Origin: Alphaproteobacteria bacterium
GTDB taxonomy: Bacteria; Pseudomonadota; Alphaproteobacteria; Micavibrionales; Micavibrionaceae
Length of the DNA: 64,000 nucleotides
Assembly: GCA_002401695.1 (NCBI GenBank)
Contig: NVTV01000003.1
Coordinates: 310,001-374,000 of the forward strand
Direction: 5' to 3'
Made by a program: the position numbers and the translations under genes. The notes under the pieces are model-generated. The model was given only the letters and a program-made list of their open reading frames with translations, was not told the origin of the DNA and ran no database searches. Below are positions 1 to 64,000 of this stretch, one piece after another. How positions within the stretch are numbered: the stretch's first letter is position 1; each line of letters starts with the position of its first letter.

Positions 1-695
1 GTATGGGCGCGGCGTGGCCGAAAGTGTTGGATGGTCGTGCGTTTGATCGTGTATGTGATATGGTGCAGGGCGTATCCGATATGGGCATGGAGGCGTGTGT
101 GACGCTGGGTATGTTAACCGAACCGCAGGCGGTGAAGTTGAAGGCGGCTGGCTTGACGGCATATAACCATAATCTGGATACGTCACGTGAATTTTATGAC
201 AAGGTTGTGACCACGCGTAATTATGATGATCGTCTGGATACATTGAAAAATGTTGCGAAGGCGGGGATTAATGCTTGCTGTGGCGGGATTTTGGGATTGG
301 GCGAGAGCGATGCAGATCGTGTTTCTTTGCTGCATACCTTGGCGAACCTTAATCCGCAGCCTGAATCAGTGCCGATTAATATGCTTGTCCCTGTTGAGGG
401 CACGCCGATGGCAGAGAATAAGATGCTTGATATTTTTGAGTGGATCAGATGTATCGCCGTTGCACGTATTTTGATGCCAAAGGCAATGGTGCGTTTATCT
501 GCTGGGCGTTTGACGATTTCCAAAGAAGCACAAGCCATGGCCTTTATGGCAGGCGCGAATGCGATCTTCACGGGGGAGAAGCTCCTCACCACACCCAACC
601 CTGAAAAAGATGCAGATTACGCATTATTGGGCGAGTTGGGCATTAAACCACGCGCTCCGTTTAAGGATGAAAAGCCGGAAGAGGCCGCGGCGTAG
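1..695 (+). CDS. bioB: Biotin synthase BioB, 5'-truncated by window edge
   Basis: BioB is a radical-SAM enzyme that inserts sulfur into dethiobiotin, the last step of biotin synthesis. The window opens inside the gene, so the CxxxCxxC radical-SAM cluster motif lies outside. What remains (about 230 residues, reading frame starting at base 3) includes the conserved Cys of 'EACVTLG', the Cys of 'ACCGGI', the Arg-containing 'VRLSAGR' motif that serves the [2Fe-2S] cluster in characterised BioB, and the family C-terminus 'LLTTPNPE'. The ATG at base 3 is an internal Met of the usual 'CMGAAW' motif, not a start. It ends with TAG and is followed by two orphan genes before bioF, so the biotin operon is interrupted here. 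Confidence 0.97.
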
Positions 696-761
696 CTTGT
701 TTGACATATTTTATCACGACATGGTAATCTCACCCTTGTAAAAAAGAATGGGTGAAGCGTT

Positions 762-1487
762 ATGGATGTTGGTCAAAGGATTAAAGAGCTATCTGCGGAT
801 GGCGGTAATGCTGCGTTGGATGAAATTTACCAAATTATTGAGAGCTTTCCCGAATATACAACACAGGCACTGGATGCGTTTGGGGTGAGTGGCTCACCAA
901 AGGCGATGGAATTAATTCTCGATACTATTAAAAATATAAATAATGGTGTAGATGACGGTGTCGCGTTGCGTGGTATTGATGTTTTGGGACGTATCGATAC
1001 ACAAGATAGCTTGGTTGATATTTTCAATTATGTCAGTCTTCTTGAGGTCGAGCCGATTGATAAGTTAAACCGTATTTTGAAAGCATTGGACACCTATCGT
1101 GAAAATGGAAGTGTGTTTGCCGCTACTTTATCCAATAAAATGATGGATGATTATCCCGTAGCGGTGGCGTTGCGTGTTGGTGTTTTAAAAGATCGGGGTA
1201 TGGATCAGGACGAGGATGCGATTGATGCGCTGGGCGAGATCGCCACTGGCGGACATGGTGTTGCAGGGCGTGCATTGAGTGCATTACAGGATATCGGAAG
1301 CGATCATGCGATTGATGTTTTTGAGGATGCATTAGGTGTGATTGCCGAGAATAATGTAAAGAAATCTGGGGCTGGGCTTGGTGCTATACCTGATGGTGAT
1401 GATACTTTTGATGATATGATGAGGGATTTTGGTATTGATCCTGCACCATCCGATGATGATCAATCTTTGGATGGGTTGGATTTGTAA
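762..1487 (+). CDS. Acidic helical-repeat (HEAT-like) protein, unknown function
   Basis: A 241-residue soluble protein with no signal peptide or membrane segment. I do not recognise a named family. The first ~200 residues look like tandem amphipathic helix pairs of HEAT/ARM style: recurring patterns such as 'DEIYQIIESFP', 'KAMELILDTI', 'VALRGIDVLGRI' and 'VAGRALSALQDIGSDHAIDVFEDAL'-like helices each about 30-37 residues apart (described, not aligned). The C-terminal ~40 residues are very acidic and probably disordered ('DGDDTFDDMMRDFG'). It lies 66 bp after bioB on the same strand and 134 bp before another acidic helical protein, and the two may be related. Its position inside the biotin locus does not by itself indicate a biotin role. 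Confidence 0.8.
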   Translation: MDVGQRIKELSADGGNAALDEIYQIIESFPEYTTQALDAFGVSGSPKAMELILDTIKNINNGVDDGVALRGIDVLGRIDTQDSLVDIFNYVSLLEVEPIDKLNRILKALDTYRENGSVFAATLSNKMMDDYPVAVALRVGVLKDRGMDQDEDAIDALGEIATGGHGVAGRALSALQDIGSDHAIDVFEDALGVIAENNVKKSGAGLGAIPDGDDTFDDMMRDFGIDPAPSDDDQSLDGLDL

Positions 1488-1621
1488 TGCGCTTTACCTG
1501 TGGTAAGGATGATAAAATATCACCTGATGTTGCGGCATAACTGAAAAACTTGACATATTGCGCCTGATTTCTTTATATGAGTGATATTAAATTACAAAAA
1601 TGAAGGGCTAGGGTGTAGAGC

Positions 1622-2167
1622 ATGAGTGACGTAGATAAAAATGAAGTCGATCTTACGGATGGTTTTGTAAATAAGGTTATGGGCGCAGTTGTTGATACGG
1701 CGAAAGATTTTGTTGGCGGTGTTTCTGGCGAGATAAAATCGCTTGTTGAAGATGGAAGTGATGATGCCTTAAGACAGTTGGCGACACAGTTCGGTGGGTC
1801 TCATTATTCTGGAGAGGTGTTTAGTGCGCTTGAGGAAAATGGCGGCGAAGTCGCCATGGCGCAAATTTCACTCATAGTGCAAGAGAAATCAAGCGCGGCT
1901 GTTTGTGATGAGGATGATAAAGCATTGTCAGGAATTGTTTCTCGCTCTCTTAATATTCTTGAGAAAAATGGTAATGAAGCTGCAATACGTGGTGTTTTGG
2001 ATATTATGCTGGATACGAAAGACGATAGTGTTTTTGAACGGTGTGAAGAGATTATTAACCAGAGTGATAATCTTGCGGTTCAAAATAAAATGGATGCGGC
2101 GTTGGATAATAAAATGCAAGAAACCAAAGAAGATCCGTCGCCTGTTGTTTCTGCGCATGAATTATAG
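1622..2167 (+). CDS. Acidic helical protein, unknown function
   Basis: A 181-residue acidic protein, no signal peptide, no membrane segment, not recognised. The body (residues ~40-150) is made of helix-like stretches separated by Gly/Asn turns ('ALRQLATQFGG', 'VFSALEENGGEVAMAQ', 'LNILEKNGNEAAIRGVLDIM'), a pattern like the HEAT-style protein just upstream, so a shared origin is plausible. An AGGG-containing ribosome-binding site lies ~10 nt before the ATG at 1622. It is followed by a strong hairpin and U-tract immediately before bioF, so it probably ends a transcription unit (bioB plus two orphans), with bioF-D-A read separately or by read-through. Confidence 0.8.
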   Translation: MSDVDKNEVDLTDGFVNKVMGAVVDTAKDFVGGVSGEIKSLVEDGSDDALRQLATQFGGSHYSGEVFSALEENGGEVAMAQISLIVQEKSSAAVCDEDDKALSGIVSRSLNILEKNGNEAAIRGVLDIMLDTKDDSVFERCEEIINQSDNLAVQNKMDAALDNKMQETKEDPSPVVSAHEL

Positions 2168-2208
2168 AGTTTAAATCTGTCGTATTTATATTTAGTAATG
2201 CTATAAAT

Positions 2209-2239
2209 AACCCTGTGAATATTCATAGGGTTTTTATTT
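2209..2239 (+). terminator. Intrinsic terminator or attenuator abutting bioF
   Basis: A near-perfect inverted repeat (arms 2209-2220 and 2221-2232; one G-U pair in RNA) is followed by TTTTTATTT, the classic rho-independent shape. The unusual point is that the U-tract ends directly against the bioF start codon at 2240, and the only Shine-Dalgarno-like bases (AGGG, 2227-2230) lie inside the 3' arm. The hairpin could both terminate transcription from the upstream genes and mask the bioF ribosome-binding site. A sequence CTATAAATAA at 2201-2210 matches 8 of 10 positions of the alphaproteobacterial BioR operator consensus as I remember it, which is weak evidence for biotin control. Confidence 0.7.
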
Positions 2240-3352
2240 ATGCAGCAGTTTCAAAATGCACTATCAGAGCTAAAAGATCAGAATCGATACCGGTCTTTGA
2301 ATTTGCCGGATGGGATTGATCTGACTTCTAATGATTATATGGGTATGGCGGTGCATCCGCACTTGCGGACTGCGGCTATTGAAGCGTTGGAGGACGGCCT
2401 TGATATCGGCGCGGCGGGGTCGCGTTTGTTGCGCGGGCATACGCCTTCTCATGCAGAGCTGGAATCTTATGCCGCCACATATTTCAAAGCAGGCGGGGCG
2501 TTGTATTTTGCCAGTGGGTTTCAGGCGAATTATGCGTTGCTGACGACCTTGCCCGATCGCCGTGATGTAATTTTGTATGATGGACTTGTTCATGCCAGTG
2601 TTCGTGATGGTTTAATTGCGACGCAGGCGAAAAACTATAAATTTGCGCATAATGATATGGACGCGCTGGAGGCGTTATTAAAGCGTCACCGTGAAAGTGC
2701 GGGAACGATTTGGATTGCTGTTGAATCGGTTTATTCGATGGATGGTGATATTGCGCCGTTGAGCGATCTTCACGCGCTGGCTGTGCGTTATGATGCGATG
2801 CTGATTGTTGATGAAGCGCATGCTACGGGTATTTACGGTACGGATGGTAAAGGATTGTGCTGGGACATTATCGATGCGCATGGCTATGACCATTTGGTAA
2901 CGCTGCATACGTGCGGCAAGGCGATTGGTGTGGCGGGTGGCTTGGTTTGCGCGTCTTCGGCTGTGATTGACTATATGGTGAATAAGGCGCGGCCCTTTAT
3001 ATTTTCAACCGCGCCGATGCCCTTGCAAGCGTTGCTGGTGCAGAAATCTCTGGAAATTTTGGCGTCCGAGGATGGCGCGCAGCGTCGGGAGAGGCTGTTT
3101 AAAATATGTGCGCTGGGGCAGGAACTATTCGGCGGTGCGGGAACGCAAGTGATTCCGATTATTCTGGGCGAAGATGAAAAAGCGGTGCGTGTTGCCACGG
3201 CCATGCAAGAGGCAGGATATGATATTCGCGCCATCCGTCCGCCGACAGTGCCACAAGGGCAGGCGCGTTTGCGTTTGTCTTTAAGTTCGGAGCTGGAGCC
3301 TGCTGTTTTACAAGGTTTCTCTGATGCGCTACAACCGTATATGGAAGGGTAG
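2240..3352 (+). CDS. bioF: 8-amino-7-oxononanoate synthase
   Basis: PLP enzyme of the alpha-oxoamine synthase family that condenses pimeloyl-thioester with L-alanine in biotin synthesis. At 370 residues it is slightly shorter than E. coli BioF. Visible family marks are 'SNDYMGM' near residue 30, the Gly-rich 'GAAGSRLLRGH' (~58-68), the PLP aspartate in 'LIVDEAHATGIYG' (~190) and the Schiff-base lysine in 'HTCGKAIGVAGG' (~230). The N-terminus is short but the ATG at 2240 leaves the conserved core complete. First gene of a tight bioF-bioD-bioA unit, with 3 bp to bioD. Confidence 0.96.
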   Translation: MQQFQNALSELKDQNRYRSLNLPDGIDLTSNDYMGMAVHPHLRTAAIEALEDGLDIGAAGSRLLRGHTPSHAELESYAATYFKAGGALYFASGFQANYALLTTLPDRRDVILYDGLVHASVRDGLIATQAKNYKFAHNDMDALEALLKRHRESAGTIWIAVESVYSMDGDIAPLSDLHALAVRYDAMLIVDEAHATGIYGTDGKGLCWDIIDAHGYDHLVTLHTCGKAIGVAGGLVCASSAVIDYMVNKARPFIFSTAPMPLQALLVQKSLEILASEDGAQRRERLFKICALGQELFGGAGTQVIPIILGEDEKAVRVATAMQEAGYDIRAIRPPTVPQGQARLRLSLSSELEPAVLQGFSDALQPYMEG

Positions 3353-3355
3353 AGC

Positions 3356-4012
3356 ATGACGCATAAATTTATCATTACAGGCACAGATACAGATATTGGC
3401 AAGACCGTGTTTTCGGCTGCGCTTATGCTGGGGTTAGAGGCCGCAGGTCATACGCCGCATTACTGGAAGCCCGTGCAGTCAGGCATTACCGAAAATGTGG
3501 ATACGCGCCGTGTGCAGAAATTAACCAACTTGCCCGATGAGCGTTTCCTGTCCGAGCGTTATATTTTCAGTGAGCCATTATCCCCGCATCTTGCCGCCGA
3601 AAAGGATGGCACGGAGATTGATGTTGATGCGTTGCAAGACCCTGCGCAAATACCTGAATGCGCGGGCGCGCTGGTGATTGAGGGTGCGGGTGGCTTGATG
3701 GTGCCGTTAACGCGCAATAATTTGCAGATTAATGTGTTCCAGAAATGGAAGGCTCCCCTTATTTTATGTGCGCGCACGGGGTTGGGTACGATTAACCATA
3801 CGCTGTTATCGCTGGAAGCCATCTGGGCGCGGGATATTCCGTTGAAAGGTATTGTGTTTATTGGCGATGATAATGCGGATAATATCCGTACGATTGCGGA
3901 GATGTCCAAGGTGAAAGTTTTAGGGCGTTTACCTTTGGCTGATGAGCTGGATGATACGATGCTGCGCCTTTTGTTTGCGAATAATTTCAAGATCGGGGAT
4001 TTTGTTGAATGA
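3356..4012 (+). CDS. bioD: ATP-dependent dethiobiotin synthetase
   Basis: BioD closes the ureido ring of dethiobiotin from 7,8-diaminopelargonate, CO2 and ATP. The 218-residue protein begins with the P-loop 'GTDTDIGKTVFSAAL' at residues ~8-22, then the substrate lysine region 'YWKPVQSG' (~38-45) and 'VIEGAGGLMVPL' (~105-116), all standard for the family. Its ATG follows the bioF stop by 3 bp and its TGA overlaps the bioA ATG in an ATGA arrangement, consistent with translational coupling in a bioFDA unit. Length and motifs are normal. Confidence 0.96.
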   Translation: MTHKFIITGTDTDIGKTVFSAALMLGLEAAGHTPHYWKPVQSGITENVDTRRVQKLTNLPDERFLSERYIFSEPLSPHLAAEKDGTEIDVDALQDPAQIPECAGALVIEGAGGLMVPLTRNNLQINVFQKWKAPLILCARTGLGTINHTLLSLEAIWARDIPLKGIVFIGDDNADNIRTIAEMSKVKVLGRLPLADELDDTMLRLLFANNFKIGDFVE

Positions 4013-5310
4013 GTAAGGCTAAATCCACCTCTCCTTTGTGGCATCCCTATACACAGCATGCCATTGCCCCTGACTCCATCCATATAGACCGTGCAGCGGG
4101 CGCATATTTATTTGCGCGTAATGAGGTTAATGGTGTGCCCAAGGGGGAGCGCCGCATTATCGATGCGATTTCCAGTTGGTGGGTGATTACGCATGGGCAT
4201 TGCCACCCTGAAATTATGCACGCGGTGCAACAGCAAGCAGGCGCGCTGGATCAGGTTATATTTGCTGGATTTACCCACGAACCTGCGGAAATGTTGGCAG
4301 AGAATTTAATTGCGGTCACAGGTGATCGTCTGGAGCATGTTTTTCTATCTGATAGTGGATCAACCGCGGTTGAGGTGGCCTTGAAAATGGCGATTGGATA
4401 TTGGGAACATTCCGGCCATCCGCGGCGTAAGATTATCGCTCTGGAGGGTGGGTATCACGGTGATACATTTGGCACGATGTCTGTCGGCGGGCGCAGTGTT
4501 TATCATAAATTATACGAGCCTTATATGTTTGAGGTGGAGCATATCCCTTTCCCTGTGGCAGGATGCGAAGCCGAAACCTTTGCCGCACTGGAAAAGGTGC
4601 TGGATGATCATAAAGATGACATTGCCGCTTTTGTGTTTGAGCCTTTATTACAGGCTGCTGGCGGGATGCGGGTTTATTCATCTGATGTTCTCAAAACCAT
4701 GGCCGATATGTGCCGCGCGCATGGTGTGTTGTTGATTGCCGATGAGGTGATGACAGGGTTCGGGCGCACGGGAACGATGTTTGCGTGTCAGCAGGCCGAT
4801 TTTGTGCCTGATTTGATGTGCATGTCTAAGGGGCTGACGGGCGGGTTTCTGCCTTTGGGTGCGACCCTTTGCAGCAAGGATATTTATAACGCGTTTTATC
4901 ACAAGGATAAGGCGAAAATGTTTTTCCATTCCTCGTCCTTTATGGGCAATCCGTTATCTTGTGCGGCGGCGAATGCTTCGCTTCGTATTTGGGAAGATGA
5001 TGAAGCGGTGCAGGATAAAATAGATAACATCGCCAAGGCGCATGCGGAGGCCGCCGTGAGTTTTGCGCGGCGCGGTGATCTGACGAATATACGGCAAAAG
5101 GGGACGATGCTGGCGATGGATTTGGCGGTAGAGGATGGCGGTTATCTTTCTGATATTCAGCCAAAATTATATGAGTCTTTCCTCTCACAAGGGGTTTTGT
5201 TGCGTCCGCTGGGTAATACGGTGTATATTCTACCTCCATACTGTATCAGTGAGAATGATCTGAATGTGGTGTATAGCGCGGTGAATGTTGCGCTGGATAA
5301 GGTTTTTTAG
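4009..5310 (+). CDS. bioA: Adenosylmethionine-8-amino-7-oxononanoate aminotransferase
   Basis: Class III PLP aminotransferase that converts 8-amino-7-oxononanoate to 7,8-diaminopelargonate using S-adenosylmethionine as amino donor. The 433 residues carry 'HPYTQH' near the N-terminus, 'SSWWVITHGHCHPEI', the glycine-rich 'SDSGSTAVEVALKMA', 'IADEVMTGFGRTG' with the PLP aspartate, and the Schiff-base lysine in 'CMSKGLTGGFLPLG'. It overlaps bioD by 4 nt. Its last 121 bp (5190-5310) recur almost unchanged at 6283-6403, the trace of a duplication described separately. After its TAG a GGGGAG/ATG pair at ~5315-5326 opens a frame that soon fails, perhaps the start of a lost neighbour. Confidence 0.96.
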   Translation: MSKAKSTSPLWHPYTQHAIAPDSIHIDRAAGAYLFARNEVNGVPKGERRIIDAISSWWVITHGHCHPEIMHAVQQQAGALDQVIFAGFTHEPAEMLAENLIAVTGDRLEHVFLSDSGSTAVEVALKMAIGYWEHSGHPRRKIIALEGGYHGDTFGTMSVGGRSVYHKLYEPYMFEVEHIPFPVAGCEAETFAALEKVLDDHKDDIAAFVFEPLLQAAGGMRVYSSDVLKTMADMCRAHGVLLIADEVMTGFGRTGTMFACQQADFVPDLMCMSKGLTGGFLPLGATLCSKDIYNAFYHKDKAKMFFHSSSFMGNPLSCAAANASLRIWEDDEAVQDKIDNIAKAHAEAAVSFARRGDLTNIRQKGTMLAMDLAVEDGGYLSDIQPKLYESFLSQGVLLRPLGNTVYILPPYCISENDLNVVYSAVNVALDKVF

Positions 5311-5341
5311 CACAGGGGAGAGTATGGATTTGTTTCGTATC

Positions 5342-6160
5342 CTACATTTTAGGAATACTTACATCTGGAGAACTCTGATCGGGAGACACAGAATCTTGAA
5401 TATTGTCTTGTACTTGAGATAGCTCTTTAGTGAACTTTTCTGTCGATATAGCCTCTATCTGGAGGCAGCCAAATTCGTCTCTTGTTTGTAGTTGTTGAGC
5501 TGCTGGCTCGTAATCTATTGAGCCATTCTCATTGGTGCAATTGGCAAATTCAACATTCTCAAAAAGTGGGTTCTGTGTGTAAGCGTATTGGGCTGATGGC
5601 TCTATTTCTGTAAATTGTTCTGCAAATTGTTTTCTGAGGCTTTGTTCGTCAAGATCATAAGTGATTTCGCCAATTTTTAATGTATGTTCATCCTTGTTAT
5701 AGCCCGCTTTAATATCGTCCATATATTCTGGAGTGTATTGTATTTCCCGTGCTTCTTCCAAGCTTCTAACAGGTCTTGCGTGATGCCATCCATAATTATA
5801 TCCGTCTTGGATATCTCTTGCCTTGTCATTGGCTACATCCAGCGTTGAGAGCACACCAACTTGAAGTTTTGTGTTTTGGAGGGCGTTTTCTAAATCGCTT
5901 GCATTATCGTATTGCTTTAATTCATCTATAGAGGCTTCGATAAGTTCACGTCGGGATGCTAAGTTCATGCCTTTATATTGTTCGACTACATCTTCTGCTC
6001 TGGTGGTGTAAGAATTTAATAATCTATTTTGAATTGTGTATTCTCTTCGTAAATTGGGGGGTGTGTCAGGCGCATTATCTTGGAATGCAGCCAATAGATC
6101 AGGTGTGTTAAAATCCTCGCGAGGATTTTCTGTGGGGCTTAAATAATCTATTGTATTCAT
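5342..6160 (-). CDS. Orphan acidic protein inserted beside bioA
   Basis: A 272-residue protein on the opposite strand to its neighbours. I do not recognise it. It has no signal peptide or membrane helix, is rich in Asp, Glu, Asn and Gln, starts with a Pro/Asp-rich segment, has a predicted helical region around residues 55-110 ('RRELIEASIDELKQYDNASD') and ends in a Ser/Pro/Asp-rich tail. The gene fills the space between bioA and the duplication scar, which suggests it arrived with the rearrangement that destroyed a first copy of the DnaA-domain-IV-like gene. Codon third positions are more AT-rich than in bioA, compatible with a different history, although I did not count them. Confidence 0.75.
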   Translation of the reverse strand: MNTIDYLSPTENPREDFNTPDLLAAFQDNAPDTPPNLRREYTIQNRLLNSYTTRAEDVVEQYKGMNLASRRELIEASIDELKQYDNASDLENALQNTKLQVGVLSTLDVANDKARDIQDGYNYGWHHARPVRSLEEAREIQYTPEYMDDIKAGYNKDEHTLKIGEITYDLDEQSLRKQFAEQFTEIEPSAQYAYTQNPLFENVEFANCTNENGSIDYEPAAQQLQTRDEFGCLQIEAISTEKFTKELSQVQDNIQDSVSPDQSSPDVSIPKM

Positions 6161-6241
6161 TGAACATCACCAAATATTTTACATATCTCACCGCCATTAT
6201 AAATAAAGTGCAATAATTATGCAATTTATTTTATATAAATA

Positions 6242-6403
6242 ATGTAGAGGCGGTGGCTGAAAAGCTTGCATTGATTTAGATTAGGGGTTTTGTTGCGTCC
6301 GCTGGGCAATACGGTGTATATTCTACCTCCATACTGTATCAGTGAGAATGATCTGAATGTGGTGTATTGCGCGGTGAGTGTTGCACTGGATAAGGTTTTG
6401 TAA
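6242..6403 (+). pseudogene. Duplication scar: orf tail fused to bioA tail
   Basis: Two gene tails are joined here. Bases 6242-6287 match the 3' end and stop codon of the DnaA-IV-like gene (6677-6714) with a few changes. Bases 6283-6403 match the last 121 bp of bioA (5190-5310) at 115 of 121 positions, with a TAA in place of TAG. The join shares AGGG between both parents. This is what a tandem duplication of [bioA tail + DnaA-IV-like gene] through a 4-bp microhomology would leave, followed by loss of most of the first gene copy. The scar still supplies the sequence just upstream of the intact DnaA-IV-like gene, including its AAGGA ribosome-binding site at 6402-6406. Confidence 0.85.
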
Positions 6404-6412
6404 GGAACAAAA

Positions 6413-6712
6413 ATGAGTGATCTAAAGAAAATTCGTAGAACAGTATCAGATTATTTCGGGGATATTGTTACCGTTAAAAAACTGGAAGAAACCGGTGGTA
6501 GTAAAACAGTGACTCAGGCAAAGGCAGTTGGCGTTTATGTTGCACGCAAGGAGGGGAATGAATATGAGGATATCGCAAAGATTTTTGGCTATGCAAACGA
6601 GAGATCTGTTTCTCGTGTGTTTACGAAAGTGAATGAAGAAATGTCATATGGCGGCACGGTGCAGCGTGATGTTAATGCGGTGGCTGAAAAACTTGGTATT
6701 GATTTAGATTAG
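6413..6712 (+). CDS. Stand-alone DnaA domain-IV-like DNA-binding protein
   Basis: A 99-residue protein that resembles only the C-terminal DNA-binding domain of DnaA. 'VSDYFGDIVTVKKL' matches the 'V..YF.V...DL' entry to domain IV, 'TQAKAVGVYVARKEGNEYED' matches the '..R..AM.L.K......EIG' helices, and 'IAKIFGYANERSVSRVFTKV' aligns with the DnaA signature region in which E. coli has GGRDHTTVLHA. The signature itself is changed: Arg, Ser and Val replace His, Thr and Thr, so DnaA-box recognition is probably altered. There is no AAA+ module. SD AAGGA is 6 nt before the ATG. It lies directly before dnaN, the place dnaA occupies in the usual dnaA-dnaN-recF-gyrB order. Function inferred: DNA binding, perhaps origin or clamp-loader-locus regulation. 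Confidence 0.8.
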   Translation: MSDLKKIRRTVSDYFGDIVTVKKLEETGGSKTVTQAKAVGVYVARKEGNEYEDIAKIFGYANERSVSRVFTKVNEEMSYGGTVQRDVNAVAEKLGIDLD

Positions 6713-6785
6713 GGCTTCTGCCGCGTGAATCGCTATGCTAAACTCCGGCTATATATAACATAAAATTAAAATGGATGGATTCGCC

Positions 6786-7901
6786 ATGAAACTGAGTATT
6801 GATCGTTCAGCTCTATTGAGAGCACTAAATCACGTGCAAAGTGTTGTGGAGCGCCGTAATACGATCCCGATCCTTTCCAATGTTTTGATGAAAGCAGAGG
6901 ACGGTGTTTTGGCACTATCCTCAACCGATATGGATCTCGAAATTAACGAATCAGTGGCGGCGAATGTTACAATGGCCGGTGCAACGACTGCGCCCGCAGG
7001 CACATTCCATGAAATTGTCCGTAAATTACCTGATGAGGCCGAGGTCGAGATTGAGCTGAATGCAGAAGGTACGCAAATTACTGTGCGTTCCGGTCGCTCT
7101 AAATTTAAACTGAGCTGTTTGCCTGTGGCTGATTTTCCTGAAATTTCAACGGGTGATTTGCCGAGTGGTTTTTCATTGCCGGCATCTGATCTGCGTGCGC
7201 TTATTGATCGTACAAAATTTGCGATGAGCACAGAAGAAACCCGTTATTATTTGAACGGTATTTATTTGCATGAGGCTGATAATGATGGCGTAAAAGTTTT
7301 GCGCGCGGTTTCAACGGATGGCCATAGATTGGCGCGTTTCGAAATGCCTTTACCAGAAGGTGCGGCGGATATGCCTGCGGTGATTATTCCGCGCAAGGCG
7401 ATTGGTGAAATACGTAAGTTGATTGAAGATGCTGCTGACTTGATACAAATCACATTATCCGAAAACAAAATTCGTTTTGCATTTGATCATATTGTTTTGA
7501 CGTCAAAATTGATTGACGGAACATTTCCTGATTATCAACGCGTTATTCCACAAGGTAATGACAAGATTGTTGAAATTGATCCTAAGGTATTTTCACGGGC
7601 GATTGACCGTGTTTCAACGATTTCAGATGGTAAGTCGCATGCGCTTAAAATCACATTGGATGGTAAGTTGATGACCCTTTCCGCCAGTTCCCCCGAAGCG
7701 GGCAGCGCGACGGAAGAGTTGGAAGTAAACGGTGATGCGAATATGGAAATTGGTTTTAACGCAAAATATCTTCTGGATATTACCTCGCAAATCGAGGGTG
7801 AGGGATGTCGTTTGACGTTGGCCGATTCCGCCAGCCCGACCATCATTCAGGATAATAGTGATCCTTCCTCGTTATATGTGTTGATGCCGTTGAGGGTGTA
7901 A
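6786..7901 (+). CDS. dnaN: DNA polymerase III beta sliding clamp
   Basis: The ring-shaped processivity clamp of the replicative polymerase. I start it at the ATG at 6786 (MKLSIDRSALL), which has a TGGA 6 nt upstream and matches the family N-terminus; a longer frame opens at 6771. The 371-residue protein shows the typical 'VVERRNTIPILSNVLM' near residue 20, 'STDMDLEI', 'SCLPVADFPEI', 'STDGHRLA' in the middle domain and the C-terminal 'YVLMPLRV', which is the conserved tail lining the partner-binding pocket. Followed after 12 bp by an orphan membrane-anchored protein and then recF. Confidence 0.97.
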   Translation: MKLSIDRSALLRALNHVQSVVERRNTIPILSNVLMKAEDGVLALSSTDMDLEINESVAANVTMAGATTAPAGTFHEIVRKLPDEAEVEIELNAEGTQITVRSGRSKFKLSCLPVADFPEISTGDLPSGFSLPASDLRALIDRTKFAMSTEETRYYLNGIYLHEADNDGVKVLRAVSTDGHRLARFEMPLPEGAADMPAVIIPRKAIGEIRKLIEDAADLIQITLSENKIRFAFDHIVLTSKLIDGTFPDYQRVIPQGNDKIVEIDPKVFSRAIDRVSTISDGKSHALKITLDGKLMTLSASSPEAGSATEELEVNGDANMEIGFNAKYLLDITSQIEGEGCRLTLADSASPTIIQDNSDPSSLYVLMPLRV

Positions 7902-7913
7902 GTAGGCTGAGAT

Positions 7914-8480
7914 ATGAAAAATATTTTTATTTGGGTTTTTGTCGCATTTTTTTTCATTCTGGCATCAACTTTTAGCGTTCTTTTCCTTGCGGGAGCCTAT
8001 AAAGAATCACTACCCGACGTTTCGTTTGTCAATCGAGAACACGCCGTCTTTGAAGACGAGGACGCGCGCCGTACTATGGACAGTGCTTTTCTAATAGGGA
8101 TAACCCTACATTCGGAAGATCGTGAGCAAGCACAGTTTGATGTGACTTATTTTGTTCCGGAAAATAACAGAGAAATATATGGTATTGCGATCTATCCTGA
8201 CAGCTCTAATTTTAAGAGTGCTCCTAATCAGCTGGAGTCTGGAAAAAATACTATCCGTATTGCTGTTGATTTTAGGCCTGCCTCTGTTTTTGTCAGAGGT
8301 GAGAAGACAGAATATTTGAATGTGTATATCAATATGCAGGATGGTCAATTAGATTCTGTGACAGGTGAGGCGATTATTAAAGAAGTTTATAAGCGCAGAG
8401 TCATTTTTTCTAAGCATTGGAGAAAGCCAAAACGTTCAATCAGACCTCTTGAGAATACGAAATTTCATTGGAGACAATAA
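7914..8480 (+). CDS. Membrane-anchored protein of unknown function
   Basis: A 188-residue protein beginning with a single hydrophobic helix (residues ~4-28, 'IFIWVFVAFFFILASTFS'), then a soluble beta-rich domain of about 130 residues ('AQFDVTYFVPENN', 'NTIRIAVDFRPA', 'EYLNVYINM') and a very basic tail ('KRRVIFSKHWRKPKRSIR'). The helix could be a non-cleaved anchor placing the domain in the periplasm. I do not recognise a family. It starts 12 bp after dnaN and is separated from recF by ~140 bp, so it is likely co-transcribed with dnaN. No link to replication can be argued from sequence alone. Confidence 0.75.
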   Translation: MKNIFIWVFVAFFFILASTFSVLFLAGAYKESLPDVSFVNREHAVFEDEDARRTMDSAFLIGITLHSEDREQAQFDVTYFVPENNREIYGIAIYPDSSNFKSAPNQLESGKNTIRIAVDFRPASVFVRGEKTEYLNVYINMQDGQLDSVTGEAIIKEVYKRRVIFSKHWRKPKRSIRPLENTKFHWRQ

Positions 8481-8621
8481 ATTGTTGTGGATTGATAAAA
8501 TGGAAGGGACGCGACTCTCCCTTCTTATTCACTTTATGTGATGCTGCTGCTTTTCATAAGCAGGCGCGCCTTTAGACTCTTACAGCTTTGTTTCTTTGGA
8601 TATTTGCTTTAAAAAGAAAAG

Positions 8622-9755
8622 ATGAGCGCACTTAAGAGCATTAAACTTCATAATTTCAGATGTTATGAGCAGGTTTCCTTGGGGGATTTATCTTCGGGGT
8701 TGATTGTGTTGTCAGGGGTTAATGGCGCGGGGAAAACCAATATTTTAGAGGCGGTATCGTTGCTTTCTCCCGGGCGGGGTTTGCGCGGGGCGCGGGTGAT
8801 GGAAATTCAGAAGAATGATTCCGATGCGCCGTGGGCTGTCGCGGGGTTGTTTCATTCTCATTATGGTGATGAAGTGCGCCTTGGTACTGGCCTTGATCCT
8901 AATTCCCGTCAGGGCGCGGAAAAGCGCACGGTGCGGATTAATGGCAGTGCGGTGAAAAGTCAGGCGGCATTGGGTGAGTATTTATCCTGTGTTTGGCTGA
9001 CCCCGCAGATGGATCGTCTGTTTATGGATTCAGGGCGCGAGCGTCGTAAATTTCTCGATCGTCTTATCTTTGCTTTTGATCCCGGTCATTCGGGGCGGGT
9101 GTCGCGCTATGAAAATGCATTGTCACAGCGCTCGAAGTTGCTGCGTGAGGGTAATGCTGATGGCACGTGGGTTTCGGGTTTGGAACAGCAAATGGCGGAG
9201 ACGGGCATCGCGATTGCGGCGGCGCGGCTTGATTTTGTCAGCAGGTTACAAGCGGCGTGTGAGGCGGCGGATCATACGCACTTTCCGTTGGCGCGTTTTC
9301 GGGTGAAAGGAACGATTGAAGAATTGCTGGAGAATGCGCCTGCGTTGGAGGTTGAAGAGGCTTTTAAATATCAGCTTACCGAAAGTCGCGTGCGTGATGG
9401 TATTACGGGCGGGGCGGCAAGTGGTCCGCATAAATCTGATCTCTCGGTGATCTATGCGGAGAAGAATATGCCTGCGGATCAATGTTCAACGGGGGAACAG
9501 AAAGCACTATTGATTGGGCTGATCCTTGCGCATGCGCGGTTGATTAAGGCAGAGCGCGGCGCGGCGCCGATCTTGCTGTTGGATGAAGTCGCGGCGCATT
9601 TGGATGAGGGTCGCCGTGGTGCTTTGTATGGGATATTGCAGGATTTGGGCGCGCAAAGCTGGTTGACGGGGACGGAAAGCAACCTGTTTACCGCGATTGA
9701 AGGCAAGGCGCAGTTTTTTGACGTAAGAGATTTTTCTGTCCATAATGTAACGTGA
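8622..9755 (+). CDS. recF: DNA replication/repair protein RecF
   Basis: SMC-like ATPase that helps load RecA at gapped DNA together with RecO and RecR. The 377-residue protein shows 'LHNFRCYEQ' at the N-terminus, the Walker A 'GVNGAGKTNILEAV' (~34-47), 'GLRGARVMEI', the family 'WLTPQMDRLFMDSG..RRKFLDR' region (~125-145), the ABC signature-like 'STGEQKALLIGL' and Walker B 'PILLLDEVAAHLD' (~322-334). Normal length. It stands between dnaN and gyrB as in many bacteria, although two extra genes and hisC break the usual tight spacing. Confidence 0.95.
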   Translation: MSALKSIKLHNFRCYEQVSLGDLSSGLIVLSGVNGAGKTNILEAVSLLSPGRGLRGARVMEIQKNDSDAPWAVAGLFHSHYGDEVRLGTGLDPNSRQGAEKRTVRINGSAVKSQAALGEYLSCVWLTPQMDRLFMDSGRERRKFLDRLIFAFDPGHSGRVSRYENALSQRSKLLREGNADGTWVSGLEQQMAETGIAIAAARLDFVSRLQAACEAADHTHFPLARFRVKGTIEELLENAPALEVEEAFKYQLTESRVRDGITGGAASGPHKSDLSVIYAEKNMPADQCSTGEQKALLIGLILAHARLIKAERGAAPILLLDEVAAHLDEGRRGALYGILQDLGAQSWLTGTESNLFTAIEGKAQFFDVRDFSVHNVT

Positions 9756-9801
9756 GCGGGTATTTTATCGAATGATATTATAGCAACACGAGGAGCATAA
9801 A

Positions 9802-10074
9802 ATGAATGACAGCGTAGATAAAACAGAAGTTTCAGAATCTAAGGTCGAAGAAAATGTTTGTGCAGTAGATGGCTGCGTTCCATGTGCAGAAACTAAAAAT
9901 TGCGGATCATGCGCAACGGGGCGGACATGTTTTATTCTTGGCGGTTTGTTTGGCGTGTATGGCGCGGCGGCGTTTGTGACCGGTGGGTCTATTCCAGCGG
10001 GGTGTCTTATCGCAACGCCTTTATTCTTTGTTTTGGGTCTATATTTGCTTCATGATTCCAAGAAAAGAAAATAG
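9802..10074 (+). CDS. Small cysteine-rich membrane protein
   Basis: A 90-residue protein with an acidic N-terminus, then seven cysteines in 30 residues ('VCAVDGCVPCAETKNCGSC', then 'GRTC') and two hydrophobic helices (~residues 48-64 and 68-84). The pattern resembles small membrane proteins with a Cys-rich, possibly metal- or cluster-binding, cytoplasmic head, but I do not recognise a family. A CACGAGGAGC ribosome-binding site precedes the ATG. It follows recF by 46 bp and converges on hisC, whose stop lies 35 bp downstream on the opposite strand. Confidence 0.75.
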   Translation: MNDSVDKTEVSESKVEENVCAVDGCVPCAETKNCGSCATGRTCFILGGLFGVYGAAAFVTGGSIPAGCLIATPLFFVLGLYLLHDSKKRK

Positions 10075-10109
10075 GCAGGAAAACCTGAAGAAGAGGCAGG
10101 GAAGTAACT

Positions 10110-11213
10110 CTAGGCTTCGAACTTTTCCAATAAATCCAAAACCATATCATTTTCTTCCGGTGTGCCGATGGTTAGGCGCAGGCAATTTTCTGTGCCTTTT
10201 TGGGATGAAAAGTCGCGAAGGATGACGTTATTCTCGGCGGTAAAGGCGCAAAATTCTTTCGCTTTATCCATTTCGATCAGCAAGAAATTTGCATCAGATG
10301 GATAGATATGGGTGATTTTATCGGATTGTTCTAAGACTTCGTTTATGCGGTTACGCTCGGCTAGAATTTTTTGGATATTTTCTTCTACGATAGGTTTTAG
10401 ATCAGGCGATAAAACGTGGAACGCGGCCTCTATACTCATGCGCGGTAGAGGGTAGGCATCCAGAACTTTGGTGCGGATAAGGGATATGAAATTTTCATTG
10501 CCGCACAACATGCAGCCCATGCGCATCCCCGCAAAAGAGTAAGCTTTTGAAAGTGTGCGCAGGATAATTAAATTTGGCGTGGAGTCTAAATCGGCGGTCA
10601 TTGATCCAGCCTTAGAAAACTCGGCGTAGGCTTCATCAAGAATGACAACGGCGTGGCCTTCCAAGGCTTCGCAGATTTCAGAGATAAGTTCGTGAGAGAA
10701 GCTGCCCCCTGTCGGGTTATTGGGTGAGCATATGAAAACCAGTTTAATGTGGTTTTCAGGGGCTTTGGCTTGTTTGACGATCTCTTCATGGTCGAGTGTG
10801 AACGTGCCGTCTGCCTTGATAAGCGGCACATCGATAACGCCCGAGGGCATGGCTTGCGCATCCACTGCGTACATACCAAAAGCAGGTGAGCTGATTAAAA
10901 TCTGGTCTTTATGGGGTTCGCAGAATGTCTTGGTGAGGACAACCAGCGCTTCGTCCGCGCCGCGCGTCATTGCAACTTGCGTGTGTTCAACGCCGTATGT
11001 TTGGGCGTAGGCCTCTAATAATGTGGGTGGCTGAGGCTCGGGATAGCGGTTTAGTTCCTCTAAGCCCGGCAAGGGGTATGGGTTTTCATTGGCGTTAAGA
11101 TATGTTTTTGCCGCGTCCTTACCGCTTAACATTCCTGCAGAGCTATAGCCTTCCATTGTCTTATAATGGTCGCGGATATGCTTGAAAATGGCGTCGTTTT
11201 TCGTGTCACTCAT
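10110..11213 (-). CDS. hisC: Histidinol-phosphate aminotransferase
   Basis: Class II PLP aminotransferase of histidine synthesis. Visible features are 'YLNANENPYPLPG' near residue 40, 'MTRGADEALVVL', 'SPNNPTGG' (~155), 'VILDEAYAEF' with the PLP aspartate, the Schiff-base lysine in 'RTLSKAYSFAGMRMG' (~215) and the C-terminal 'LRLTIGTPEEN'. I start at the ATG at 11213 (MSDTKNDAIFKHI); an in-frame ATG at 11240 would add nine mostly hydrophobic residues and neither has a clear ribosome-binding site. The gene stands alone on the minus strand between recF and gyrB, away from any other his gene in view. Related enzymes can use other imidazole or aromatic substrates, so the exact substrate is inferred. 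Confidence 0.88.
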   Translation of the reverse strand: MSDTKNDAIFKHIRDHYKTMEGYSSAGMLSGKDAAKTYLNANENPYPLPGLEELNRYPEPQPPTLLEAYAQTYGVEHTQVAMTRGADEALVVLTKTFCEPHKDQILISSPAFGMYAVDAQAMPSGVIDVPLIKADGTFTLDHEEIVKQAKAPENHIKLVFICSPNNPTGGSFSHELISEICEALEGHAVVILDEAYAEFSKAGSMTADLDSTPNLIILRTLSKAYSFAGMRMGCMLCGNENFISLIRTKVLDAYPLPRMSIEAAFHVLSPDLKPIVEENIQKILAERNRINEVLEQSDKITHIYPSDANFLLIEMDKAKEFCAFTAENNVILRDFSSQKGTENCLRLTIGTPEENDMVLDLLEKFEA

Positions 11214-11336
11214 AGGGATGAGTAAAGACAGAATAATCATGGAAAATCAAATCAAATATATTTATATTTTTCAACCTCTTAACCTGTTGAGGAATGGGGC
11301 ATAAAAACGTGGTTTGCCCTGTTTTTCTATATATAG

Positions 11337-13883
<2,547 letters not shown>

Positions 13884-13902
13884 AGGCGTTCAGTATTAAG
13901 CT

Positions 13903-14511
13903 TTAAAACTCAAGTTTATTTTCTTTATCTGCTGTAATGTTAACGTGATCAAAGCATGTGGTCGGACCGAATGATGCATGATCTTTGTCGTGACCAACGT
14001 TGGAACCACCGAGTGTAATGCTATATGCTAATCTCCCTACGACTACTCCGTTGAATTTACCTTTCAAATTTTCGAAAAGACTTGGATCCCGTTTTTCTGC
14101 GAGCCGAATAATAGCGTAGTTATTTTCGATTCCCTCATTGAAGATAACTTCTGTTCGTGAAATTGCTTGAATATCTGGGTTTTTATCCTGAGTACTTGTT
14201 GATGCAGATTCCATAATTTCATTAAAGGCAAAGGATTTTCCCGGATTCCAATCTGTGATCTTTAGGAAACCAGCTTGTCCGGTCGTAACAATGTTATATT
14301 TGAAAACATCACCTGCCGTGATGGGGACAGATTCATCTTTATTAATACGCGCGAAACCGTCAGTGTTTACAAATTTTATAGGCGCGCTTTTCTTGTCTCG
14401 AATATTATTTTTAACGCCTTCCAGAAATGCTTTGGCAAGCAAGTCCCATGCTTGATCTCTATCTGTGTTTTTTGGAAATTGGCACTTTGCTGTTGCAGAA
14501 TATGTTTTCAT
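13903..14511 (-). CDS. Unrecognised soluble protein
   Basis: About 202 residues from the ATG at 14511 (MKTYSATAKCQF); a GTG at 14520 would add three residues. No signal peptide or membrane helix. The sequence alternates beta-like stretches ('GDVFKYNIVTTGQAGFLKIT', 'AISRTEVIFNEG', 'NYAIIRLAEK') with a helix near the N-terminus, and some features (long beta strands and a 'GFLKITDWNPGKSFAF' stretch) recall helix-grip (SRPBCC-type) folds, but the resemblance is too weak for a call. It converges on gyrB with 20 bp between stop codons. Confidence 0.7.
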   Translation of the reverse strand: MKTYSATAKCQFPKNTDRDQAWDLLAKAFLEGVKNNIRDKKSAPIKFVNTDGFARINKDESVPITAGDVFKYNIVTTGQAGFLKITDWNPGKSFAFNEIMESASTSTQDKNPDIQAISRTEVIFNEGIENNYAIIRLAEKRDPSLFENLKGKFNGVVVGRLAYSITLGGSNVGHDKDHASFGPTTCFDHVNITADKENKLEF

Positions 14512-14831
14512 AGATTTCACCCGTTATATATTTTTAGTTTGTATTGTTGTGTAACATAGTATGTCTTTATGTGAAAAGGCAAGTATTACAATCTGGCCGT
14601 GTTATCGGTGATGTCTTTGTTCTGGTTCTATGAAATTTAATTTTTCTGATTTTTCATCTTAAGGGCAATGTGCATGCATTTTACACATGGCTTGCTTAAG
14701 GGTGTTTTTGTGGGTGGTGTGAATAAACACACCAAAGCCCGTGAGCAGTATTTGCGGCGCTTAATTCTGCTTGGTTTTACGCGTTATTTTGATTATGTTA
14801 CATTCTGTTAAATATTAAGGGCTTTCAAGAC
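14512..14831. other. Intergenic region before argS
   Basis: About 320 bp without a supported gene, between divergently transcribed neighbours (an orphan leftwards, argS rightwards). It should contain both promoters. The only structure I see is a short hairpin at 14716-14733 (arms GGTGTG and CACACC, loop AATAAA) with no T-run, and a G/T-rich stretch just before it. No RNA gene is recognised. Confidence 0.5.
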
Positions 14832-16568
14832 ATGTCATCATTATCACAGCAACTAACCGAGATTATGGAGAGTGCGTTTAATTCGCTCGATTTGCCGACC
14901 GAGCATGCGCGGGTCAGGGTATCAGGTCAGGTTGAGGTCGCGCAATTCCAATGTAACGGCTCGATGCCGTGTGCGAAGGTCGCGAAGAAGAACCCCCGTG
15001 ACATTGCGCAGGATATCATTGACACGGTGAATCGAGACTCTGAGGCCTCTGAGGTCTTTGAGGCGCTCTCGATTGGGGGGCCGGGTTTCATAAACATCAC
15101 TTTAAAAGACGCGTACATTGTCGAAAATTTTAAGAATTTAGCCAAAGATGAGCGTTTTGGCATATCTGCTGTAAGTCAAGGTCAGGGTATTGTTCTGGAC
15201 TATGGTGGGCCAAATATAGCCAAATCAATGCACGTAGGGCACCTGCGAAGCGCCATCATTGGTGATACGTTGCGTCGTATGTGTCTGTACGCGGGATATG
15301 ATGCGATTGGGGACGTTCATATGGGTGATTGGGGGACTCCGATGGGTATGATCCTCTCTGAACTGGATATTATAGGGTTTGACGGTGATATCACGATGGA
15401 AATGCTGGCGGAGATCTACCCGAAAGCATCGACGGCGTGTAAGGAAGATGAACCGCGGATGGCTCTGGCACGCGAAGCGACCCGTAAATTGCAAAACGGA
15501 GATGAGGCGTACACCCGCAAATGGCGCGAATTTATTGATGTTTCGGTAACGGGCATGAAAAAGAATTTTGACGCTCTAGGGGTTCATTTTGATGAATGGA
15601 AAGGCGAGAGTGATGCGCACCCTTATATAGAAGACATGATCGCGGATCTGAAAGCACAGAATTTGGCTGTGGAAAGTGAAGGGGCATTGATACTGCATGT
15701 TGCGTGCGAAGATGACAAAAAAGAGATCCCGCCTTTGATATTACGTAAATCCGATGGCGCGGTGTTGTATGGAACAACCGATATGGCGACAATTGTCGAG
15801 CGTATAGAGACTCATAACCCTGTGAAGATCATTTATGTGGTTGATCAACGCCAATCTTTGCATTTTGAGCAAGTTTTCCGCGCTGTACGTGTTTCTAACA
15901 TTGCACCAGAGGACAAAATAGAGCTGATTCATGCGGGCTTCGGCACGATGAACGGAATGGACGGTAAACCGTTTAAAACGCGCGCCGGTGGTGTGATGCG
16001 TTTGGAGGATTTGATCTCTCTTGCGGTGGAAAAGGCGCAGAATCGCTTGAATGAAGCTGACCTTGCCAAAGATATGGATGAGGATGAACGTACGGGCGTT
16101 GCGCATATGGTCGCGTTGGCGGCGGTGAAGTTTGCGGACTTGCAAAATAACCGTAGCGCAGATTATGTATTTGATATAGATCGTATGACCTCATTCGAAG
16201 GGAAAACGGGGCCGTACTTGTTGTATCAGGCTGTACGTATTCAATCTTTGCTGAGAAAAGCGGGTGTTGAGGGTGACTTGGCCGTTGATACGTTTAATAT
16301 TATGGATGGAGATCGTAGCCTCGCCTTATTACTGGGTGAGTTGCCGGAATATTTCAATAATGCCATGAAACATTATACGCCGCATATCTTATGTGATTAC
16401 GCGTTTAAATTGGCGCAGGAGTTTAGCTCCTTCTATGGAAACTGTCATATCTTGTCGGAAAAGGATGAAAGCATAAAAGCCAGTCGCTTGGCCTTGTGTC
16501 AGCAAACGCATAAGACGCTTGTTCTTATTTTGGGATTGCTTGGGATTGAAGTGCCAAGCCGGATGTAG
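14832..16568 (+). CDS. argS: Arginyl-tRNA synthetase
   Basis: Class I aminoacyl-tRNA synthetase. The 578-residue protein starts with the additional N-terminal domain ('VEVAQFQCNGSMPCAK', 'GPGFINITL'), then the HIGH-type signature 'SMHVGHLRSAIIGDTLRR' (~residue 135) and 'GDVHMGDWGTPMG', a KMSK-region equivalent 'GKPFKTRAGGVMRLEDL' (~380) and the C-terminal anticodon-binding helices with 'LLYQAVRIQSLLRKA' and 'AQEFSSFYGNC'. Normal length for the bacterial enzyme. A Fic-fold gene follows ~100 bp downstream. Confidence 0.96.
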   Translation: MSSLSQQLTEIMESAFNSLDLPTEHARVRVSGQVEVAQFQCNGSMPCAKVAKKNPRDIAQDIIDTVNRDSEASEVFEALSIGGPGFINITLKDAYIVENFKNLAKDERFGISAVSQGQGIVLDYGGPNIAKSMHVGHLRSAIIGDTLRRMCLYAGYDAIGDVHMGDWGTPMGMILSELDIIGFDGDITMEMLAEIYPKASTACKEDEPRMALAREATRKLQNGDEAYTRKWREFIDVSVTGMKKNFDALGVHFDEWKGESDAHPYIEDMIADLKAQNLAVESEGALILHVACEDDKKEIPPLILRKSDGAVLYGTTDMATIVERIETHNPVKIIYVVDQRQSLHFEQVFRAVRVSNIAPEDKIELIHAGFGTMNGMDGKPFKTRAGGVMRLEDLISLAVEKAQNRLNEADLAKDMDEDERTGVAHMVALAAVKFADLQNNRSADYVFDIDRMTSFEGKTGPYLLYQAVRIQSLLRKAGVEGDLAVDTFNIMDGDRSLALLLGELPEYFNNAMKHYTPHILCDYAFKLAQEFSSFYGNCHILSEKDESIKASRLALCQQTHKTLVLILGLLGIEVPSRM

Positions 16569-16666
16569 GGGCTCTATGCCTTTGATATAAGGCGTTTCCC
16601 TGTCGTTGCCGTTTTTTTATTTTTCCTTTATTGATCTCTGTCGATTCAGTGGCTATAGTTGGCCAC

Positions 16667-17566
16667 ATGTTAGGATTACAGCACGTAAAAATTACCCCGA
16701 AGATGCTTCGGCTGGTCAGCGAAGTTGACGAGTTCAAAGGTGCATGGTCGGCGATGGAAAATCATACAACATCGTTGCAATTGCTCGGCGATGTGTCCAG
16801 TTTTGGCCGAAATTTCAAAGAGATTGCAAGTAGTTGGCAGGATCAGCCGTTAGATGTTGATTTGCTGTGTCGTTTGCATGCGGCGTTTACCGGATCAAAA
16901 GAAGTGAGCCTTTTCAAGGAAAGCAGTATTGCTTTACAGGTGATGAAGGGCGATGCATTGGTCGGCGCACTGGACGTTGCATCACCAACAGAGGTTCGTA
17001 ACCTGATGCCTCGCCTGATGAGCTGGACAGAGAAGGCTCTGGAGGAAAAAGAGTTTCATCCGCTGTTCGTTATTGCGATTTTTACGGCGATTTATTTGCA
17101 ATTTTGCCCTTTTGAAAAGGGAAATCAGAAGTTGGCGCGATTACTGGTGGTTCTTTTGATGTTTAAGGCGGGCTATGGTTATGCACCGTATAGCATGTTG
17201 GATGATTTGTTGCAGGAACGCGCCGAGGATTACTATAAGGCCTTGTCTCACACGCAAAAGACCTTGGCGACAGGGAAAATTGACTGGGATGTCTGGTTAG
17301 AGTTCTTCTTTGAGCTGTTGAAGGCGCAAAAAGATAAATTACAGGTTCGTATTGAAAAAGGCAGCGCGGAAATCGCGAATATGCCGGGTTTATCGACGAA
17401 AATCCTGAAATTATTCGATAAACATGATCGTTTAAGCATGAAAGAGATTGAACGCTATACACGTGGGAAACGCTCTACCTTGAAACTGCGTTTGGGCGAA
17501 TTGGTTGAGGGTGGTTACCTGATACGTCACGGTAAGGCGCGTGCGACGTGGTATTCACGTATCTAA
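16667..17566 (+). CDS. Fic-fold protein with degenerate active site and winged-helix tail
   Basis: From the ATG at 16667 the protein has 299 residues; a TTG at 16631 would add 12. The Fic core is visible in 'HPLFVIAIFTAIYLQFCPF' followed by 'EKGNQKLARLLVVLLM' (~residues 132-165). The active Fic motif is HPFxxGNGRxxR; here it reads CPFEKGNQKLAR, so the catalytic His is Cys and the GNGR anion hole is GNQK. AMP-transfer by the standard mechanism is therefore unlikely. The C-terminal ~55 residues ('LSMKEIERYTRGKRSTLKLR') look like a winged helix. No adjacent antitoxin-like gene is seen. It may be a regulator that kept the fold, or have different chemistry. Confidence 0.8.
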   Translation: MLGLQHVKITPKMLRLVSEVDEFKGAWSAMENHTTSLQLLGDVSSFGRNFKEIASSWQDQPLDVDLLCRLHAAFTGSKEVSLFKESSIALQVMKGDALVGALDVASPTEVRNLMPRLMSWTEKALEEKEFHPLFVIAIFTAIYLQFCPFEKGNQKLARLLVVLLMFKAGYGYAPYSMLDDLLQERAEDYYKALSHTQKTLATGKIDWDVWLEFFFELLKAQKDKLQVRIEKGSAEIANMPGLSTKILKLFDKHDRLSMKEIERYTRGKRSTLKLRLGELVEGGYLIRHGKARATWYSRI

Positions 17567-17594
17567 CTCGCTTGTACGATGGCTTTCGCAGGGG

Positions 17595-18329
17595 TTAGCG
17601 TTCTATCAGAACGTAGTAAAATATATAATTTTCATGAGGTGCATTTGAAACATCAGATTCTATGCAGGCGAAGGTTTTGTTGTTGCATGCGCCCGCCGGA
17701 GAGACGCCGTCACAGCTGATGAAGTGCGGGCTGCCATCGTTGAATGATCCGTCCCATTCACCATTAAAGGCATAGCCATTCTCTGATGGAATAGTGTCTC
17801 TTATTATATTCGCAGACTTGTTTATTTTCTCACAGACAGACTTGTTTATCGAGGGCAGGTATAAGATGAGTTCGGCCTTTGTCGTTCCAATATTGCTTAT
17901 ATGGGAGTGGGATGACGCTCTCCAGACGTTATTGTTTTCTACGCCTGTTTGTGGGGTGTTCCATATGATATTACCGCCTTTAGGGGAGAATATATGGCAT
18001 GATTCATCAACGGGAGAGGCAGGGTTTACGTTCAATCCATCGGGTGTTTCCATGCTGATGTCGTTTTCAGAACAACCGTTTGTGCGTAGGTAATCAATGG
18101 CGTGTTGTATTTTTTGTGCGCCATCAAGGATTTCACTTGCTGCGAGTTCTGCTTTTCTGTCTGATAGGGCGTTTATTTGTCCGCCGCGCATGCTGCGCGC
18201 TACGGTGAATGATAATGTTCCGAATAAAACAACGGCAAGCAGGATGTAGAAAAAGGCACTTCCTGTTTCCGAAGAATTTGAAGCCGTGCCTTGTCTTGCT
18301 GTTTTATTATGCCTTCTTATCATCATCAT
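17595..18329 (-). CDS. Pseudopilin-like membrane protein of the Dot cluster
   Basis: About 244 residues, starting at one of three consecutive ATGs (18329, 18326 or 18323) that overlap the 3' end of dotL. After a short Ser/Thr-rich leader, 'ETGSAFFYILLAVVLFGTLS' forms one hydrophobic helix of the type found in prepilins and pseudopilins, followed by a ~200-residue presumably exported domain with six or more cysteines ('NGCSEND', 'DESCHIF', 'SVCEKIN', 'FISCDGV', 'GACNNKTFAC'), fit for disulfides. The prepilin glutamate at +5 is absent. Overlap with dotL implies co-translation and a role linked to the secretion complex. Longer upstream extension in this frame lies inside the dotL tail and is not coding. 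Confidence 0.75.
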   Translation of the reverse strand: MMMIRRHNKTARQGTASNSSETGSAFFYILLAVVLFGTLSFTVARSMRGGQINALSDRKAELAASEILDGAQKIQHAIDYLRTNGCSENDISMETPDGLNVNPASPVDESCHIFSPKGGNIIWNTPQTGVENNNVWRASSHSHISNIGTTKAELILYLPSINKSVCEKINKSANIIRDTIPSENGYAFNGEWDGSFNDGSPHFISCDGVSPAGACNNKTFACIESDVSNAPHENYIFYYVLIER

Positions 18330-21018
18330 TGCCTGATGTGTCAGGTTTTTCTTCTGCTTTTGGTTTTGCTGCGCCGAAAATTGCGGGCTTTGCGGAGGAT
18401 TTTTCTTCTGTTGGTGCAGCTGCTGGTGTCTCGGTGGCGGGAGCTTCTGCCGCCGCCGGTGGTGTTTCAACTGGTGCAGTAGGCGGTGTTACAGGCGCTG
18501 GAGGTGTTTCCTCAGCTGCTGGTGGCGCGCCGAAAATAGAAGGTTTCGCTGTGGCTTTTTCTTCAGTTGGCGGTGTTTGCGTTGGTGTTGCCGCCGCCGG
18601 TGGTGTTTCAACTGGTGCAGTAGGCGGTGTTACAGGTGCTGGCGGTGTTTCTTTTGCTGCTGGTGCCGTGCCGAAGATAGAAGGCTTCGCTGTGGCTTTT
18701 TCTTCGGTTGGCGGTGTTTGCGTTGGTGTTGCTGCAACTGGTGGTGTTACAGGCGCAGTGGGCGTTTCTGCTGTCGTTTTTGCACCGAAGATGGATGGTG
18801 ATTTTGAGGTTTCTGTCGTTGCCGTAGGTGATTTTGCGGCCGGAGCTTCTTCCGTAGCGGGTTTTGCGCCAAAGATAGAAGGTGCTGCGCCTTTTACTGT
18901 GGTTGTTGCAGCAGCTGCAGCGGGGCGCGTTGCAGCCAATGGTGTTGCTGGTTGCGCTTGTTTAGGGGGGGCAGCAGCTGTTGGTTTTGCCGGAGGCGTT
19001 GTTGTTCCGCCTGATGTAGCGGCCTCACTTGGTGGAGGAATCTCGTTTGAAACGGCATGAATCATAATAAGTGCGGCAATACCTGCATCAACCGGATTAA
19101 CGGATTTTTTGTTATTATTAACGAAACCATCGTGAAGTGCGGCAATTTCAGGGGATGTTTCAACGGCAACGTCTGAACGTAATGCTGTCCATGTTTTATT
19201 GACCATTAAGTCACGTAGCTTAGTGATGGCGCCAGCATGTTTCAAGATTGTTGGGTCTGAAGGCGGTAACGTCATGAAACGTGTAACGCGCATGGCTTTT
19301 GCAAAGCCCGGGTTTGAATAGAAGATGGCACAATCAACAACGGTTTCACCGTAGGTGATGATGGCTTGCCCCTCTTTAAAGCCGCGCAATTTATCGTAGT
19401 TTGCGCGTGGACGGAGCTGAACGCCAGCTTGTTTTGTATCGTGGTAGGATCCGAAATCACCACCGCCGGACATCTGGAAGCCTGAGACCTCTGTCACCAT
19501 GGCGCTACCGACTGTTTTTTCGAAGAAATCTTTGGTTTCTGTTGGATCTTCCAATTTACCAAATAACTTAATGTTACAGTTCGCAGTGATGGAAAGGGCT
19601 TCTTCGCGAACACGTTTTTTCATTGCGGGCAAATCCTGTCCGGCAAAGACCAACGAGAACCCAAGGGAACGCGCCTGAGCGGCCATAACAGCCATACCTT
19701 CGGCAACATAATATCCGACCTCGTCAAAGACGGTCATGAAGGGTGTGTTTGAATGGGTTGGTTTGTTTTCGATAACGGTTTCGGATGTTCCCTCAACAGT
19801 TGATCCAAGGGCTGATCCCATCATCCCTTTGATGGATGCCGCAACGATTTTACCAAGGTTTGCAACCTCATCGCCTGATTTTTCAAGAGCAGGCACAAGC
19901 ACAACCAATATGCGGCGGTTTAGAACAACGTCAACCATATCAATATCGGCGGCTTGTGTATCAAAGATGTAGCCGTAATCATCGCCAAGAGACTGGAGGG
20001 AGCGTGTGAACTGCATCGCTAAGTAACCATGCTGTTGGCTGGCGGTTTCAGTGTTATATTGCGGTGTATCGGGGCCAGGTGGTTTTACTTTACCTTCATC
20101 ATCATACGCTTCGCCCATAAAGCCCGGTAGTGTGTCCAGGTATCCGACCAGACCGGCCAGAATTTCTTTAGGAACAAATTCATCGCGTGATAATTTGATG
20201 ACATTGTTAAGTGAAAGATAATCACGGATTGTCCGCACAGACATTGGGATTTCCTGATTATCACGTTTCCATGTTAAAGCAGGCATCATTGCACCAACCA
20301 AGGACACAGCACGTTCTTTCCACATTGCGTTGTCGCCACCACTTTCAGGCATTAAGCTGACGAGCATGTTTGTTAGATATGATGCAGAACCGGAAGAAAA
20401 CGGGTTCATCGTATTGGAGGGTGCTGCGGCATCGGCGTTACCGGTCATATAGTTCAAGACGAGCAAATCGTCATCGCGTCCGAAACGTCGAACCAGTGAA
20501 GACAGGGATGACCATAGATCCGTATCGGCTTTACCATCGACAAAGACAAAGCCCGATCCCCAAGACATAGCATTGGTTACAAGTGATTTTAGCCCCTCTG
20601 TCTTACCGGAACCTGTTGTACCGAGATAAAGGAAATGGGTTCTGATATCGTTATTTGTAAACCAGACTTCTTCGTTGGTTTTTTCGGCATTTCCGAGGTA
20701 GAGAATACCTTCTGACTTTCCTTTTTTACCGTCTCTACCGTTATGAAGATCCTTATGCTTGGAGCCGAGCGGAAGTTTAAAGACGATGCTTCTGTCACGG
20801 GACATCAGCCACATAAAATAGAGAAATAGAACGAATATAATCAGGTCAGCAAAGGCAAGTGCCCAGTCATTGATAGAGACAAACACTGCGGCAATGATAA
20901 AGATTGCTGTGGAATATGATGTGGTTTCAAGGCCATGGGCGATGCGCACACTTAATGGCCGCACATCCCGAAGAATTGCCTCATGTTGGTGTTCGTATTT
21001 TTTTTGATCTAAAGCCAT
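18307..21018 (-). CDS. dotL: Type IVB secretion coupling ATPase, DotL/TrbC-like
   Basis: A 903-residue VirD4-superfamily ATPase of the DotL (IcmO) / IncI TrbC branch, which selects and feeds substrates to a type IVB secretion channel at the inner membrane. Two membrane helices lie at ~37-52 and ~57-73; Walker A is 'GTTGSGKTEGL' (~133-143), Walker B 'FMTVFDEVGYYVAEG' (~418-432), and 'AGQDLPAMKKRVREEA' matches the family. After ~residue 660 the protein becomes a 240-residue Pro/Ala/Thr-rich tail in which [SA]IFG recurs five times at spaced intervals. In Legionella the DotL tail binds adaptor proteins, so this tail may be a docking region. Part of a minus-strand operon dotM - orphan - dotL - pseudopilin-like gene. 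Confidence 0.88.
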   Translation of the reverse strand: MALDQKKYEHQHEAILRDVRPLSVRIAHGLETTSYSTAIFIIAAVFVSINDWALAFADLIIFVLFLYFMWLMSRDRSIVFKLPLGSKHKDLHNGRDGKKGKSEGILYLGNAEKTNEEVWFTNNDIRTHFLYLGTTGSGKTEGLKSLVTNAMSWGSGFVFVDGKADTDLWSSLSSLVRRFGRDDDLLVLNYMTGNADAAAPSNTMNPFSSGSASYLTNMLVSLMPESGGDNAMWKERAVSLVGAMMPALTWKRDNQEIPMSVRTIRDYLSLNNVIKLSRDEFVPKEILAGLVGYLDTLPGFMGEAYDDEGKVKPPGPDTPQYNTETASQQHGYLAMQFTRSLQSLGDDYGYIFDTQAADIDMVDVVLNRRILVVLVPALEKSGDEVANLGKIVAASIKGMMGSALGSTVEGTSETVIENKPTHSNTPFMTVFDEVGYYVAEGMAVMAAQARSLGFSLVFAGQDLPAMKKRVREEALSITANCNIKLFGKLEDPTETKDFFEKTVGSAMVTEVSGFQMSGGGDFGSYHDTKQAGVQLRPRANYDKLRGFKEGQAIITYGETVVDCAIFYSNPGFAKAMRVTRFMTLPPSDPTILKHAGAITKLRDLMVNKTWTALRSDVAVETSPEIAALHDGFVNNNKKSVNPVDAGIAALIMIHAVSNEIPPPSEAATSGGTTTPPAKPTAAAPPKQAQPATPLAATRPAAAAATTTVKGAAPSIFGAKPATEEAPAAKSPTATTETSKSPSIFGAKTTAETPTAPVTPPVAATPTQTPPTEEKATAKPSIFGTAPAAKETPPAPVTPPTAPVETPPAAATPTQTPPTEEKATAKPSIFGAPPAAEETPPAPVTPPTAPVETPPAAAEAPATETPAAAPTEEKSSAKPAIFGAAKPKAEEKPDTSGNDDDKKA
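18449..18800 (-). repeat. 141-bp in-frame tandem repeat in dotL tail
   Basis: The DNA coding for the DotL tail holds a tandem repeat with a period of 141 bp (47 codons): nearly identical blocks begin at 18449 and 18590, with a partial, more diverged third block from 18731. Each unit codes for a Pro/Thr/Ala-rich stretch ending in PSIFG or a variant. Repeats that keep the frame suggest length variation by slippage or recombination between strains. Confidence 0.85.
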
Positions 21019-21041
21019 TTAAATTCGCTCTACTCTAGTTA

Positions 21042-21602
21042 TTATCGATTACTTAGGAAATCATCAGCAGAAACAGGTACGCCGGATGATTCACGAGCAT
21101 TTGTGCTCGATGGGAAATTGGATGAGGTGGGCGCGGTTGTGACGCGCGCCGACGGGTCAAGTTTTCTGGAGGCTGAAACGCTCCAGATCAGGCCTAAAAC
21201 GAAAATTAAAGCCAGAGCGAGTGCTGCGCTGGTCTTGTCGTTTCCTCCCGCATTGTTCTGTGTCTGTGCTTGTCCATTATTATTCGCGGTATTTGGTCTG
21301 ATTTGTCCATGCGCATTTTGTATTACAGAAGAGGTTTCCATGAGTATATCTACGGCATCTTGTTTGCTTTCAAATGATGCGATTTCATTGGTTGTACCCT
21401 CAGAATTTTTGAGGACAAGCGTGAAGTTTTTTGCTTTCTTATCTTCTTGAATTGTAAAGACGGATGATTGTGCCTTTTCAAGATCCATTTGCCATACAAC
21501 GGGCATTTGCGCATCAGGAAGAGACAAGATCAGTTTGCCATCGACAATTGTTATGTTCGAGGATGCGTGTTGTTGTTTTGTTGTGGCAGATTTTTTGGTC
21601 AT
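21042..21602 (-). CDS. Single-pass membrane protein between dotM and dotL
   Basis: A 186-residue protein with a soluble N-terminal part (~residues 1-95; beta-like 'ITIVDGKLILSLPDAQMPVV' and 'NFTLVLKNSEGTTNEIASFE'), an Asn/Gln/Gly-rich linker ('NTANNNGQAQTQNNAGGN'), one hydrophobic helix at ~127-145 ('SAALALALIFVLGLIWSVSA') and a Ser/Thr-rich end. Not recognised. It is placed between dotM and dotL with 31 and 23 bp gaps, so it is probably a member of the same coupling complex, perhaps playing the part of a lineage-specific DotN/DotY/DotZ-like subunit; this is inference from position only. Confidence 0.78.
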   Translation of the reverse strand: MTKKSATTKQQHASSNITIVDGKLILSLPDAQMPVVWQMDLEKAQSSVFTIQEDKKAKNFTLVLKNSEGTTNEIASFESKQDAVDILMETSSVIQNAHGQIRPNTANNNGQAQTQNNAGGNDKTSAALALALIFVLGLIWSVSASRKLDPSARVTTAPTSSNFPSSTNARESSGVPVSADDFLSNR

Positions 21603-21633
21603 GGTCTTTTCTCATTATCCTTAAATGATGGTT

Positions 21634-22845
21634 TTATACGGCTTTCTTAATGCCACGTTTTTTCGATTGGCTATAATCTAATTGTGGAATAGGGCGTGCT
21701 TTTCCTGATTTCATGTATTCTCGAATTGTTTGTACTGCATGTTCTACTTTTGCGACAGGAATAGGGCGTTGCGTCATTTTTTCCGCTTTAAAATGGGACA
21801 TCGCGCCAAGGGCTTCCATATGGAAAGACTGTCGTCCTAAATTATTCAGCGGATACCATAGTTGTCTGTTATAGGCGCGCAGCCATACAAATTGTGCGGG
21901 AGCGAGAACGCCGCCTTCTTCGCGGGCATATTGCATGGCGCGGAGCATGGCGGTGGTTTCAAAGGCGTGGCGATTTGCCTGTGCAAGTGTGGCCCCTGCA
22001 ATATCTTTGTCTTTCAGAATTTTCTGGGCTTCCTTTAATAACTTTTTATCTTTGCCCAGATTAAGGCCGTTCTTCATAGACCAACATTGCGCGAGGCGGC
22101 CAAGAATGTCATCGGATTGCTCTCTTTTTCTTGATGCTTTCAGGCAAAATGCGGCCAAAAGGATCAGTTTGTAGCCATCCAGCCCTTTAATGCCGCGCCA
22201 TGGGGCGCCCAGCTGTTCTCTGAAGGCTTTGTTGGCACTTCCTTCTTCGATTTCTCCATTTGGTGTTTGGATTGAGTTGTAGGCAAGCCATTCTTCCGGT
22301 CCTAAAGCCTCTGCAAATAGGGGCAGCTCTACCGGAACCGGCGCGCCGGGTGGGCGTGGCGGTTGTGTTGATGGATTAAATTTCACAAAAGGGGAAATCA
22401 CGGGAAAGATCCGGGATTGTACCTCAATTAAATCGTCGAGGCTCATTCTTTTTCTGTGTTGTGTATTTGGCCCAAGGAACATGCACCACAGCCCCCCAGA
22501 GGCAATGAGAACCAAGATAGGCATTTTCCACGGTTGCATGGCAAGCGCGCTGAAAAGAGCCAAATGTTGGAGTTTTAATTTTTCTTTGGGATAATCGGGA
22601 ACTGCATCAAGGCTGGCGTGAAAGCCATATTCTTTGCCTTGGAATATGATTTTATAGTCGCCGCCAAGGAACCATGATATTACCCACGCCTCCGCATAGC
22701 GTATCCAGCGCACTATTTCCCGTACTTCAACAGCGTAAAAGAACCAAAATACCCATAGTAAAACCCCAAGAATGACTAGCATTAACGCCCAGCCGATCCC
22801 GTTTTCGTAGAGTGTATCACCTGATTGTTGTTGTCCGTTATTCAC
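21634..22845 (-). CDS. dotM: Type IVB secretion protein, DotM/TrbA-like
   Basis: A 403-residue inner-membrane protein of the DotM (IcmP) / IncI TrbA family, partner of DotL in the coupling complex. Two membrane helices are seen (~18-39 'WALMLVILGVLLWVFWFF' and ~105-128), followed by a cytoplasmic domain with the family's best conserved part near the C-terminus: 'GVLAPAQFVWLRAYNRQLWY' then 'PLNNLGRQSFHMEALGAM' (~315-355). It ends in a basic tail. It is the first gene of the minus-strand operon; the 280 bp between it and tRNA-Thr should carry the promoter. None of the other Dot/Icm genes is in the window. Confidence 0.87.
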   Translation of the reverse strand: MNNGQQQSGDTLYENGIGWALMLVILGVLLWVFWFFYAVEVREIVRWIRYAEAWVISWFLGGDYKIIFQGKEYGFHASLDAVPDYPKEKLKLQHLALFSALAMQPWKMPILVLIASGGLWCMFLGPNTQHRKRMSLDDLIEVQSRIFPVISPFVKFNPSTQPPRPPGAPVPVELPLFAEALGPEEWLAYNSIQTPNGEIEEGSANKAFREQLGAPWRGIKGLDGYKLILLAAFCLKASRKREQSDDILGRLAQCWSMKNGLNLGKDKKLLKEAQKILKDKDIAGATLAQANRHAFETTAMLRAMQYAREEGGVLAPAQFVWLRAYNRQLWYPLNNLGRQSFHMEALGAMSHFKAEKMTQRPIPVAKVEHAVQTIREYMKSGKARPIPQLDYSQSKKRGIKKAV

Positions 22846-23125
22846 AATTCAAAACCCAAATAATTATTACGACCTAAAGGCCTCTTTTTAAACACAAAGC
22901 GTAATTTAACAGAAAACATCATAAAAAACCAACAGTTAAGATCATATAAGTGACGAATTATTTTTTTACGGTGTTGATTGGAGCAATAATAGATGAAATT
23001 TATTCATTTTATGCTAGACAATAAAACGACACTCCTATAAACAATAGTTCGTAAATTTTTCAGCATCCTTGTTTAAGGGCGTGATCTGGAGTTATTATTC
23101 TAAGGTCAGTAAAAGAGGTTTATAC

Positions 23126-23201
<76 letters not shown>

Positions 23202-23234
23202 TTTTTCTTTAAAATGGTTAAATGCTTTAAATGT

Positions 23235-23308
23235 TGGGGTATAGCCAAGCGGTAAGGCAATCGGTTTTGATCCGATCATCCCAGGTTCGATCCCTGGTAC
23301 CCCAGCCA
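23235..23308 (+). tRNA. tRNA-Gln (anticodon TTG)
   Basis: 74 nt with encoded CCA. Acceptor TGGGGTA pairs with TACCCCA (T-A first pair, as in Gln tRNAs), anticodon stem ATCGG/CCGAT with loop TTTTGAT (anticodon TTG), T loop TTCGATC. Lies 33 bp after tRNA-Thr and is likely processed from the same transcript. Confidence 0.95.
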
Positions 23309-23366
23309 TTTTATCTTTATTTATTTCAGCATAGTTGGTAATGGTGTAACTAACGCACAAATTAGA

Positions 23367-23915
23367 TTATAGCCCCATTTTAAAGAAATAGTAACAGTAG
23401 AAACATATCCAAAGAACAGTATGAAGCCATAACAAGTTTTTTGTACTCATATACGATTTTAATACACTTTTGGTGCCATAGATCACAAAAATTAGAAACA
23501 GAAATCGTCCAATGCGAGCAACCGCACTTACTAAAATAAAAACAGGTAAAGAAAGAGCCAGGTGGCCTGACCATGCTGCGTATATTTTGAATGGCAGGCC
23601 TGTGAACCCAGCCATAATAATTGCCTTCACAGGGTTTTCTTCTTGCATCTGCACTCCTGCTTTATCAATCATCCCCTCGGATATTGCAGGTACGTAATCG
23701 AGGAATCGCCTCATATCATCGAAAAACATACTCGCCAAAATATAAAGCACAGTGCCGCCTATCAATGCACCAATCAGAGTAATAAACGCATTTATCACCG
23801 CTTCTTTGAGGTCGGTAACCGTTATGCGGGTAAGCCAAATGTCAGGCACAAAGAAGAAGAATGTAGCTTCTGAAAATCCCCAAATAAAAGAAACAACCCG
23901 TGTTTTTAGAGCCAT
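23367..23915 (-). CDS. YqaA/DedA-like small integral membrane protein
   Basis: A 182-residue polytopic protein. The N-terminal 'IWGFSEATFFFFVPDIWLT' and the later 'AGFTGLPFKIYAAWSGHLAL' are typical of the YqaA branch of the SNARE-associated/DedA superfamily, membrane proteins thought to handle lipids. Four to five hydrophobic helices can be drawn. It overlaps the acyltransferase gene upstream by 10 bp and is the last gene of a four-gene minus-strand operon for phospholipid synthesis, so a role in lipid movement is reasonable but unproven. Its stop lies ~60 bp from tRNA-Gln on the other strand. Confidence 0.82.
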   Translation of the reverse strand: MALKTRVVSFIWGFSEATFFFFVPDIWLTRITVTDLKEAVINAFITLIGALIGGTVLYILASMFFDDMRRFLDYVPAISEGMIDKAGVQMQEENPVKAIIMAGFTGLPFKIYAAWSGHLALSLPVFILVSAVARIGRFLFLIFVIYGTKSVLKSYMSTKNLLWLHTVLWICFYCYYFFKMGL

Positions 23916-24541
23916 TCCTTTGGCTCCATTTCTTGTTCCAAAGCATTAAATGTGGCTTCAAGAGATGATATTAATTGAGAGCGATCCCCCGTCCATGATA
24001 GGTCTTCACCAATATTAATTTCACAAATAAAGGGAACAAATAAACCTTCACCGCGAGGTAGTGATTTACCAAGGCCATGCATAAAGACAGGCGTAATTTT
24101 GATCTCTGGCTTTGCCTCAAGGACTTTCGTTATTCCATATTTCAAGCGTTGGCGTTTTTCTGGCTCGCCTCTGCTTCCCTCAGGAAAAATAACAACGGTA
24201 TATCCTTTGTCCAATGCCTGTATAACAGGGGCTAATGGATCACCACTTCCACCTTTGCGATCAATGGGGATAATCCCTATGATGTTCAATGAAAACCACG
24301 TTGAAAAGGCATTTCGGCAAAAGTAATCTTTGGCAGCAACAAGCTTCACTTTGTTCATATCTTTGAGCTTAAATAAACTCATCAAAACCATAGCATCAAG
24401 GTGGGAGTTATGATTTGCGGCGACTAAATGCGCACCGTCATGCACCTGTAGCCGATCCAAATTACGTGTACTCAATCCGAGGAAAATAATCAGAAACGGT
24501 CGAACCAAGAGGGCGTAAAATAAGAGCCTTAAAATATTCAT
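23906..24541 (-). CDS. PlsC-type 1-acylglycerol-3-phosphate acyltransferase
   Basis: A 211-residue acyltransferase of the LPLAT family. The catalytic NHx4D motif is 'ANHNSHLDAM' (~residues 41-50), followed by 'PIDRKGGSGDP' and the phosphate-binding 'VIFPEGSRGEPEKRQRLKYG' (~115-135). One hydrophobic helix starts the protein. It would esterify lysophosphatidate to phosphatidate, the substrate of the CdsA enzyme encoded just upstream (11 bp gap). The operon order phosphatidyltransferase - cdsA - acyltransferase - YqaA-like resembles the E. coli ynb locus in content. Whether this is the housekeeping PlsC cannot be decided here. Confidence 0.88.
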   Translation of the reverse strand: MNILRLLFYALLVRPFLIIFLGLSTRNLDRLQVHDGAHLVAANHNSHLDAMVLMSLFKLKDMNKVKLVAAKDYFCRNAFSTWFSLNIIGIIPIDRKGGSGDPLAPVIQALDKGYTVVIFPEGSRGEPEKRQRLKYGITKVLEAKPEIKITPVFMHGLGKSLPRGEGLFVPFICEINIGEDLSWTGDRSQLISSLEATFNALEQEMEPKEWL

Positions 24542-24552
24542 GTTTCAAGCCT

Positions 24553-25494
24553 TTAGTAATAGAAGAACCGCACCATATGAAAGAATAGCGGCGCTGTGAG
24601 GCTTAGGGAGTCTATACGGTCAAGGATACCGCCATGGCCGGGTATCAGACTTCCTGCGTCTTTAATTTTTAAATCTCTTTTTAGTGCCGAGAATGTGACA
24701 TCTCCGATAAAGCCGGCGCATGCGATCATCAATCCGGCAAGTAATGAGAATATAAGGCTAAAGGGTGTGAGGAATGGCGCAAGAATTGCAGCGCCAAGCA
24801 TTGTGGTTAGAACACCACCAATAAAGCCTTCCCATGTCTTTTTAGGGCTGACCTTTGGCACGATCTTATGTTTTCCAAAGAGCTTGCCCCAGACATACTG
24901 CGCGACATCGTTGCCTTGGTTGAGAATGGCCATGAACATAAGCAACCCGACGCCGCCAGCAATACTCGCTTCTGTTGCTGGAAACTGCATAAGCATAGCG
25001 GCATGGGAAATGGCGAATACTGTAATCATCAGCCCCCAACTAATGGCTGTTACAGACTTTAAAAAGCCGTCCGTTTGGCCTGATATTATCAAGCGGAAAG
25101 GTAGTAAGAAAAATACCCAGACAGGAATGAACACGATGAATAAACCGTACCAACCCATATAAACCAGTGCATATTGTAGGGGGATGGTCAGGTATGCCCA
25201 GAATAAAACACGGCGATCTGCGCGCCTTAAAGGGATAATGGAAATAAACTCTTTGAAGGCCAGGAAGCTAATAAGGCCAAAAAAGATAACGGAGACAATA
25301 GGGGATGTCAGTATCGCCAAAGAGAAAATAGCAATCATAAACCACCAACTTTTCACTCTGTCAGCTAACTCTTTATGTTCATTCTTTTTATCTTTACGCC
25401 GGATAAAGAAAACAATAATGCTCGCAACAAGGAGAAGGCCGAAGATAGCCACAATGCTCGCATGAATAGGGTTTGATAAAGAAAAGTCAGGCAT
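24553..25494 (-). CDS. cdsA: Phosphatidate cytidylyltransferase
   Basis: Integral membrane enzyme making CDP-diacylglycerol from phosphatidate and CTP. The 313-residue protein has about eight hydrophobic helices and the CDS signature in its C-terminal part: 'SALKRDLKIKDAGSLIPGHG' followed by 'GILDRIDSL' (~residues 270-298), with 'SPKKTWEGFIGG' before it (~221-232). Its start overlaps the preceding phosphatidyltransferase gene by 8 bp. The N-terminal region carries an additional helix and a polar loop ('RRKDKKNEHKELADR') compared with short CdsA proteins, closer to the YnbB type. Confidence 0.93.
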   Translation of the reverse strand: MPDFSLSNPIHASIVAIFGLLLVASIIVFFIRRKDKKNEHKELADRVKSWWFMIAIFSLAILTSPIVSVIFFGLISFLAFKEFISIIPLRRADRRVLFWAYLTIPLQYALVYMGWYGLFIVFIPVWVFFLLPFRLIISGQTDGFLKSVTAISWGLMITVFAISHAAMLMQFPATEASIAGGVGLLMFMAILNQGNDVAQYVWGKLFGKHKIVPKVSPKKTWEGFIGGVLTTMLGAAILAPFLTPFSLIFSLLAGLMIACAGFIGDVTFSALKRDLKIKDAGSLIPGHGGILDRIDSLSLTAPLFFHMVRFFYY

Positions 25495-26134
25495 TGGATT
25501 TCCCTTCTAAATGGTCGTAAGCGCTTTTGGCTCGTTTCCAAATTGTAATGACGCAGCCGATGGATATAATTATTAAGGACAGGGCAAGAATATAACTTTG
25601 CTCCCAAAATATTGCTTCAATAGGGGCTAGAAAACAGGCAACAGAAATAAGAAGCATACGTTGAAGCTTTGCCATCGGCCCTTGAAAATCAGTGGGTGCG
25701 CCTAATCCTCTTCCAAGAGTACGAACATAAGCCGTCATTACCGCCAATACCGCGGCCAACCATCCTAATGTTGGCATTCCTGTGGCATAACCGGCGCCAA
25801 CAATAATAAGAACATCCGAAATGCGATCAGGGATATCATTAAATAACTCGCCTGAAGCTGTCGCCTTACCACCTTCAACAGCAACCAGCCCATCAAGGAT
25901 GTTACAAAAGGCACGGCCTATAAAGCAGAGTAAAATAAGCAGCACATAAAACCACAAGGCTGAATCGGCAACAGGGAACAGTAAAAACAACAATCCTGCT
26001 ATCCCTGAGAAGGCAATGCTGGCAATCGATATTTGATTAGGCGTTATATTTTTCTTGCTAATCCATTGTGCGGATTTTTGCATAATTGCCCAACTTCGCG
26101 CTTTGAGTGGTCGTCTGTTTTTTGGGTTGCTCAT
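25487..26134 (-). CDS. CDP-alcohol phosphatidyltransferase family protein, variant motif
   Basis: A 215-residue membrane protein of the family that joins CDP-diacylglycerol (or CDP-alcohol) to an alcohol. The canonical motif D-x2-D-G-x2-A-R-x8-G-x3-D-x3-D is present but altered: 'NILDGLVAVEGG' then 'GELFNDIPD' (~residues 78-103), so the first Asp is Asn, the Arg is Val and the third Asp is Asn, while the second and fourth Asp remain. Loss of metal-binding acids could mean inactivity or a different substrate set. First gene of the lipid operon, overlapping cdsA. Five or six helices; soluble N-terminus rich in Arg and Lys. Confidence 0.83.
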   Translation of the reverse strand: MSNPKNRRPLKARSWAIMQKSAQWISKKNITPNQISIASIAFSGIAGLLFLLFPVADSALWFYVLLILLCFIGRAFCNILDGLVAVEGGKATASGELFNDIPDRISDVLIIVGAGYATGMPTLGWLAAVLAVMTAYVRTLGRGLGAPTDFQGPMAKLQRMLLISVACFLAPIEAIFWEQSYILALSLIIISIGCVITIWKRAKSAYDHLEGKSNA

Positions 26135-26232
26135 GTTATATCTAGCCTCTCTATTATTGAAAGATAGATGGTTACTCGCTGCTTTACCACTGAAATGCTT
26201 AAAAGTAGAGAAATCTTCTGGAACTCATTATA

Positions 26233-26327
26233 GAGAATAGTTGGCGACAGACTACATCCACAGCCATTTTATTTTTGATTTCTCAAACACTGAGAATTAT
26301 ATCCTGTGAAGCTCGTGTACTGCGCGG
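26233..26327 (+). repeat. Copy A of a diverged ~95-bp direct repeat
   Basis: This stretch aligns without gaps over its first ~69 bp to 29825-29893 in the same orientation, with a 17-bp identical core CACAGCCATTTTATTTT (26259-26275) and further blocks AGACTAC and GAGAATTATA. The two copies flank the permease and Kef-antiporter genes. Both can be read as a short peptide segment (DY-x-HSHFIF...ENY), so they may derive from a coding sequence. Confidence 0.7.
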
Positions 26328-26367
26328 ATATATGACCCATAGACCATCTTTATACCTTAGAGAATAG

Positions 26368-27621
26368 CTAATTTATAAAGAGCCTGCCGATCTCGAAGGC
26401 CAGCATGGTGGAGCAAACGGCAAACCCTGTTAGCGGTATACTCCAGTGGATTGAAAACAGCCCTTGCGGCGGTACGTCTTCTGTCCATTTTATTTTTAAA
26501 AGTGCGGCATTCACGACGGCAAAAACAAAGAGAATAATCGTGCTTGTCACCCTTGCGAGGACGCCCAGGTCAAACAGCAGAGCCAAAATAAGGGCTGCGA
26601 CAATGACAAAACTTGTGGCTTGCAGGGGCGTTTGTGTTTTGTGATGAACGCGGCCAAACAGCACGGGCGCTTCACCGCCTTTTCCCATACCATAGAGTAC
26701 TCTGGCCCCCATAATGATCTGGACAAGTGCACCATTCACTGTGGCTAAAATGCTGATCAGGCCCATCAGGTAAGGCGGAATGCCCTCACCATTATGATCC
26801 ATTATGACTGCCATGGGTGTGTTGCTTTGTGCCAAATCCGCCAGAGGCACGCTCAGTACCGCTACCAGCGCCACTAAAACATACATGATCAGCGTGAGAA
26901 CAATACAAATGATAATCGCCCGCGGCATCGCGCGCTGGACATCTTTGACTTCTTCGGCCACGTTGACCATATCTTCAAACCCAATGAAGGCGTAAAAAGC
27001 CAGAAAGGCTCCGCTCAAAATACTACTCCAGAGTACGAAATCATGCAGCTCGGCCTGCTGCGGTATAAGTTCGGTCCAGCGCGTATCCAGCGTTGCCAGA
27101 TCATGCCTGCCTGTAAAAACAATAAGAAGAAGCCCGCCTATTTCTATGAGTGTTATGATCGTCACAAGCGCTACGGATTGCGTAATACCCCACGCCGCGA
27201 CGAGCCCCAGAGTCAACACAATCACCGCCGTTAATGGACCTTCTGGCAAGTTTATAAAATCCTGAATAAATCCGGCTGTGGCGCTTGCCAAAGCGGCGGC
27301 AGACACCACAGCCATAAAGATAACTAGCCAGCCAATCAGGGTTGCAAAATTCTTGCGTGAAAAGGCAGCATTCACGTAACGGACTTCTCCGGCACTGAGT
27401 GGGAAACGGGCCGCCATTTCAGCATAGGAAAAAGCAGTGATGAGGGCCAAAAAAGCAGATAATGCAAAGGCTATGGGCGCATACATACCGGCAACGCCGA
27501 TCACCTTGCCAGTCAGGGCATAAATGCCACCACCAATCATTGTGCCCAGACCATATAGAATCAAAAGCGGTAGGGAAATACTGCGTTTAAGATTGTCGTT
27601 TTTTCTATTATTTTCACTCAT
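26368..27621 (-). CDS. APC-family amino acid permease
   Basis: A 417-residue transporter of the amino acid-polyamine-organocation superfamily with about twelve membrane helices. The first helix has the family's substrate-site glycines 'GLGTMIGGGIYALTGKVIG' (~residues 24-42), helix 2-3 'AFSYAEMAARFPLSAGEVRY', and the helix 6 region 'FLAFYAFIGFEDMVNVAEE' (~205-225) with the FxGFE pattern. The substrate is not evident. Its ATG overlaps the TGA of a short upstream reading frame (ATGA), the remnant of a gene that was probably co-translated with it. It lies between the two ~95-bp direct repeats. Confidence 0.9.
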   Translation of the reverse strand: MSENNRKNDNLKRSISLPLLILYGLGTMIGGGIYALTGKVIGVAGMYAPIAFALSAFLALITAFSYAEMAARFPLSAGEVRYVNAAFSRKNFATLIGWLVIFMAVVSAAALASATAGFIQDFINLPEGPLTAVIVLTLGLVAAWGITQSVALVTIITLIEIGGLLLIVFTGRHDLATLDTRWTELIPQQAELHDFVLWSSILSGAFLAFYAFIGFEDMVNVAEEVKDVQRAMPRAIIICIVLTLIMYVLVALVAVLSVPLADLAQSNTPMAVIMDHNGEGIPPYLMGLISILATVNGALVQIIMGARVLYGMGKGGEAPVLFGRVHHKTQTPLQATSFVIVAALILALLFDLGVLARVTSTIILFVFAVVNAALLKIKWTEDVPPQGLFSIHWSIPLTGFAVCSTMLAFEIGRLFIN

Positions 27622-27737
27622 GCAACGCGTTCCTTGCCCAGTGGTTTGAAGAAAACCATAAGCAGTGACAATAGCAGCAAATTAGCCACAAGCGCCATAA
27701 AAAACAGCGCTATGCCGAGCCGATCAAAACAATTTTT
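27618..27737 (-). pseudogene. C-terminal remnant of a membrane protein gene
   Basis: On the minus strand an open frame of ~39 codons ends in a TGA overlapping the permease ATG. It reads ...'DRLGIALFFMALVANLLLLS' then 'LLMVFFKPLGKERVA', exactly what the last membrane helix and basic tail of a transporter look like. No start codon and no upstream part are present: a stop closes the frame at 27740. I take it as the 3' end of a deleted transporter gene that was once translationally coupled to the permease. A 24-residue peptide from the internal ATG is the alternative. Confidence 0.45.
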
Positions 27738-28049
27738 TCATATATTTTCCAAATGCAAACATAGCCTATACTCTTTACCATTATATTGAATTTTTTAATA
27801 ATCTAAATAATAAGGCTATAATAGTACCGAGAGGAATTATTCAGGGTTAAGTTGCATTAAGATAGTCCTCTAACTTTTGAAAACACGGTTTATCTTGTAC
27901 CTGATCGCCCCCCCCCAGACTAGAGTGGGCACAACAATGTAATTTACGAACGCAGAAACAAAGAAAAGAGCTCTTTAGGTATTATTTTCACAGATGACGC
28001 TATATACTTTTAGTGTCCTTGAATAAAATAATATGGCTGGAGAAATATT
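27738..28049. other. Intergenic region before the Kef-type antiporter
   Basis: About 310 bp, AT-rich, between divergent transcription units. It contains a run of nine C at 27908-27916 and several TATA-like stretches that could serve as promoters for the antiporter. No gene, RNA or clear operator seen. Confidence 0.5.
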
Positions 28050-29738
28050 ATGCCAGAAACCATTTATCTAACGCATATACTTTTTCTTTTGGCCGCAGCC
28101 GTATTAACAGTGCCGATTTTCCAGCGGCTTGGTCTTGGTTCTATGCTGGGATATCTTTCTGCAGGCGCCATTATTGGCCCTTGGGGGTTTGGGTTTATAA
28201 ATCAGGTCGAGGAAATTCGCCATATCGCAGAATTCGGCGTTGTTTTTCTTTTATTTATTATTGGAATTGAACTGAATTTCACCCGCTTATTGGCTATGAA
28301 GCGCATGGTGCTTGGTTTGGGATTGTCACAACTCATAGCTACAGGCTCTATTTTAGCCGGACTGGCTTTGTTGCTCGGTATGCCTAAAGACACAGCCATC
28401 ATAATAGGCTTTGGTTTTGCTCTTTCCTCTACTGCCTTTGGTCTTCAGACATTAACTGAAAAAAACGAGTTGGGAAGCGTTACCGGACGCACATCTTTTT
28501 CTATTTTGCTATTACAAGATTTAGCTGTTGTGCCGCTTCTTACCCTCGTGTCATTTTTGGCGCATGACATTTCAATAGCTGGAAGCGGCGGGCTTGCCTT
28601 TCTTCAAGGCTTTCTTGTCATTGCCGCTGTAATTTTAGCAGGACGGTTTATTTTAACGCCTGCTCTGCGTTTGGTTGCCGCCAGTCACAATGCAGAAGTT
28701 TTTATCGCGGCGGCGGTTTTAGTCGTGCTGGGCACGGCGTGGTTAATGGAATCTGTGGGGCTATCTATGGCTCTTGGAGCTTTTTTGGCCGGATTGATCC
28801 TTGCAGATTCACATTATCGTCACCAGATTGTTGCGGACATTCAACCCTTCCGTGGGCTTCTTCTGGGGCTGTTTTTCATGTCAGTCGGGATGTCCGTAGA
28901 TTTTAGCCTTCTCATACAAAAGCCGTTACTGATTGCCGGATTGGTCGGGACATTATTGATGGTAAAAATCATAGTTATTTTGTGTGTGTGCAAAATTGCG
29001 CGCATCAATAACGGGACATCCATTCGGGTTTCAATGTTGCTCTCACAAAGCGGAGAGTTTGGGTTTGTGTTGTTTGGGCTGGCTGTTACGGTCGGCCTCA
29101 TGGACATGGCTTTATTCCAGATGCTCACCCTGATTATTGCTATGAGCATGGTGAGCGCGCCGTTTATGGCCATTGCCGGAGAACACATTGAACGGCGTTT
29201 GAGAAAGAGAAAAAAACAAACTTCTTTTGATGGAAACATTACACAGCCGAAGGGAGAGCATTTTATTATTTTGGTCGGGTTTGGCCGGGTAGGGAAACGT
29301 GTGGCCAAGATTCTTGACGCGGGTAGTGTTCCTTACCTCGCGTTAGATAACGACCCTCATCTCGTAACAAAGGGACAAGCGGATGGCTTCCCAGTTATTT
29401 ACGGAGATGCCAGCCGATATGACGTGCTAAATGCTATGGGTGCAGCGCGGGCCAGTGCCATTGTCGTTACAATCGACAAAGTCATGGTAGTGGAACGATT
29501 GGTTCATATTATTCGCTCTCGTTATCCGAAAACACCAATTTATGCGCGAGGACGTGATAAGGATCATTGCGAAAAACTGCACAAAGCGGGCGCAACCATT
29601 CCTGTTTCTGAGACATTGGAGGCAAGCCTGAAACTAGGAGGCGCTGCTCTTGCCGTTAGCGGCGTTTCAGACAAAGAGGCAGCAAACCTTATTGATGAAT
29701 TTCGTGAAGTGTATTATGAGACTTTAAGCGGCAGTTAA
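28050..29738 (+). CDS. Kef-type monovalent cation/proton antiporter with RCK domain
   Basis: A 562-residue CPA2-family protein. About thirteen membrane helices fill residues 1-380, including the starting 'FQRLGLGSMLGYLSAGAIIG' and the discontinuous-helix region 'LLLQDLAVVPLLTLVSF' that carries the ion-binding Asp. A cytoplasmic RCK (TrkA-N) domain follows from ~400 with the nucleotide-binding 'ILVGFGRVGKRVAKILD' and acidic 'LALDNDP'. It resembles KefB/KefC and other K+/H+ antiporters but no KefF/KefG ancillary gene is adjacent. SD GGAG lies ~8 nt before the ATG. Together with the permease it sits between two diverged direct repeats, so it may belong to a mobile block. Confidence 0.92.
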   Translation: MPETIYLTHILFLLAAAVLTVPIFQRLGLGSMLGYLSAGAIIGPWGFGFINQVEEIRHIAEFGVVFLLFIIGIELNFTRLLAMKRMVLGLGLSQLIATGSILAGLALLLGMPKDTAIIIGFGFALSSTAFGLQTLTEKNELGSVTGRTSFSILLLQDLAVVPLLTLVSFLAHDISIAGSGGLAFLQGFLVIAAVILAGRFILTPALRLVAASHNAEVFIAAAVLVVLGTAWLMESVGLSMALGAFLAGLILADSHYRHQIVADIQPFRGLLLGLFFMSVGMSVDFSLLIQKPLLIAGLVGTLLMVKIIVILCVCKIARINNGTSIRVSMLLSQSGEFGFVLFGLAVTVGLMDMALFQMLTLIIAMSMVSAPFMAIAGEHIERRLRKRKKQTSFDGNITQPKGEHFIILVGFGRVGKRVAKILDAGSVPYLALDNDPHLVTKGQADGFPVIYGDASRYDVLNAMGAARASAIVVTIDKVMVVERLVHIIRSRYPKTPIYARGRDKDHCEKLHKAGATIPVSETLEASLKLGGAALAVSGVSDKEAANLIDEFREVYYETLSGS

Positions 29739-29824
29739 GGCACAATATTTTTGTTGCCGCAAGAGTGATGATTTGTAAGAAAAATAGTTAAAAACTAATT
29801 CATTTTTCTTTTAAAGTAACGCTT

Positions 29825-29917
29825 GAGAATGGTTATTGTTAGACTACGCGCACAGCCATTTTATTTTCCTTCCGACACATTCAGAGAATTATAGCCACGA
29901 AGCCCTGCTGTGTGCGG
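29825..29917 (+). repeat. Copy B of a diverged ~95-bp direct repeat
   Basis: Partner of the repeat at 26233-26327, same orientation, sharing the 17-bp core CACAGCCATTTTATTTT at 29851-29867. An open frame runs through it and on to ~30069, but without recognisable protein features beyond the shared peptide. Confidence 0.7.
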
Positions 29918-29972
29918 CCTTTGCCGTGAACCGTTTTTTCGACACGCGCAGAGAACTTCAATTTCATCCCGT

Positions 29973-29991
29973 ATATAGCCCATTTTCTCTA
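29973..29991 (+). repeat. 19-bp direct repeat, left copy
   Basis: ATATAGCCCATTTTCTCTA occurs here and, identically and in the same orientation, at 38166-38184, where it overlaps the stop codon of the NtrC-type regulator gene. Around the exact match a further ~20 bp are partly similar on both sides. The pair brackets the recombinase remnant and the quorum-sensing genes, as attachment-site repeats would. Confidence 0.6.
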
Positions 29992-30022
29992 CGACCTATT
30001 TTGACGCGTGTCGGGTGGATAG

Positions 30023-30148
30023 TTTCCCTGTTAAACAGGGAAATAACAGGGAAGTTTTTTGTTTTATAATACGGTTTTTGGGAAAAAACGAGAGAAACAC
30101 TGGGCTGTGCTATGACTAGTGCTCAAAATAACAGGGAATATGCAGGGA
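30023..30148. repeat. AACAGGGAA repeats and hairpin beyond recombinase remnant
   Basis: A hairpin with arms TTTCCCTG (30023-30030) and CAGGGAAA (30036-30043) is followed by further copies of AACAGGGAA at 30045 and 30130 and a CAGGGA at 30143, with a TTTTTT after the second. The cluster begins right after the stop of the minus-strand recombinase remnant, so it is either its terminator or part of the recombination site region. The rest of 29739-30148 shows no gene. Confidence 0.65.
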
Positions 30149-30831
30149 TTATATAGATTGAAGAATTTCAAAACTGGTGAATATCGCTGTCCCGACATAG
30201 GCTTGGGAGCAATTTTCACGGAGCGCGATGTCTTTAAGTGTCATACCCTCAAAATGCTTACTGCGCCAGATTACACCCTGCACCAATTTCTTCAGACTCG
30301 CAGATGGCAGGTTAAATACATCTGTTTGATCTTTGGGCTCAATCACAATGGTGCCTCGTTTGGTGCGGCCCGTTTTATAGGGCGCTTTAATTTCGAATTC
30401 TTCTTCACATCCAGTAACGCTTACGTTTAAGTGTTTCTCAACGAGTTTCTTGAATCCCTTTGGTTTTACTTCAAGAGTGAGTTCGTCAAGGTTGATTGTA
30501 ATTTTGGTAATGCATTTCTGGACTAGATTATAAGCGGGTATGTCTTCTTGGCATTTCAAAATATACTCCAAAGCTGGCCCCTCAGTTTTATCGCATAGTT
30601 TTTCAATGTTATTTCGAATTGTTGTTTCTATAAGTGTTTCAATTTCGTGTGCCGGTAATCGTGCCATTGCTCCATTGGGGTGGTCGCGACTTTGTAGCAA
30701 ATTCTGTGATACGTAATAATGCCTTCATGCAGTCCTTCATAGATTTTGCCTTTGTGTGAAATCTTGCCGATGTAAGCCGGATTTTTCAAAATTGCGTAAA
30801 GCGCACCGCGTGAGAATTTTACGCCGCCCAT
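30149..30831 (-). pseudogene. Serine recombinase remnant, frameshifted and truncated
   Basis: Two frames together give the C-terminal half of a large serine recombinase. The first (from 30831) reads 'FSRGALYAILKNPAYIGKIS' and 'HKGKIYEGLHEGI', the standard recombinase-domain sequence. A second frame then continues with 'YYVSQNLLQSRDHPNGAMAR' and 'LPAHEIETLIE' and runs to 30149, ending with an HTH-like 'MTLKDIALRENCSQAYVGTA'. Between the two parts the zinc-ribbon segment is missing and the frame is shifted, and there is no N-terminal resolvase domain with the catalytic Ser. It is a dead copy and marks an old mobile-element insertion next to the quorum-sensing genes. Confidence 0.88.
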
Positions 30832-31203
30832 AGTGTTACCTTAGTTATTATGACGGAATCAAAATTTTTAAATGGTTTTATAAGGCCTAGCAGCATGCAA
30901 ATGAAAGAAAAGGCCGCGACTTATTAGTGATAATGGCTCGTGTTATATCTTTATAGATATACAAAGTGGGCATAGAGAATACGATGGTACGTATTGATGA
31001 TTTTTAAAAAATTGTAATTAAGCCACTAGGTGCACATATATTATCATTTGCAGCATTTAGGAGTATTCTCAATTTTTTAATATTAAGATTTTTGCCTTCA
31101 TTGTCGAAGAAAATAAGTGTTTTATTTTTGATCATTACTTTCATGAGGAACTCAAACTATACTAAATGGTTATTATAAGACAACAACTTAAAGCATTATA
31201 TAT
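30832..31203. other. AT-rich gap between recombinase remnant and XRE gene
   Basis: About 370 bp of strongly AT-rich sequence. I see no open frame with protein character and no RNA gene. The promoter of the XRE regulator must be here. It may be decayed mobile-element DNA. Confidence 0.45.
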
Positions 31204-31593
31204 ATGTTTGATAGAAAAACAAAAGGTTCCGTAACACCAGAAGATAAAGTGATAGGAGCCAATTTAAAGATGCTACGCTTTAAAAGCGGTGCTCCTCAGC
31301 AAAAAATTGCTGAGAAGTTAGGTGTAACATTCCAACAAATACAGAAATATGAAAAAGGTATAAATAGAATATCTGCATTTAATTTGTACAGACTATCTAA
31401 AATTTTTGGCGTTGATATGTGTGCGTTTTTCAATGGCATTGAAGAAAACGATAAATCTGCAGAGGCTATCACAAAGACTGACAAGGCGGTTTTAGATATG
31501 GCACGATCATTCAAAGATATTGAAAATCCTGAGGTGCAAAAGTTTATCACTATTATGATACAAGAAGCACATAAGAATAATAAAACTACCTAA
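31204..31593 (+). CDS. XRE-family (Cro/CI) transcriptional regulator
   Basis: A 129-residue regulator. The HTH_3 domain is in residues ~18-75: 'IGANLKMLRFKSGAPQQKIA' then 'EKLGVTFQQIQKYEKGINRI' and 'SAFNLYRLSKIFGVDMCAFF'. The 'TFQQIQKYEKGxNR' core is typical of an alphaproteobacterial group that includes PraR of Rhizobium, a repressor of quorum-sensing genes (from memory). The C-terminal ~45 residues are helical. The last 8 bp overlap the 3' end of the convergent desaturase gene. Being beside luxR/luxI makes control of that system a sensible hypothesis. No clear ribosome-binding site precedes the ATG. Confidence 0.88.
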   Translation: MFDRKTKGSVTPEDKVIGANLKMLRFKSGAPQQKIAEKLGVTFQQIQKYEKGINRISAFNLYRLSKIFGVDMCAFFNGIEENDKSAEAITKTDKAVLDMARSFKDIENPEVQKFITIMIQEAHKNNKTT

Positions 31594-32485
31594 CCTTTAG
31601 AGCATCTCCTGATTTCATAGATTTGCAAGTTTTAAAAAATGTGATCAATTCAGCTAGTTTCATTATCCTTACCTCCTTAACATGCTTTCGTATTACAGGA
31701 AGGCGATGATATGGTATAGATGGCCAATTATGATGTTCCCAGTGCATCCATGAATTATGAGGAGCCAAAAGTGCCCCTTGGAGATAACTCAAATGTAACC
31801 GGTGGGTTTCAGATGTTCCTTGGTGTTCAAGCCACAGACGTAAACGAAACGCCATCATAAATGTAGTTACCAGTGCCAAATACCATATTATAGGCACCCA
31901 CCAAAAACCAAACAGGATACACGCAAGAACTAAAATTATATGCATTGCAATGAGTGGGTAGTATTGTGATGTTTTATCAGGCTTTGAGTAAGTGATAATA
32001 ATCCAGTAATCAGGTACGCTAAAGCCAACGATATCAAGTGCTGCATATTTAAGCACTTTAAAAGGGCTTGTGGGTAGATCCCATTGTGGTGCTCTCGATT
32101 TTTTATGCGCAAGCTCTGGGTCTTCTTGTGCACCGGCGTGTCTATGGTGTTTTTTGTGTAAGGTGCGATAGCCACTAACTGTTAAGCCGATAGGCCAGAA
32201 ACAGATTAAATTAGTAAGGAAATCGTTCATTTTTTTATTTTTGAGAAGTGTGTAATGTGTGCCATCGTGTCCGAGTATGGTTAGGGCGTGCTGTCTATTC
32301 CCAATGATCAGAAGACACAATAAGGCAGTAAAAATATTGGAGAAGAGGTATATGCAATAAAAACTTGTCATAATAACAAACCAATCCCGGCATGCATCGA
32401 AAAGCCATGGCCAAACCGTGGGTTTTGCTAAAGTTTTCAGTATTCCTCTATCTAAACTTTTTCTGTATTCGTGCTTGGTAGGCAT
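31586..32485 (-). CDS. Membrane fatty acid desaturase/hydroxylase
   Basis: A 299-residue diiron membrane enzyme of the fatty acid desaturase superfamily. All three histidine boxes are visible: 'LGHDGTH' (~72-78), 'LHKKHHRHAGAQEDPE' (~109-124) and 'HNSWMHWEHHNWPSIP' (~243-258), with four or so membrane helices between them. Substrate unknown; relatives act on acyl lipids or carotenoids. An ideal AAGGAGG ribosome-binding site precedes the ATG. It diverges from the PhyH-like gene across a 139-bp region that holds a palindrome related to the luxI promoter box, so both may be quorum-controlled and may act on the same lipid-like product. Confidence 0.9.
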   Translation of the reverse strand: MPTKHEYRKSLDRGILKTLAKPTVWPWLFDACRDWFVIMTSFYCIYLFSNIFTALLCLLIIGNRQHALTILGHDGTHYTLLKNKKMNDFLTNLICFWPIGLTVSGYRTLHKKHHRHAGAQEDPELAHKKSRAPQWDLPTSPFKVLKYAALDIVGFSVPDYWIIITYSKPDKTSQYYPLIAMHIILVLACILFGFWWVPIIWYLALVTTFMMAFRLRLWLEHQGTSETHRLHLSYLQGALLAPHNSWMHWEHHNWPSIPYHRLPVIRKHVKEVRIMKLAELITFFKTCKSMKSGDALKVR

Positions 32486-32550
32486 TATTTCCTCCTTATC
32501 AATTCGTGATCGAATAAGGATTTTAATTATTCATTACTATTTGTAATCCC

Positions 32551-32566
32551 ACCTACCTAGGTAGTT
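32551..32566. promoter_or_regulatory. Palindrome in desaturase/PhyH divergent promoter
   Basis: CTACCTAGGTAG (32553-32564) is a perfect 12-bp palindrome, extended on the left to ACCTAC as in the luxI box half-site. It lies between divergent genes. A perfect TATAAT at 32578-32583 reads toward the PhyH-like gene, and the palindrome overlaps the place of its -35 element. That position fits either a repressor site or a LuxR-type box with shortened spacer (4 nt between half-sites against 8 in the luxI box). Confidence 0.55.
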
Positions 32567-32624
32567 TCGTAAATTTATATAATTGGTATTTTATTAGCAT
32601 TTACATAGAACAGGAGACCTTAAA

Positions 32625-33524
32625 ATGGCGCAAGTTAAACAAGTAGAAGCTACTGAAAGTGTTCAAAAGATAATTCAAATATTAGAGGAAGATGGGTGCA
32701 TTGTTCTTAAGAATGCTATGGACTCAATACAACTAAATAAGCTAAAGGCTGAGTTAGAGCCTCATATGGCACAAACCCCAAATTGTAACGGCGATTTTTA
32801 TGGGCACAAGACGAAGAGAGTTGGCTCTCTTATAGCGAAGTCAGCCGTATGTTGTGATCTTGCTATCAAATCAGTATTATTATCTGTGATGGATGAATTT
32901 TTATTGCGTTCATGCAAAAGTTATCAATTAAACTTAACACAGGCGATTCAAATCGGTCCCGGTGAACCCCAGCAAATGATGCACCCAGATGATCCAATGT
33001 TTCCTGTTGCATTACAAACAGGAGAAAAAATGATTAACTGTATGTGGGCAATAGATGATTTTACGGATGCAAATGGTGCAACTCACCTTGTGCCAGGAAG
33101 TCATAAATGGGAACGAGAAGGCCTGCTACCTGAACGCGTTCCGGAAAAGGATGACATTACTAAAGGTGAGATGCCGGCAGGGTCTGTCTTAATTTACTTT
33201 GGCTCTCTTTTGCACTGCGGTGGCGCTAACACCACCTCGACACCTCGAACAGGCCTTGTTGTCAGTTACTGTTTAGGGTGGCTAAGGCAGTCTGAAAATC
33301 AATACTTAGCTGTGTCTCAAGAAATAACAAGAACATTACCTCAACGTTTACAAGAATTAATGGGTTATTTTGTACACAAGCCAAACTTAGGACAAATTGA
33401 GGGAAGAGATCCCCGTGAGTTGCTTTTAGGAAAGCATATCGTGAACTCGGGATTTGAAGAATTTCTTCCGGAAGAAGTTCGGCCATTTATTGAAGAGCAT
33501 AAGAAAAGACTAGCGGCCGCATAA
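32625..33524 (+). CDS. Phytanoyl-CoA dioxygenase (PhyH)-like enzyme
   Basis: A 299-residue Fe(II)/2-oxoglutarate oxygenase of the PhyH family. The metal triad is visible: 'MMHPDDPMF' gives the HxD pair (~residues 120-122) and 'SLLHCGGANTT' the distal His (~196), with a following Arg in 'STPRTGLVVSY' for 2-oxoglutarate. N-terminal 'ILEEDGCIVLKNAMD' is also typical. The substrate is unknown. PhyH genes have been noted beside luxI/luxR in sphingomonads (recalled knowledge), which makes this arrangement more than chance: the enzyme may modify the signal, a membrane lipid or a quorum-controlled metabolite. AGGAGA lies 9 nt before the ATG; luxR follows 90 bp later. Confidence 0.9.
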   Translation: MAQVKQVEATESVQKIIQILEEDGCIVLKNAMDSIQLNKLKAELEPHMAQTPNCNGDFYGHKTKRVGSLIAKSAVCCDLAIKSVLLSVMDEFLLRSCKSYQLNLTQAIQIGPGEPQQMMHPDDPMFPVALQTGEKMINCMWAIDDFTDANGATHLVPGSHKWEREGLLPERVPEKDDITKGEMPAGSVLIYFGSLLHCGGANTTSTPRTGLVVSYCLGWLRQSENQYLAVSQEITRTLPQRLQELMGYFVHKPNLGQIEGRDPRELLLGKHIVNSGFEEFLPEEVRPFIEEHKKRLAAA

Positions 33525-33614
33525 TAATAATTATGAGCATTCATTCCATTATGTTAATATTTCCCTTGGTTGCAAGTGTGTGTAGTGCATAAATATTAGG
33601 AATTTAGGGGAGAG

Positions 33615-34355
33615 ATGGATTCATTTCAGCATTATTTAGATAAATCTAATAAAGCTAAGAGTGTAGAGGACTTGGTAACTACTCTTTTATTAGAAGTAAA
33701 AAAATATGGTTATGACAGGATGATTTTTTGTCTCCTTTCTGACCATAGCCACATAGGGCTAAGTGCTGGAGTAGGGTATTTAAATAACTATCCAGAAAAT
33801 TGGATGAAATATTATCTTGATAACGGGTTTGATAAAATTGATCCCGTTATCAGCTATTGTAGACAAAAGGTAGGTAGCTTTACCTGGGATGAAATGAGCT
33901 CCAATTTAAATTTAACTAAAAAACAAAAAACATGCTTAAATCTTGGCCGTGAGGCAGATCTGTTGAATGGCGTGTGCACTCCTTTGTGGGGGCCACAAAG
34001 GTTTGCTGGTGTAGGTTTAGCGAGCTCAAATGATAAAGATGCGACTGATTCAAGGCCAGCTACGCTTGATCATATAACAGCCTTGTGCAACCATTTTTAT
34101 TTGGTTTTTCAACGGCGGCATGATGGCGCTATATTGAACAATGATAAACTAGAGAATGTTTTCCTTACGCCTAAAGAATATGAGGTTCTTACTTGGGCCG
34201 CTCGAGGTAAATCAAATAATGATATTGGGGATATTCTCGGTATTTCAGACAGTACTGTGAATTTCCATTTGAGACAAATATACAAAAAATTACAAGTTCA
34301 TGATCGTGTCGTTGCTTGTACAAAAGCAATTACTTTGGGGCTAATTTTCCCCTAA
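33615..34355 (+). CDS. luxR: LuxR-family quorum-sensing transcriptional regulator
   Basis: A 246-residue LuxR-type regulator: residues ~15-165 form the acyl-homoserine-lactone-binding domain (motifs 'YGYDRMIFCL', 'NGFDKIDPVISYC', 'FTWDEM', 'GVCTPLWGPQRFAGVGLASS'), with the conserved Trp and Asp residues of the binding pocket; residues ~180-240 form the GerE/LuxR helix-turn-helix ('LTPKEYEVLTWAARGKSNND', then 'ILGISDSTVNFHLRQIYKKL'). GGGGAGAG precedes the ATG. Its stop codon is the first part of the lux-box dyad that precedes luxI, 86 bp before the luxI start. The expected role is signal-dependent activation of luxI and nearby genes. Confidence 0.95.
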   Translation: MDSFQHYLDKSNKAKSVEDLVTTLLLEVKKYGYDRMIFCLLSDHSHIGLSAGVGYLNNYPENWMKYYLDNGFDKIDPVISYCRQKVGSFTWDEMSSNLNLTKKQKTCLNLGREADLLNGVCTPLWGPQRFAGVGLASSNDKDATDSRPATLDHITALCNHFYLVFQRRHDGAILNNDKLENVFLTPKEYEVLTWAARGKSNNDIGDILGISDSTVNFHLRQIYKKLQVHDRVVACTKAITLGLIFP

Positions 34356-34404
34356 CCTACTCACCTAAGTAGGTTACCCATACTCTCCATTCTGTTTTGA
34401 TAAT
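34354..34404 (+). promoter_or_regulatory. lux-box-like dyad and promoter of luxI
   Basis: Perfect 8-bp inverted repeats AACCTACT (34354-34361) and AGTAGGTT (34368-34375) with a 6-nt spacer form a 22-bp dyad. The inner 20 bp have the ACCT...AGGT ends and spacing of the Vibrio lux box. A GATAAT at 34399-34404 fits a -10 element; a start near 34410 would put the dyad centre around -43 to -46, the usual place for LuxR activation. The dyad begins in the luxR stop codon. Confidence 0.85.
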
Positions 34405-34440
34405 AACCATATTCAATTTTGTGAAATATGGGAGGAAAGA

Positions 34441-35079
34441 ATGATTGAGTTTGTAGATATGTCTAACAACTGTAATTTTATAGGTAACCCAATACTGGAG
34501 CAGCATAAGCTGCGTTATAATGCTATTATTGAACGTCAGGATTGGAACGTCCCAAGCTATAAAGAACTTGAGTTCGATCAGTATGATAACCCTGCAACAA
34601 AATATTTAATTTATAGAGATGAAGGTGGTGTCGTGCGTGGCGTTAGTCGCTTCTATCCTACAACTTTGCCCTATATGCTCGAAGAACAATTCTCACATTT
34701 CGTAACTGACATGGAAATTCCCAAAAATGAAAGAATATGGGAAGGATCAAGGTTCTGTATTGATAATACGCTTAATGCATCCTTAAGAAAAAAAATTATC
34801 AATGAGATTGTCGTCGCATATTTAGAAGCATGCCTTTTCTTCGATGTTCACTCGGTTGTTGGTCTAATGTACCCAGCTTACTGGCGGGGGCTTTTTATTC
34901 AGGCTGGTTGGCCGATTGAGTTTATCGGTGATGTCATTAAGCTAGATGATGGGCACAAAGCACGTGCTGCTATATTGCCTGTATCACAGAGCATACTTAC
35001 TAACGTGCGTGAGACTACTGGAATTCACTATAAAATTGTAAACTTTGGAGAGTACTATGAAAGAAAAAAAGCTGCGTGA
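34441..35079 (+). CDS. luxI: Acyl-homoserine-lactone synthase (LuxI family)
   Basis: A 212-residue autoinducer synthase that makes N-acyl-homoserine lactone from S-adenosylmethionine and an acyl donor. The conserved set is visible: 'LRYNAIIERQDWNVP' (Arg and Trp of the N-terminal motif), 'ELEFDQYDNPATKYLIY' (the two Asp), 'GVSRFYPTTLPYML' and 'ERIWEGSRFCID' (Glu and Arg of the active site). The Phe of the first motif is Ile. Strong GGGAGG lies 7 nt before the ATG. It overlaps the next small gene by 23 bp. The acyl chain cannot be told from sequence. Confidence 0.95.
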   Translation: MIEFVDMSNNCNFIGNPILEQHKLRYNAIIERQDWNVPSYKELEFDQYDNPATKYLIYRDEGGVVRGVSRFYPTTLPYMLEEQFSHFVTDMEIPKNERIWEGSRFCIDNTLNASLRKKIINEIVVAYLEACLFFDVHSVVGLMYPAYWRGLFIQAGWPIEFIGDVIKLDDGHKARAAILPVSQSILTNVRETTGIHYKIVNFGEYYERKKAA

Positions 35080-35389
35080 TGAATATTACACTATGAAGGA
35101 TGAGCCTGATGGTTATTCTATAAGTAATGCTCTTAGGTATTTAATCAATGAATCTTATAGGATTGGGGAGTACAATAAAGCGAAAACTTTAGAAAACGCG
35201 TTGTATAATTTTGATCAACCAGACAAAACCGGTGCTAATATGGAGATGGAACCTTTAGAATGGATCTCTGTTATAAAGTTTTTTAGAAAAATGTCTGAAC
35301 TAACACCAGAACAAATGAAGGGTTTGAAAAAAATTCTAGAAACAAATGATCTTAGTAAGGTCGGTGTAACCAATTTGACGTACAGCTAG
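35057..35389 (+). CDS. Small protein coupled to luxI, unknown function
   Basis: A 110-residue protein starting at the ATG at 35057, which has GGAGAG just before it inside luxI and overlaps luxI by 23 bp, so the two are co-translated. Not recognised. It is charged, mostly helical ('SISNALRYLINESYRIGEYN', 'KAKTLENALYNF', 'LTPEQMKGLKKILETND') and has no signal or membrane segment. Being last in the luxR-luxI unit it may modulate the synthase or the receptor; nothing in the sequence decides. A strong hairpin follows 46 bp after its stop. Confidence 0.75.
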   Translation: MKEKKLRDEYYTMKDEPDGYSISNALRYLINESYRIGEYNKAKTLENALYNFDQPDKTGANMEMEPLEWISVIKFFRKMSELTPEQMKGLKKILETNDLSKVGVTNLTYS

Positions 35390-35434
35390 CTTATGCTTCT
35401 GTATGTTATTTTCTTCCCTTACTAATCAATTATT

Positions 35435-35463
35435 ATATAGCACCTTGTGAGGTGCTATATTTA
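35435..35463. terminator. Bidirectional hairpin terminator after the luxI unit
   Basis: Perfect 11-bp inverted repeat ATATAGCACCT / AGGTGCTATAT (35435-35445, 35450-35460) with a TGTG loop. The flanks are AT-rich, though the T-run is short. It separates the luxI unit from the convergent PAS gene. The next ~120 bp are richer in GC and contain a ~33-codon minus-strand open frame without start or known relatives, possibly a gene fragment. Confidence 0.7.
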
Positions 35464-35588
35464 CGAGAACGCAGCCTTGCTGTTCTTAGTAATTCAGTGC
35501 CTTCCGCATCGGCCTCGATAAGCCAGAACATTACCTTAGCAATCACTGCATCATGTCAAATTTGTGCTGATCCGGGGACTAATGAAAA

Positions 35589-36032
35589 TTAGTCAAGGGA
35601 TTTGAATTTTGTAATATCAGTGGAGAATACTAAGAAGTAATCTAACTCTCCTTCGTCATTACCTATGGGTACGATAGTTGAATGAAACCAGAGTGTATTT
35701 CCGTTTAAGTCAATAATCGGGGCTTCATGTATAACTATTTCATTGGTTTTATGACACTTTTTTAAACTCAAAATCATATCGTTTTTAAAGGATTTCGTAT
35801 AAAATTCAAGAGGATAGGGCGTGCCGTAAAATTCTGTTATGTCATCAATATCAAGTGCTTTCACGCCGCTAGCACTCATGAATTGTAGATTGTAATCAAG
35901 ATCAATTATTTTTGTACAGACAGGCGAGTTGTCGAGAACGACTTGATTTTGTTTTTCAATTTCTATGATTTTTTGAGTTAAACGCTTATTTTCAGCAATC
36001 AGAGCTTTTTTTGAAATGAATTCATTTATCAT
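35589..36032 (-). CDS. PAS-domain protein
   Basis: A 147-residue protein with an N-terminal coiled coil (~residues 8-30, 'KKALIAENKRLTQKIIEIEK') and one PAS domain (~32-143: 'VVLDNSPVCTKIIDLDYNLQ', 'APIIDLNGNTLWFHSTIVP', 'VFSTDITKFK'). There is no output domain, so it would act by binding a partner. It is convergent to the luxI unit. An ACCTTGTTAAGGT inverted repeat at 36075-36087, about 45 bp upstream of its start, shares ACCT/AGGT ends with the lux-type boxes but has a different length. Confidence 0.85.
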   Translation of the reverse strand: MINEFISKKALIAENKRLTQKIIEIEKQNQVVLDNSPVCTKIIDLDYNLQFMSASGVKALDIDDITEFYGTPYPLEFYTKSFKNDMILSLKKCHKTNEIVIHEAPIIDLNGNTLWFHSTIVPIGNDEGELDYFLVFSTDITKFKSLD

Positions 36033-36329
36033 ATTGTAAGAGCCTAAGTTTATTTAATCTATAAAAAGAAAGTTACCTTGTTAAGGTTTAAGAAAAGTAA
36101 ATACGCGATCAAGTTTTTATATAACAATAATTCTAAAGTGGGTGCGCTTCATTGTATACGCCATTCTAGTAATAATACCTTTCATAAAATATTTAATCTT
36201 TGCGATGCGCCCTATTCTCGTTATTTATTTTAAGCACTTACTTTAAATGCTATTTATGCATAGTAGGGATGTAAAAACTGCACGGATTAAACGCGCTTTT
36301 TTTCTTGTAGTTTCTTGCGAGAGGAGTAT
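36033..36329. other. Intergenic region between PAS gene and antiporter
   Basis: About 300 bp, AT-rich, between divergent genes. It must hold both promoters. The only structure noted is the short inverted repeat at 36075-36087. No gene is seen until the small leader frame at 36330. Confidence 0.45.
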
Positions 36330-36365
36330 ATGTCACGTAATTTATTACCGTTTATTTATGTATAA
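36330..36365 (+). CDS. Possible leader peptide upstream of AspT-like antiporter
   Basis: An 11-codon open frame (MSRNLLPFIYV) with a near-perfect GAGAGGAG ribosome-binding site 3-10 nt upstream, better than that of the antiporter gene which starts 20 bp after its stop. Such arrangements often serve translational or attenuation control. It could be chance in AT-rich DNA. No hairpin alternative was found by eye. Confidence 0.35.
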   Translation: MSRNLLPFIYV

Positions 36366-36385
36366 TAAAAGACTGGATAACAGCA

Positions 36386-38050
36386 ATGGAAATCGATTTT
36401 TATAACCTTTTAAAAGACAATCAAGTTTTAATAATTTTTACAGTAATAAGCCTTGGCTACTTACTTGGTAAAATAAACATATTAGGCTTTGAGCTTGGTA
36501 ATGTAACAGGTGTGTTAATTGCAGGACTGTTCCTTGGTTCATGGGGGTTTACGAGTAATCCTGATATGGCGACATTTGGGTTTACGATCTTCATTTTCTG
36601 TGTTGGTTTGCAGGCGGGACCCAGCTTTTTTGCTGCGTTTGCCGCGGATGGCGCGCGTTATTTAGTGTTATCCTTAATTGTTGCCGCTACGGCAGTTACG
36701 TTATGTTGGTCATTTTCACTTATCTTTGATATGGAGACTGGGGTCGCCGCAGGTATGCTTGCGGGATCGTTGACGAGTACACCAACATTAGTTGGTGCGC
36801 AAGACGCCGTTACAAGTGGCCTTGTGGCCTTACCAGCTGGAATTACAGCTGAAGAAGTTATTCAGAATATTAGTGTGGCCTATTCATTGACATACCTATT
36901 TGGTATTGGTGGATTGATGTTTATAATTAAATATCTTCCAAAAATCTTTAGAGTTGATCTTGCTGAAGAAGCAAGAAAAATCTCACCAGCCAGAGCAAGT
37001 ATAAAAACAATTAATGAAAACAATCTGCCGATGGTGCGAACATACCAGATTGATAGCGGCAAAATGATAGGTAAAACTATCCGTCAAATTCAAGAGGCTA
37101 CCAACCAATATTTTACAGTCTTAGGTATTCGTCGCAATGGCGATCTTATTGAAATTACACGGAATGTCGTTATAGAAGAAGGGGACATCGTTTCCGTTAT
37201 TGCCTCTATTGCTCAACATAATTTCGCAAAAAACAAATCTATTCCTGAAGTTTTTGACAAAGAACTTTTAAATTTTAGGATTCGTACCAAGGAAATTGTA
37301 GTTACGGGCGCTGAATATGTTGGAAATAAGGTGCAAGACCTTATGTTGCCTGCGAAGTATGGTTGTTTTCCAATTGGGCTTGTCCGTTCTGGCGTTGAGT
37401 TACCGATCGATGCGAATACCATCTTGTGCAAAGGCGATAAATTGGAGGTTATTGGTGAAGAAGATAGGATCACAAGTGTTAGTGAAAAATTGGGAAGTAT
37501 TGAGGCAGATGTTGAAAAAACAGATTTATTGACATTATGTTTGGGTGCGGCTCTTGGTCTTCTACTGGGGACAATAGTTCTAAAATTTGGCCATATTTCT
37601 ATTAGTTTGGGTAGTGCGGGAGGTCTTCTGATTGTAGGTATTCTTATTGGGTTTTTCCGTTCTGTACACCCAACTTTCGGAGCCTTCCCACGTGCGGCGC
37701 GTAATATTATGATGGATTTAGGGATTGTCTTGTTTATGTCATCTATCGGCCTAAATGCAGGAAGTAAGGTTCTTGAAGCATTAACATCCGTTGGTCCATT
37801 AATGGTTCTATGTGGCGTATCCATCACGGTTATTCCGGTGTTTGTCGCATTTGTGGTTGGGCGTTATGTGATGAAAATGAATGCTGCATTATTGCTTGGG
37901 GCAATCACAGGTGCGATGACAAGCACGCCATCACTAAATCTTGTAACTGAGGCGGCTAAAAGTCAGGTTCCGGCACTTGGTTATGCCGGAAGCTATACAT
38001 TTGCCAATGTTATTCTAACCTTCGCGGGCGCATTTTTAGTACTTGTTTAG
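36386..38050 (+). CDS. AspT/YidE-type (AAE family) antiporter with two TrkA-C domains
   Basis: A 554-residue membrane transporter of the aspartate:alanine exchanger family. Two homologous membrane halves ('LGYLLGKINILGFELGNVTG' at the start and 'GHISISLGSAGGLLIVGILI' after ~residue 395) flank a cytoplasmic part with two TrkA-C modules (~205-375). Family signatures 'GMLAGSLTSTPTL' (~128) and 'LGAITGAMTSTPSLN' (~509) are both present. The substrate is unknown; relatives exchange amino or dicarboxylic acids. It ends 130 bp before the NtrC-type gene on the opposite strand and falls inside the 19-bp direct repeats. Confidence 0.92.
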   Translation: MEIDFYNLLKDNQVLIIFTVISLGYLLGKINILGFELGNVTGVLIAGLFLGSWGFTSNPDMATFGFTIFIFCVGLQAGPSFFAAFAADGARYLVLSLIVAATAVTLCWSFSLIFDMETGVAAGMLAGSLTSTPTLVGAQDAVTSGLVALPAGITAEEVIQNISVAYSLTYLFGIGGLMFIIKYLPKIFRVDLAEEARKISPARASIKTINENNLPMVRTYQIDSGKMIGKTIRQIQEATNQYFTVLGIRRNGDLIEITRNVVIEEGDIVSVIASIAQHNFAKNKSIPEVFDKELLNFRIRTKEIVVTGAEYVGNKVQDLMLPAKYGCFPIGLVRSGVELPIDANTILCKGDKLEVIGEEDRITSVSEKLGSIEADVEKTDLLTLCLGAALGLLLGTIVLKFGHISISLGSAGGLLIVGILIGFFRSVHPTFGAFPRAARNIMMDLGIVLFMSSIGLNAGSKVLEALTSVGPLMVLCGVSITVIPVFVAFVVGRYVMKMNAALLLGAITGAMTSTPSLNLVTEAAKSQVPALGYAGSYTFANVILTFAGAFLVLV

Positions 38051-38165
38051 ACTTGATTATAAAATTTCATTAAGGCTAGTTGAGAAATAAGGCATAAATT
38101 AATGAACGCGGAATTTTATTTTAGATACCACCTGTTAGTGTCCGAAATTGTTATTTTCACCTTAA

Positions 38166-38184
38166 ATATAGCCCATTTTCTCTA
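38166..38184 (+). repeat. 19-bp direct repeat, right copy
   Basis: Identical to 29973-29991. Its last three bases are the reverse complement of the stop codon of the NtrC-type gene (38182-38184). A repeat placed on the 3' end of a gene, with the partner 8.2 kb away beyond a recombinase remnant, is the usual picture of an integrated element. Confidence 0.6.
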
Positions 38185-39591
38185 TGGTTCTATTTGGCGT
38201 TTTCGATAGAATGTGGACTTGGCCATATCAAGAGAACGCGCGGCTTGTGTTACATTGCCATCATGATGCTGCAAAGCGAATTGCATCGCATTTTGCTCTA
38301 TCTTATCCATTGTTTTGAGACTTCCATCAGGCTCAAACAGTGCCAAAGTATTTTTAAGCACAGGATTTTCAGAGCTGTCCCCATTATCGCTTATAGGTGA
38401 ATACGCCGTATTTGATAAAAGTGTGAAATCTTCGATGTTCATAATATCGTTTTCACACAGAACCATGGCACGATGGATTGTGTTCTCAAGCTCGCGCACA
38501 TTTCCTGTCCAATTCCACTGCGAAAGAGTATTCTTTGCCTCATCCGTTAAATCTTTGAGCGACCACCCTTCTGTAATAGAAAATCGTTCGATAAAATGAT
38601 GGATAAAGAGTGGGATATCCGCTTTTCGTTCTCTTAATGCCGGCAAAGTAATCGGCAAAACGTTTAAGCGAAAATATAAATCATCGCGGAATCGTCCTTC
38701 TGCAATATCATTTTCAAGGTCACGATTGGTTGCAGAAATAACTCGGACATTAATGGGGATCGCTTTATCAGACCCTACAGCACGAATTTCTTTCTCCTGC
38801 AAAACACGCAAAATTTTCACTTGCGCATCAAGCGGTAATTCGCCAATTTCATCCAGAAATATTGTGCCACCTTCTGCCTCTCTAAAGCGTCCCAACGACT
38901 TTGATATCGCGCCTGTAAATGCGCCTTTCTCATGGCCAAATAAGGTGCTTTCAACGAGGCTTTCGGGAATAGCGCCACAATTTATCGCAACAAATGGCCC
39001 CCCGACACGCGCGCTTTCACCATGAATTGCACGCGCAAAGACCTCTTTACCTACACCGGTTTCACCTGTCAGAAGAACAGGGATATCAGCCGAAGCTGCT
39101 TTGCGCCCAACACTTACCACATCAAGCAAGCCACTATCGTGCCCGATTAAATCTTCGAATAGAAATGTATTTTCATCTTTGTGTTTTAGCCGTTTCACTT
39201 CTTTTTCAAGGACACCCATTTTCAAAGCATTGCGCACAGAAACCATAAATCGAGATGGATCAACGGGTTTATTTAAAAAATCACTAGCCCCTAATTTCAT
39301 GGCCTTAACTGCGACATCAACGTCTTTAGAGCCAGTCAACATGATAACAGGAAGGTTTGTATATTGCTGTTTTATAATATCCAGCAACTCCATCCCGTTC
39401 ATTTCAGGCATGTTAAAGTCAATAATAACCAAGCAAATATTATCCCGATGGATACCATCACGTAAAATAGACAACGCCGTGCGTCCGCCATCTGCTTCAA
39501 TAGCGCCCAAACCAAGTTTTTTTTGCACCAACAAAGCAAGCATACGTCTTTGCGAGGACTCATCTTCAACAATAAGAATCTTTCTACTCAT
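38182..39591 (-). CDS. NtrC-family sigma-54-dependent response regulator
   Basis: A 469-residue activator in three parts. Receiver domain 1-120 with acidic pair 'IVEDESS', phospho-Asp in 'LVIIDFNMPEMNG' (~56) and Lys in 'DFLNKPVDP' (~108). AAA+ domain ~145-385 with 'LTGETGVGKEVFARAIHGES', the sigma-54 contact loop 'KGAFTGA', Walker B 'GTIFLDEIGELP' and 'ATNRDLE'. Fis-type HTH at the C-terminus ('GNVTQAARSLDMAKSTFYRK'). It therefore activates sigma-54 promoters when phosphorylated. The MHYT hybrid kinase and two receiver proteins encoded divergently next to it are the likely partners; a 190-bp region separates them. Confidence 0.95.
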   Translation of the reverse strand: MSRKILIVEDESSQRRMLALLVQKKLGLGAIEADGGRTALSILRDGIHRDNICLVIIDFNMPEMNGMELLDIIKQQYTNLPVIMLTGSKDVDVAVKAMKLGASDFLNKPVDPSRFMVSVRNALKMGVLEKEVKRLKHKDENTFLFEDLIGHDSGLLDVVSVGRKAASADIPVLLTGETGVGKEVFARAIHGESARVGGPFVAINCGAIPESLVESTLFGHEKGAFTGAISKSLGRFREAEGGTIFLDEIGELPLDAQVKILRVLQEKEIRAVGSDKAIPINVRVISATNRDLENDIAEGRFRDDLYFRLNVLPITLPALRERKADIPLFIHHFIERFSITEGWSLKDLTDEAKNTLSQWNWTGNVRELENTIHRAMVLCENDIMNIEDFTLLSNTAYSPISDNGDSSENPVLKNTLALFEPDGSLKTMDKIEQNAMQFALQHHDGNVTQAARSLDMAKSTFYRKRQIEP

Positions 39592-39790
39592 CCTCTAAGT
39601 GTCGCAGATAAACCTTAATAATTCTCAAATACGAACGTTTCAAAATGAGAATACCACCGTATTATTCCCATTTTAGAACGTTATTTAAATGTTAAATAGC
39701 TGTAATCTATTGATAATAAAGAAAAGCCGTAACTGGCATGTATTATGCAAAATATAACAATAACTAAAAAATATAAAAGGATTGGGTTTT

Positions 39791-40666
39791 ATGATTGTTA
39801 CGATAGAAAAGGCAGAAGAAAAATTTCTAGATGTTCTTGATGTACCTACAATAGAAAAAGAAGACCGGAGATGTATTCACCTTCGAACATCAGGGCTTGC
39901 AGGGTTTGAGAAAAACCAAACAATCAATTTTATTCACGATAATATAGACGACCAAAATGGCGGCGTATTTGTTTGTGAAGATGGAGATTTTCTTATCACA
40001 GCAAGATGTATCGGAGCGCCTTTTGTAAAAATCCTTCAAAATTTTATTATAACCCACCTGAAACCTAGGCCAGCTCAAACTTTTGAGTTGGCCACTCTTT
40101 TTGAGGTTAAAGTGGATCGCTCTAAAATTATAAAAATAGTAGAAGAAAAATTAAAGACTAAACAGATCAAGGAAAACGCAGAGCGTGAGAAACAGGCGAG
40201 AATACAAGCACAAAAAAATCGGAAAATAATTATAGACACGCCAATTCCCGATACCCTTGTTGATAGTCTGTCACAACGCCGAAAGGACAGAAAAGAAACA
40301 GAGATTCTTGTTGTTGAAGACGATTCATTTTCCCGCGCACTTGTTAAAAAATCACTGGCAGAGGTCGGAAATATTTCTATTGCAGAAGATGGGCGCACGG
40401 CTCTTACCCAATATTTCAAAAAAGCGCCGGATATTCTATTTCTTGATATTGGTCTGCCTGATATTGATGGCCATGATGTACTGGCAAAAATCCTTGAGCA
40501 TGATCCACACGCCTTCATCATTATGCTGAGTGGTAAGGGTGACAAGGATAACATCATGAAGGCTATCCAAAACGGTGCGAAAGGTTTTGTTGGTAAGCCT
40601 TTTACCCGCGAAAAGCTATCGCAATATATACAAAAATCGCCACATATTCAAACGTCTAACCAATAA
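39791..40666 (+). CDS. Receiver-domain protein with unrecognised N-terminal domain (copy 1)
   Basis: I start at the ATG at 39791, which has AAGGA 9 nt upstream; a TTG at 39782 overlaps that site. The 291-residue protein has an N-terminal ~110-residue domain I do not recognise ('RCIHLRTSGLAGFEKNQTIN', 'VFVCEDGDFLITARCI'), a charged helical linker (~115-170, rich in Lys, Glu and Gln) and a C-terminal receiver domain with 'ILVVEDDSFSRALV', phospho-Asp in 'DILFLDIGLPDIDGHD' and Lys in 'FVGKPF'. The next gene is a diverged paralog with the same layout. It probably serves as phosphoacceptor for the MHYT kinase encoded two genes on. Confidence 0.85.
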   Translation: MIVTIEKAEEKFLDVLDVPTIEKEDRRCIHLRTSGLAGFEKNQTINFIHDNIDDQNGGVFVCEDGDFLITARCIGAPFVKILQNFIITHLKPRPAQTFELATLFEVKVDRSKIIKIVEEKLKTKQIKENAEREKQARIQAQKNRKIIIDTPIPDTLVDSLSQRRKDRKETEILVVEDDSFSRALVKKSLAEVGNISIAEDGRTALTQYFKKAPDILFLDIGLPDIDGHDVLAKILEHDPHAFIIMLSGKGDKDNIMKAIQNGAKGFVGKPFTREKLSQYIQKSPHIQTSNQ

Positions 40667-40676
40667 GGAAGATCCT

Positions 40677-41537
40677 ATGAAAACTGTGACAGAAGATGCC
40701 GGAATAGAATTGGTGAGCCTTATTCACTCCATCAACAAAGACCCTCAAAGCTGGGAAAACTGGAGGTGTCTCCATATTAACTTGCCTGAATTATCAATAT
40801 ATAGTGAAGATTTACAGGTAATCGATTGCATGAAACCCTTGCTCGAATCTTGCTTGAAAGATATTGAAGGTAACAGTTTCTTTTGTGAACAAAATGATAT
40901 TTTCATTATCTGCAAAAATATATCTCACAATATTCTTCAAGAAATCGGACAACATGCTTGTGACTTAATTTTTGATGGAAATACGCTCTCATCATATTAT
41001 AAAATCTTTGATTTGACCCATGACGGGCAAGAATTTGTTGATTATTATTGCAAGCAAAACGAGCGTTTTACAATTTTTTCTTTACCGCAGATCGCGACAA
41101 AACGAGAATATGTAGAATCTGAAAAGGCTTTCTCACCGCAGGAAGAAAAAATAACCCAAAGTCCGGAACATAGAAAAACCCCAAAAGTTCTTTTGGTTGA
41201 AGATGATCCGGTTACACGATGGATGGTACGAAACACTCTGCGCAATGAATGCGATTTTGCCACGGCGCAAAACGGAAATAAAGCCTTATCCCTTTATGCA
41301 TCCTATCAACCGGATGTCGTTTTTCTGGATATTAATTTACCCGATAGAGATGGTCATTCCGTTTTAAAGTGGATTATGCGGCGTGACCCCGGTGCCTATG
41401 TTGTCATGTTCAGCGGTGAAAGCCATCTGGATAATATCGTAGGTACTCTGGAAGATGGTGCAAAAGGATTTATCGCAAAACCTTTCCATAAAAATCAGCT
41501 TCTGCACTATATTGATAGATGCCCTAATGTTCACTAA
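40677..41537 (+). CDS. Receiver-domain protein with unrecognised N-terminal domain (copy 2)
   Basis: I start at the ATG at 40677, preceded by AAGGAAG and 10 bp after the previous stop; the frame is open further upstream but inside the previous gene. The 286-residue protein has the layout of its neighbour: N-terminal domain with 'WRCLHINLPELS' and 'SFFCEQNDIFIICKNI' aligning to 'RRCIHLRTSGLA' and 'VFVCEDGDFLITARCI', a linker, then a receiver with 'VLLVEDDPVTRWMV', phospho-Asp in 'DVVFLDINLPDRDGHS' and Lys in 'FIAKPF'. The two arose by tandem duplication. No DNA-binding output domain is present. Confidence 0.85.
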   Translation: MKTVTEDAGIELVSLIHSINKDPQSWENWRCLHINLPELSIYSEDLQVIDCMKPLLESCLKDIEGNSFFCEQNDIFIICKNISHNILQEIGQHACDLIFDGNTLSSYYKIFDLTHDGQEFVDYYCKQNERFTIFSLPQIATKREYVESEKAFSPQEEKITQSPEHRKTPKVLLVEDDPVTRWMVRNTLRNECDFATAQNGNKALSLYASYQPDVVFLDINLPDRDGHSVLKWIMRRDPGAYVVMFSGESHLDNIVGTLEDGAKGFIAKPFHKNQLLHYIDRCPNVH

Positions 41538-41578
41538 GTCACACGTTTCATTCTAGAGAAAGAAAAGGAAGACAGTAT

Positions 41579-44500
41579 ATGCTGCCAGAACCGCAATCCA
41601 TACTTGATCATATCTTCATTTTTGGAGCGTTACCCAACACTGTAGAAACTGGAACCTATGTACCATTACTGGTCATTCTGTCTTATGTTATTGCATCTCT
41701 TGGGTCGTTTACAGGCTTACGTCTGGCAACGGATATTCATAAAGCACCGACAAGGGCGCTGAAATCCTTGCTTCATTATGGCGGGGCATTTGCCTTTGGT
41801 GCGGGCATATGGTCAATGCATTTTATCGGCATGTTAGCCTATGACATGGATATGGCGCATAGTTACGATCCTGCCCTTACCATTTTGTCCATGGTGATTG
41901 CTGTTGTGATTGCCTATGGCGTTTTACAAATTATTCGCTCGGAAAAACTTAAAATCCCACAGCTCTGCGGGGGGGCGGTTTTATTGGGGACTGCCATTTG
42001 CGCGATGCATTACACTGGCATGGCCGCAATGGAAATGGATGCGGATTTGCGCTATATTCCATCTCTGTTTTTATTATCCGTATTGATTGCCATTATTGCA
42101 TCCGGTGCGGCTCTATGGATTGTCTTTACGCTGGGGCAACATGAAGGGCGTTGGAAAATAGTTTGGCAGAGCATCGCTGCGCTTATTATGGGCGCTGCCA
42201 TATGCGGTATGCATTACACCGGCATGTGGGCTTCTGTTTTTATACCCTACGCCGATTGTAGATACGATCCGGATCAAAACTTCATAGGGCTCGCCTTGAT
42301 CATCGCGACAATCACCAGCACGATCCTCGGTATGGCTTTGTCTCTGACGATTTACACGCGGGAGCAACGCATTAAGAAAAGATTGGGACACATACCGTTT
42401 CCTGCAAAACTGCTTAGTCTGGCCATTATACTATCCCTTATCTCCATTCTGTGGGGTATATGGAATGGCTATCATTCCCACCGCGTCTTAACCAACGACG
42501 TTCATGCAAGCGTGAGAACCAAAATCCTGACCGATAAAATCATGGAACAAGACAGCATGTTGACCTATTCGGCAACAATGGCGGCGCGCACAGGTCAAAT
42601 GGAATGGGAGGAAGAATATAACAAACATGTCCTTATTCTTGATAAAACAATGGCCACAATTAAAGAAGAGTACAAGGGTTTGAACCTTCAGCATGTCAAT
42701 GCTACAGATAATGCCAACCAGAGACTAATAGACATGGAAACGCAGACGTTCAAACACGTCAACCAACATGAACTAGCCGAAGCCCAAAACATCATCACAA
42801 GCAAAGACTATCTGGAAAACAAGCAAATCTACGCCAAGGGCATGCGGGCGTTTTTACAACAGATAAACGGGAACGCGCATAAAGATTTTTATGCTTTGGC
42901 ACGTGATATGTATTATGCGCTCTACCCAACCATAGCCGCCCTTGTTCTTTTGATTGTTGTCTGGTTTTTTGCCCTGCGCAGTGTTCGGCAATGGCAAAAA
43001 GAATTGGAAATATCACGTACCGAGGCAATGGAAGCACAGCAAAAGGCAGAGGAATCCAGCCGCGCAAAAAGCGAATTTCTTGCCAATATGAGCCATGAGC
43101 TACGCACGCCAATGAACGGGATTATCGGCATGACAGAAATGCTGCTCTCCTCGGGCTTGGATCAGGATCAGCGTGAAAATGCCCAAACACTGCATGGGTC
43201 CGGTGAAAATCTGCTCTCTATTTTGAATGATATTTTAGACATCTCGAAAATAGAGGCTGGAGAACTTGAAATTGAAACTGTGCCATTCCATCTTGATACT
43301 GCCATGCGGCAAATTATCCAGCTCTTCCTGCCGCTAGCAACGGATCGTGGTTTAGAATTACAAATGAACTCTACCGAACATCTTCCAGAAATTTTAATGG
43401 GGGATTTGGGGCGCATTCAACAAGTTTTGCGAAACTTGATCAATAATGCGTTAAAGTTCACTGAGAAAGGCAGTATTACAGTAAATGTTGAAATAACGTC
43501 CGTAAAAAGCATGAAGATGCTGGATATTTCTGTCACAGATACAGGCATTGGTATTCCAGAAGACAAGCTCGAACATATTTTTGAAAAATTCACGCAGGCT
43601 GATGCCTCTGTCACCCGTAAATTTGGCGGAACCGGTCTGGGGCTGGCGATTACCCAGAAATTAGTAGACTTAATGGACGGCGAAATCGTTGTTAAAAGCA
43701 CCGAAGGAAAAGGCTCGATATTCTCCTTTACCATTCCACTCGTGATTGCGGAAAAAAATACGATCCCTATTAATCTGTACGAAGATAATCAGGAAGAATC
43801 CAATACCAAGCTTTCCAAAGATATGCGTATTTTGGCCGCCGATGACCACCCCGTAAACCAACTTTTCATACGTAAATTGCTAAACAGGCTGGGCTTCACA
43901 CATATTGATTTGGCTGAAGATGGGAAAGAAGCATTAGACCTGATCGCACAGAATACATACGATATTGTCCTTATGGATTGCCAAATGCCCAATATTGACG
44001 GGTATCAAGCGACAATGACGTTGCGTGAACTGGAGCAGGGAGCTAGCGCGCACCTGCCTGTCATTGCCCTGACAGCCAACGCCATGGTTGGAGATCGGGC
44101 AAAATGCTTGAAGGCCGGTATGGATGATTATCTAAGCAAACCAATCCGCCCCAACCAGCTCATTGCCATGCTCGCAAAATATGGTTCTCACAAAAAAGGG
44201 GGTTCGAGCGAAGAGTCTAACTCAAGCTATGAAACGACACCTGAAGGGGACGTCTCGGAGCAGCCTCCCATCGATATTGCGCATTTCGAAATGTTTACAG
44301 ACGGTGATCCGGAGATGGAAAAAGAACTCCTCGATTTGTTCTTTGATGAAGCTGATTTAAGTATATCAGAGCTAGAACAGAGCCTTGCCAATAATGATAG
44401 TGATGCTTGGGAGAAAACCGCTCACCGATTGAAAGGTGCATCGGTAAATCTGGGCGCGAACCCCTTATCTGATACTTGCGAAACGGCAGAAGATAACTAT

Positions 44501-44584
44501 GCAGCAAACCAAGGGGATAAAGATGTCATGCTAATCAATATAAAAACAAAACTGGATGAGCTGAAAAAACATTTTAAATCTTAG
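41579..44584 (+). CDS. MHYT-domain hybrid sensor histidine kinase with receiver and Hpt
   Basis: A 1001-residue membrane kinase. The MHYT sensor occupies ~residues 20-280 with three copies of its motif ('SMHFIGM', 'AMHYTGM', 'GMHYTGM'), thought to bind metal (copper proposed) and sense O2, CO or NO. A second extracytoplasmic segment (~305-455) is followed by a helix, then HisKA with the phospho-His in 'SHELRTPMNGIIG' (~505), HATPase ('NLINNALKFTEKG', 'GTGLGLAI'), a receiver ('LMDCQMPNIDGYQ', ~800) and an Hpt domain ('TAHRLKGASVNLG', ~945). A complete phosphorelay in one chain. AAGGAAG precedes the ATG. Last of a three-gene unit; likely feeds the two receiver proteins and the NtrC-type regulator. 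Confidence 0.93.
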   Translation: MLPEPQSILDHIFIFGALPNTVETGTYVPLLVILSYVIASLGSFTGLRLATDIHKAPTRALKSLLHYGGAFAFGAGIWSMHFIGMLAYDMDMAHSYDPALTILSMVIAVVIAYGVLQIIRSEKLKIPQLCGGAVLLGTAICAMHYTGMAAMEMDADLRYIPSLFLLSVLIAIIASGAALWIVFTLGQHEGRWKIVWQSIAALIMGAAICGMHYTGMWASVFIPYADCRYDPDQNFIGLALIIATITSTILGMALSLTIYTREQRIKKRLGHIPFPAKLLSLAIILSLISILWGIWNGYHSHRVLTNDVHASVRTKILTDKIMEQDSMLTYSATMAARTGQMEWEEEYNKHVLILDKTMATIKEEYKGLNLQHVNATDNANQRLIDMETQTFKHVNQHELAEAQNIITSKDYLENKQIYAKGMRAFLQQINGNAHKDFYALARDMYYALYPTIAALVLLIVVWFFALRSVRQWQKELEISRTEAMEAQQKAEESSRAKSEFLANMSHELRTPMNGIIGMTEMLLSSGLDQDQRENAQTLHGSGENLLSILNDILDISKIEAGELEIETVPFHLDTAMRQIIQLFLPLATDRGLELQMNSTEHLPEILMGDLGRIQQVLRNLINNALKFTEKGSITVNVEITSVKSMKMLDISVTDTGIGIPEDKLEHIFEKFTQADASVTRKFGGTGLGLAITQKLVDLMDGEIVVKSTEGKGSIFSFTIPLVIAEKNTIPINLYEDNQEESNTKLSKDMRILAADDHPVNQLFIRKLLNRLGFTHIDLAEDGKEALDLIAQNTYDIVLMDCQMPNIDGYQATMTLRELEQGASAHLPVIALTANAMVGDRAKCLKAGMDDYLSKPIRPNQLIAMLAKYGSHKKGGSSEESNSSYETTPEGDVSEQPPIDIAHFEMFTDGDPEMEKELLDLFFDEADLSISELEQSLANNDSDAWEKTAHRLKGASVNLGANPLSDTCETAEDNYAANQGDKDVMLINIKTKLDELKKHFKS

Positions 44585-44782
44585 TATACTGGTGTAACTA
44601 GCCGTATAGCCTAGATTACAGTTATTGAAATAAAAGTTCGGAAACAACGATAAGACTTGCCCCGATCAAAATACGAGTACCCTTAACAAAAGCAAGAGAC
44701 GTTGGGATACTCAATCTTTTAAAGTTTGTTATATTGGGCTGAAGTGATTATAATCGGCGCAAAAGAATAAAGGGTGATTATT

Positions 44783-45214
44783 TTGGCGAGTCCAACGGCA
44801 ATATTAGAGCCACAAATTACATTAAAATCCGTTGATGGTGATGATGCCATTCTTAATGCTTCACCTGAATGGAAGATGAAGCTTGTCGATTTCATTGATT
44901 ATGTCTCGACAACGTCTGATGTTGAGGTCGCCCCTGTTATTTCTGTTGAACGTTTGGAAGATGCGCGAAAAGCTGTTTTGAAGTCCGGACAGCAGGATAA
45001 CGTCTTGAGGTTTAATATAGTGCATATTTTTGCCATTATGCCTGCCTTTAATGCTTTGGATGTTATGGACTATTGTGATTTCTATGATTATCCACCGGAT
45101 GATTTTGATCGTTTGCATGATGATTTTATAGCTATTTATGAACAGGCTATAAGCGATGAAATATCTATGGCTCGCCGCATTAAAACGGGATTAGCATCGG
45201 AGTTTGATGGGTAA
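44783..45214 (+). CDS. Orphan acidic protein
   Basis: About 143 residues; I take the TTG at 44783 as start because AAAGGG lies 8 nt upstream, while the GTG at 44774 overlaps that site. No family recognised, no signal or membrane segment, acidic, with helical stretches ('WKMKLVDFIDYVSTTSDVEV', 'FDRLHDDFIAIYEQAISDEI'). It overlaps the next gene by 8 bp, so the two form a translationally coupled pair. Confidence 0.7.
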   Translation: MASPTAILEPQITLKSVDGDDAILNASPEWKMKLVDFIDYVSTTSDVEVAPVISVERLEDARKAVLKSGQQDNVLRFNIVHIFAIMPAFNALDVMDYCDFYDYPPDDFDRLHDDFIAIYEQAISDEISMARRIKTGLASEFDG

Positions 45215-46112
45215 ATCTATGTCTGATGTTTCTGTAAAAGATCTGGTTGAATATATTGCGCGCGGACATGCGTTTGAAAAGCATGTTCTGGGGCATGACC
45301 TTACAAGAGGTATGCAAGGTGTAAATGCATTTCGAGCGACGGAAACCAATGAGTATTATGATCAAACAAATGACCGGTCTGTTCCCCCAAAAACATTGGG
45401 AGGTGAGGACTTATTCATTGAAACGCCTGATGACCTTGCACATTATATCAAGGATGATTTTCTGAAATCGCCTGATACTTATGGCTATGTTTTTCATGAG
45501 AAAAACAGTGTGTGCCTGTGTAATGCAAAAGATAATGTAGCCATGTATTTTACATGGAATAATGAGGATAAAGATTTTGGTACGATCTTTCGGTATGATG
45601 GGACGACCGATGCATTTAATGAAAATCTAAGATTTTACCGTCGTCAGGAAAGCGCTTTGAGCAACGTTCTTATAACGGAGTTTGATAACAAATTGGATCA
45701 GAATGCAGTGTTGTCGGCTATTAATGCCATGTTGAATGATATTAATTTGAATCCGCAGAATCACCTTTTTGATAGTGGAGACTCGAATAGTACTGTTCAA
45801 AATGAAGTTTTTGGTGATGTAAATCGTCCGGGGCGCACATGGGCAAAGGATTTCGCGATTAACCCACCTCATAATGTGAAGGGGCATAGTCAAGAATATG
45901 CTGAAAAAAACGGTCTTTCTGTTGATCCTGTGGATTATGTTTGTATGGAAACAGCAAGAGAAATGGAGCTTAATATCGGTCGCGCATGTGGAAGTCTTGG
46001 CTCTGAGGGTAGTTCTGGCTTTAACAAATTTCTTGGTAAAAAGGTTCGCAAAGCTATTAGAGAAAATGGTGGTATATCCTTTGCTCCTGAACTTGCACCG
46101 GCGATAGCTTAA
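45207..46112 (+). CDS. Orphan protein coupled to the preceding gene
   Basis: About 301 residues from the ATG at 45207 (another ATG lies at 45219). I do not recognise it. It is soluble, mixed alpha/beta, with several Asn/Asp-rich stretches ('DFGTIFRYDGTTDAFNENLR', 'NAMLNDINLNPQNHLFDSG') and no signal peptide. The start overlaps the stop of the upstream orphan, giving a two-gene unit between the signalling cluster and the helicase. A T4BSS substrate role could be imagined because a Dot-like coupling complex is in the window, but there is no direct evidence. Confidence 0.72.
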   Translation: MGKSMSDVSVKDLVEYIARGHAFEKHVLGHDLTRGMQGVNAFRATETNEYYDQTNDRSVPPKTLGGEDLFIETPDDLAHYIKDDFLKSPDTYGYVFHEKNSVCLCNAKDNVAMYFTWNNEDKDFGTIFRYDGTTDAFNENLRFYRRQESALSNVLITEFDNKLDQNAVLSAINAMLNDINLNPQNHLFDSGDSNSTVQNEVFGDVNRPGRTWAKDFAINPPHNVKGHSQEYAEKNGLSVDPVDYVCMETAREMELNIGRACGSLGSEGSSGFNKFLGKKVRKAIRENGGISFAPELAPAIA

Positions 46113-46215
46113 CTTGGCTTCATCAGACCTGACGGGAAATATGCGGTTATCTCAAATGGTTTCTGGCCAAGAAATGAGCCTATAAAATCTTGGGAATACC
46201 ATTGGTTATATTATT

Positions 46216-48168
46216 TTATCCCCGCCCAGCGTCGTCACGCTTAGCTTTTTTCTTACCCTTAAAAATCTTCTTCTTTTTTGTCCCGAGAGGCGCACCGTCT
46301 TTTTTGAAGTGCTTACCCTTAGGTTTATCGCTGGGTTGGCCTTTATGCTTCTTTTTATTTTTAGGGGCGTCGCTATTTGGCTGGCTATCCCACGGCTTGT
46401 CACTTTTAGGTTTATCATACCTAGGCTTGTTATCACGTGGCTTATCGCTATAGGGTTTTTTGTCACCGTAAGGTTTTTTCTTGCCGTAAGGTTTCTTTCC
46501 TCCGCCTCTTTTATCGTTATGTCTATTGGGACGATTACTGCGATCAATTCTGCCTCTTGGCGCGTCCGGTGCTTTATCGAGACGCGTTACTTTAATATTT
46601 TTTTCCAGCGTGCCACCGTCTTTCTCTATCAGCTTGAAAAACTTGGAGGCACAATCGGCGGAAAGCTCAACATGTGTTTCTTTGGCGTGAATGCGGATCG
46701 CACCAATTTGTTGTTTCGTCATCTGTCCCGCGCCGCACAGCATCGGCAAAATCCAGCGTGGTTCGGCATCGTCATCGCGGCCAAGGGAAAGGGAAATCCA
46801 AATGCTGTTGTTGAAGTTATCACGCTGCGTTTTTTTATTCCTGTTTTGGTCTTCCGTGAAATCTAGAAGTTCTTCGGGTGCAGGTTTTTGTTTGTTATGT
46901 AGGCGCAATAACGCCGCGGCAATTTGCTCTGCGCCATATGCATTTACGAGATCGGCTGCGGCTTTTTTCTCATCTTCTTTTATCGGTTCCGCCAATATAG
47001 GATCAGCAAGGAAGCGTTCATGATCGCGCTTTGTAATATCTTCAATTGAAGGTGGTTTGCCCCATTTAGCATCAATTTTCGCGCCCTTCAGGAGGCGCTC
47101 GCCCTTCGAGCGTTGATTATGCGGTACAACAAGCACACTTACGCCCTTAGACCCTGCACGGCCTGTACGCCCACTACGGTGCAGGAGGATGTCCTTGTTC
47201 TTGGGTAAATCGGCGTGGATCACCAGTGCCAACCCCGGCAAATCAATGCCGCGCGCCGCAACATCTGTTGCCACACACACACGGGCGCGTCCATCACGAA
47301 GGGATTGCAGTGCGTTACTGCGCTCGTTTTGGCTAAGCTCTCCGGAAATGGCCACTACAGAAAATCCGCGATTGGTCAGACGGCTTTTCATTAAATTGAC
47401 AGCCGCGCGCGTCCCGCAAAAGATGATCGCGTTTTGGGATTCGTGATAGCGTAGTATATTAACAATCGCATTTTCACGGTCATTGGGTGCAATGCGCACG
47501 GCCTGATATTCAATATCTACATGCTGTTTTTCTTCTTCTTTGGTGCTGATGCGTTGAGCATTATTCTGATATCGCTTGGCCATCCCTGAAATTGATTTTG
47601 GCACTGTGGCGGAAAACATCAAGGTTCGGCGCTGCTTCGGCGCTGTGCCCAGAATATATTCCAGTTCTTCGCGAAAGCCCATATCAAGCATTTCATCGGC
47701 TTCATCCAGCACGACAGCGCGTAGAGCGCTCGTATCGAAATAGCCACGCTCAATATGGTCGCGCAAACGCCCAGGCGTACCAACAACAATATGCGCGCCT
47801 TTTTCCAGTGCGCGGCGTTCTGTGCGGATATCCATACCGCCGACACATGAGGTTACGGACGCGCCGCTCTCTGCGTAAAGCCATTCCAGTTCACGCTTGA
47901 CCTGCAACGCCAATTCACGCGTGGGGGCAATGATAAGGGCGAGTGGCTGGGATTTGCGCTCAAAACGTTCAGCCTCTCCCAGTAATGTAGAAGCACATGC
48001 CAAACCGAAGGCGACTGTTTTCCCTGACCCTGTCTGCGCAGATACCAGCAAGTCTTTATTTTCGAGCGCAGGGTCTAAAACAGCGTTCTGTACAGGGGTA
48101 AGTGTTTCATATCCGCGCTTGGTAAGGGCTTGGGCAAGCGCAGGGTGGGCATTTTTAAATGTGGGCAT
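46216..48168 (-). CDS. DEAD-box ATP-dependent RNA helicase
   Basis: A 650-residue helicase from the ATG at 48168 (MPTFKNAHPALAQAL); a GTG at 48204 gives 12 more residues but no better ribosome-binding site. Motifs in order: Q-motif 'YETLTPVQ', Walker A 'AQTGSGKT' (~45), 'PTRELALQ', 'GTPGRL', 'DEADEMLD', 'SAT', 'FCGTRAAVN', 'ATDVAARGIDLP' and 'HRSGRTGRAG'. A DbpA/CsdA-type RNA-binding region follows (~440-540), then a ~100-residue Lys/Pro/Asp-rich tail with repeats such as KKPYG, DKP and NKP. Probably acts in ribosome assembly or mRNA turnover in the cold. Confidence 0.93.
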   Translation of the reverse strand: MPTFKNAHPALAQALTKRGYETLTPVQNAVLDPALENKDLLVSAQTGSGKTVAFGLACASTLLGEAERFERKSQPLALIIAPTRELALQVKRELEWLYAESGASVTSCVGGMDIRTERRALEKGAHIVVGTPGRLRDHIERGYFDTSALRAVVLDEADEMLDMGFREELEYILGTAPKQRRTLMFSATVPKSISGMAKRYQNNAQRISTKEEEKQHVDIEYQAVRIAPNDRENAIVNILRYHESQNAIIFCGTRAAVNLMKSRLTNRGFSVVAISGELSQNERSNALQSLRDGRARVCVATDVAARGIDLPGLALVIHADLPKNKDILLHRSGRTGRAGSKGVSVLVVPHNQRSKGERLLKGAKIDAKWGKPPSIEDITKRDHERFLADPILAEPIKEDEKKAAADLVNAYGAEQIAAALLRLHNKQKPAPEELLDFTEDQNRNKKTQRDNFNNSIWISLSLGRDDDAEPRWILPMLCGAGQMTKQQIGAIRIHAKETHVELSADCASKFFKLIEKDGGTLEKNIKVTRLDKAPDAPRGRIDRSNRPNRHNDKRGGGKKPYGKKKPYGDKKPYSDKPRDNKPRYDKPKSDKPWDSQPNSDAPKNKKKHKGQPSDKPKGKHFKKDGAPLGTKKKKIFKGKKKAKRDDAGRG

Positions 48169-48279
48169 GTCTTTTCTTTCGGCAGCGCTAATCGTTGTCT
48201 TCACTGCGGTCTATAGTGTTTGAAGGCATTATACAACAAATGCTTTCAAAGAAAGAAGGATTCTATTAGTTTAGTATGC

Positions 48280-48567
48280 ATGAAAGCTTCTCTAACATTA
48301 AATCACGATAATCAAATTGCCTTATTCTATGATGATGATCTGGGTTTCGAACCGGAATGGGTATCACTTGATTTAGATTTAGGTACAATCTTTCTTGGTG
48401 GTAGCGATATAGATAATAAAGCAATAAAGCTTGATGAGGTAGATCAGCGTATCTATAAGCGCATAAAAGACAACACAGAAATTTTGCTGATCCGTCTTAA
48501 AAAAGGACATGATAATAAAGTATTAGGAACAATAACTGTGCCACTAATGCTTCCGTCACAATTGTAA
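48280..48567 (+). CDS. Small orphan protein
   Basis: A frame of 115 codons is open from 48220; the most natural start is the ATG at 48280 (MKASLTLNHDN), giving 95 residues, although the only AGAAGGA is ~20 nt away. Beta-rich ('QIALFYDDDLGFEPEWVSLD', 'TEILLIRLKKG'), soluble, not recognised. It diverges from the helicase gene and converges on the next orphan, so it stands alone. Confidence 0.55.
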   Translation: MKASLTLNHDNQIALFYDDDLGFEPEWVSLDLDLGTIFLGGSDIDNKAIKLDEVDQRIYKRIKDNTEILLIRLKKGHDNKVLGTITVPLMLPSQL

Positions 48568-48628
48568 TTTTTTGAAATTTCCCGTTACGATTAATGTAAT
48601 ATTCTGCCAATAGAAAATCGGGTCTTAT

Positions 48629-49366
48629 TTATGGTCCATTGGGTATAGATGGAGCCGTCGTTTCAGGAGTACCCATATCATTATTGATAGCCGGATCAGG
48701 AGAATCTACAGGTAGCTTAACACCACCATCTGATGTCGCAACTAACTCTATTGGCTGACCATTGAAGAATATCTCAACAACATCTTGGCCATTATTTTCA
48801 TTTGTGGCCGTAGAAAAAGAGTAAGTATCTTGTTGCCCGCTGAGCAATGTGTCTTTAATTTCGGGAGGCAAGGCCTCTGCGCCAAGTTCAGGATTTAATG
48901 TTGTTTGTATAATATCAAGAACAGCATCTGTTCCGCCTAAGCTTTCAATCATGTGATCTTGTACAAGCTTTGTTTCCGGATCAGAAGAAGGGTAGTTATC
49001 CATCATGGTTCTCAAGCTGCTTGCGGCAAGCTCTATATCAGATGTATTTTGGGGATCATAGCTACCGCCTAGCTCATGTGCTTCATCCTTTAAATCTTGC
49101 CAGCGACCTAGAAGTGATGGGTTTAGCAAGGACTCAAAATTCTTAAGATCTTGGTCTTGATGGGCTGGATGAAGAAATGCATCTTTTTGATCCGAGGTAA
49201 GATCAGCATAAAAAGAATCTACGTGATCGAAATGTTTTCCGAAGGCTGTCCTTTCAATAGATGTCGTAAGGCCAAAGCCACCACTTGTATTGAATAAATT
49301 TAAGAGCTGAATATCAATATCTTTTTGTTGTTCCGTCTCTGTAGGATTGACCCCAGTCATGTTCAT
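48629..49366 (-). CDS. Orphan acidic protein
   Basis: A 245-residue acidic protein, no signal peptide or membrane helix, not recognised. The N-terminal half is helical ('FDHVDSFYADLTSDQKDAFL', 'LSLLGRW'-like stretches), the C-terminal ~70 residues have a beta-like part ('DVVEIFFNGQPIELVATSDG') and end in a Pro/Ser/Asn-rich tail. Its base and residue composition recalls the orphan at 5342-6160, but I could not align the two by eye. It diverges from the metal-resistance operon with ~190 bp between start codons. Confidence 0.72.
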   Translation of the reverse strand: MNMTGVNPTETEQQKDIDIQLLNLFNTSGGFGLTTSIERTAFGKHFDHVDSFYADLTSDQKDAFLHPAHQDQDLKNFESLLNPSLLGRWQDLKDEAHELGGSYDPQNTSDIELAASSLRTMMDNYPSSDPETKLVQDHMIESLGGTDAVLDIIQTTLNPELGAEALPPEIKDTLLSGQQDTYSFSTATNENNGQDVVEIFFNGQPIELVATSDGGVKLPVDSPDPAINNDMGTPETTAPSIPNGP

Positions 49367-49556
49367 TTTTATATCCCCATTTTTACCATCTAAGGGTGAT
49401 TGTAATATATATGTTCAATTTTTGTCAAGAAACAAGGGATTTACATTGAGTTGTTATGGCGATTTTTGAAAGTTGCATGTTTTTCTCTTGTAATTTTGAG
49501 GGGAAGCGTGATTCTGTGCGTATAAGGGGTAGGATTAGCCCAATGGAGTGAAAACC

Positions 49557-49850
49557 ATGTTGTTTAAAGTGATAGATACGTTACTGAATCGATCTTTCGG
49601 GAAAGAGCCGGATTATAAATGTTTGAACCGATTGGAACCGGATGTTTGGCGGGAAATACGCCAGCGTCGTGATGCGCCGCGCGGTATTTCGGTGATGTTG
49701 CCTGTTTGGCCGAATGTACAATTACGTTATGTCTCTTTGGTATTGGTGGTCATTTCGGGCTTGGCGGTGTCACAGATATCTTTTTACTCTACGCCTAAAT
49801 CTGATACACTTGGCCTTCAGGTGTTTTCTCCTCGCGTATCTTTTCTATAG
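49557..49850 (+). CDS. CnrY-like membrane anti-sigma candidate
   Basis: A 97-residue protein from the ATG at 49557, with GGAG 8 nt upstream; a GTG at 49548 overlaps that site. It has a cytoplasmic N-terminal part (~1-58), a single membrane helix (~60-77, 'VSLVLVVISGLAVSQISF') and a short outer tail. Neither sequence end gives a named family match, but size, topology and position (first gene, before a CnrX-like sensor and an ECF sigma factor) are those of CnrY, the anti-sigma factor of the cnrYXH system. Inferred role: hold the ECF sigma factor until the sensor signals metal. Confidence 0.6.
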   Translation: MLFKVIDTLLNRSFGKEPDYKCLNRLEPDVWREIRQRRDAPRGISVMLPVWPNVQLRYVSLVLVVISGLAVSQISFYSTPKSDTLGLQVFSPRVSFL

Positions 49851-49883
49851 TTTAATTTTTGAAGAACCGGATTTTGTGTGCTT

Positions 49884-50330
49884 ATGAAACAGCTTCCCCA
49901 AATTATTTTCTTTGTCATGGTTATCATATGTGTTGGGTTTTGCGGCGTGTGGATTGGTCAACAGACGACGTTGCCCAATGACTACGGGAATTCCGGTAAC
50001 ATGCATGCTTTGTTTCATGAGAAGCTGAATTTGAGTGATGCGCAAGAAGCGAAGATCGTTGATATTGAAAAGGAATTTGAGCGTTTACAAATCCTGTATA
50101 ACGGGCAGATGAAGATGGCGAATTTAGAGCTGGCGCAGGCGATTAAAGAGGGTGGTTATGAATCCCCTGATATTGAAGATATCGTGCATAAAATTCATAG
50201 GGCGATGGGGGCATTGCAGGCGTTAAGCCTAAAACACCTTGCGGATGTAGAGGAAATTCTTGATCCGGAACAAAATCAAAAATTGCAGGAGATGGTGATT
50301 GAGCAACTCTACCGGAACGCCGGAGAATAA
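49884..50330 (+). CDS. CnrX-like periplasmic metal sensor
   Basis: A 148-residue protein with an N-terminal helix (~5-27) and a periplasmic four-helix domain similar to CnrX of Cupriavidus: 'MHALFHEKLNLSDAQEAKIV' aligns with the CnrX HxxxH helix, followed by a Glu-rich helix, 'IKEGGYESPDIEDIVHKIHR' and 'LSLKHLADVEEILDPEQNQK'. In CnrX the metal ligands are two His of HxxxH, a Glu, and a His and Met spaced HxxxM. Here the HxxxH and last His are kept but the Met position is Val (HLADV). That Met is tied to nickel and cobalt sensing in CnrX, so the metal specificity is probably different. Confidence 0.85.
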   Translation: MKQLPQIIFFVMVIICVGFCGVWIGQQTTLPNDYGNSGNMHALFHEKLNLSDAQEAKIVDIEKEFERLQILYNGQMKMANLELAQAIKEGGYESPDIEDIVHKIHRAMGALQALSLKHLADVEEILDPEQNQKLQEMVIEQLYRNAGE

Positions 50331-50910
50331 GTCTCTCCCCGATCTGGGTGATGGAGATTTGATGTTGGCTCTGCAAGGTGGTCGGGATGTTGCGCTTGAT
50401 GAATTGATGCATCGTTACAAGCAGCCGTTATTTTATTTTGTAACACGTTATACGCAGGACGAAGAGGCCTCTTATGATATTGTGCAAGAGGCTTTTGTCA
50501 GGGTTTATACGCGTGCGGAAACGTTTAATCCTGCGTATAAATTTAAAACATGGCTTTATCAAATTGCTCTTAATCTTTGTCGGGATTATGGGCGTAAGAA
50601 AAAGCTGCAATCCTTTATTTCTTTGGATTCATGGATAACGAAGAATGGCGAAGAAGTTTCTTTACACGACATTGTCGCAGGCGATGAAAATATCGAGAGT
50701 TTGATAGAACATCGGCAAACGTTGATGATTTTGGAAAAGCAGATTGATGCTTTGCCGCATAAATTGAAAACGGCGCTTATTATGTTTTCATTAGAGGGGC
50801 GATCGCAAGAAGAATGCGCCCGTATCCTTGGAATAACCCCTAAAACTGTGGAAATGCGGGTGTATCGAGCGCGTAAAATTCTATTGAAAAAAGTCTCTGA
50901 GAAAGTTTGA
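50299..50910 (+). CDS. ECF sigma factor (CnrH-like)
   Basis: A 203-residue extracytoplasmic-function sigma factor. Region 2: 'DELMHRYKQPLFYFVTRYTQ', 'VQEAFVRVYTRAETF', 'FKTWLYQIALNLCRDYGRKK' (~35-100). Region 4: 'ALPHKLKTALIMFSLEGRSQ' then 'ARILGITPKTVEMRVYRARK' (~150-195). The start is the TTG at 50299, supported by CAGGAG 8 nt upstream; the gene overlaps the sensor gene by 32 bp, a sign of translational coupling. With the two upstream genes it forms a cnrYXH-type regulatory module that should switch on the pump genes that follow. Confidence 0.92.
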   Translation: MSNSTGTPENKSLPDLGDGDLMLALQGGRDVALDELMHRYKQPLFYFVTRYTQDEEASYDIVQEAFVRVYTRAETFNPAYKFKTWLYQIALNLCRDYGRKKKLQSFISLDSWITKNGEEVSLHDIVAGDENIESLIEHRQTLMILEKQIDALPHKLKTALIMFSLEGRSQEECARILGITPKTVEMRVYRARKILLKKVSEKV

Positions 50911-50965
50911 GGGATTGGGCTATATTTTTCGTAACAGTATAAATGCCTGTGTTACGGAGAAGATA

Positions 50966-52222
50966 ATGAACTATAAAAGATTTCTGAGTGTTAATGCTTT
51001 TACTCTTACTTTGTTACTGTCCGGTTCTGCTTTGGCAACATCGTTTGAGGAATATGTACAGCGTCTGGGCGCGCATCCTCAAGTGATGAGTATTCTGGCC
51101 GAAAGTGATGCAAGCATGGCGCAGGCGCGTGGCGCGCGTGGCTTACCTGATCCTGTGATTATGATCGGCGTTGATAATGTGCCGATTTCCGACCCCTCCT
51201 TTGACAGATTTTTGCCGACATCGAAAGTGATTGGCTTTTCGCAAGATATTCCCAATCCTGCGGTGCGGGAGGCTGCGTCCGCGCGGCTGGAACAGATATC
51301 CGAGAAGCAAAGCCTGATCGCCGCTTATACTAAGCAGCGTTTGCGCTTTATGCTGGTTGTGAAGCTCGCCGAATTTGAGAGCGTTCAAACTCAAACAAAA
51401 TTAATTAGGCGACAGCTTGGTTTTTATGAGGAACTGGAAGAAACCTTTAAGGGGCAGATCGAGTCGGGTCGCGCGCTCTATCAACGTTTTTCAGAGGTGG
51501 ATGTTGAACGCGCCGAGGTTGAGCGTAAACTGAATGATCTTGATGCAAGGCTGATTTCTATTAAGGCGGGGTTTATCCGTCTTATCGACGCTGTGCCTGA
51601 TATTGATGTGCCTGACATAACCAATACGCCGTGGGAACATGATTCCAATGTGTTGTATCCGGTTTTAATTGCGGCGCAGGATATTGATATTGCGAAGAAG
51701 GGCGTGGGGATTGCCGATGCGGCATTTTTGCCGAATTTTGGCATTAGCGGGGTCTATAAGCAACGTGAAGATGGCGCGAATGGTGCGTTTGAAGGCGATG
51801 ACTGGTTTTCTATTCAGGCGAAAGTAACCTTTCCTTTATGGGCATCGAATAATCAGAAACCAAAGCTGAAAGCGGCGAAGGATCTGGAACGTAGCGCTGT
51901 ATTTGCCTATGAGGATTTACGCGGGCAATGGGTTGCGCAGATGATAGGCCTGCAAAGCAGGCGCGATGCGGCGGCCAAGAATGTGAAAGTTCTGCAAGAT
52001 AAAGATTATGCGATGAAGTCTAAAATCGCGGCGGCGCAGCGTAATTACGAGGCAGGCACCGAAGACTTAGATCGTATTTTGTTGGCGAAAATAGACCGTC
52101 TTAATATTCAGGTGAAGTTCGCCGAATTGAAAGCGATGTATCTTTCTATGGCGGCGGAGTTTAACTCTAATATTATGGCTGATCTTACAGAAGAGGCGTC
52201 ACAAGAGGAAATACAAGAATGA
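50966..52222 (+). CDS. Outer-membrane factor of metal efflux pump (TolC/CusC/CzcC type)
   Basis: A 418-residue outer-membrane efflux protein. The start at 50966 has CGGAGAAG upstream and gives a cleavable signal peptide ('RFLSVNAFTLTLLLSGSALA'). The mature part is the helical TolC-type repeat: long amphipathic heptads ('RLRFMLVVKLAEFESVQTQT', 'DVERAEVERKLNDLDARLIS') and 'IAAQDIDIAKKGVGIADAAF' in the middle. It would form the outer channel of the tripartite pump. Its stop overlaps the adaptor gene (ATGA). No lipoprotein Cys is seen. Confidence 0.88.
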   Translation: MNYKRFLSVNAFTLTLLLSGSALATSFEEYVQRLGAHPQVMSILAESDASMAQARGARGLPDPVIMIGVDNVPISDPSFDRFLPTSKVIGFSQDIPNPAVREAASARLEQISEKQSLIAAYTKQRLRFMLVVKLAEFESVQTQTKLIRRQLGFYEELEETFKGQIESGRALYQRFSEVDVERAEVERKLNDLDARLISIKAGFIRLIDAVPDIDVPDITNTPWEHDSNVLYPVLIAAQDIDIAKKGVGIADAAFLPNFGISGVYKQREDGANGAFEGDDWFSIQAKVTFPLWASNNQKPKLKAAKDLERSAVFAYEDLRGQWVAQMIGLQSRRDAAAKNVKVLQDKDYAMKSKIAAAQRNYEAGTEDLDRILLAKIDRLNIQVKFAELKAMYLSMAAEFNSNIMADLTEEASQEEIQE

Positions 52223-53595
52223 AATATGTAATGAGTTTTTTGTTTTTGATGGTCGTGTCTTTTGCCACGCCAACTTTTCTCGCGCCGCCAGTTTATGCGG
52301 CTTCGGAGGATATCAGGCAATATACATGTCCGATGCATACACATTACCTTTCTGATCATGCGGGAACATGTCCGATTTGCGGGATGGATCTGGTTGCGCT
52401 GGAAAATGAAGGGGATAACGAAGACGTTAGCGTATTTTCCGAGGGCGAAAAGGAAATTCTGTATTGGGTTGCGCCGATGAATGCGGATTACCGCATGGAT
52501 AAACCCGGCAAGTCGCCTATGGGAATGGATTTGGTGCCGGTTTATGCGCAGGATAATGGGGGTGGATCGCCGGAGAAGACGGGGCGCGCCATTGTTAAAA
52601 TTTCCTCTGAAATGATACAAAATACAGGTGTTCGCACGGAAAAGGCGCAGATGGTGGCGTTCGGTACATTGGTGCGCAGCTATGGCGATGTGACGGAAAA
52701 TATTCGTTTACAAAGCGATATATCAGGCCGTGTTTCCGGTTGGATCAAAGATTTGAAAATCAAGGCGCAAGGCGATGAAGTTAAAAAGGGCGATTTGCTG
52801 TTTCTGCTGGATAGTCCGGAGCTGATCTCCGCGCAGCAAGATTATATCAGTGCGCTGACCACAGGTATTAAAGGGCGTATCGGCGCGGCGAAAAGAAGGC
52901 TCGGTTCGCTGGGGGTTCAGGATAAAGCGATTAAGGATATCCGCGCAAAAGGTCGGGCGTTGGCCTATATCCCTTTTTATGCCACGCAAGATGGTATTGT
53001 GAACGAAATTACTATTCGTGAGGGCAGCTATGTTGATGCGGGGATGATGTTGATGCAGATACAAGATTATGCCTCTGTCTGGGTTGATGTCAGTATTGCC
53101 GAGCAGGATATTCCCTATATTAACAAGACAACGCAGGTGAGTGTTTCCTTATCGAACTTAGGGCTGCACGCGCAGGCGGCGCAAATTGATTATATCTATC
53201 CGACGATTGATCGCTCTACGCGGACGGGGCGGGTGCGTTTGGTTTTGGATAATCCGGATAAGATGATTAAGCCGGGGGCGTATGTAGATGTGGAGTTTGA
53301 AACTGATGTTAAGTTGCGTCTTTCTGTGCCGAGTGATGCAATTTTGAAAAGCAAAGACGGTGACTTTATTGTCGTTGCGATCGGGAAGGGTCGTTTCCAG
53401 CCACGCAAGATTTCATCGGGCTTACGGTATAAAGGACGCACAGAAATACTGGATGGCATTGTTGAAAATGACGACATTGTCGTTAGTGGGCAGTTCTTGA
53501 TCGATTCCGAAAGCGCGTTGCGTGAATCATTTCGCAAGATGAAGAAAGCCCCAGCGTCTTCAACTGCGCCAGAGAGTAATGCTCATGCCAAATAA
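52219..53595 (+). CDS. Periplasmic adaptor of metal RND pump, CusB-like, with metal-binding domain
   Basis: A 458-residue membrane-fusion protein with signal peptide. Two small metal-binding modules precede the core: 'CPMH' ... 'CPICGMDL' (~residues 36-58, heavy-metal-binding domain) and 'YWVAPMNADYRMDKPGKSPM' followed by 'GMDLVP' (~88-112), a pattern seen at the N-terminus of CusB where Met residues carry Cu(I)/Ag(I). The hairpin, lipoyl and beta-barrel parts follow ('DISGRVSGWIKDLKIKAQGD', 'GIVNEITIREGSYVDAGMML'). Overlaps the genes on both sides by 4 and 17 bp. The Met-rich segment points to copper or silver rather than cobalt or nickel. Confidence 0.9.
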   Translation: MKYVMSFLFLMVVSFATPTFLAPPVYAASEDIRQYTCPMHTHYLSDHAGTCPICGMDLVALENEGDNEDVSVFSEGEKEILYWVAPMNADYRMDKPGKSPMGMDLVPVYAQDNGGGSPEKTGRAIVKISSEMIQNTGVRTEKAQMVAFGTLVRSYGDVTENIRLQSDISGRVSGWIKDLKIKAQGDEVKKGDLLFLLDSPELISAQQDYISALTTGIKGRIGAAKRRLGSLGVQDKAIKDIRAKGRALAYIPFYATQDGIVNEITIREGSYVDAGMMLMQIQDYASVWVDVSIAEQDIPYINKTTQVSVSLSNLGLHAQAAQIDYIYPTIDRSTRTGRVRLVLDNPDKMIKPGAYVDVEFETDVKLRLSVPSDAILKSKDGDFIVVAIGKGRFQPRKISSGLRYKGRTEILDGIVENDDIVVSGQFLIDSESALRESFRKMKKAPASSTAPESNAHAK

Positions 53596-56500
53596 TGATT
53601 TGGAGGCGCATAATTTATCGCGTGATCCCACGGAATCTTTTGTTGCGGGCGTTATAGAATGGTCGGTGCGTAACCAGTTGCTGGTTGCGATGATGATGGT
53701 TGCTTTGCTGGTCACGGGGGTTATGTCGATGCGCAGCATGCCGCTGGACGCGATCCCTGATATGTCTGATACGCAGGTGATTATCCGCACCGAATTTGCA
53801 GGGCAATCGCCACAAATTATTGAAGATTTGGTGACGTATCCGCTGTCCACCACGATGTTGGGTTTGCCGAAGACCAAAGCGGTTCGTGGGTTTTCGATGT
53901 TTGGAACATCCTTTGTTTATATTATTTTCGAAGATGGCGTTGATCAATATTGGGCGCGTTCGCGGGTGGTGGAGGCGCTGTCCAAAGTTCAGGGAGATTT
54001 ACCGCGTAATGTCGCGCCGCAAATTGGCCCCGATGCGACAGGGGTTGGCTGGATTTATCAATATGCTTTGATTGATAAAAGCGGGAAATATGATCTGGCG
54101 CAGCTGCGCGGTTTGCAAGACTGGTTTTTGAAGTTTGAGCTGGCCACGGTTAAGGGTGTGTCAGAGGTGGCTTCGGTTGGCGGGTTTGTTAAAGAATATC
54201 AAATCTTGATTGATCCGAACCGTTTGCGCGCCTTTAACGTGCCTTTAAAGCGTCTGATGGTGGCGGTTGAAAATGCCAGCATGGATGCGGGTGGACGCGT
54301 GATTGAAAAGGCCGAGATGGAGCTGATGATTCGCTCTAAGGGCTATATTACGGATATAGAACAGCTTAAGAAGATCGTGCTGTATGCGCGTGATGGAACG
54401 CCGGTGAAGTTGTCCGATGTTGCGCGGGTAATCGAAGGGCCGGAGCTGCGCCGCGGTGTAACCGAACTGAACGGTGAGGGTGAGGTTGTTGCGGGCATTG
54501 TGATTATGCGCGCGGGTGAAAATGCGCTGCACGTGATTGAGGGCGTTAAGGCAAAGCTGGCGGAGCTGCAACAAGGCTTGCCCGAAGGGGTGGAGATTGT
54601 CACCGTTTATGATCGTGCGCCTTTGATTGAAGGGGCGGTGGAATATCTTCAGGAAAAACTGATTGAAGAGGCGCTGGTGGTTGCGTTGGTTTCTTTTATA
54701 TTCTTGCTTCATGTTCGCTCGGCCTTTGTTGCGATTGTCACCTTGCCGTTGGGTGTGTTGGCGGCGTTTATTGTGATGTTTATGCAGGGTATTACCGCCA
54801 ATATTATGTCGTTGAGCGGGATTGCGATTGCGATTGGCGCGATGGTGGATGCATCGGTGGTGATGGTTGAAAACGCGCATCGGAAGTTATCTGAATTATC
54901 GGAGGATGCCTCTACGGCTGAGAAGAATGCCGCGATTTTACTGTCAACCAAGGAGGTCGGGCCGGGGCTGTTTTTCTCGCTGTTGATTATTACGGTGTCG
55001 TTTATGCCTGTCTTTGCGTTGACGGGGCAGTCTTATCGCTTATTTGCGCCGCTGGCTTTTACCAAGACCTATGCGATGGGCTTTGCCGCGATTTTATCGA
55101 TCACGGTTGTGCCTGTGCTTATGCTGTGGCTGATTAAGGGAAAGATCAGGAAAGAAGAAGAAAACCCGATTAATCGCTGGTTTATCAATCTTTATCGTCC
55201 GCTGTTAAATGGGGCGTTAAAGCAAAAATGGCTGACCATTATGATGGCGGGGGTTTTGTTGGTGTCGATGGTGTGGCCTTTGTCTAAAACGGGGTCTGAA
55301 TTTATGCCTGCTCTGTATGAGGGGGAGCTTCTTTATATGCCGACAACATTGCCGGGGGTTTCGATTACCAAAGCAAAGGAAATTTTGCAGCAGACCAATC
55401 GCCTGATTAAAAAGGTGCCGGAAGTTGAACGTGTGTTCGGCAAGGTAGGCCGCGCGGATACGGCGACTGATCCTGCGCCGATTTCGATGATTGAAACATG
55501 GATAAAGTTGAAGCCGAAAAGCGAATGGCGCAAGGGGATGAGCGCGGCGGCGTTGATTAAAGATTTGAATAAAAGCGTGAAGATTACAGGCGTTGTAAAT
55601 TCATGGGGCTATCCGATTAAAACCCGTATGGATATGATTTCAACGGGTGTGCGCACGCCGATCGGTATTAAGATTGCGGGCGGTGATCTTGATGTTATCG
55701 GGCGCGTTGCTTTGGATGTTGAGGCGGCGATTAAAAATGTTGCGGGGACGCGATCGGTCTTTGCGGATCGGGTAACGGGCGGTAAATATCTGGAGATAAC
55801 GCCCAACAGGGATGAGCTGGCGCGGCGTAATATTGATCTTGGTGTGTTCCAGAATATTGTTGGTGCGGCGTTGGGTGGTATGAAGATGTCGGAATCTATT
55901 CAAGGGCGTGAGCGTTACGACATCATGGTGCGCTATGATCGGCCTTTCCGTGAAGATCCTGAGGATTTGTATCATATTTTAGTGCCAACCCCACAGGGGC
56001 AGCATATTCCGCTGGGTGAGGTCGCGACGATAGAATTTACCGAAGGCCCGCCGATGATTAAGTCTGAGAATGCCAGATTAACGGGGTGGGTGTTTGTTGA
56101 TATTGAAGATCGTGATATTGGCTCCTACGTTAAAGAGGCGCAGAAGATTGTAGCCGAAAGTGTTGATCTGCCCGCCGGTTATGCGTTGATCTGGTCGGGG
56201 CAGTTTGAACAGATGTTAGAGGCCAAAGCGCGGATGCAAGTCGCTGTGCCTGCGGCGATTTTCATTATATTCACCTTGCTGATGGTGCATTTCGGGCGGC
56301 TTGATCGAACGTTGATTATTATGCTGTCTTTACCGTTTGGTTTGATTGGCGGGGTTTGGGCGTTGTATTTTGCGGGCTATAATTTTTCGGTTGCGGTTGG
56401 TGTTGGGTTTATTGCGCTGGCGGGTATCGCGGTGGAGACGGCGGTTGTTATGTTGTTGTATATTGACCATCAAGTGCGCGCGCACCCACCGAAATCACGG

Positions 56501-56752
56501 GCCGCGTTGTTTGATGCGGTGATGCATGGGGCGGTGTTGCGTGTTCGGCCGAAGCTGATGACGGTTTGCGTTATTCTGGCGGGGCTGACACCGATTTTCC
56601 TGACCGAGGGGTTGGGCTCTGATGTGATGCGCCGTATTGCTTTGCCGATGGTTGGCGGTATGGTGAGCACAACCATCTTAACCCTTATCGTCATTCCCGT
56701 GGTGTATTACCTGTGGGAAGGACGACGGTTTAAAAGCGCAGAGTCAAAGTAA
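53579..56752 (+). CDS. Heavy-metal efflux RND transporter, CusA-like
   Basis: A 1057-residue inner-membrane RND pump. Family signs are 'SMPLDAIPDMSDTQVIIRTE', the heavy-metal RND periplasmic 'GVGWIYQYALID', 'LQDWFLKFELATVKGVSEVA' and membrane motif 'GGIAIAIGAMVDASVVMVEN'-like 'GIAIAIGAMVDASVVMVENA' (helix 4). Alignment by eye to E. coli CusA is close through 'DTATDPAPISMIETWIKLKP' and 'RMDMISTGVRTPIGIKIAGG', keeping the Met of 'SMIET' and of 'DMIST' that in CusA bind Cu/Ag, while the first Met site (GMS) is GVS. So Cu(I)/Ag(I) export is the best guess, although the regulators are of nickel/cobalt type. Ends the operon. Confidence 0.92.
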   Translation: MLMPNNDLEAHNLSRDPTESFVAGVIEWSVRNQLLVAMMMVALLVTGVMSMRSMPLDAIPDMSDTQVIIRTEFAGQSPQIIEDLVTYPLSTTMLGLPKTKAVRGFSMFGTSFVYIIFEDGVDQYWARSRVVEALSKVQGDLPRNVAPQIGPDATGVGWIYQYALIDKSGKYDLAQLRGLQDWFLKFELATVKGVSEVASVGGFVKEYQILIDPNRLRAFNVPLKRLMVAVENASMDAGGRVIEKAEMELMIRSKGYITDIEQLKKIVLYARDGTPVKLSDVARVIEGPELRRGVTELNGEGEVVAGIVIMRAGENALHVIEGVKAKLAELQQGLPEGVEIVTVYDRAPLIEGAVEYLQEKLIEEALVVALVSFIFLLHVRSAFVAIVTLPLGVLAAFIVMFMQGITANIMSLSGIAIAIGAMVDASVVMVENAHRKLSELSEDASTAEKNAAILLSTKEVGPGLFFSLLIITVSFMPVFALTGQSYRLFAPLAFTKTYAMGFAAILSITVVPVLMLWLIKGKIRKEEENPINRWFINLYRPLLNGALKQKWLTIMMAGVLLVSMVWPLSKTGSEFMPALYEGELLYMPTTLPGVSITKAKEILQQTNRLIKKVPEVERVFGKVGRADTATDPAPISMIETWIKLKPKSEWRKGMSAAALIKDLNKSVKITGVVNSWGYPIKTRMDMISTGVRTPIGIKIAGGDLDVIGRVALDVEAAIKNVAGTRSVFADRVTGGKYLEITPNRDELARRNIDLGVFQNIVGAALGGMKMSESIQGRERYDIMVRYDRPFREDPEDLYHILVPTPQGQHIPLGEVATIEFTEGPPMIKSENARLTGWVFVDIEDRDIGSYVKEAQKIVAESVDLPAGYALIWSGQFEQMLEAKARMQVAVPAAIFIIFTLLMVHFGRLDRTLIIMLSLPFGLIGGVWALYFAGYNFSVAVGVGFIALAGIAVETAVVMLLYIDHQVRAHPPKSRAALFDAVMHGAVLRVRPKLMTVCVILAGLTPIFLTEGLGSDVMRRIALPMVGGMVSTTILTLIVIPVVYYLWEGRRFKSAESK

Positions 56753-56766
56753 CCCGACGACTATAT

Positions 56767-57651
56767 TTACTGGCTTAAATGATTATAGAGAATGGTTGTG
56801 AAGGCATCTGGCCCTACGATCCCTTCGCTCATTTTTTCATCAAATTCCTGTGTTGGTTTCGCGGCGATGGTTTGCTCCAGAGTTTTTCCGTCTTTAATCG
56901 CTTTTTCTATATTTTTTGCGATTGTTGCCAGTGCTTGCTGATAGGATTTTAGTTCTGCTTTATTCATCAATGAGCCGTGACCGGGGACAATAATTGTCTC
57001 ATCATTGGCCAGAGCGAGAAGCGTATCATGCGCAGCGATCAAGCCTGCTATTGATCCACCATGTTCTGTATCAATGAAGGGATACATGCCATTAAATATG
57101 GTGTCGCCTGCAACAATCACATTTTCATTTACGAAATAGGCCACCACGTCGCCATCTGTATGTGCGTGGGGGACATGAACAACTTTAATGTCATTGCCGT
57201 TATGGTGAAAGGTCATGTCTTTGGAAAACGTCACCACGGGCAGCCCAGTTTTTGAAAGTGGCGGCATTTCCTTTTTGAAATAGGTGATGAATTGTTTTGT
57301 GCTTAAACGTTCGCGGACACTATCATGTGCCACGATAATTGCATTTTCTTCGCCGAAAAATTCATTCCCGCCTGTGTGATCGAAATGATAGTGGGTGTTT
57401 AGGACGAACTTTATATCTTGATCATTGATGCTTTTGGCTGCAGCTTTGATTAGGGCGCTGCGTCCGGCGAGTTGATCGTCAATAATGAATGTGCCGTCTT
57501 CACCTGTTGATGTAACGACATTGCCGCCTTGGGGGCTAATCAGTACGTGGATATTGTTTTTGACTTGTATGATTTTAACATCACTCTCTTGTGCGTGCGC
57601 AGAAAAAGGTGCGATACAGAGAGTTAGGATAAGGAGGGGAATGTGTTTCAT
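56767..57651 (-). CDS. Secreted metallo-beta-lactamase-fold hydrolase
   Basis: A 294-residue protein with signal peptide ('LLILTLCIAPFSAHA'). Zinc-binding motifs: 'HYHFDHTGG' (HxHxDH, ~residues 87-95), His in 'HVPHAHTDGD' (~160), Asp in 'GDTIFNG' (~182) and 'VPGHG' (~222). The family includes lactonases, cyclases and class B beta-lactamases; the sequence does not decide. It converges on the pump operon with only ~14 bp between stop codons and is probably not part of it. Confidence 0.85.
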   Translation of the reverse strand: MKHIPLLILTLCIAPFSAHAQESDVKIIQVKNNIHVLISPQGGNVVTSTGEDGTFIIDDQLAGRSALIKAAAKSINDQDIKFVLNTHYHFDHTGGNEFFGEENAIIVAHDSVRERLSTKQFITYFKKEMPPLSKTGLPVVTFSKDMTFHHNGNDIKVVHVPHAHTDGDVVAYFVNENVIVAGDTIFNGMYPFIDTEHGGSIAGLIAAHDTLLALANDETIIVPGHGSLMNKAELKSYQQALATIAKNIEKAIKDGKTLEQTIAAKPTQEFDEKMSEGIVGPDAFTTILYNHLSQ

Positions 57652-58338
57652 TTTATCTCTCTTAAGGTTTGTTGGGTTATCTTTTGTGGTTTTATCATAT
57701 ACGTATTCGTCGTATTTTAAGCAAGGTTACAGTTCAAATATTGTGCATTTTTATAGGCGCAGATTGACACCATATGATAAGCTTGTAATGCCTAAAGGTT
57801 CTTCCCAAGGGTTTTTACGTATGGCCGAAAATAAATAAATGCATAGGTTTTTGTGGTTGCCGTTATTTGTGGCAGTTATTCATATTTTTCTGGAGCTGTT
57901 ATTGCCTATTCATGCTACAATGTTGCTAAAGATAACCTCAAAAAACACCGTGGTTGTGTGCGTGGGTTGGTATCGCGACCTTAAGCTGTCTATACGTGGT
58001 GGGCGAGGCAAATTTGCATAACATTTCTTCATGGCTGGATCAGAAACCAAGATTGATTTTGGAAATCGGGGACATTGTGTGTTACGGCGGGTCTGTTTTT
58101 GGCCCTTAAACTTGCTGATAAGGCGGGGGCGTTGGGTATCAATTTGCTTGAGAGGGGGGGTGAAGTGCAGGAGCTTTACCTCTTTTATTTCATTTTGCTC
58201 TATTGTCTGGAATTGAGGAAGCGGCTGGCTTCTAGGGATAGCGCGTTCCAGGGTTAGGAATCTCTTACCTTTATTTATTATGCCGATAATGATAGTGTAT
58301 TGCAGGTGATTATTATATTTTAAGGGAAGACGATCAGG
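57652..58338. other. Long intergenic region with possible decayed gene
   Basis: About 690 bp without an intact gene. Short open frames on the plus strand have some protein character: at ~57839 'FLWLPLFVAVIHIFLELLLP' looks like a membrane helix, and at ~58090-58257 'GLFLALKLADKAGALGINLL' then 'ERGGEVQELYLFYFILLY' reads like another, in a different frame. They could be pieces of one small membrane protein gene broken by frameshifts. The promoters of the hydrolase (leftwards) and TerD unit (rightwards) are also here. Confidence 0.4.
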
Positions 58339-59088
58339 ATGTCTAAAAAAGAAAATTGTTCCGCTGCATCATTAGAAAAAGCAACCGAGAGTATTGTAGA
58401 TTTTTCAGGGCATGGGGCGTCTCTTGGGGCGGCGGGCTATCGTGTTGCCAGTGATCATCCCGATAACTGTGAGTTTTTGGCCGGTCCGGGTGATAGTGTT
58501 GCTATTTCTCCGGGGAAAGATGGGTTTGAATCATTCATGATCGGTGTTGCGTGGGATAATATTTCTATCGAAGATTCTGGCCTTTTTGGTCGATGGTTTA
58601 AAAAAGTTCGCAAAGTTGGCGTTGATCTTGATATTGGCTGTTTGTATGAAATGCAAGATGGCACACGTGGTTCTATTCAGGCCTTTGGTGAAAAGTTTGG
58701 TAATTTTAACGAAGCGCCTTTTATCTCTCTTTCAGGTGATGAGCGAACCGGTGACGCGGAAGGTGACGATGAATATCTTCTGGTTAACGGAGAAAAGTGG
58801 AAGGATGTTAAACGTGTCCTTGTTTATATTTACATTTATAAAGGCGCGCTACGTTGGTCGGAATTACATCCGCAAATTGTTGTTGATGTGCCGGGTGAAA
58901 GTGATCTATATGTGACTTTGAGCGCACATGATGATGCGCTGTCTTTGTGCGCGGTGGCTGAGCTTGAGAATGTACGCGGTGGTATTAAATTAACCAATCG
59001 AACAGAATATTTTCCGGGGCATGAGGAAATGGATCGTGCGTTTGGCTATGGCCTTGCATGGGCGGATGGGCAGAAAAATCCTGTATAG
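58339..59088 (+). CDS. TerD-family stress protein (copy 1)
   Basis: A 249-residue protein of the TerD family, Ca2+-binding beta-sandwich proteins linked to tellurite, stress and phage resistance. The domain (~residues 50-190) shows 'MIGVAWDN', 'VDLDIGCLYEMQDGTRG' and the acidic 'SGDERTGDAEGDDEYLLV', matching the TerD pattern GD..TG.G.GDDE. The N-terminal ~50 residues and a C-terminal beta extension ('DLYVTLSAHDDALSLCAVAE') make it longer than plain TerD. First of three genes with an antiporter and a second TerD protein. Confidence 0.87.
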   Translation: MSKKENCSAASLEKATESIVDFSGHGASLGAAGYRVASDHPDNCEFLAGPGDSVAISPGKDGFESFMIGVAWDNISIEDSGLFGRWFKKVRKVGVDLDIGCLYEMQDGTRGSIQAFGEKFGNFNEAPFISLSGDERTGDAEGDDEYLLVNGEKWKDVKRVLVYIYIYKGALRWSELHPQIVVDVPGESDLYVTLSAHDDALSLCAVAELENVRGGIKLTNRTEYFPGHEEMDRAFGYGLAWADGQKNPV

Positions 59089-59109
59089 TCTGTTTCTGAA
59101 AGTAAATGA

Positions 59110-60114
59110 ATGAATTCCTTTTCTTATTATGATACGACGATTTTATCGTTAGGCGCGCTTTTCTTTGGCATTATTATGTTGATTAAGGGCGGGGGCTGGG
59201 CCGTTGAAGCCGGCGTTTTTATTGCAACACGCTATGGTGTTTCGCCGTTGATTGTTGGTTTTACAATTATTGCATTTGGCACGTCTTTGCCGGAATTGAT
59301 TGTTTCTGTTGTTGCCAATTTACAGGGGTCACCGGGGATTGCGCTGGGTAATGTCTTGGGATCGAATATCGCAAATGTTTTGATGGTCCTTGGGTGTACT
59401 GCGCTTATCTCTGTTTTGCACGTTAAGGTCTCACGAATGTTGGTGCGGGATCTTATCTTTATGATGTTGGCAATGATTGGCTTAACGGCACTTTTATATT
59501 CCGGTGGAATATCCCGTCTTACTGGATTTGGTATGGTTTCAATTTTGGGTACGTATATTTTTATTCAATATAAAGCTGTTGGATTATCCAAAGATGATAC
59601 TGCAGAGGGTGAAGAGGTTTCTGCTGCGGAGACGCCTTTGTTTAAAAGTGATTTTGTTGCATATGGAACGTTGCTTCTGGGGCTTGTTTGTATTTCTGTG
59701 GGCGCCGAATTCCTTGTAAAAGGCGCGAAGGTGAGTGCGGGCTTAATTGGGGTTCCTGAATCTATTATTGCCCTTAGTATTATTGCGTTTGGAACATCAT
59801 TGCCGGAACTTACGACGAGCATAATTGCAGCGCGTAAGGGGCATTCAGAAATGGTGATCGGGAATATTATTGGTTCTAATGTATTTAATGTATTGATGAT
59901 ACTTGGGTTTGCATCTTTGATGAAGCCTATCGCCAGCGGAAGTTTTTCTCCACAGATTTTAAACTTTGATGTTTGGATTGCATTGTTGGTTTCGTTTAGC
60001 TTGGTTTTGGTTCTGCTTATCTTTGGGCGGATTGGTCGTTTTACGGGAATTTTGTTTTTTCTATCTTATATCGCGTATAATATATATATCTATATGGCAA
60101 ATATAAATGCATGA
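59110..60114 (+). CDS. Calcium/sodium antiporter (CaCA family, YrbG-like)
   Basis: A 334-residue membrane protein with about ten helices in two inverted halves. Both alpha-repeats of the Ca2+/cation antiporter family are intact: 'AFGTSLPELIVSVV' with 'GNVLGSNIANVLMVLG' (~residues 57-97) and 'AFGTSLPELTTSII' with 'GNIIGSNVFNVLMILG' (~226-267). These carry the Glu residues that bind Ca2+ and Na+. It follows the first TerD gene by 21 bp and precedes the second by 31 bp, so the three are likely one operon. In classic ter loci TerC fills the membrane role. Confidence 0.93.
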   Translation: MNSFSYYDTTILSLGALFFGIIMLIKGGGWAVEAGVFIATRYGVSPLIVGFTIIAFGTSLPELIVSVVANLQGSPGIALGNVLGSNIANVLMVLGCTALISVLHVKVSRMLVRDLIFMMLAMIGLTALLYSGGISRLTGFGMVSILGTYIFIQYKAVGLSKDDTAEGEEVSAAETPLFKSDFVAYGTLLLGLVCISVGAEFLVKGAKVSAGLIGVPESIIALSIIAFGTSLPELTTSIIAARKGHSEMVIGNIIGSNVFNVLMILGFASLMKPIASGSFSPQILNFDVWIALLVSFSLVLVLLIFGRIGRFTGILFFLSYIAYNIYIYMANINA

Positions 60115-60145
60115 GTTTTTTAACAGTAAAGTTAGGGTCGTTTAA

Positions 60146-60787
60146 ATGGCTGATATTTTTGATTCCTCCTTTGATTCCGATGTGGATATCGAGATTTCGG
60201 ATAATAAGATTGTCAAAGGGGAAGAGGTTAATCTAACCGCTAAGGATCCGACGATGTCCAATATCCTTATTGGTATAGGTTGGGATTTGAATACGTTTGA
60301 TATTGATACATTGGATCTGGATGTTAGTTGTTTTTTGCTGAATAAGAATGGGAAGACACGCGTCGATTCAGATTTTGTATTTTATAATAATATGGAGGCC
60401 AGCGATGGTGCGGTTATTCATAACGGCGATAGTCGTACGGGCGCCGGAGATGGTGATGATGAGACAATATCCGTTGATTTGAATGGTGTTCCGTTTGAAG
60501 TGGTGAAAATTGAATTTGTGCTTTCTATTTATAAAGGTGAAGAGAAAGAGCAGACTATGGCGAGTCTGCGTAACGCTTATATTCACGTTGTTAATGCGAG
60601 TAACGGTCAGGAACTATTGCGTTATGAGTTGAGCGAAGACGTAAAGGGCAGTAAAGATACCGGTATGTTGGTTGCGTCTTTGAATCGCGAAGGTCCGAAG
60701 TGGCATTTTGTTGCTGTTGGGGACGGAATTGATGGTGGGCTGGCTAAAATTGCGACGGATTATGATATTATCGTGCATACAGGGTGA
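60146..60787 (+). CDS. TerD-family stress protein (copy 2)
   Basis: A 213-residue protein with a complete TerD domain: 'NILIGIGWDLNTFDIDTLDL', 'DVSCFLLNKNGKTR', 'DFVFYNNMEASDGAVIHNGD', 'SRTGAGDGDDETISVDL' and the end 'GPKWHFVAVGDGIDGGLAKI'. The two acidic loops are the ones that bind Ca2+ in characterised TerD. Closer to the family standard than the first copy. No ribosome-binding site stands out (AGGG ~20 nt upstream), so it may depend on translation of the antiporter gene. Confidence 0.93.
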   Translation: MADIFDSSFDSDVDIEISDNKIVKGEEVNLTAKDPTMSNILIGIGWDLNTFDIDTLDLDVSCFLLNKNGKTRVDSDFVFYNNMEASDGAVIHNGDSRTGAGDGDDETISVDLNGVPFEVVKIEFVLSIYKGEEKEQTMASLRNAYIHVVNASNGQELLRYELSEDVKGSKDTGMLVASLNREGPKWHFVAVGDGIDGGLAKIATDYDIIVHTG

Positions 60788-60817
60788 CTATTTTATGTTA
60801 TCCCCCGATTCTTCGTT

Positions 60818-61333
60818 TTAGTTCTTCATTCCCATGACGGGTTTCTGATCCATTTTGAAACCCTTCTTGCCTACTCTGCCACGACGTCCGCCGCGTCCGC
60901 CTTTACGGTCGGTGAGTTCTTGTTCTATCATTTCATCAATGTCAGGCATTTCACCCATTTGTAAGGCGCCTATGCAGCTACAGAAGAATTCACAGCCCCT
61001 CTCGCCCCAATTATGTATTTTATTGGCGTAGTCTTCTCCCTTGATATACATGAGTTTTTCAGCCCAAACATGTTCTTTGGAGGGAAGAAAACGCATCATC
61101 ATAATTTGTTCTGGGCCGCCATAATTTTCATCATCATCATAGCGGGCATCTTCTTCGTCATGTAGGAATTGGATCTCTAGTTCGACGTCTTCTGCGCCGG
61201 GGCCTATGCGTACTTCTGCGCTGCACGAAATGCCTTTCTCAGGATCATAAAGAAACCAAGGCCTTGTCTCGTATGGCGCAAGTTCGTGCCCTACACCCAG
61301 TTTTTCCATTAATTCTTTATAGTCAACACGCAT
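60818..61333 (-). CDS. Orphan protein with basic Gly-rich tail
   Basis: A 171-residue soluble protein, not recognised. Residues 1-130 are mixed alpha/beta with acidic loops ('EEDARYDDDENYGGPEQIMM') and two close Cys ('GCEFFCSCIGAL'). The end is basic and glycine-rich ('DRKGGRGGRRGRVGKKGFKM'), of a kind that can bind nucleic acid or ribosomes. It converges on the second TerD gene with ~30 bp between stops. Confidence 0.72.
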   Translation of the reverse strand: MRVDYKELMEKLGVGHELAPYETRPWFLYDPEKGISCSAEVRIGPGAEDVELEIQFLHDEEDARYDDDENYGGPEQIMMMRFLPSKEHVWAEKLMYIKGEDYANKIHNWGERGCEFFCSCIGALQMGEMPDIDEMIEQELTDRKGGRGGRRGRVGKKGFKMDQKPVMGMKN

Positions 61334-61503
61334 GCTTCAATCATAATCTTTTATTATGAAAGGAGGATACAAAAAAATGCATATTTTTCTAAATATTATA
61401 AGATTGTTTAAGTTTCTAGTGAATACTGTCTTGTTCTAGATATTTATGGCCATATGAAATGTTCTTAAGGTCATGTACTATTCACAGAGTGAAAGATTCG
61501 ATA

Positions 61504-62595
61504 ATGACCTGCATTTCAAAATATATTCTGATTGGTTTTTGTAGCGTGTTTATGTCTGCGGCTTTGATGTCGGGGCATTCTTTCGCGCAGGATATCGATG
61601 ACGTTAAGCTGTCTTATGAGGATGTTTCCTATAGTGTTCGTGTTATTAATTCGATGACTTTGGTTTCCGGTGATGTTGAAATTTCCTTATGGGGCATTGA
61701 AAAGATACGTGCGGGTGCGAGTATCTTTCATTTAAAGATCAGAGGCGCTTTGGAAAAAGAGGTTGGTGGTCAAGATGTTCTTTGCACAATCAAAGAGAGA
61801 TATGGGGGGCACAATGTTAAGGCGCAATGTATCAATGACCGGGAAGCGGATTTAAGTCTTTTTCTTCTTCAAAACGGCTATGCCAGCGCGGATCGCGCGG
61901 CAATTTACGGTTCGGTTTATGAACGCCCATATTTAGATGCAGAGGAGAATGCACGTTCAAATGGGCTAGGTGCCTGGGCAGATAATACAGTTTTATCAAG
62001 TGGAGATGTGCAAAGTAAAAACTTCATGATGGGCGCATTTTTCTTGATGGCCGTTTTTATTTTGGCGCTTGCTTTGCTTGGTTTTTACATTATGCGTGGT
62101 TTTGGGCGTGTTGTTGATATTCAAAACCAATCTATTGATCTGGCCTCAAAGGAGCGCGCGCTTAAGGATAAGGAAAAATATATTGTAGCGTCTATTATTG
62201 ATGCTGAAATTAAGGCGAATAAATCAAAAATCGATGCGTATATTATGGTATATGAAGAGGTTTTGCAGAGGCTTGATAATAAGGATATAACACCTAAATA
62301 TCAAAAAACCGGTGAAATTATACAAAAACAACCGGTGTTGGATCGTTCTGTCTTTGATGGTAATACGAATAAGCTGGGTTTCTTTGGTGCGCGCTTGGCC
62401 AGTGATATTATTCATTATTATGCGCGGATTAAAACAGTGCCGGATTATGTGGAGATCACACCTGATATGCCGCAGAGCGAGGTGATAGATATTCTTGCGC
62501 GCGTTGTTGGAAATGCACAGAAAATGAACGAGCTATCAGATCAGTTGATTGAAGAGTTTATGCAGCAGGCTTTGATAAAGCGTGTTGATGTGTAG
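61504..62595 (+). CDS. SNase-like fold protein with membrane helix, probably inactive nuclease
   Basis: From the ATG at 61504 the 363-residue protein has a signal peptide ('LIGFCSVFMSAALMSGHSFA'), a staphylococcal-nuclease-like domain (~35-150: 'VRVINSMTLVSGDVEISLWG', 'DREADLSLFLLQNGYAS', 'ARSNGLGAW'), one membrane helix (~180-200, 'FFLMAVFILALALLGFYIM') and a ~160-residue helical tail. The usual nuclease 'DGDT..........RLxGIDAPE' is replaced by 'NSMT' and 'SLWGIEKI', so catalytic and Ca-binding acids are missing. Likely a structural or binding role at the membrane. A longer start at 61459 is possible. Confidence 0.75.
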   Translation: MTCISKYILIGFCSVFMSAALMSGHSFAQDIDDVKLSYEDVSYSVRVINSMTLVSGDVEISLWGIEKIRAGASIFHLKIRGALEKEVGGQDVLCTIKERYGGHNVKAQCINDREADLSLFLLQNGYASADRAAIYGSVYERPYLDAEENARSNGLGAWADNTVLSSGDVQSKNFMMGAFFLMAVFILALALLGFYIMRGFGRVVDIQNQSIDLASKERALKDKEKYIVASIIDAEIKANKSKIDAYIMVYEEVLQRLDNKDITPKYQKTGEIIQKQPVLDRSVFDGNTNKLGFFGARLASDIIHYYARIKTVPDYVEITPDMPQSEVIDILARVVGNAQKMNELSDQLIEEFMQQALIKRVDV

Positions 62596-62599
62596 GGGT

Positions 62600-64000
62600 T
62601 TAAAATAAGGATCCTTGATCGAGTTTTATTTTCGTAGGCGATGATTTCTTGATGATTGTAGGTGTCTTAACGGGGCTGTCTGCGTTAATGATCGCACCGA
62701 TTTTCTCATTATTCTGGAACTGTAGATTGATATTTTGCCCTTGTGACAATGCATTGCTTTGTGTAATCGGCTTGTCATTTTCATCGCGCACAACGACATA
62801 GCCGCGCTTCAGCACATTTTCGAAAGAGAGCAGCTCCAGCTTTTCCTGTGTCTGGTTCAGTATTCTTGTCTTATTTTCTATGGCGCGTTTAGTGGTTTGC
62901 TCCAATTGTTCTGACCACCTGGTGAGGGATGTACGCGCGGTATCTATACGCGCTTTGGGGGTGATCAGCTTTGATGAGGTTTGTATCACGCGGTTTGTTT
63001 TTTGCATGATGAGATGTTTGAAATTATGATCGAGGCGACTGGTCGTGTGATCAAGGCGTTGTGTTTTAAGTTCCATAAGGCGGGCGGGGTCGCCTAGTTT
63101 CGCGGATAGCGCGTCAAGCCTGTGCCGATTTTCGGATAGAAGGCGGCTGATCCCGTTAATCAAGCGTTTCTCATCATCGGCGACTTGTGCCATTAAATTT
63201 AGACGTACAGGAACGGCCATTTCCGCCGCGCCCGTTGGTGTTGGGGCGCGTAAGTCAGCCGCATAATCAATTAGCGTTGTATCCGTCTCATGCCCGATGG
63301 CCGAGATAATGGGGATGGCACTGTTTGCAGTGGCGCGTACGACGTTTTCCTCGTTAAAGGGCATGAGATCTTCCAGTGATCCGCCGCCGCGTGCAACAAT
63401 TAATATATCAGGCCTATCCTCTGGAGGCAGAGCGTTAAAGCCGTCAATCGCCGCAGTAATTTCCTGATCTGCGCCTTTGCCTTGCACTTTGACAGGCCAA
63501 ACGACGACATGGCGGGGAAAACGATCACCCAAGCGATGCAAAATATCACGAATAACCGCGCCCGTCGGTGAGGTAATAACGCCGATTTTCTGCGGTAGGA
63601 AGGGCAGCGATTTTTTGCGTTCGGGCGCAAATAACCCTTCCGCAGCCAGCTTCTTCTTACGCTCTTCCAGCATTTTCAGCAGCGCACCTTCACCGGCCAG
63701 CTCCATTGATTCGATGATCAGTTGATAGTTGGAGCGTGCAGGGTAGGTGGTGATGCGCCCAACGCAAATGACTTCCATCCCTTCCTCGGGTTTTATGCTT
63801 AATTTTGATAGAACGCCCTTCCAACAGACGGCATCAATTACTGATTTTTCGTCCTTAAGGTTGGAATACATATGGCCTGATTTCGGGATGGATATTCGTG
63901 ATAATTCACCGCGCACACGAACGCGGGCATAGTTATCTTCTAACGTACGTTTTAATGAAAACGCAAGTTCGGATACTGAAAATTCAGGGACATTGCTTCT
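62600..64000 (-). CDS. xseA: Exodeoxyribonuclease VII large subunit, 5' end outside window
   Basis: XseA is the large subunit of exonuclease VII, which degrades single-stranded DNA. The frame is open through the right edge (codons continue to base 64000 as '...VPEFSVSELAFSLKRTLEDN'), so the GTG at 63916 is an internal Val, not the start. Seen are the OB-fold N-terminus ('SGHMYSNLKDEKSVIDAVCW'), the nuclease core 'IGVITSPTGAVIRDILHRL', 'ILIVARGGGSLEDLMPFNEE' and 'AIGHETDTTLIDYAADLRAP', then the long coiled-coil and 'VLKRGYVVVRDENDKPI' near the C-terminus. Confidence 0.96.
   Translation of the reverse strand, partial: RSNVPEFSVSELAFSLKRTLEDNYARVRVRGELSRISIPKSGHMYSNLKDEKSVIDAVCWKGVLSKLSIKPEEGMEVICVGRITTYPARSNYQLIIESMELAGEGALLKMLEERKKKLAAEGLFAPERKKSLPFLPQKIGVITSPTGAVIRDILHRLGDRFPRHVVVWPVKVQGKGADQEITAAIDGFNALPPEDRPDILIVARGGGSLEDLMPFNEENVVRATANSAIPIISAIGHETDTTLIDYAADLRAPTPTGAAEMAVPVRLNLMAQVADDEKRLINGISRLLSENRHRLDALSAKLGDPARLMELKTQRLDHTTSRLDHNFKHLIMQKTNRVIQTSSKLITPKARIDTARTSLTRWSEQLEQTTKRAIENKTRILNQTQEKLELLSFENVLKRGYVVVRDENDKPITQSNALSQGQNINLQFQNNEKIGAIINADSPVKTPTIIKKSSPTKIKLDQGSLF

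Follow-up and report, generated by a model that had tools for sequence, protein, structure and literature searches.

The window analysed here, a stretch of 64,000 nt comprising positions 310001-374000 of contig C8 in a 3.06-Mb draft genome (G000), carries directly in front of dnaN a small gene, X, whose 99-aa product (P0001) is, by sequence and predicted fold, a free-standing, complete DnaA domain IV. The open reading frame is real and looks selected, and X-type genes occupy the same spot in related genomes of one clade of the Micavibrio group, which is predatory. The identity of X and its genomic setting are firm; what is said below on its function is interpretation. The features of the window referred to in the text are listed in Table 1.

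Table 1. Position of X and of neighbouring features in the window (nt; position 1 is the first nucleotide of the window)
Feature	Position	Strand	Remark
bioB, 3' part	3..695	+	
bioF	2240..3352	+	
bioD	3356..4012	+	
bioA, last intact bio gene before X	4009..5310	+	
272-aa ORF at presumed place of first X copy	5342..6160	-	
Probable remnant, 3' end of a former first X copy	6242..6298	+	direct repeats D2/D3
Duplicated bioA 3' tail	6283..6402	+	96% identical to 5190-5309; ends 10 nt before X
X, stand-alone DnaA domain-IV-like gene, 99 aa	6413..6712	+	ORF, profile matches, predicted fold
Codons for residues 62-73 of X, equivalent of the DnaA recognition helix (NERSVSRVFTKV vs DHTTVMHAIRKV)	6596..6631	+	profile alignment; model helix 63-77
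59 nt identical in G000 and G004 (last 48 nt of X and 11 nt beyond)	6665..6723	+	
dnaN	6771..7901	+	second, conserved ATG at 6786
recF	8622..9755	+	from translation
gyrB	11424..13883	+	from translation

A preliminary description of this DNA had proposed a 99-residue protein at this place that aligns with domain IV of DnaA and lacks the rest of it, and both points were confirmed. X starts with an ATG preceded at ~7 nt by AAGGA. The Pfam profile Bac_DnaA_C (PF08299) matched residues 5-62 (E=3e-6) with 27.6 bits, yet below its curated threshold of 31.5, and the DnaA model TIGR00362 matched residues 3-94 with positions 347-437 of its 437, the C-terminal end (9e-6). With 99 aa and a match limited to these positions, X has no AAA+ domain III and no ATPase motifs. 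An HMM of DnaA domain IV built from 43 relatives scored X at 18.4 bits; nine small ORFs, shuffled to give 1800 sequences, reached at most 8.8 bits. Conversely, a profile of the five clear X members gave the 43 DnaA domains scores with a median of 14.2 bits and a maximum of 19.1 (two below 7), the best of 1075 shuffles reaching 7.3 bits.

Structure prediction with AlphaFold2 and the five-member alignment yielded five models of X with pLDDT from 90.6 (pTM 0.83) down to 71.2. Foldseek returned DnaA for all of the first 11 matches of the X model (best E 0.0037, none below 0.001), the DNA-bound DnaA domains 3pvp and 1j1v aligning at TM 0.80-0.82. Alignment to the DnaA DNA-binding domains with VIA-align gave Z 14.8 and 14.7 over 92-93 residues (for 3pvp, 14.8 over 92 residues at 1.8 A), so that the predicted fold is that of domain IV; the best other fold reached 6.1. 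Since only DnaA folds come out on top, and over 92-93 residues, X is predicted to comprise the whole domain. The protein of genome G009 had zero Pfam matches up to E 1, yet its model (pLDDT 85.8) also has DnaA as nearest fold, with Z 11.7 vs 5.5 for the first other fold, a weaker case than X because Z under ~13 can, according to the VIA-align advice, reflect a common arrangement in helical proteins. DnaA likewise made up the first five Foldseek matches of this model, at weak E-values of 0.34-1.2.

Domain IV of DnaA is highly conserved, and its His434 and Asp433 contact bases. In PMC9638019, Thr435 is described as contacting a base, Arg442/Lys443 the backbone and Arg399/Ser400 the minor groove. 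By alignment, the equivalents in X are Arg64 for Thr435, Thr71/Lys72 for Arg442/Lys443 and Gly29/Ser30 for Arg399/Ser400. The profile alignment, which is ungapped in this part, pairs D-H-T-T-V of DnaA with N-E-R-S-V of X; the D-H-T-T signature of DnaA is absent from X, with N-E-R-S instead. That the signature is rewritten had been noticed at the outset and stands, but the residues then given, Arg/Ser/Val, came from an alignment that was one residue off and are to be replaced by Glu/Arg/Ser at His434/Thr435/Thr436. Compared with DnaA (PF08299; 1j1v, 3pvp), X thus resembles domain IV in being the whole domain, co-linear to the C-terminus, and differs from DnaA in lacking domains I-III, in an identity of 17-21%, in the substitutions at His434/Thr435/Thr436 and, by alignment, of Arg442 by Thr, and in a charge of 0 vs about +6.

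The charge difference extends to most of the family. The last 95 residues of 43 DnaA proteins carry a net charge between +3 and +9, on average +6.2. X has a net charge of 0 (pI 6.3), the G004 protein +4, the G015 protein +1, the two G003 copies -2 and -4 and the other six proteins -3 to -20, among them the acidic members of G009 (-9), G073 (-9) and G006 (-20); 10/11 X-type proteins fall below the DnaA range. Between G000 and G004, 1/12 residues of the recognition helix differ, and 22/87 elsewhere (Fisher p=0.29, not significant), and the constancy of this helix is therefore suggestive at most. Between G016 and G072, 8/12 residues of the equivalent segment and 41/104 of the rest differ (p=0.12, not significant). 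From these sequences we infer that recognition of the DnaA box has been lost; the proteins of G000 and G004 plausibly contact DNA in a rewired way, and it is doubtful that the acidic members bind DNA. The mostly lost basic charge argues against the recognition of altered boxes, as first envisaged, being a function of the whole family.

As first described, X lies directly before dnaN, with recF and gyrB further on, the latter two named from their translations. The accompanying notion that dnaA is missing from this region or has been relocated did not hold up. A full dnaA (480 aa, with the DHTT signature) lies in the same region, at C8:307156-308598 on the strand of dnaN; the window begins 1.4 kb, and dnaN 8.2 kb, further downstream. 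With dnaA intact upstream of the bio genes and dnaN, X is no substitute for dnaA. Between the two genes lie, among others, bioB, two ORFs, bioF, bioD, bioA, a reverse ORF of 272 aa and X. The two ORFs within the bio cluster span 762-1487, with weak, sub-cut-off HEAT-like and DMP19-like matches, and 1622-2167, for which a Pfam search gave no match.

Comparison of the dnaN-upstream content in 81 rows (80 related loci and the window, each examined over a finite stretch) revealed dnaA without bio genes in 33, bio genes in 33 and neither within the stretch in 15. All 33 bio-gene rows fall into one 35-row clade of the dnaN tree (support 100/96). Second dnaN matches in G044, G089, G112 and G116, and a second dnaA with dnaN close by in G029 (L118, G029:C20), could be mixed bins or true duplicates. 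A replication origin close to X was considered and rejected: the GC-skew minimum of contig C8 lies at 268,953, ~47 kb from X and ~38 kb before dnaA, and no strict DnaA box (TTWTNCACA) occurs between C8:302,313 and 324,679. Given this position of the skew minimum, dnaA and dnaN are both unlikely sites of the origin.

The spacing of the X-type genes ties them to the bio genes. With start codons chosen mechanically, the distance from the bio-end stop codon to the X-type start is -11 to +20 nt in nine of 11 cases, three of which are overlaps of 4 nt; the bio-end gene is either bioA or a 215-aa gene following it. The second copy in G003 begins 43 nt after the first copy. In G000 no full ORF ends that close upstream, but a duplicated bioA tail of 120 nt retains a spacing of 10 nt. 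Distances to dnaN are 56-225 nt, with the point 6 nt ahead of the conserved dnaN ATG taken as the end. Given the tight spacing to the bio-end gene, X is better assigned to the bio operon, as its terminal cistron, than to dnaN; X-type genes are possibly translationally coupled to this operon, and their adjacency to dnaN may be a consequence of its position. Near X, sigma-70-like sites occurred at chance level (5 vs a mean of 4.8 in shuffles), all on the minus strand, and terminator-like sites (5 vs 1.4 in shuffles) lay inside bioA, the bioA-tail copy and the 272-aa ORF. The ~215-aa protein (EEARHAYFF motif; L175 8892-9533 and equivalents) is encoded between bioA and dnaN in many genomes of the bio-containing clade; it had no match in NCBIfam and none over cut-off in Pfam, and the position of its gene suggests an unrecognised biotin-pathway protein.

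Upstream of X, the segments 5190-5309, 6242-6298 and 6283-6402 of the window look like the footprint of a tandem duplication of the bioA tail together with X. The first X copy probably survives solely as a 3' remnant beside the unrelated reverse ORF of 272 aa, and in G003 both tandem copies are still present. At the limits used, the 272-aa ORF matched nothing in Pfam, PHROG, NCBIfam or PADLOC, and the 57 other genomes searched contained no relative.

A search of 104 genomes of the family with profile A1 detected five clear matches in four genomes (G000, G004, G015 and two in G003), all before dnaN, and two further weak matches elsewhere (E 0.05-0.08). The same profile found G000 and two weak partial matches in longer ORFs (E 0.008-0.009) among 289 genomes of the class. 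As just weak matches appeared beyond pre-dnaN sites in these two sets, a wider spread of X was rejected. Small ORFs at the spot of X in G005, G006, G009, G016, G072 and G073 are too divergent for profile A1. At this spot we surveyed 89 genomes of the family and order, which together contributed 90 regions upstream of dnaN, with the dnaN start found in 89 regions; G059 (L168, no dnaN start) and G020 (contig ending 198 nt before dnaN) are unjudged, and G007 and G008 of the genus, whose dnaN is incomplete at the start, were left out. X-type genes are present at this spot in 10/89 genomes examined, with the open frame kept in all 10. They make up ten of the 27 ORFs of 80-200 aa that end near dnaN, a set that leaves out the first G003 copy, which ends too far upstream. 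At E<=0.05 the core profile recovered 3/6 members outside its build and 0/17 other ORFs, and a profile of the G009/G016 type 5/6 members and 1/17 other ORFs; the match of the latter profile to a small ORF in G048 (L114; E=0.025), outside the clade, was taken as chance. G005 and G006 are putative members, assigned by weak profile matches together with position.

In the dnaN tree, nine X-bearing rows (the tenth bearing genome, G073, is not in the tree) fall within one 13-row clade (99/97), whose other four rows are without the gene; one gain and two losses suffice for this pattern. The bio-containing clade has 22 further rows beyond the X clade, none of which showed an X-type gene; by parsimony, X therefore arose after dnaA and dnaN had separated, as a later gain inside the bio-containing clade. 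On a contig other than that of dnaN, G019 carries a 178-aa ORF (L116 1774-2310) whose N-terminal part weakly matches DnaA domain IV. Among titles and abstract openings of the literature on Micavibrio with dnaA/dnaN and on DnaA domain IV fragments, a set with subscription papers mostly outside it, we recognised no description of an X-type gene.

X is a constrained but fast-changing coding gene. The proteins of G000 and G004 are 77% identical with dN/dS 0.27, compared with 0.06-0.08 for bioA, bioD and bioF and 0.03 for dnaN between the same genomes; the two G003 copies show dN/dS 0.70, and G016 vs G072 a pS of 0.77 and a pN of 0.27. Synonymous sites over the whole of X differ at 36% between G000 and G004, and the identical stretch of 59 nt at its 3' end is possibly a dnaN control element or a trace of recent recombination. 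A phylogenetic comparison with DnaA domain IV and GafY-like proteins, proposed at the outset, placed the X family in a group of its own (100/99), though on very long branches, and did not single out a nearest source: X is no closer to DnaA of the bio clade than to others (15 vs 28 domains, p=0.31), the local dnaA being one candidate source. A tblastn search with P0001 gave no match among phages (50,697 records) or plasmids (72,556), two viral-contig scans showed no relative, and the best PHROG match stood at E 0.006 for nine proteins and at 0.028 for P0001; a phage or plasmid origin was rejected on this absence of match alone. The PADLOC defence library contained nothing for P0001, and its weak match to the G009 protein (E 0.024) was taken as chance.

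Reuse of DnaA parts has precedents. Hda and the RIDA proteins are DnaA-derived regulators, Hda being the AAA+ part of DnaA; X is likewise related to DnaA, but to domain IV. An Hda search of G000 gave no match over cut-off and is uninformative, since just 1/14 control genomes passes the same cut-off. GafY (first named HdaB; Caulobacter CCNA_01111) is a DnaA domain IV homologue that binds promoter regions and, with GafZ and IHF, activates the gene transfer agent (GTA), as stated in PMC9632790 and PMC11150451. The former proposes that GafY acts in producing the GTA rather than at oriC. GafA, too, is DnaA-like in its N-terminal part (PMC9638019). Like GafY/HdaB and this region of GafA, X is a short alphaproteobacterial DnaA-IV protein. 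DUF6456 (GafZ partner) was found in 13/76 genomes of the class, and 6/14 loci examined carry ORFs matching the DnaA-IV HMM (GafY-like). Unlike P0001, which has neither motif, these six proteins keep the DnaA-like motifs ARQ (6) and GRDRTT (5), in a set that is biased to such motifs since it was found with the DnaA-IV HMM. The core profile gave three weak matches to the six (6.0-8.4 bits, about the level of the best shuffle), and in hhalign it aligned with GafY-like proteins as well as with DnaA-IV (E 4e-5 and 1.4e-4).

Two readings of X found little room beside these data. If dnaA had moved away and left, or been replaced by, the domain in X, the gene would stand directly before dnaN, the position of dnaA in many outgroup genomes, as it does; with dnaA intact 8.2 kb upstream, this is contradicted for G000, the 22 bio-clade rows outside the X clade have no such gene, and we regard it as scarcely credible. 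That X is itself a GafY/HdaB protein is suggested by the same kind of short protein in the same class and by the comparable hhalign scores. DUF6456 was detected in the Caulobacter control and in 0/12 genomes of the X genus (its own included, four of them <90% complete); together with the missing motifs in P0001 and the separate, if very long-branched, tree group this led us to reject GafY/HdaB membership, which we consider very improbable.

Loss of function and change of function weigh more. X could be a decaying by-product, a duplicated 3' end of dnaA without selected function that is slowly being lost. Its fast divergence, its absence in 4/13 clade rows, the destroyed first copy of the window and the dN/dS of the G003 pair would all agree with this; the dN/dS between G000 and G004, the excess of pS over pN between G016 and G072 and the open frame kept in 10 genomes speak against it, and X is no closer to DnaA of the bio clade than to that of other genomes; we think this reading improbable. 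A better, though still unlikely, case can be made for a module that does not bind DNA, in which the DnaA-IV fold serves as a protein-contact domain and adjusts initiation by binding, for example, DnaA, the clamp or an Hda-like protein. Most members have lost the basic charge, and the G009 protein still models as a DnaA fold without a Pfam match, albeit with a Z below the ~13 advised for mostly helical models; the recognition-helix equivalent of G016 and G072 tends to be more variable than the rest. G000 and G004, on the other hand, retain several basic helix-turn-helix residues and a near-constant recognition helix.

We tentatively prefer, at somewhat less than an even chance, a reading in which X, a paralogue of DnaA-IV, was recruited a single time to serve as a small regulator and not as an initiator, with its DNA reading rewired in the line of the window and perhaps abandoned elsewhere. 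X would have been captured once, at the base of its Micavibrio clade, and DnaA itself would remain the initiator. In the window line (G000 and G004) the protein would most likely still touch DNA via its helix-turn-helix, through a changed basic patch (Arg/Lys64, Arg68, Lys72, Lys31, Lys37), with a specificity other than the DnaA box and acting locally on the bio/dnaN region; GafY, a DnaA-IV domain used as a transcription factor, would be the model. The predicted fold, the constraint between G000 and G004, the spacing to the bio genes, the single clade of bearers and the GafY precedent favour this reading; the net charge of X and of most relatives, the sigma-70-like sites at chance level, the location of the terminator-like sites and the variable helix segment of G016 and G072 speak against it. 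Several sister lines would have seen the recognition helix and the basic charge decay, with the function probably changed or lost, and this decay, together with the absence of the gene from four clade rows, points to a dispensable function. Since the predicted shape is kept and the parts that read DnaA sites are not, the job of X is probably new.

Stand-alone DnaA-IV proteins are as such already known from GafY, and X represents a variation on this theme. Conceivably, although we would not expect it, the free domain IV in at least several lines of this one Micavibrio clade has dropped DNA binding and kept the fold, becoming a module for protein contacts that evolves fast and, from its place in the dnaA-bio-dnaN region, tunes replication or links it to the supply of biotin. 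A clade whose free copy keeps the predicted fold and drops the signature and, for most members, the charge forms a natural series on the parts of domain IV, and asks which of them serve the reading of DNA and which something else. With X, the few known cases of DnaA parts put to uses other than initiation (GafY, GafA) would gain another.
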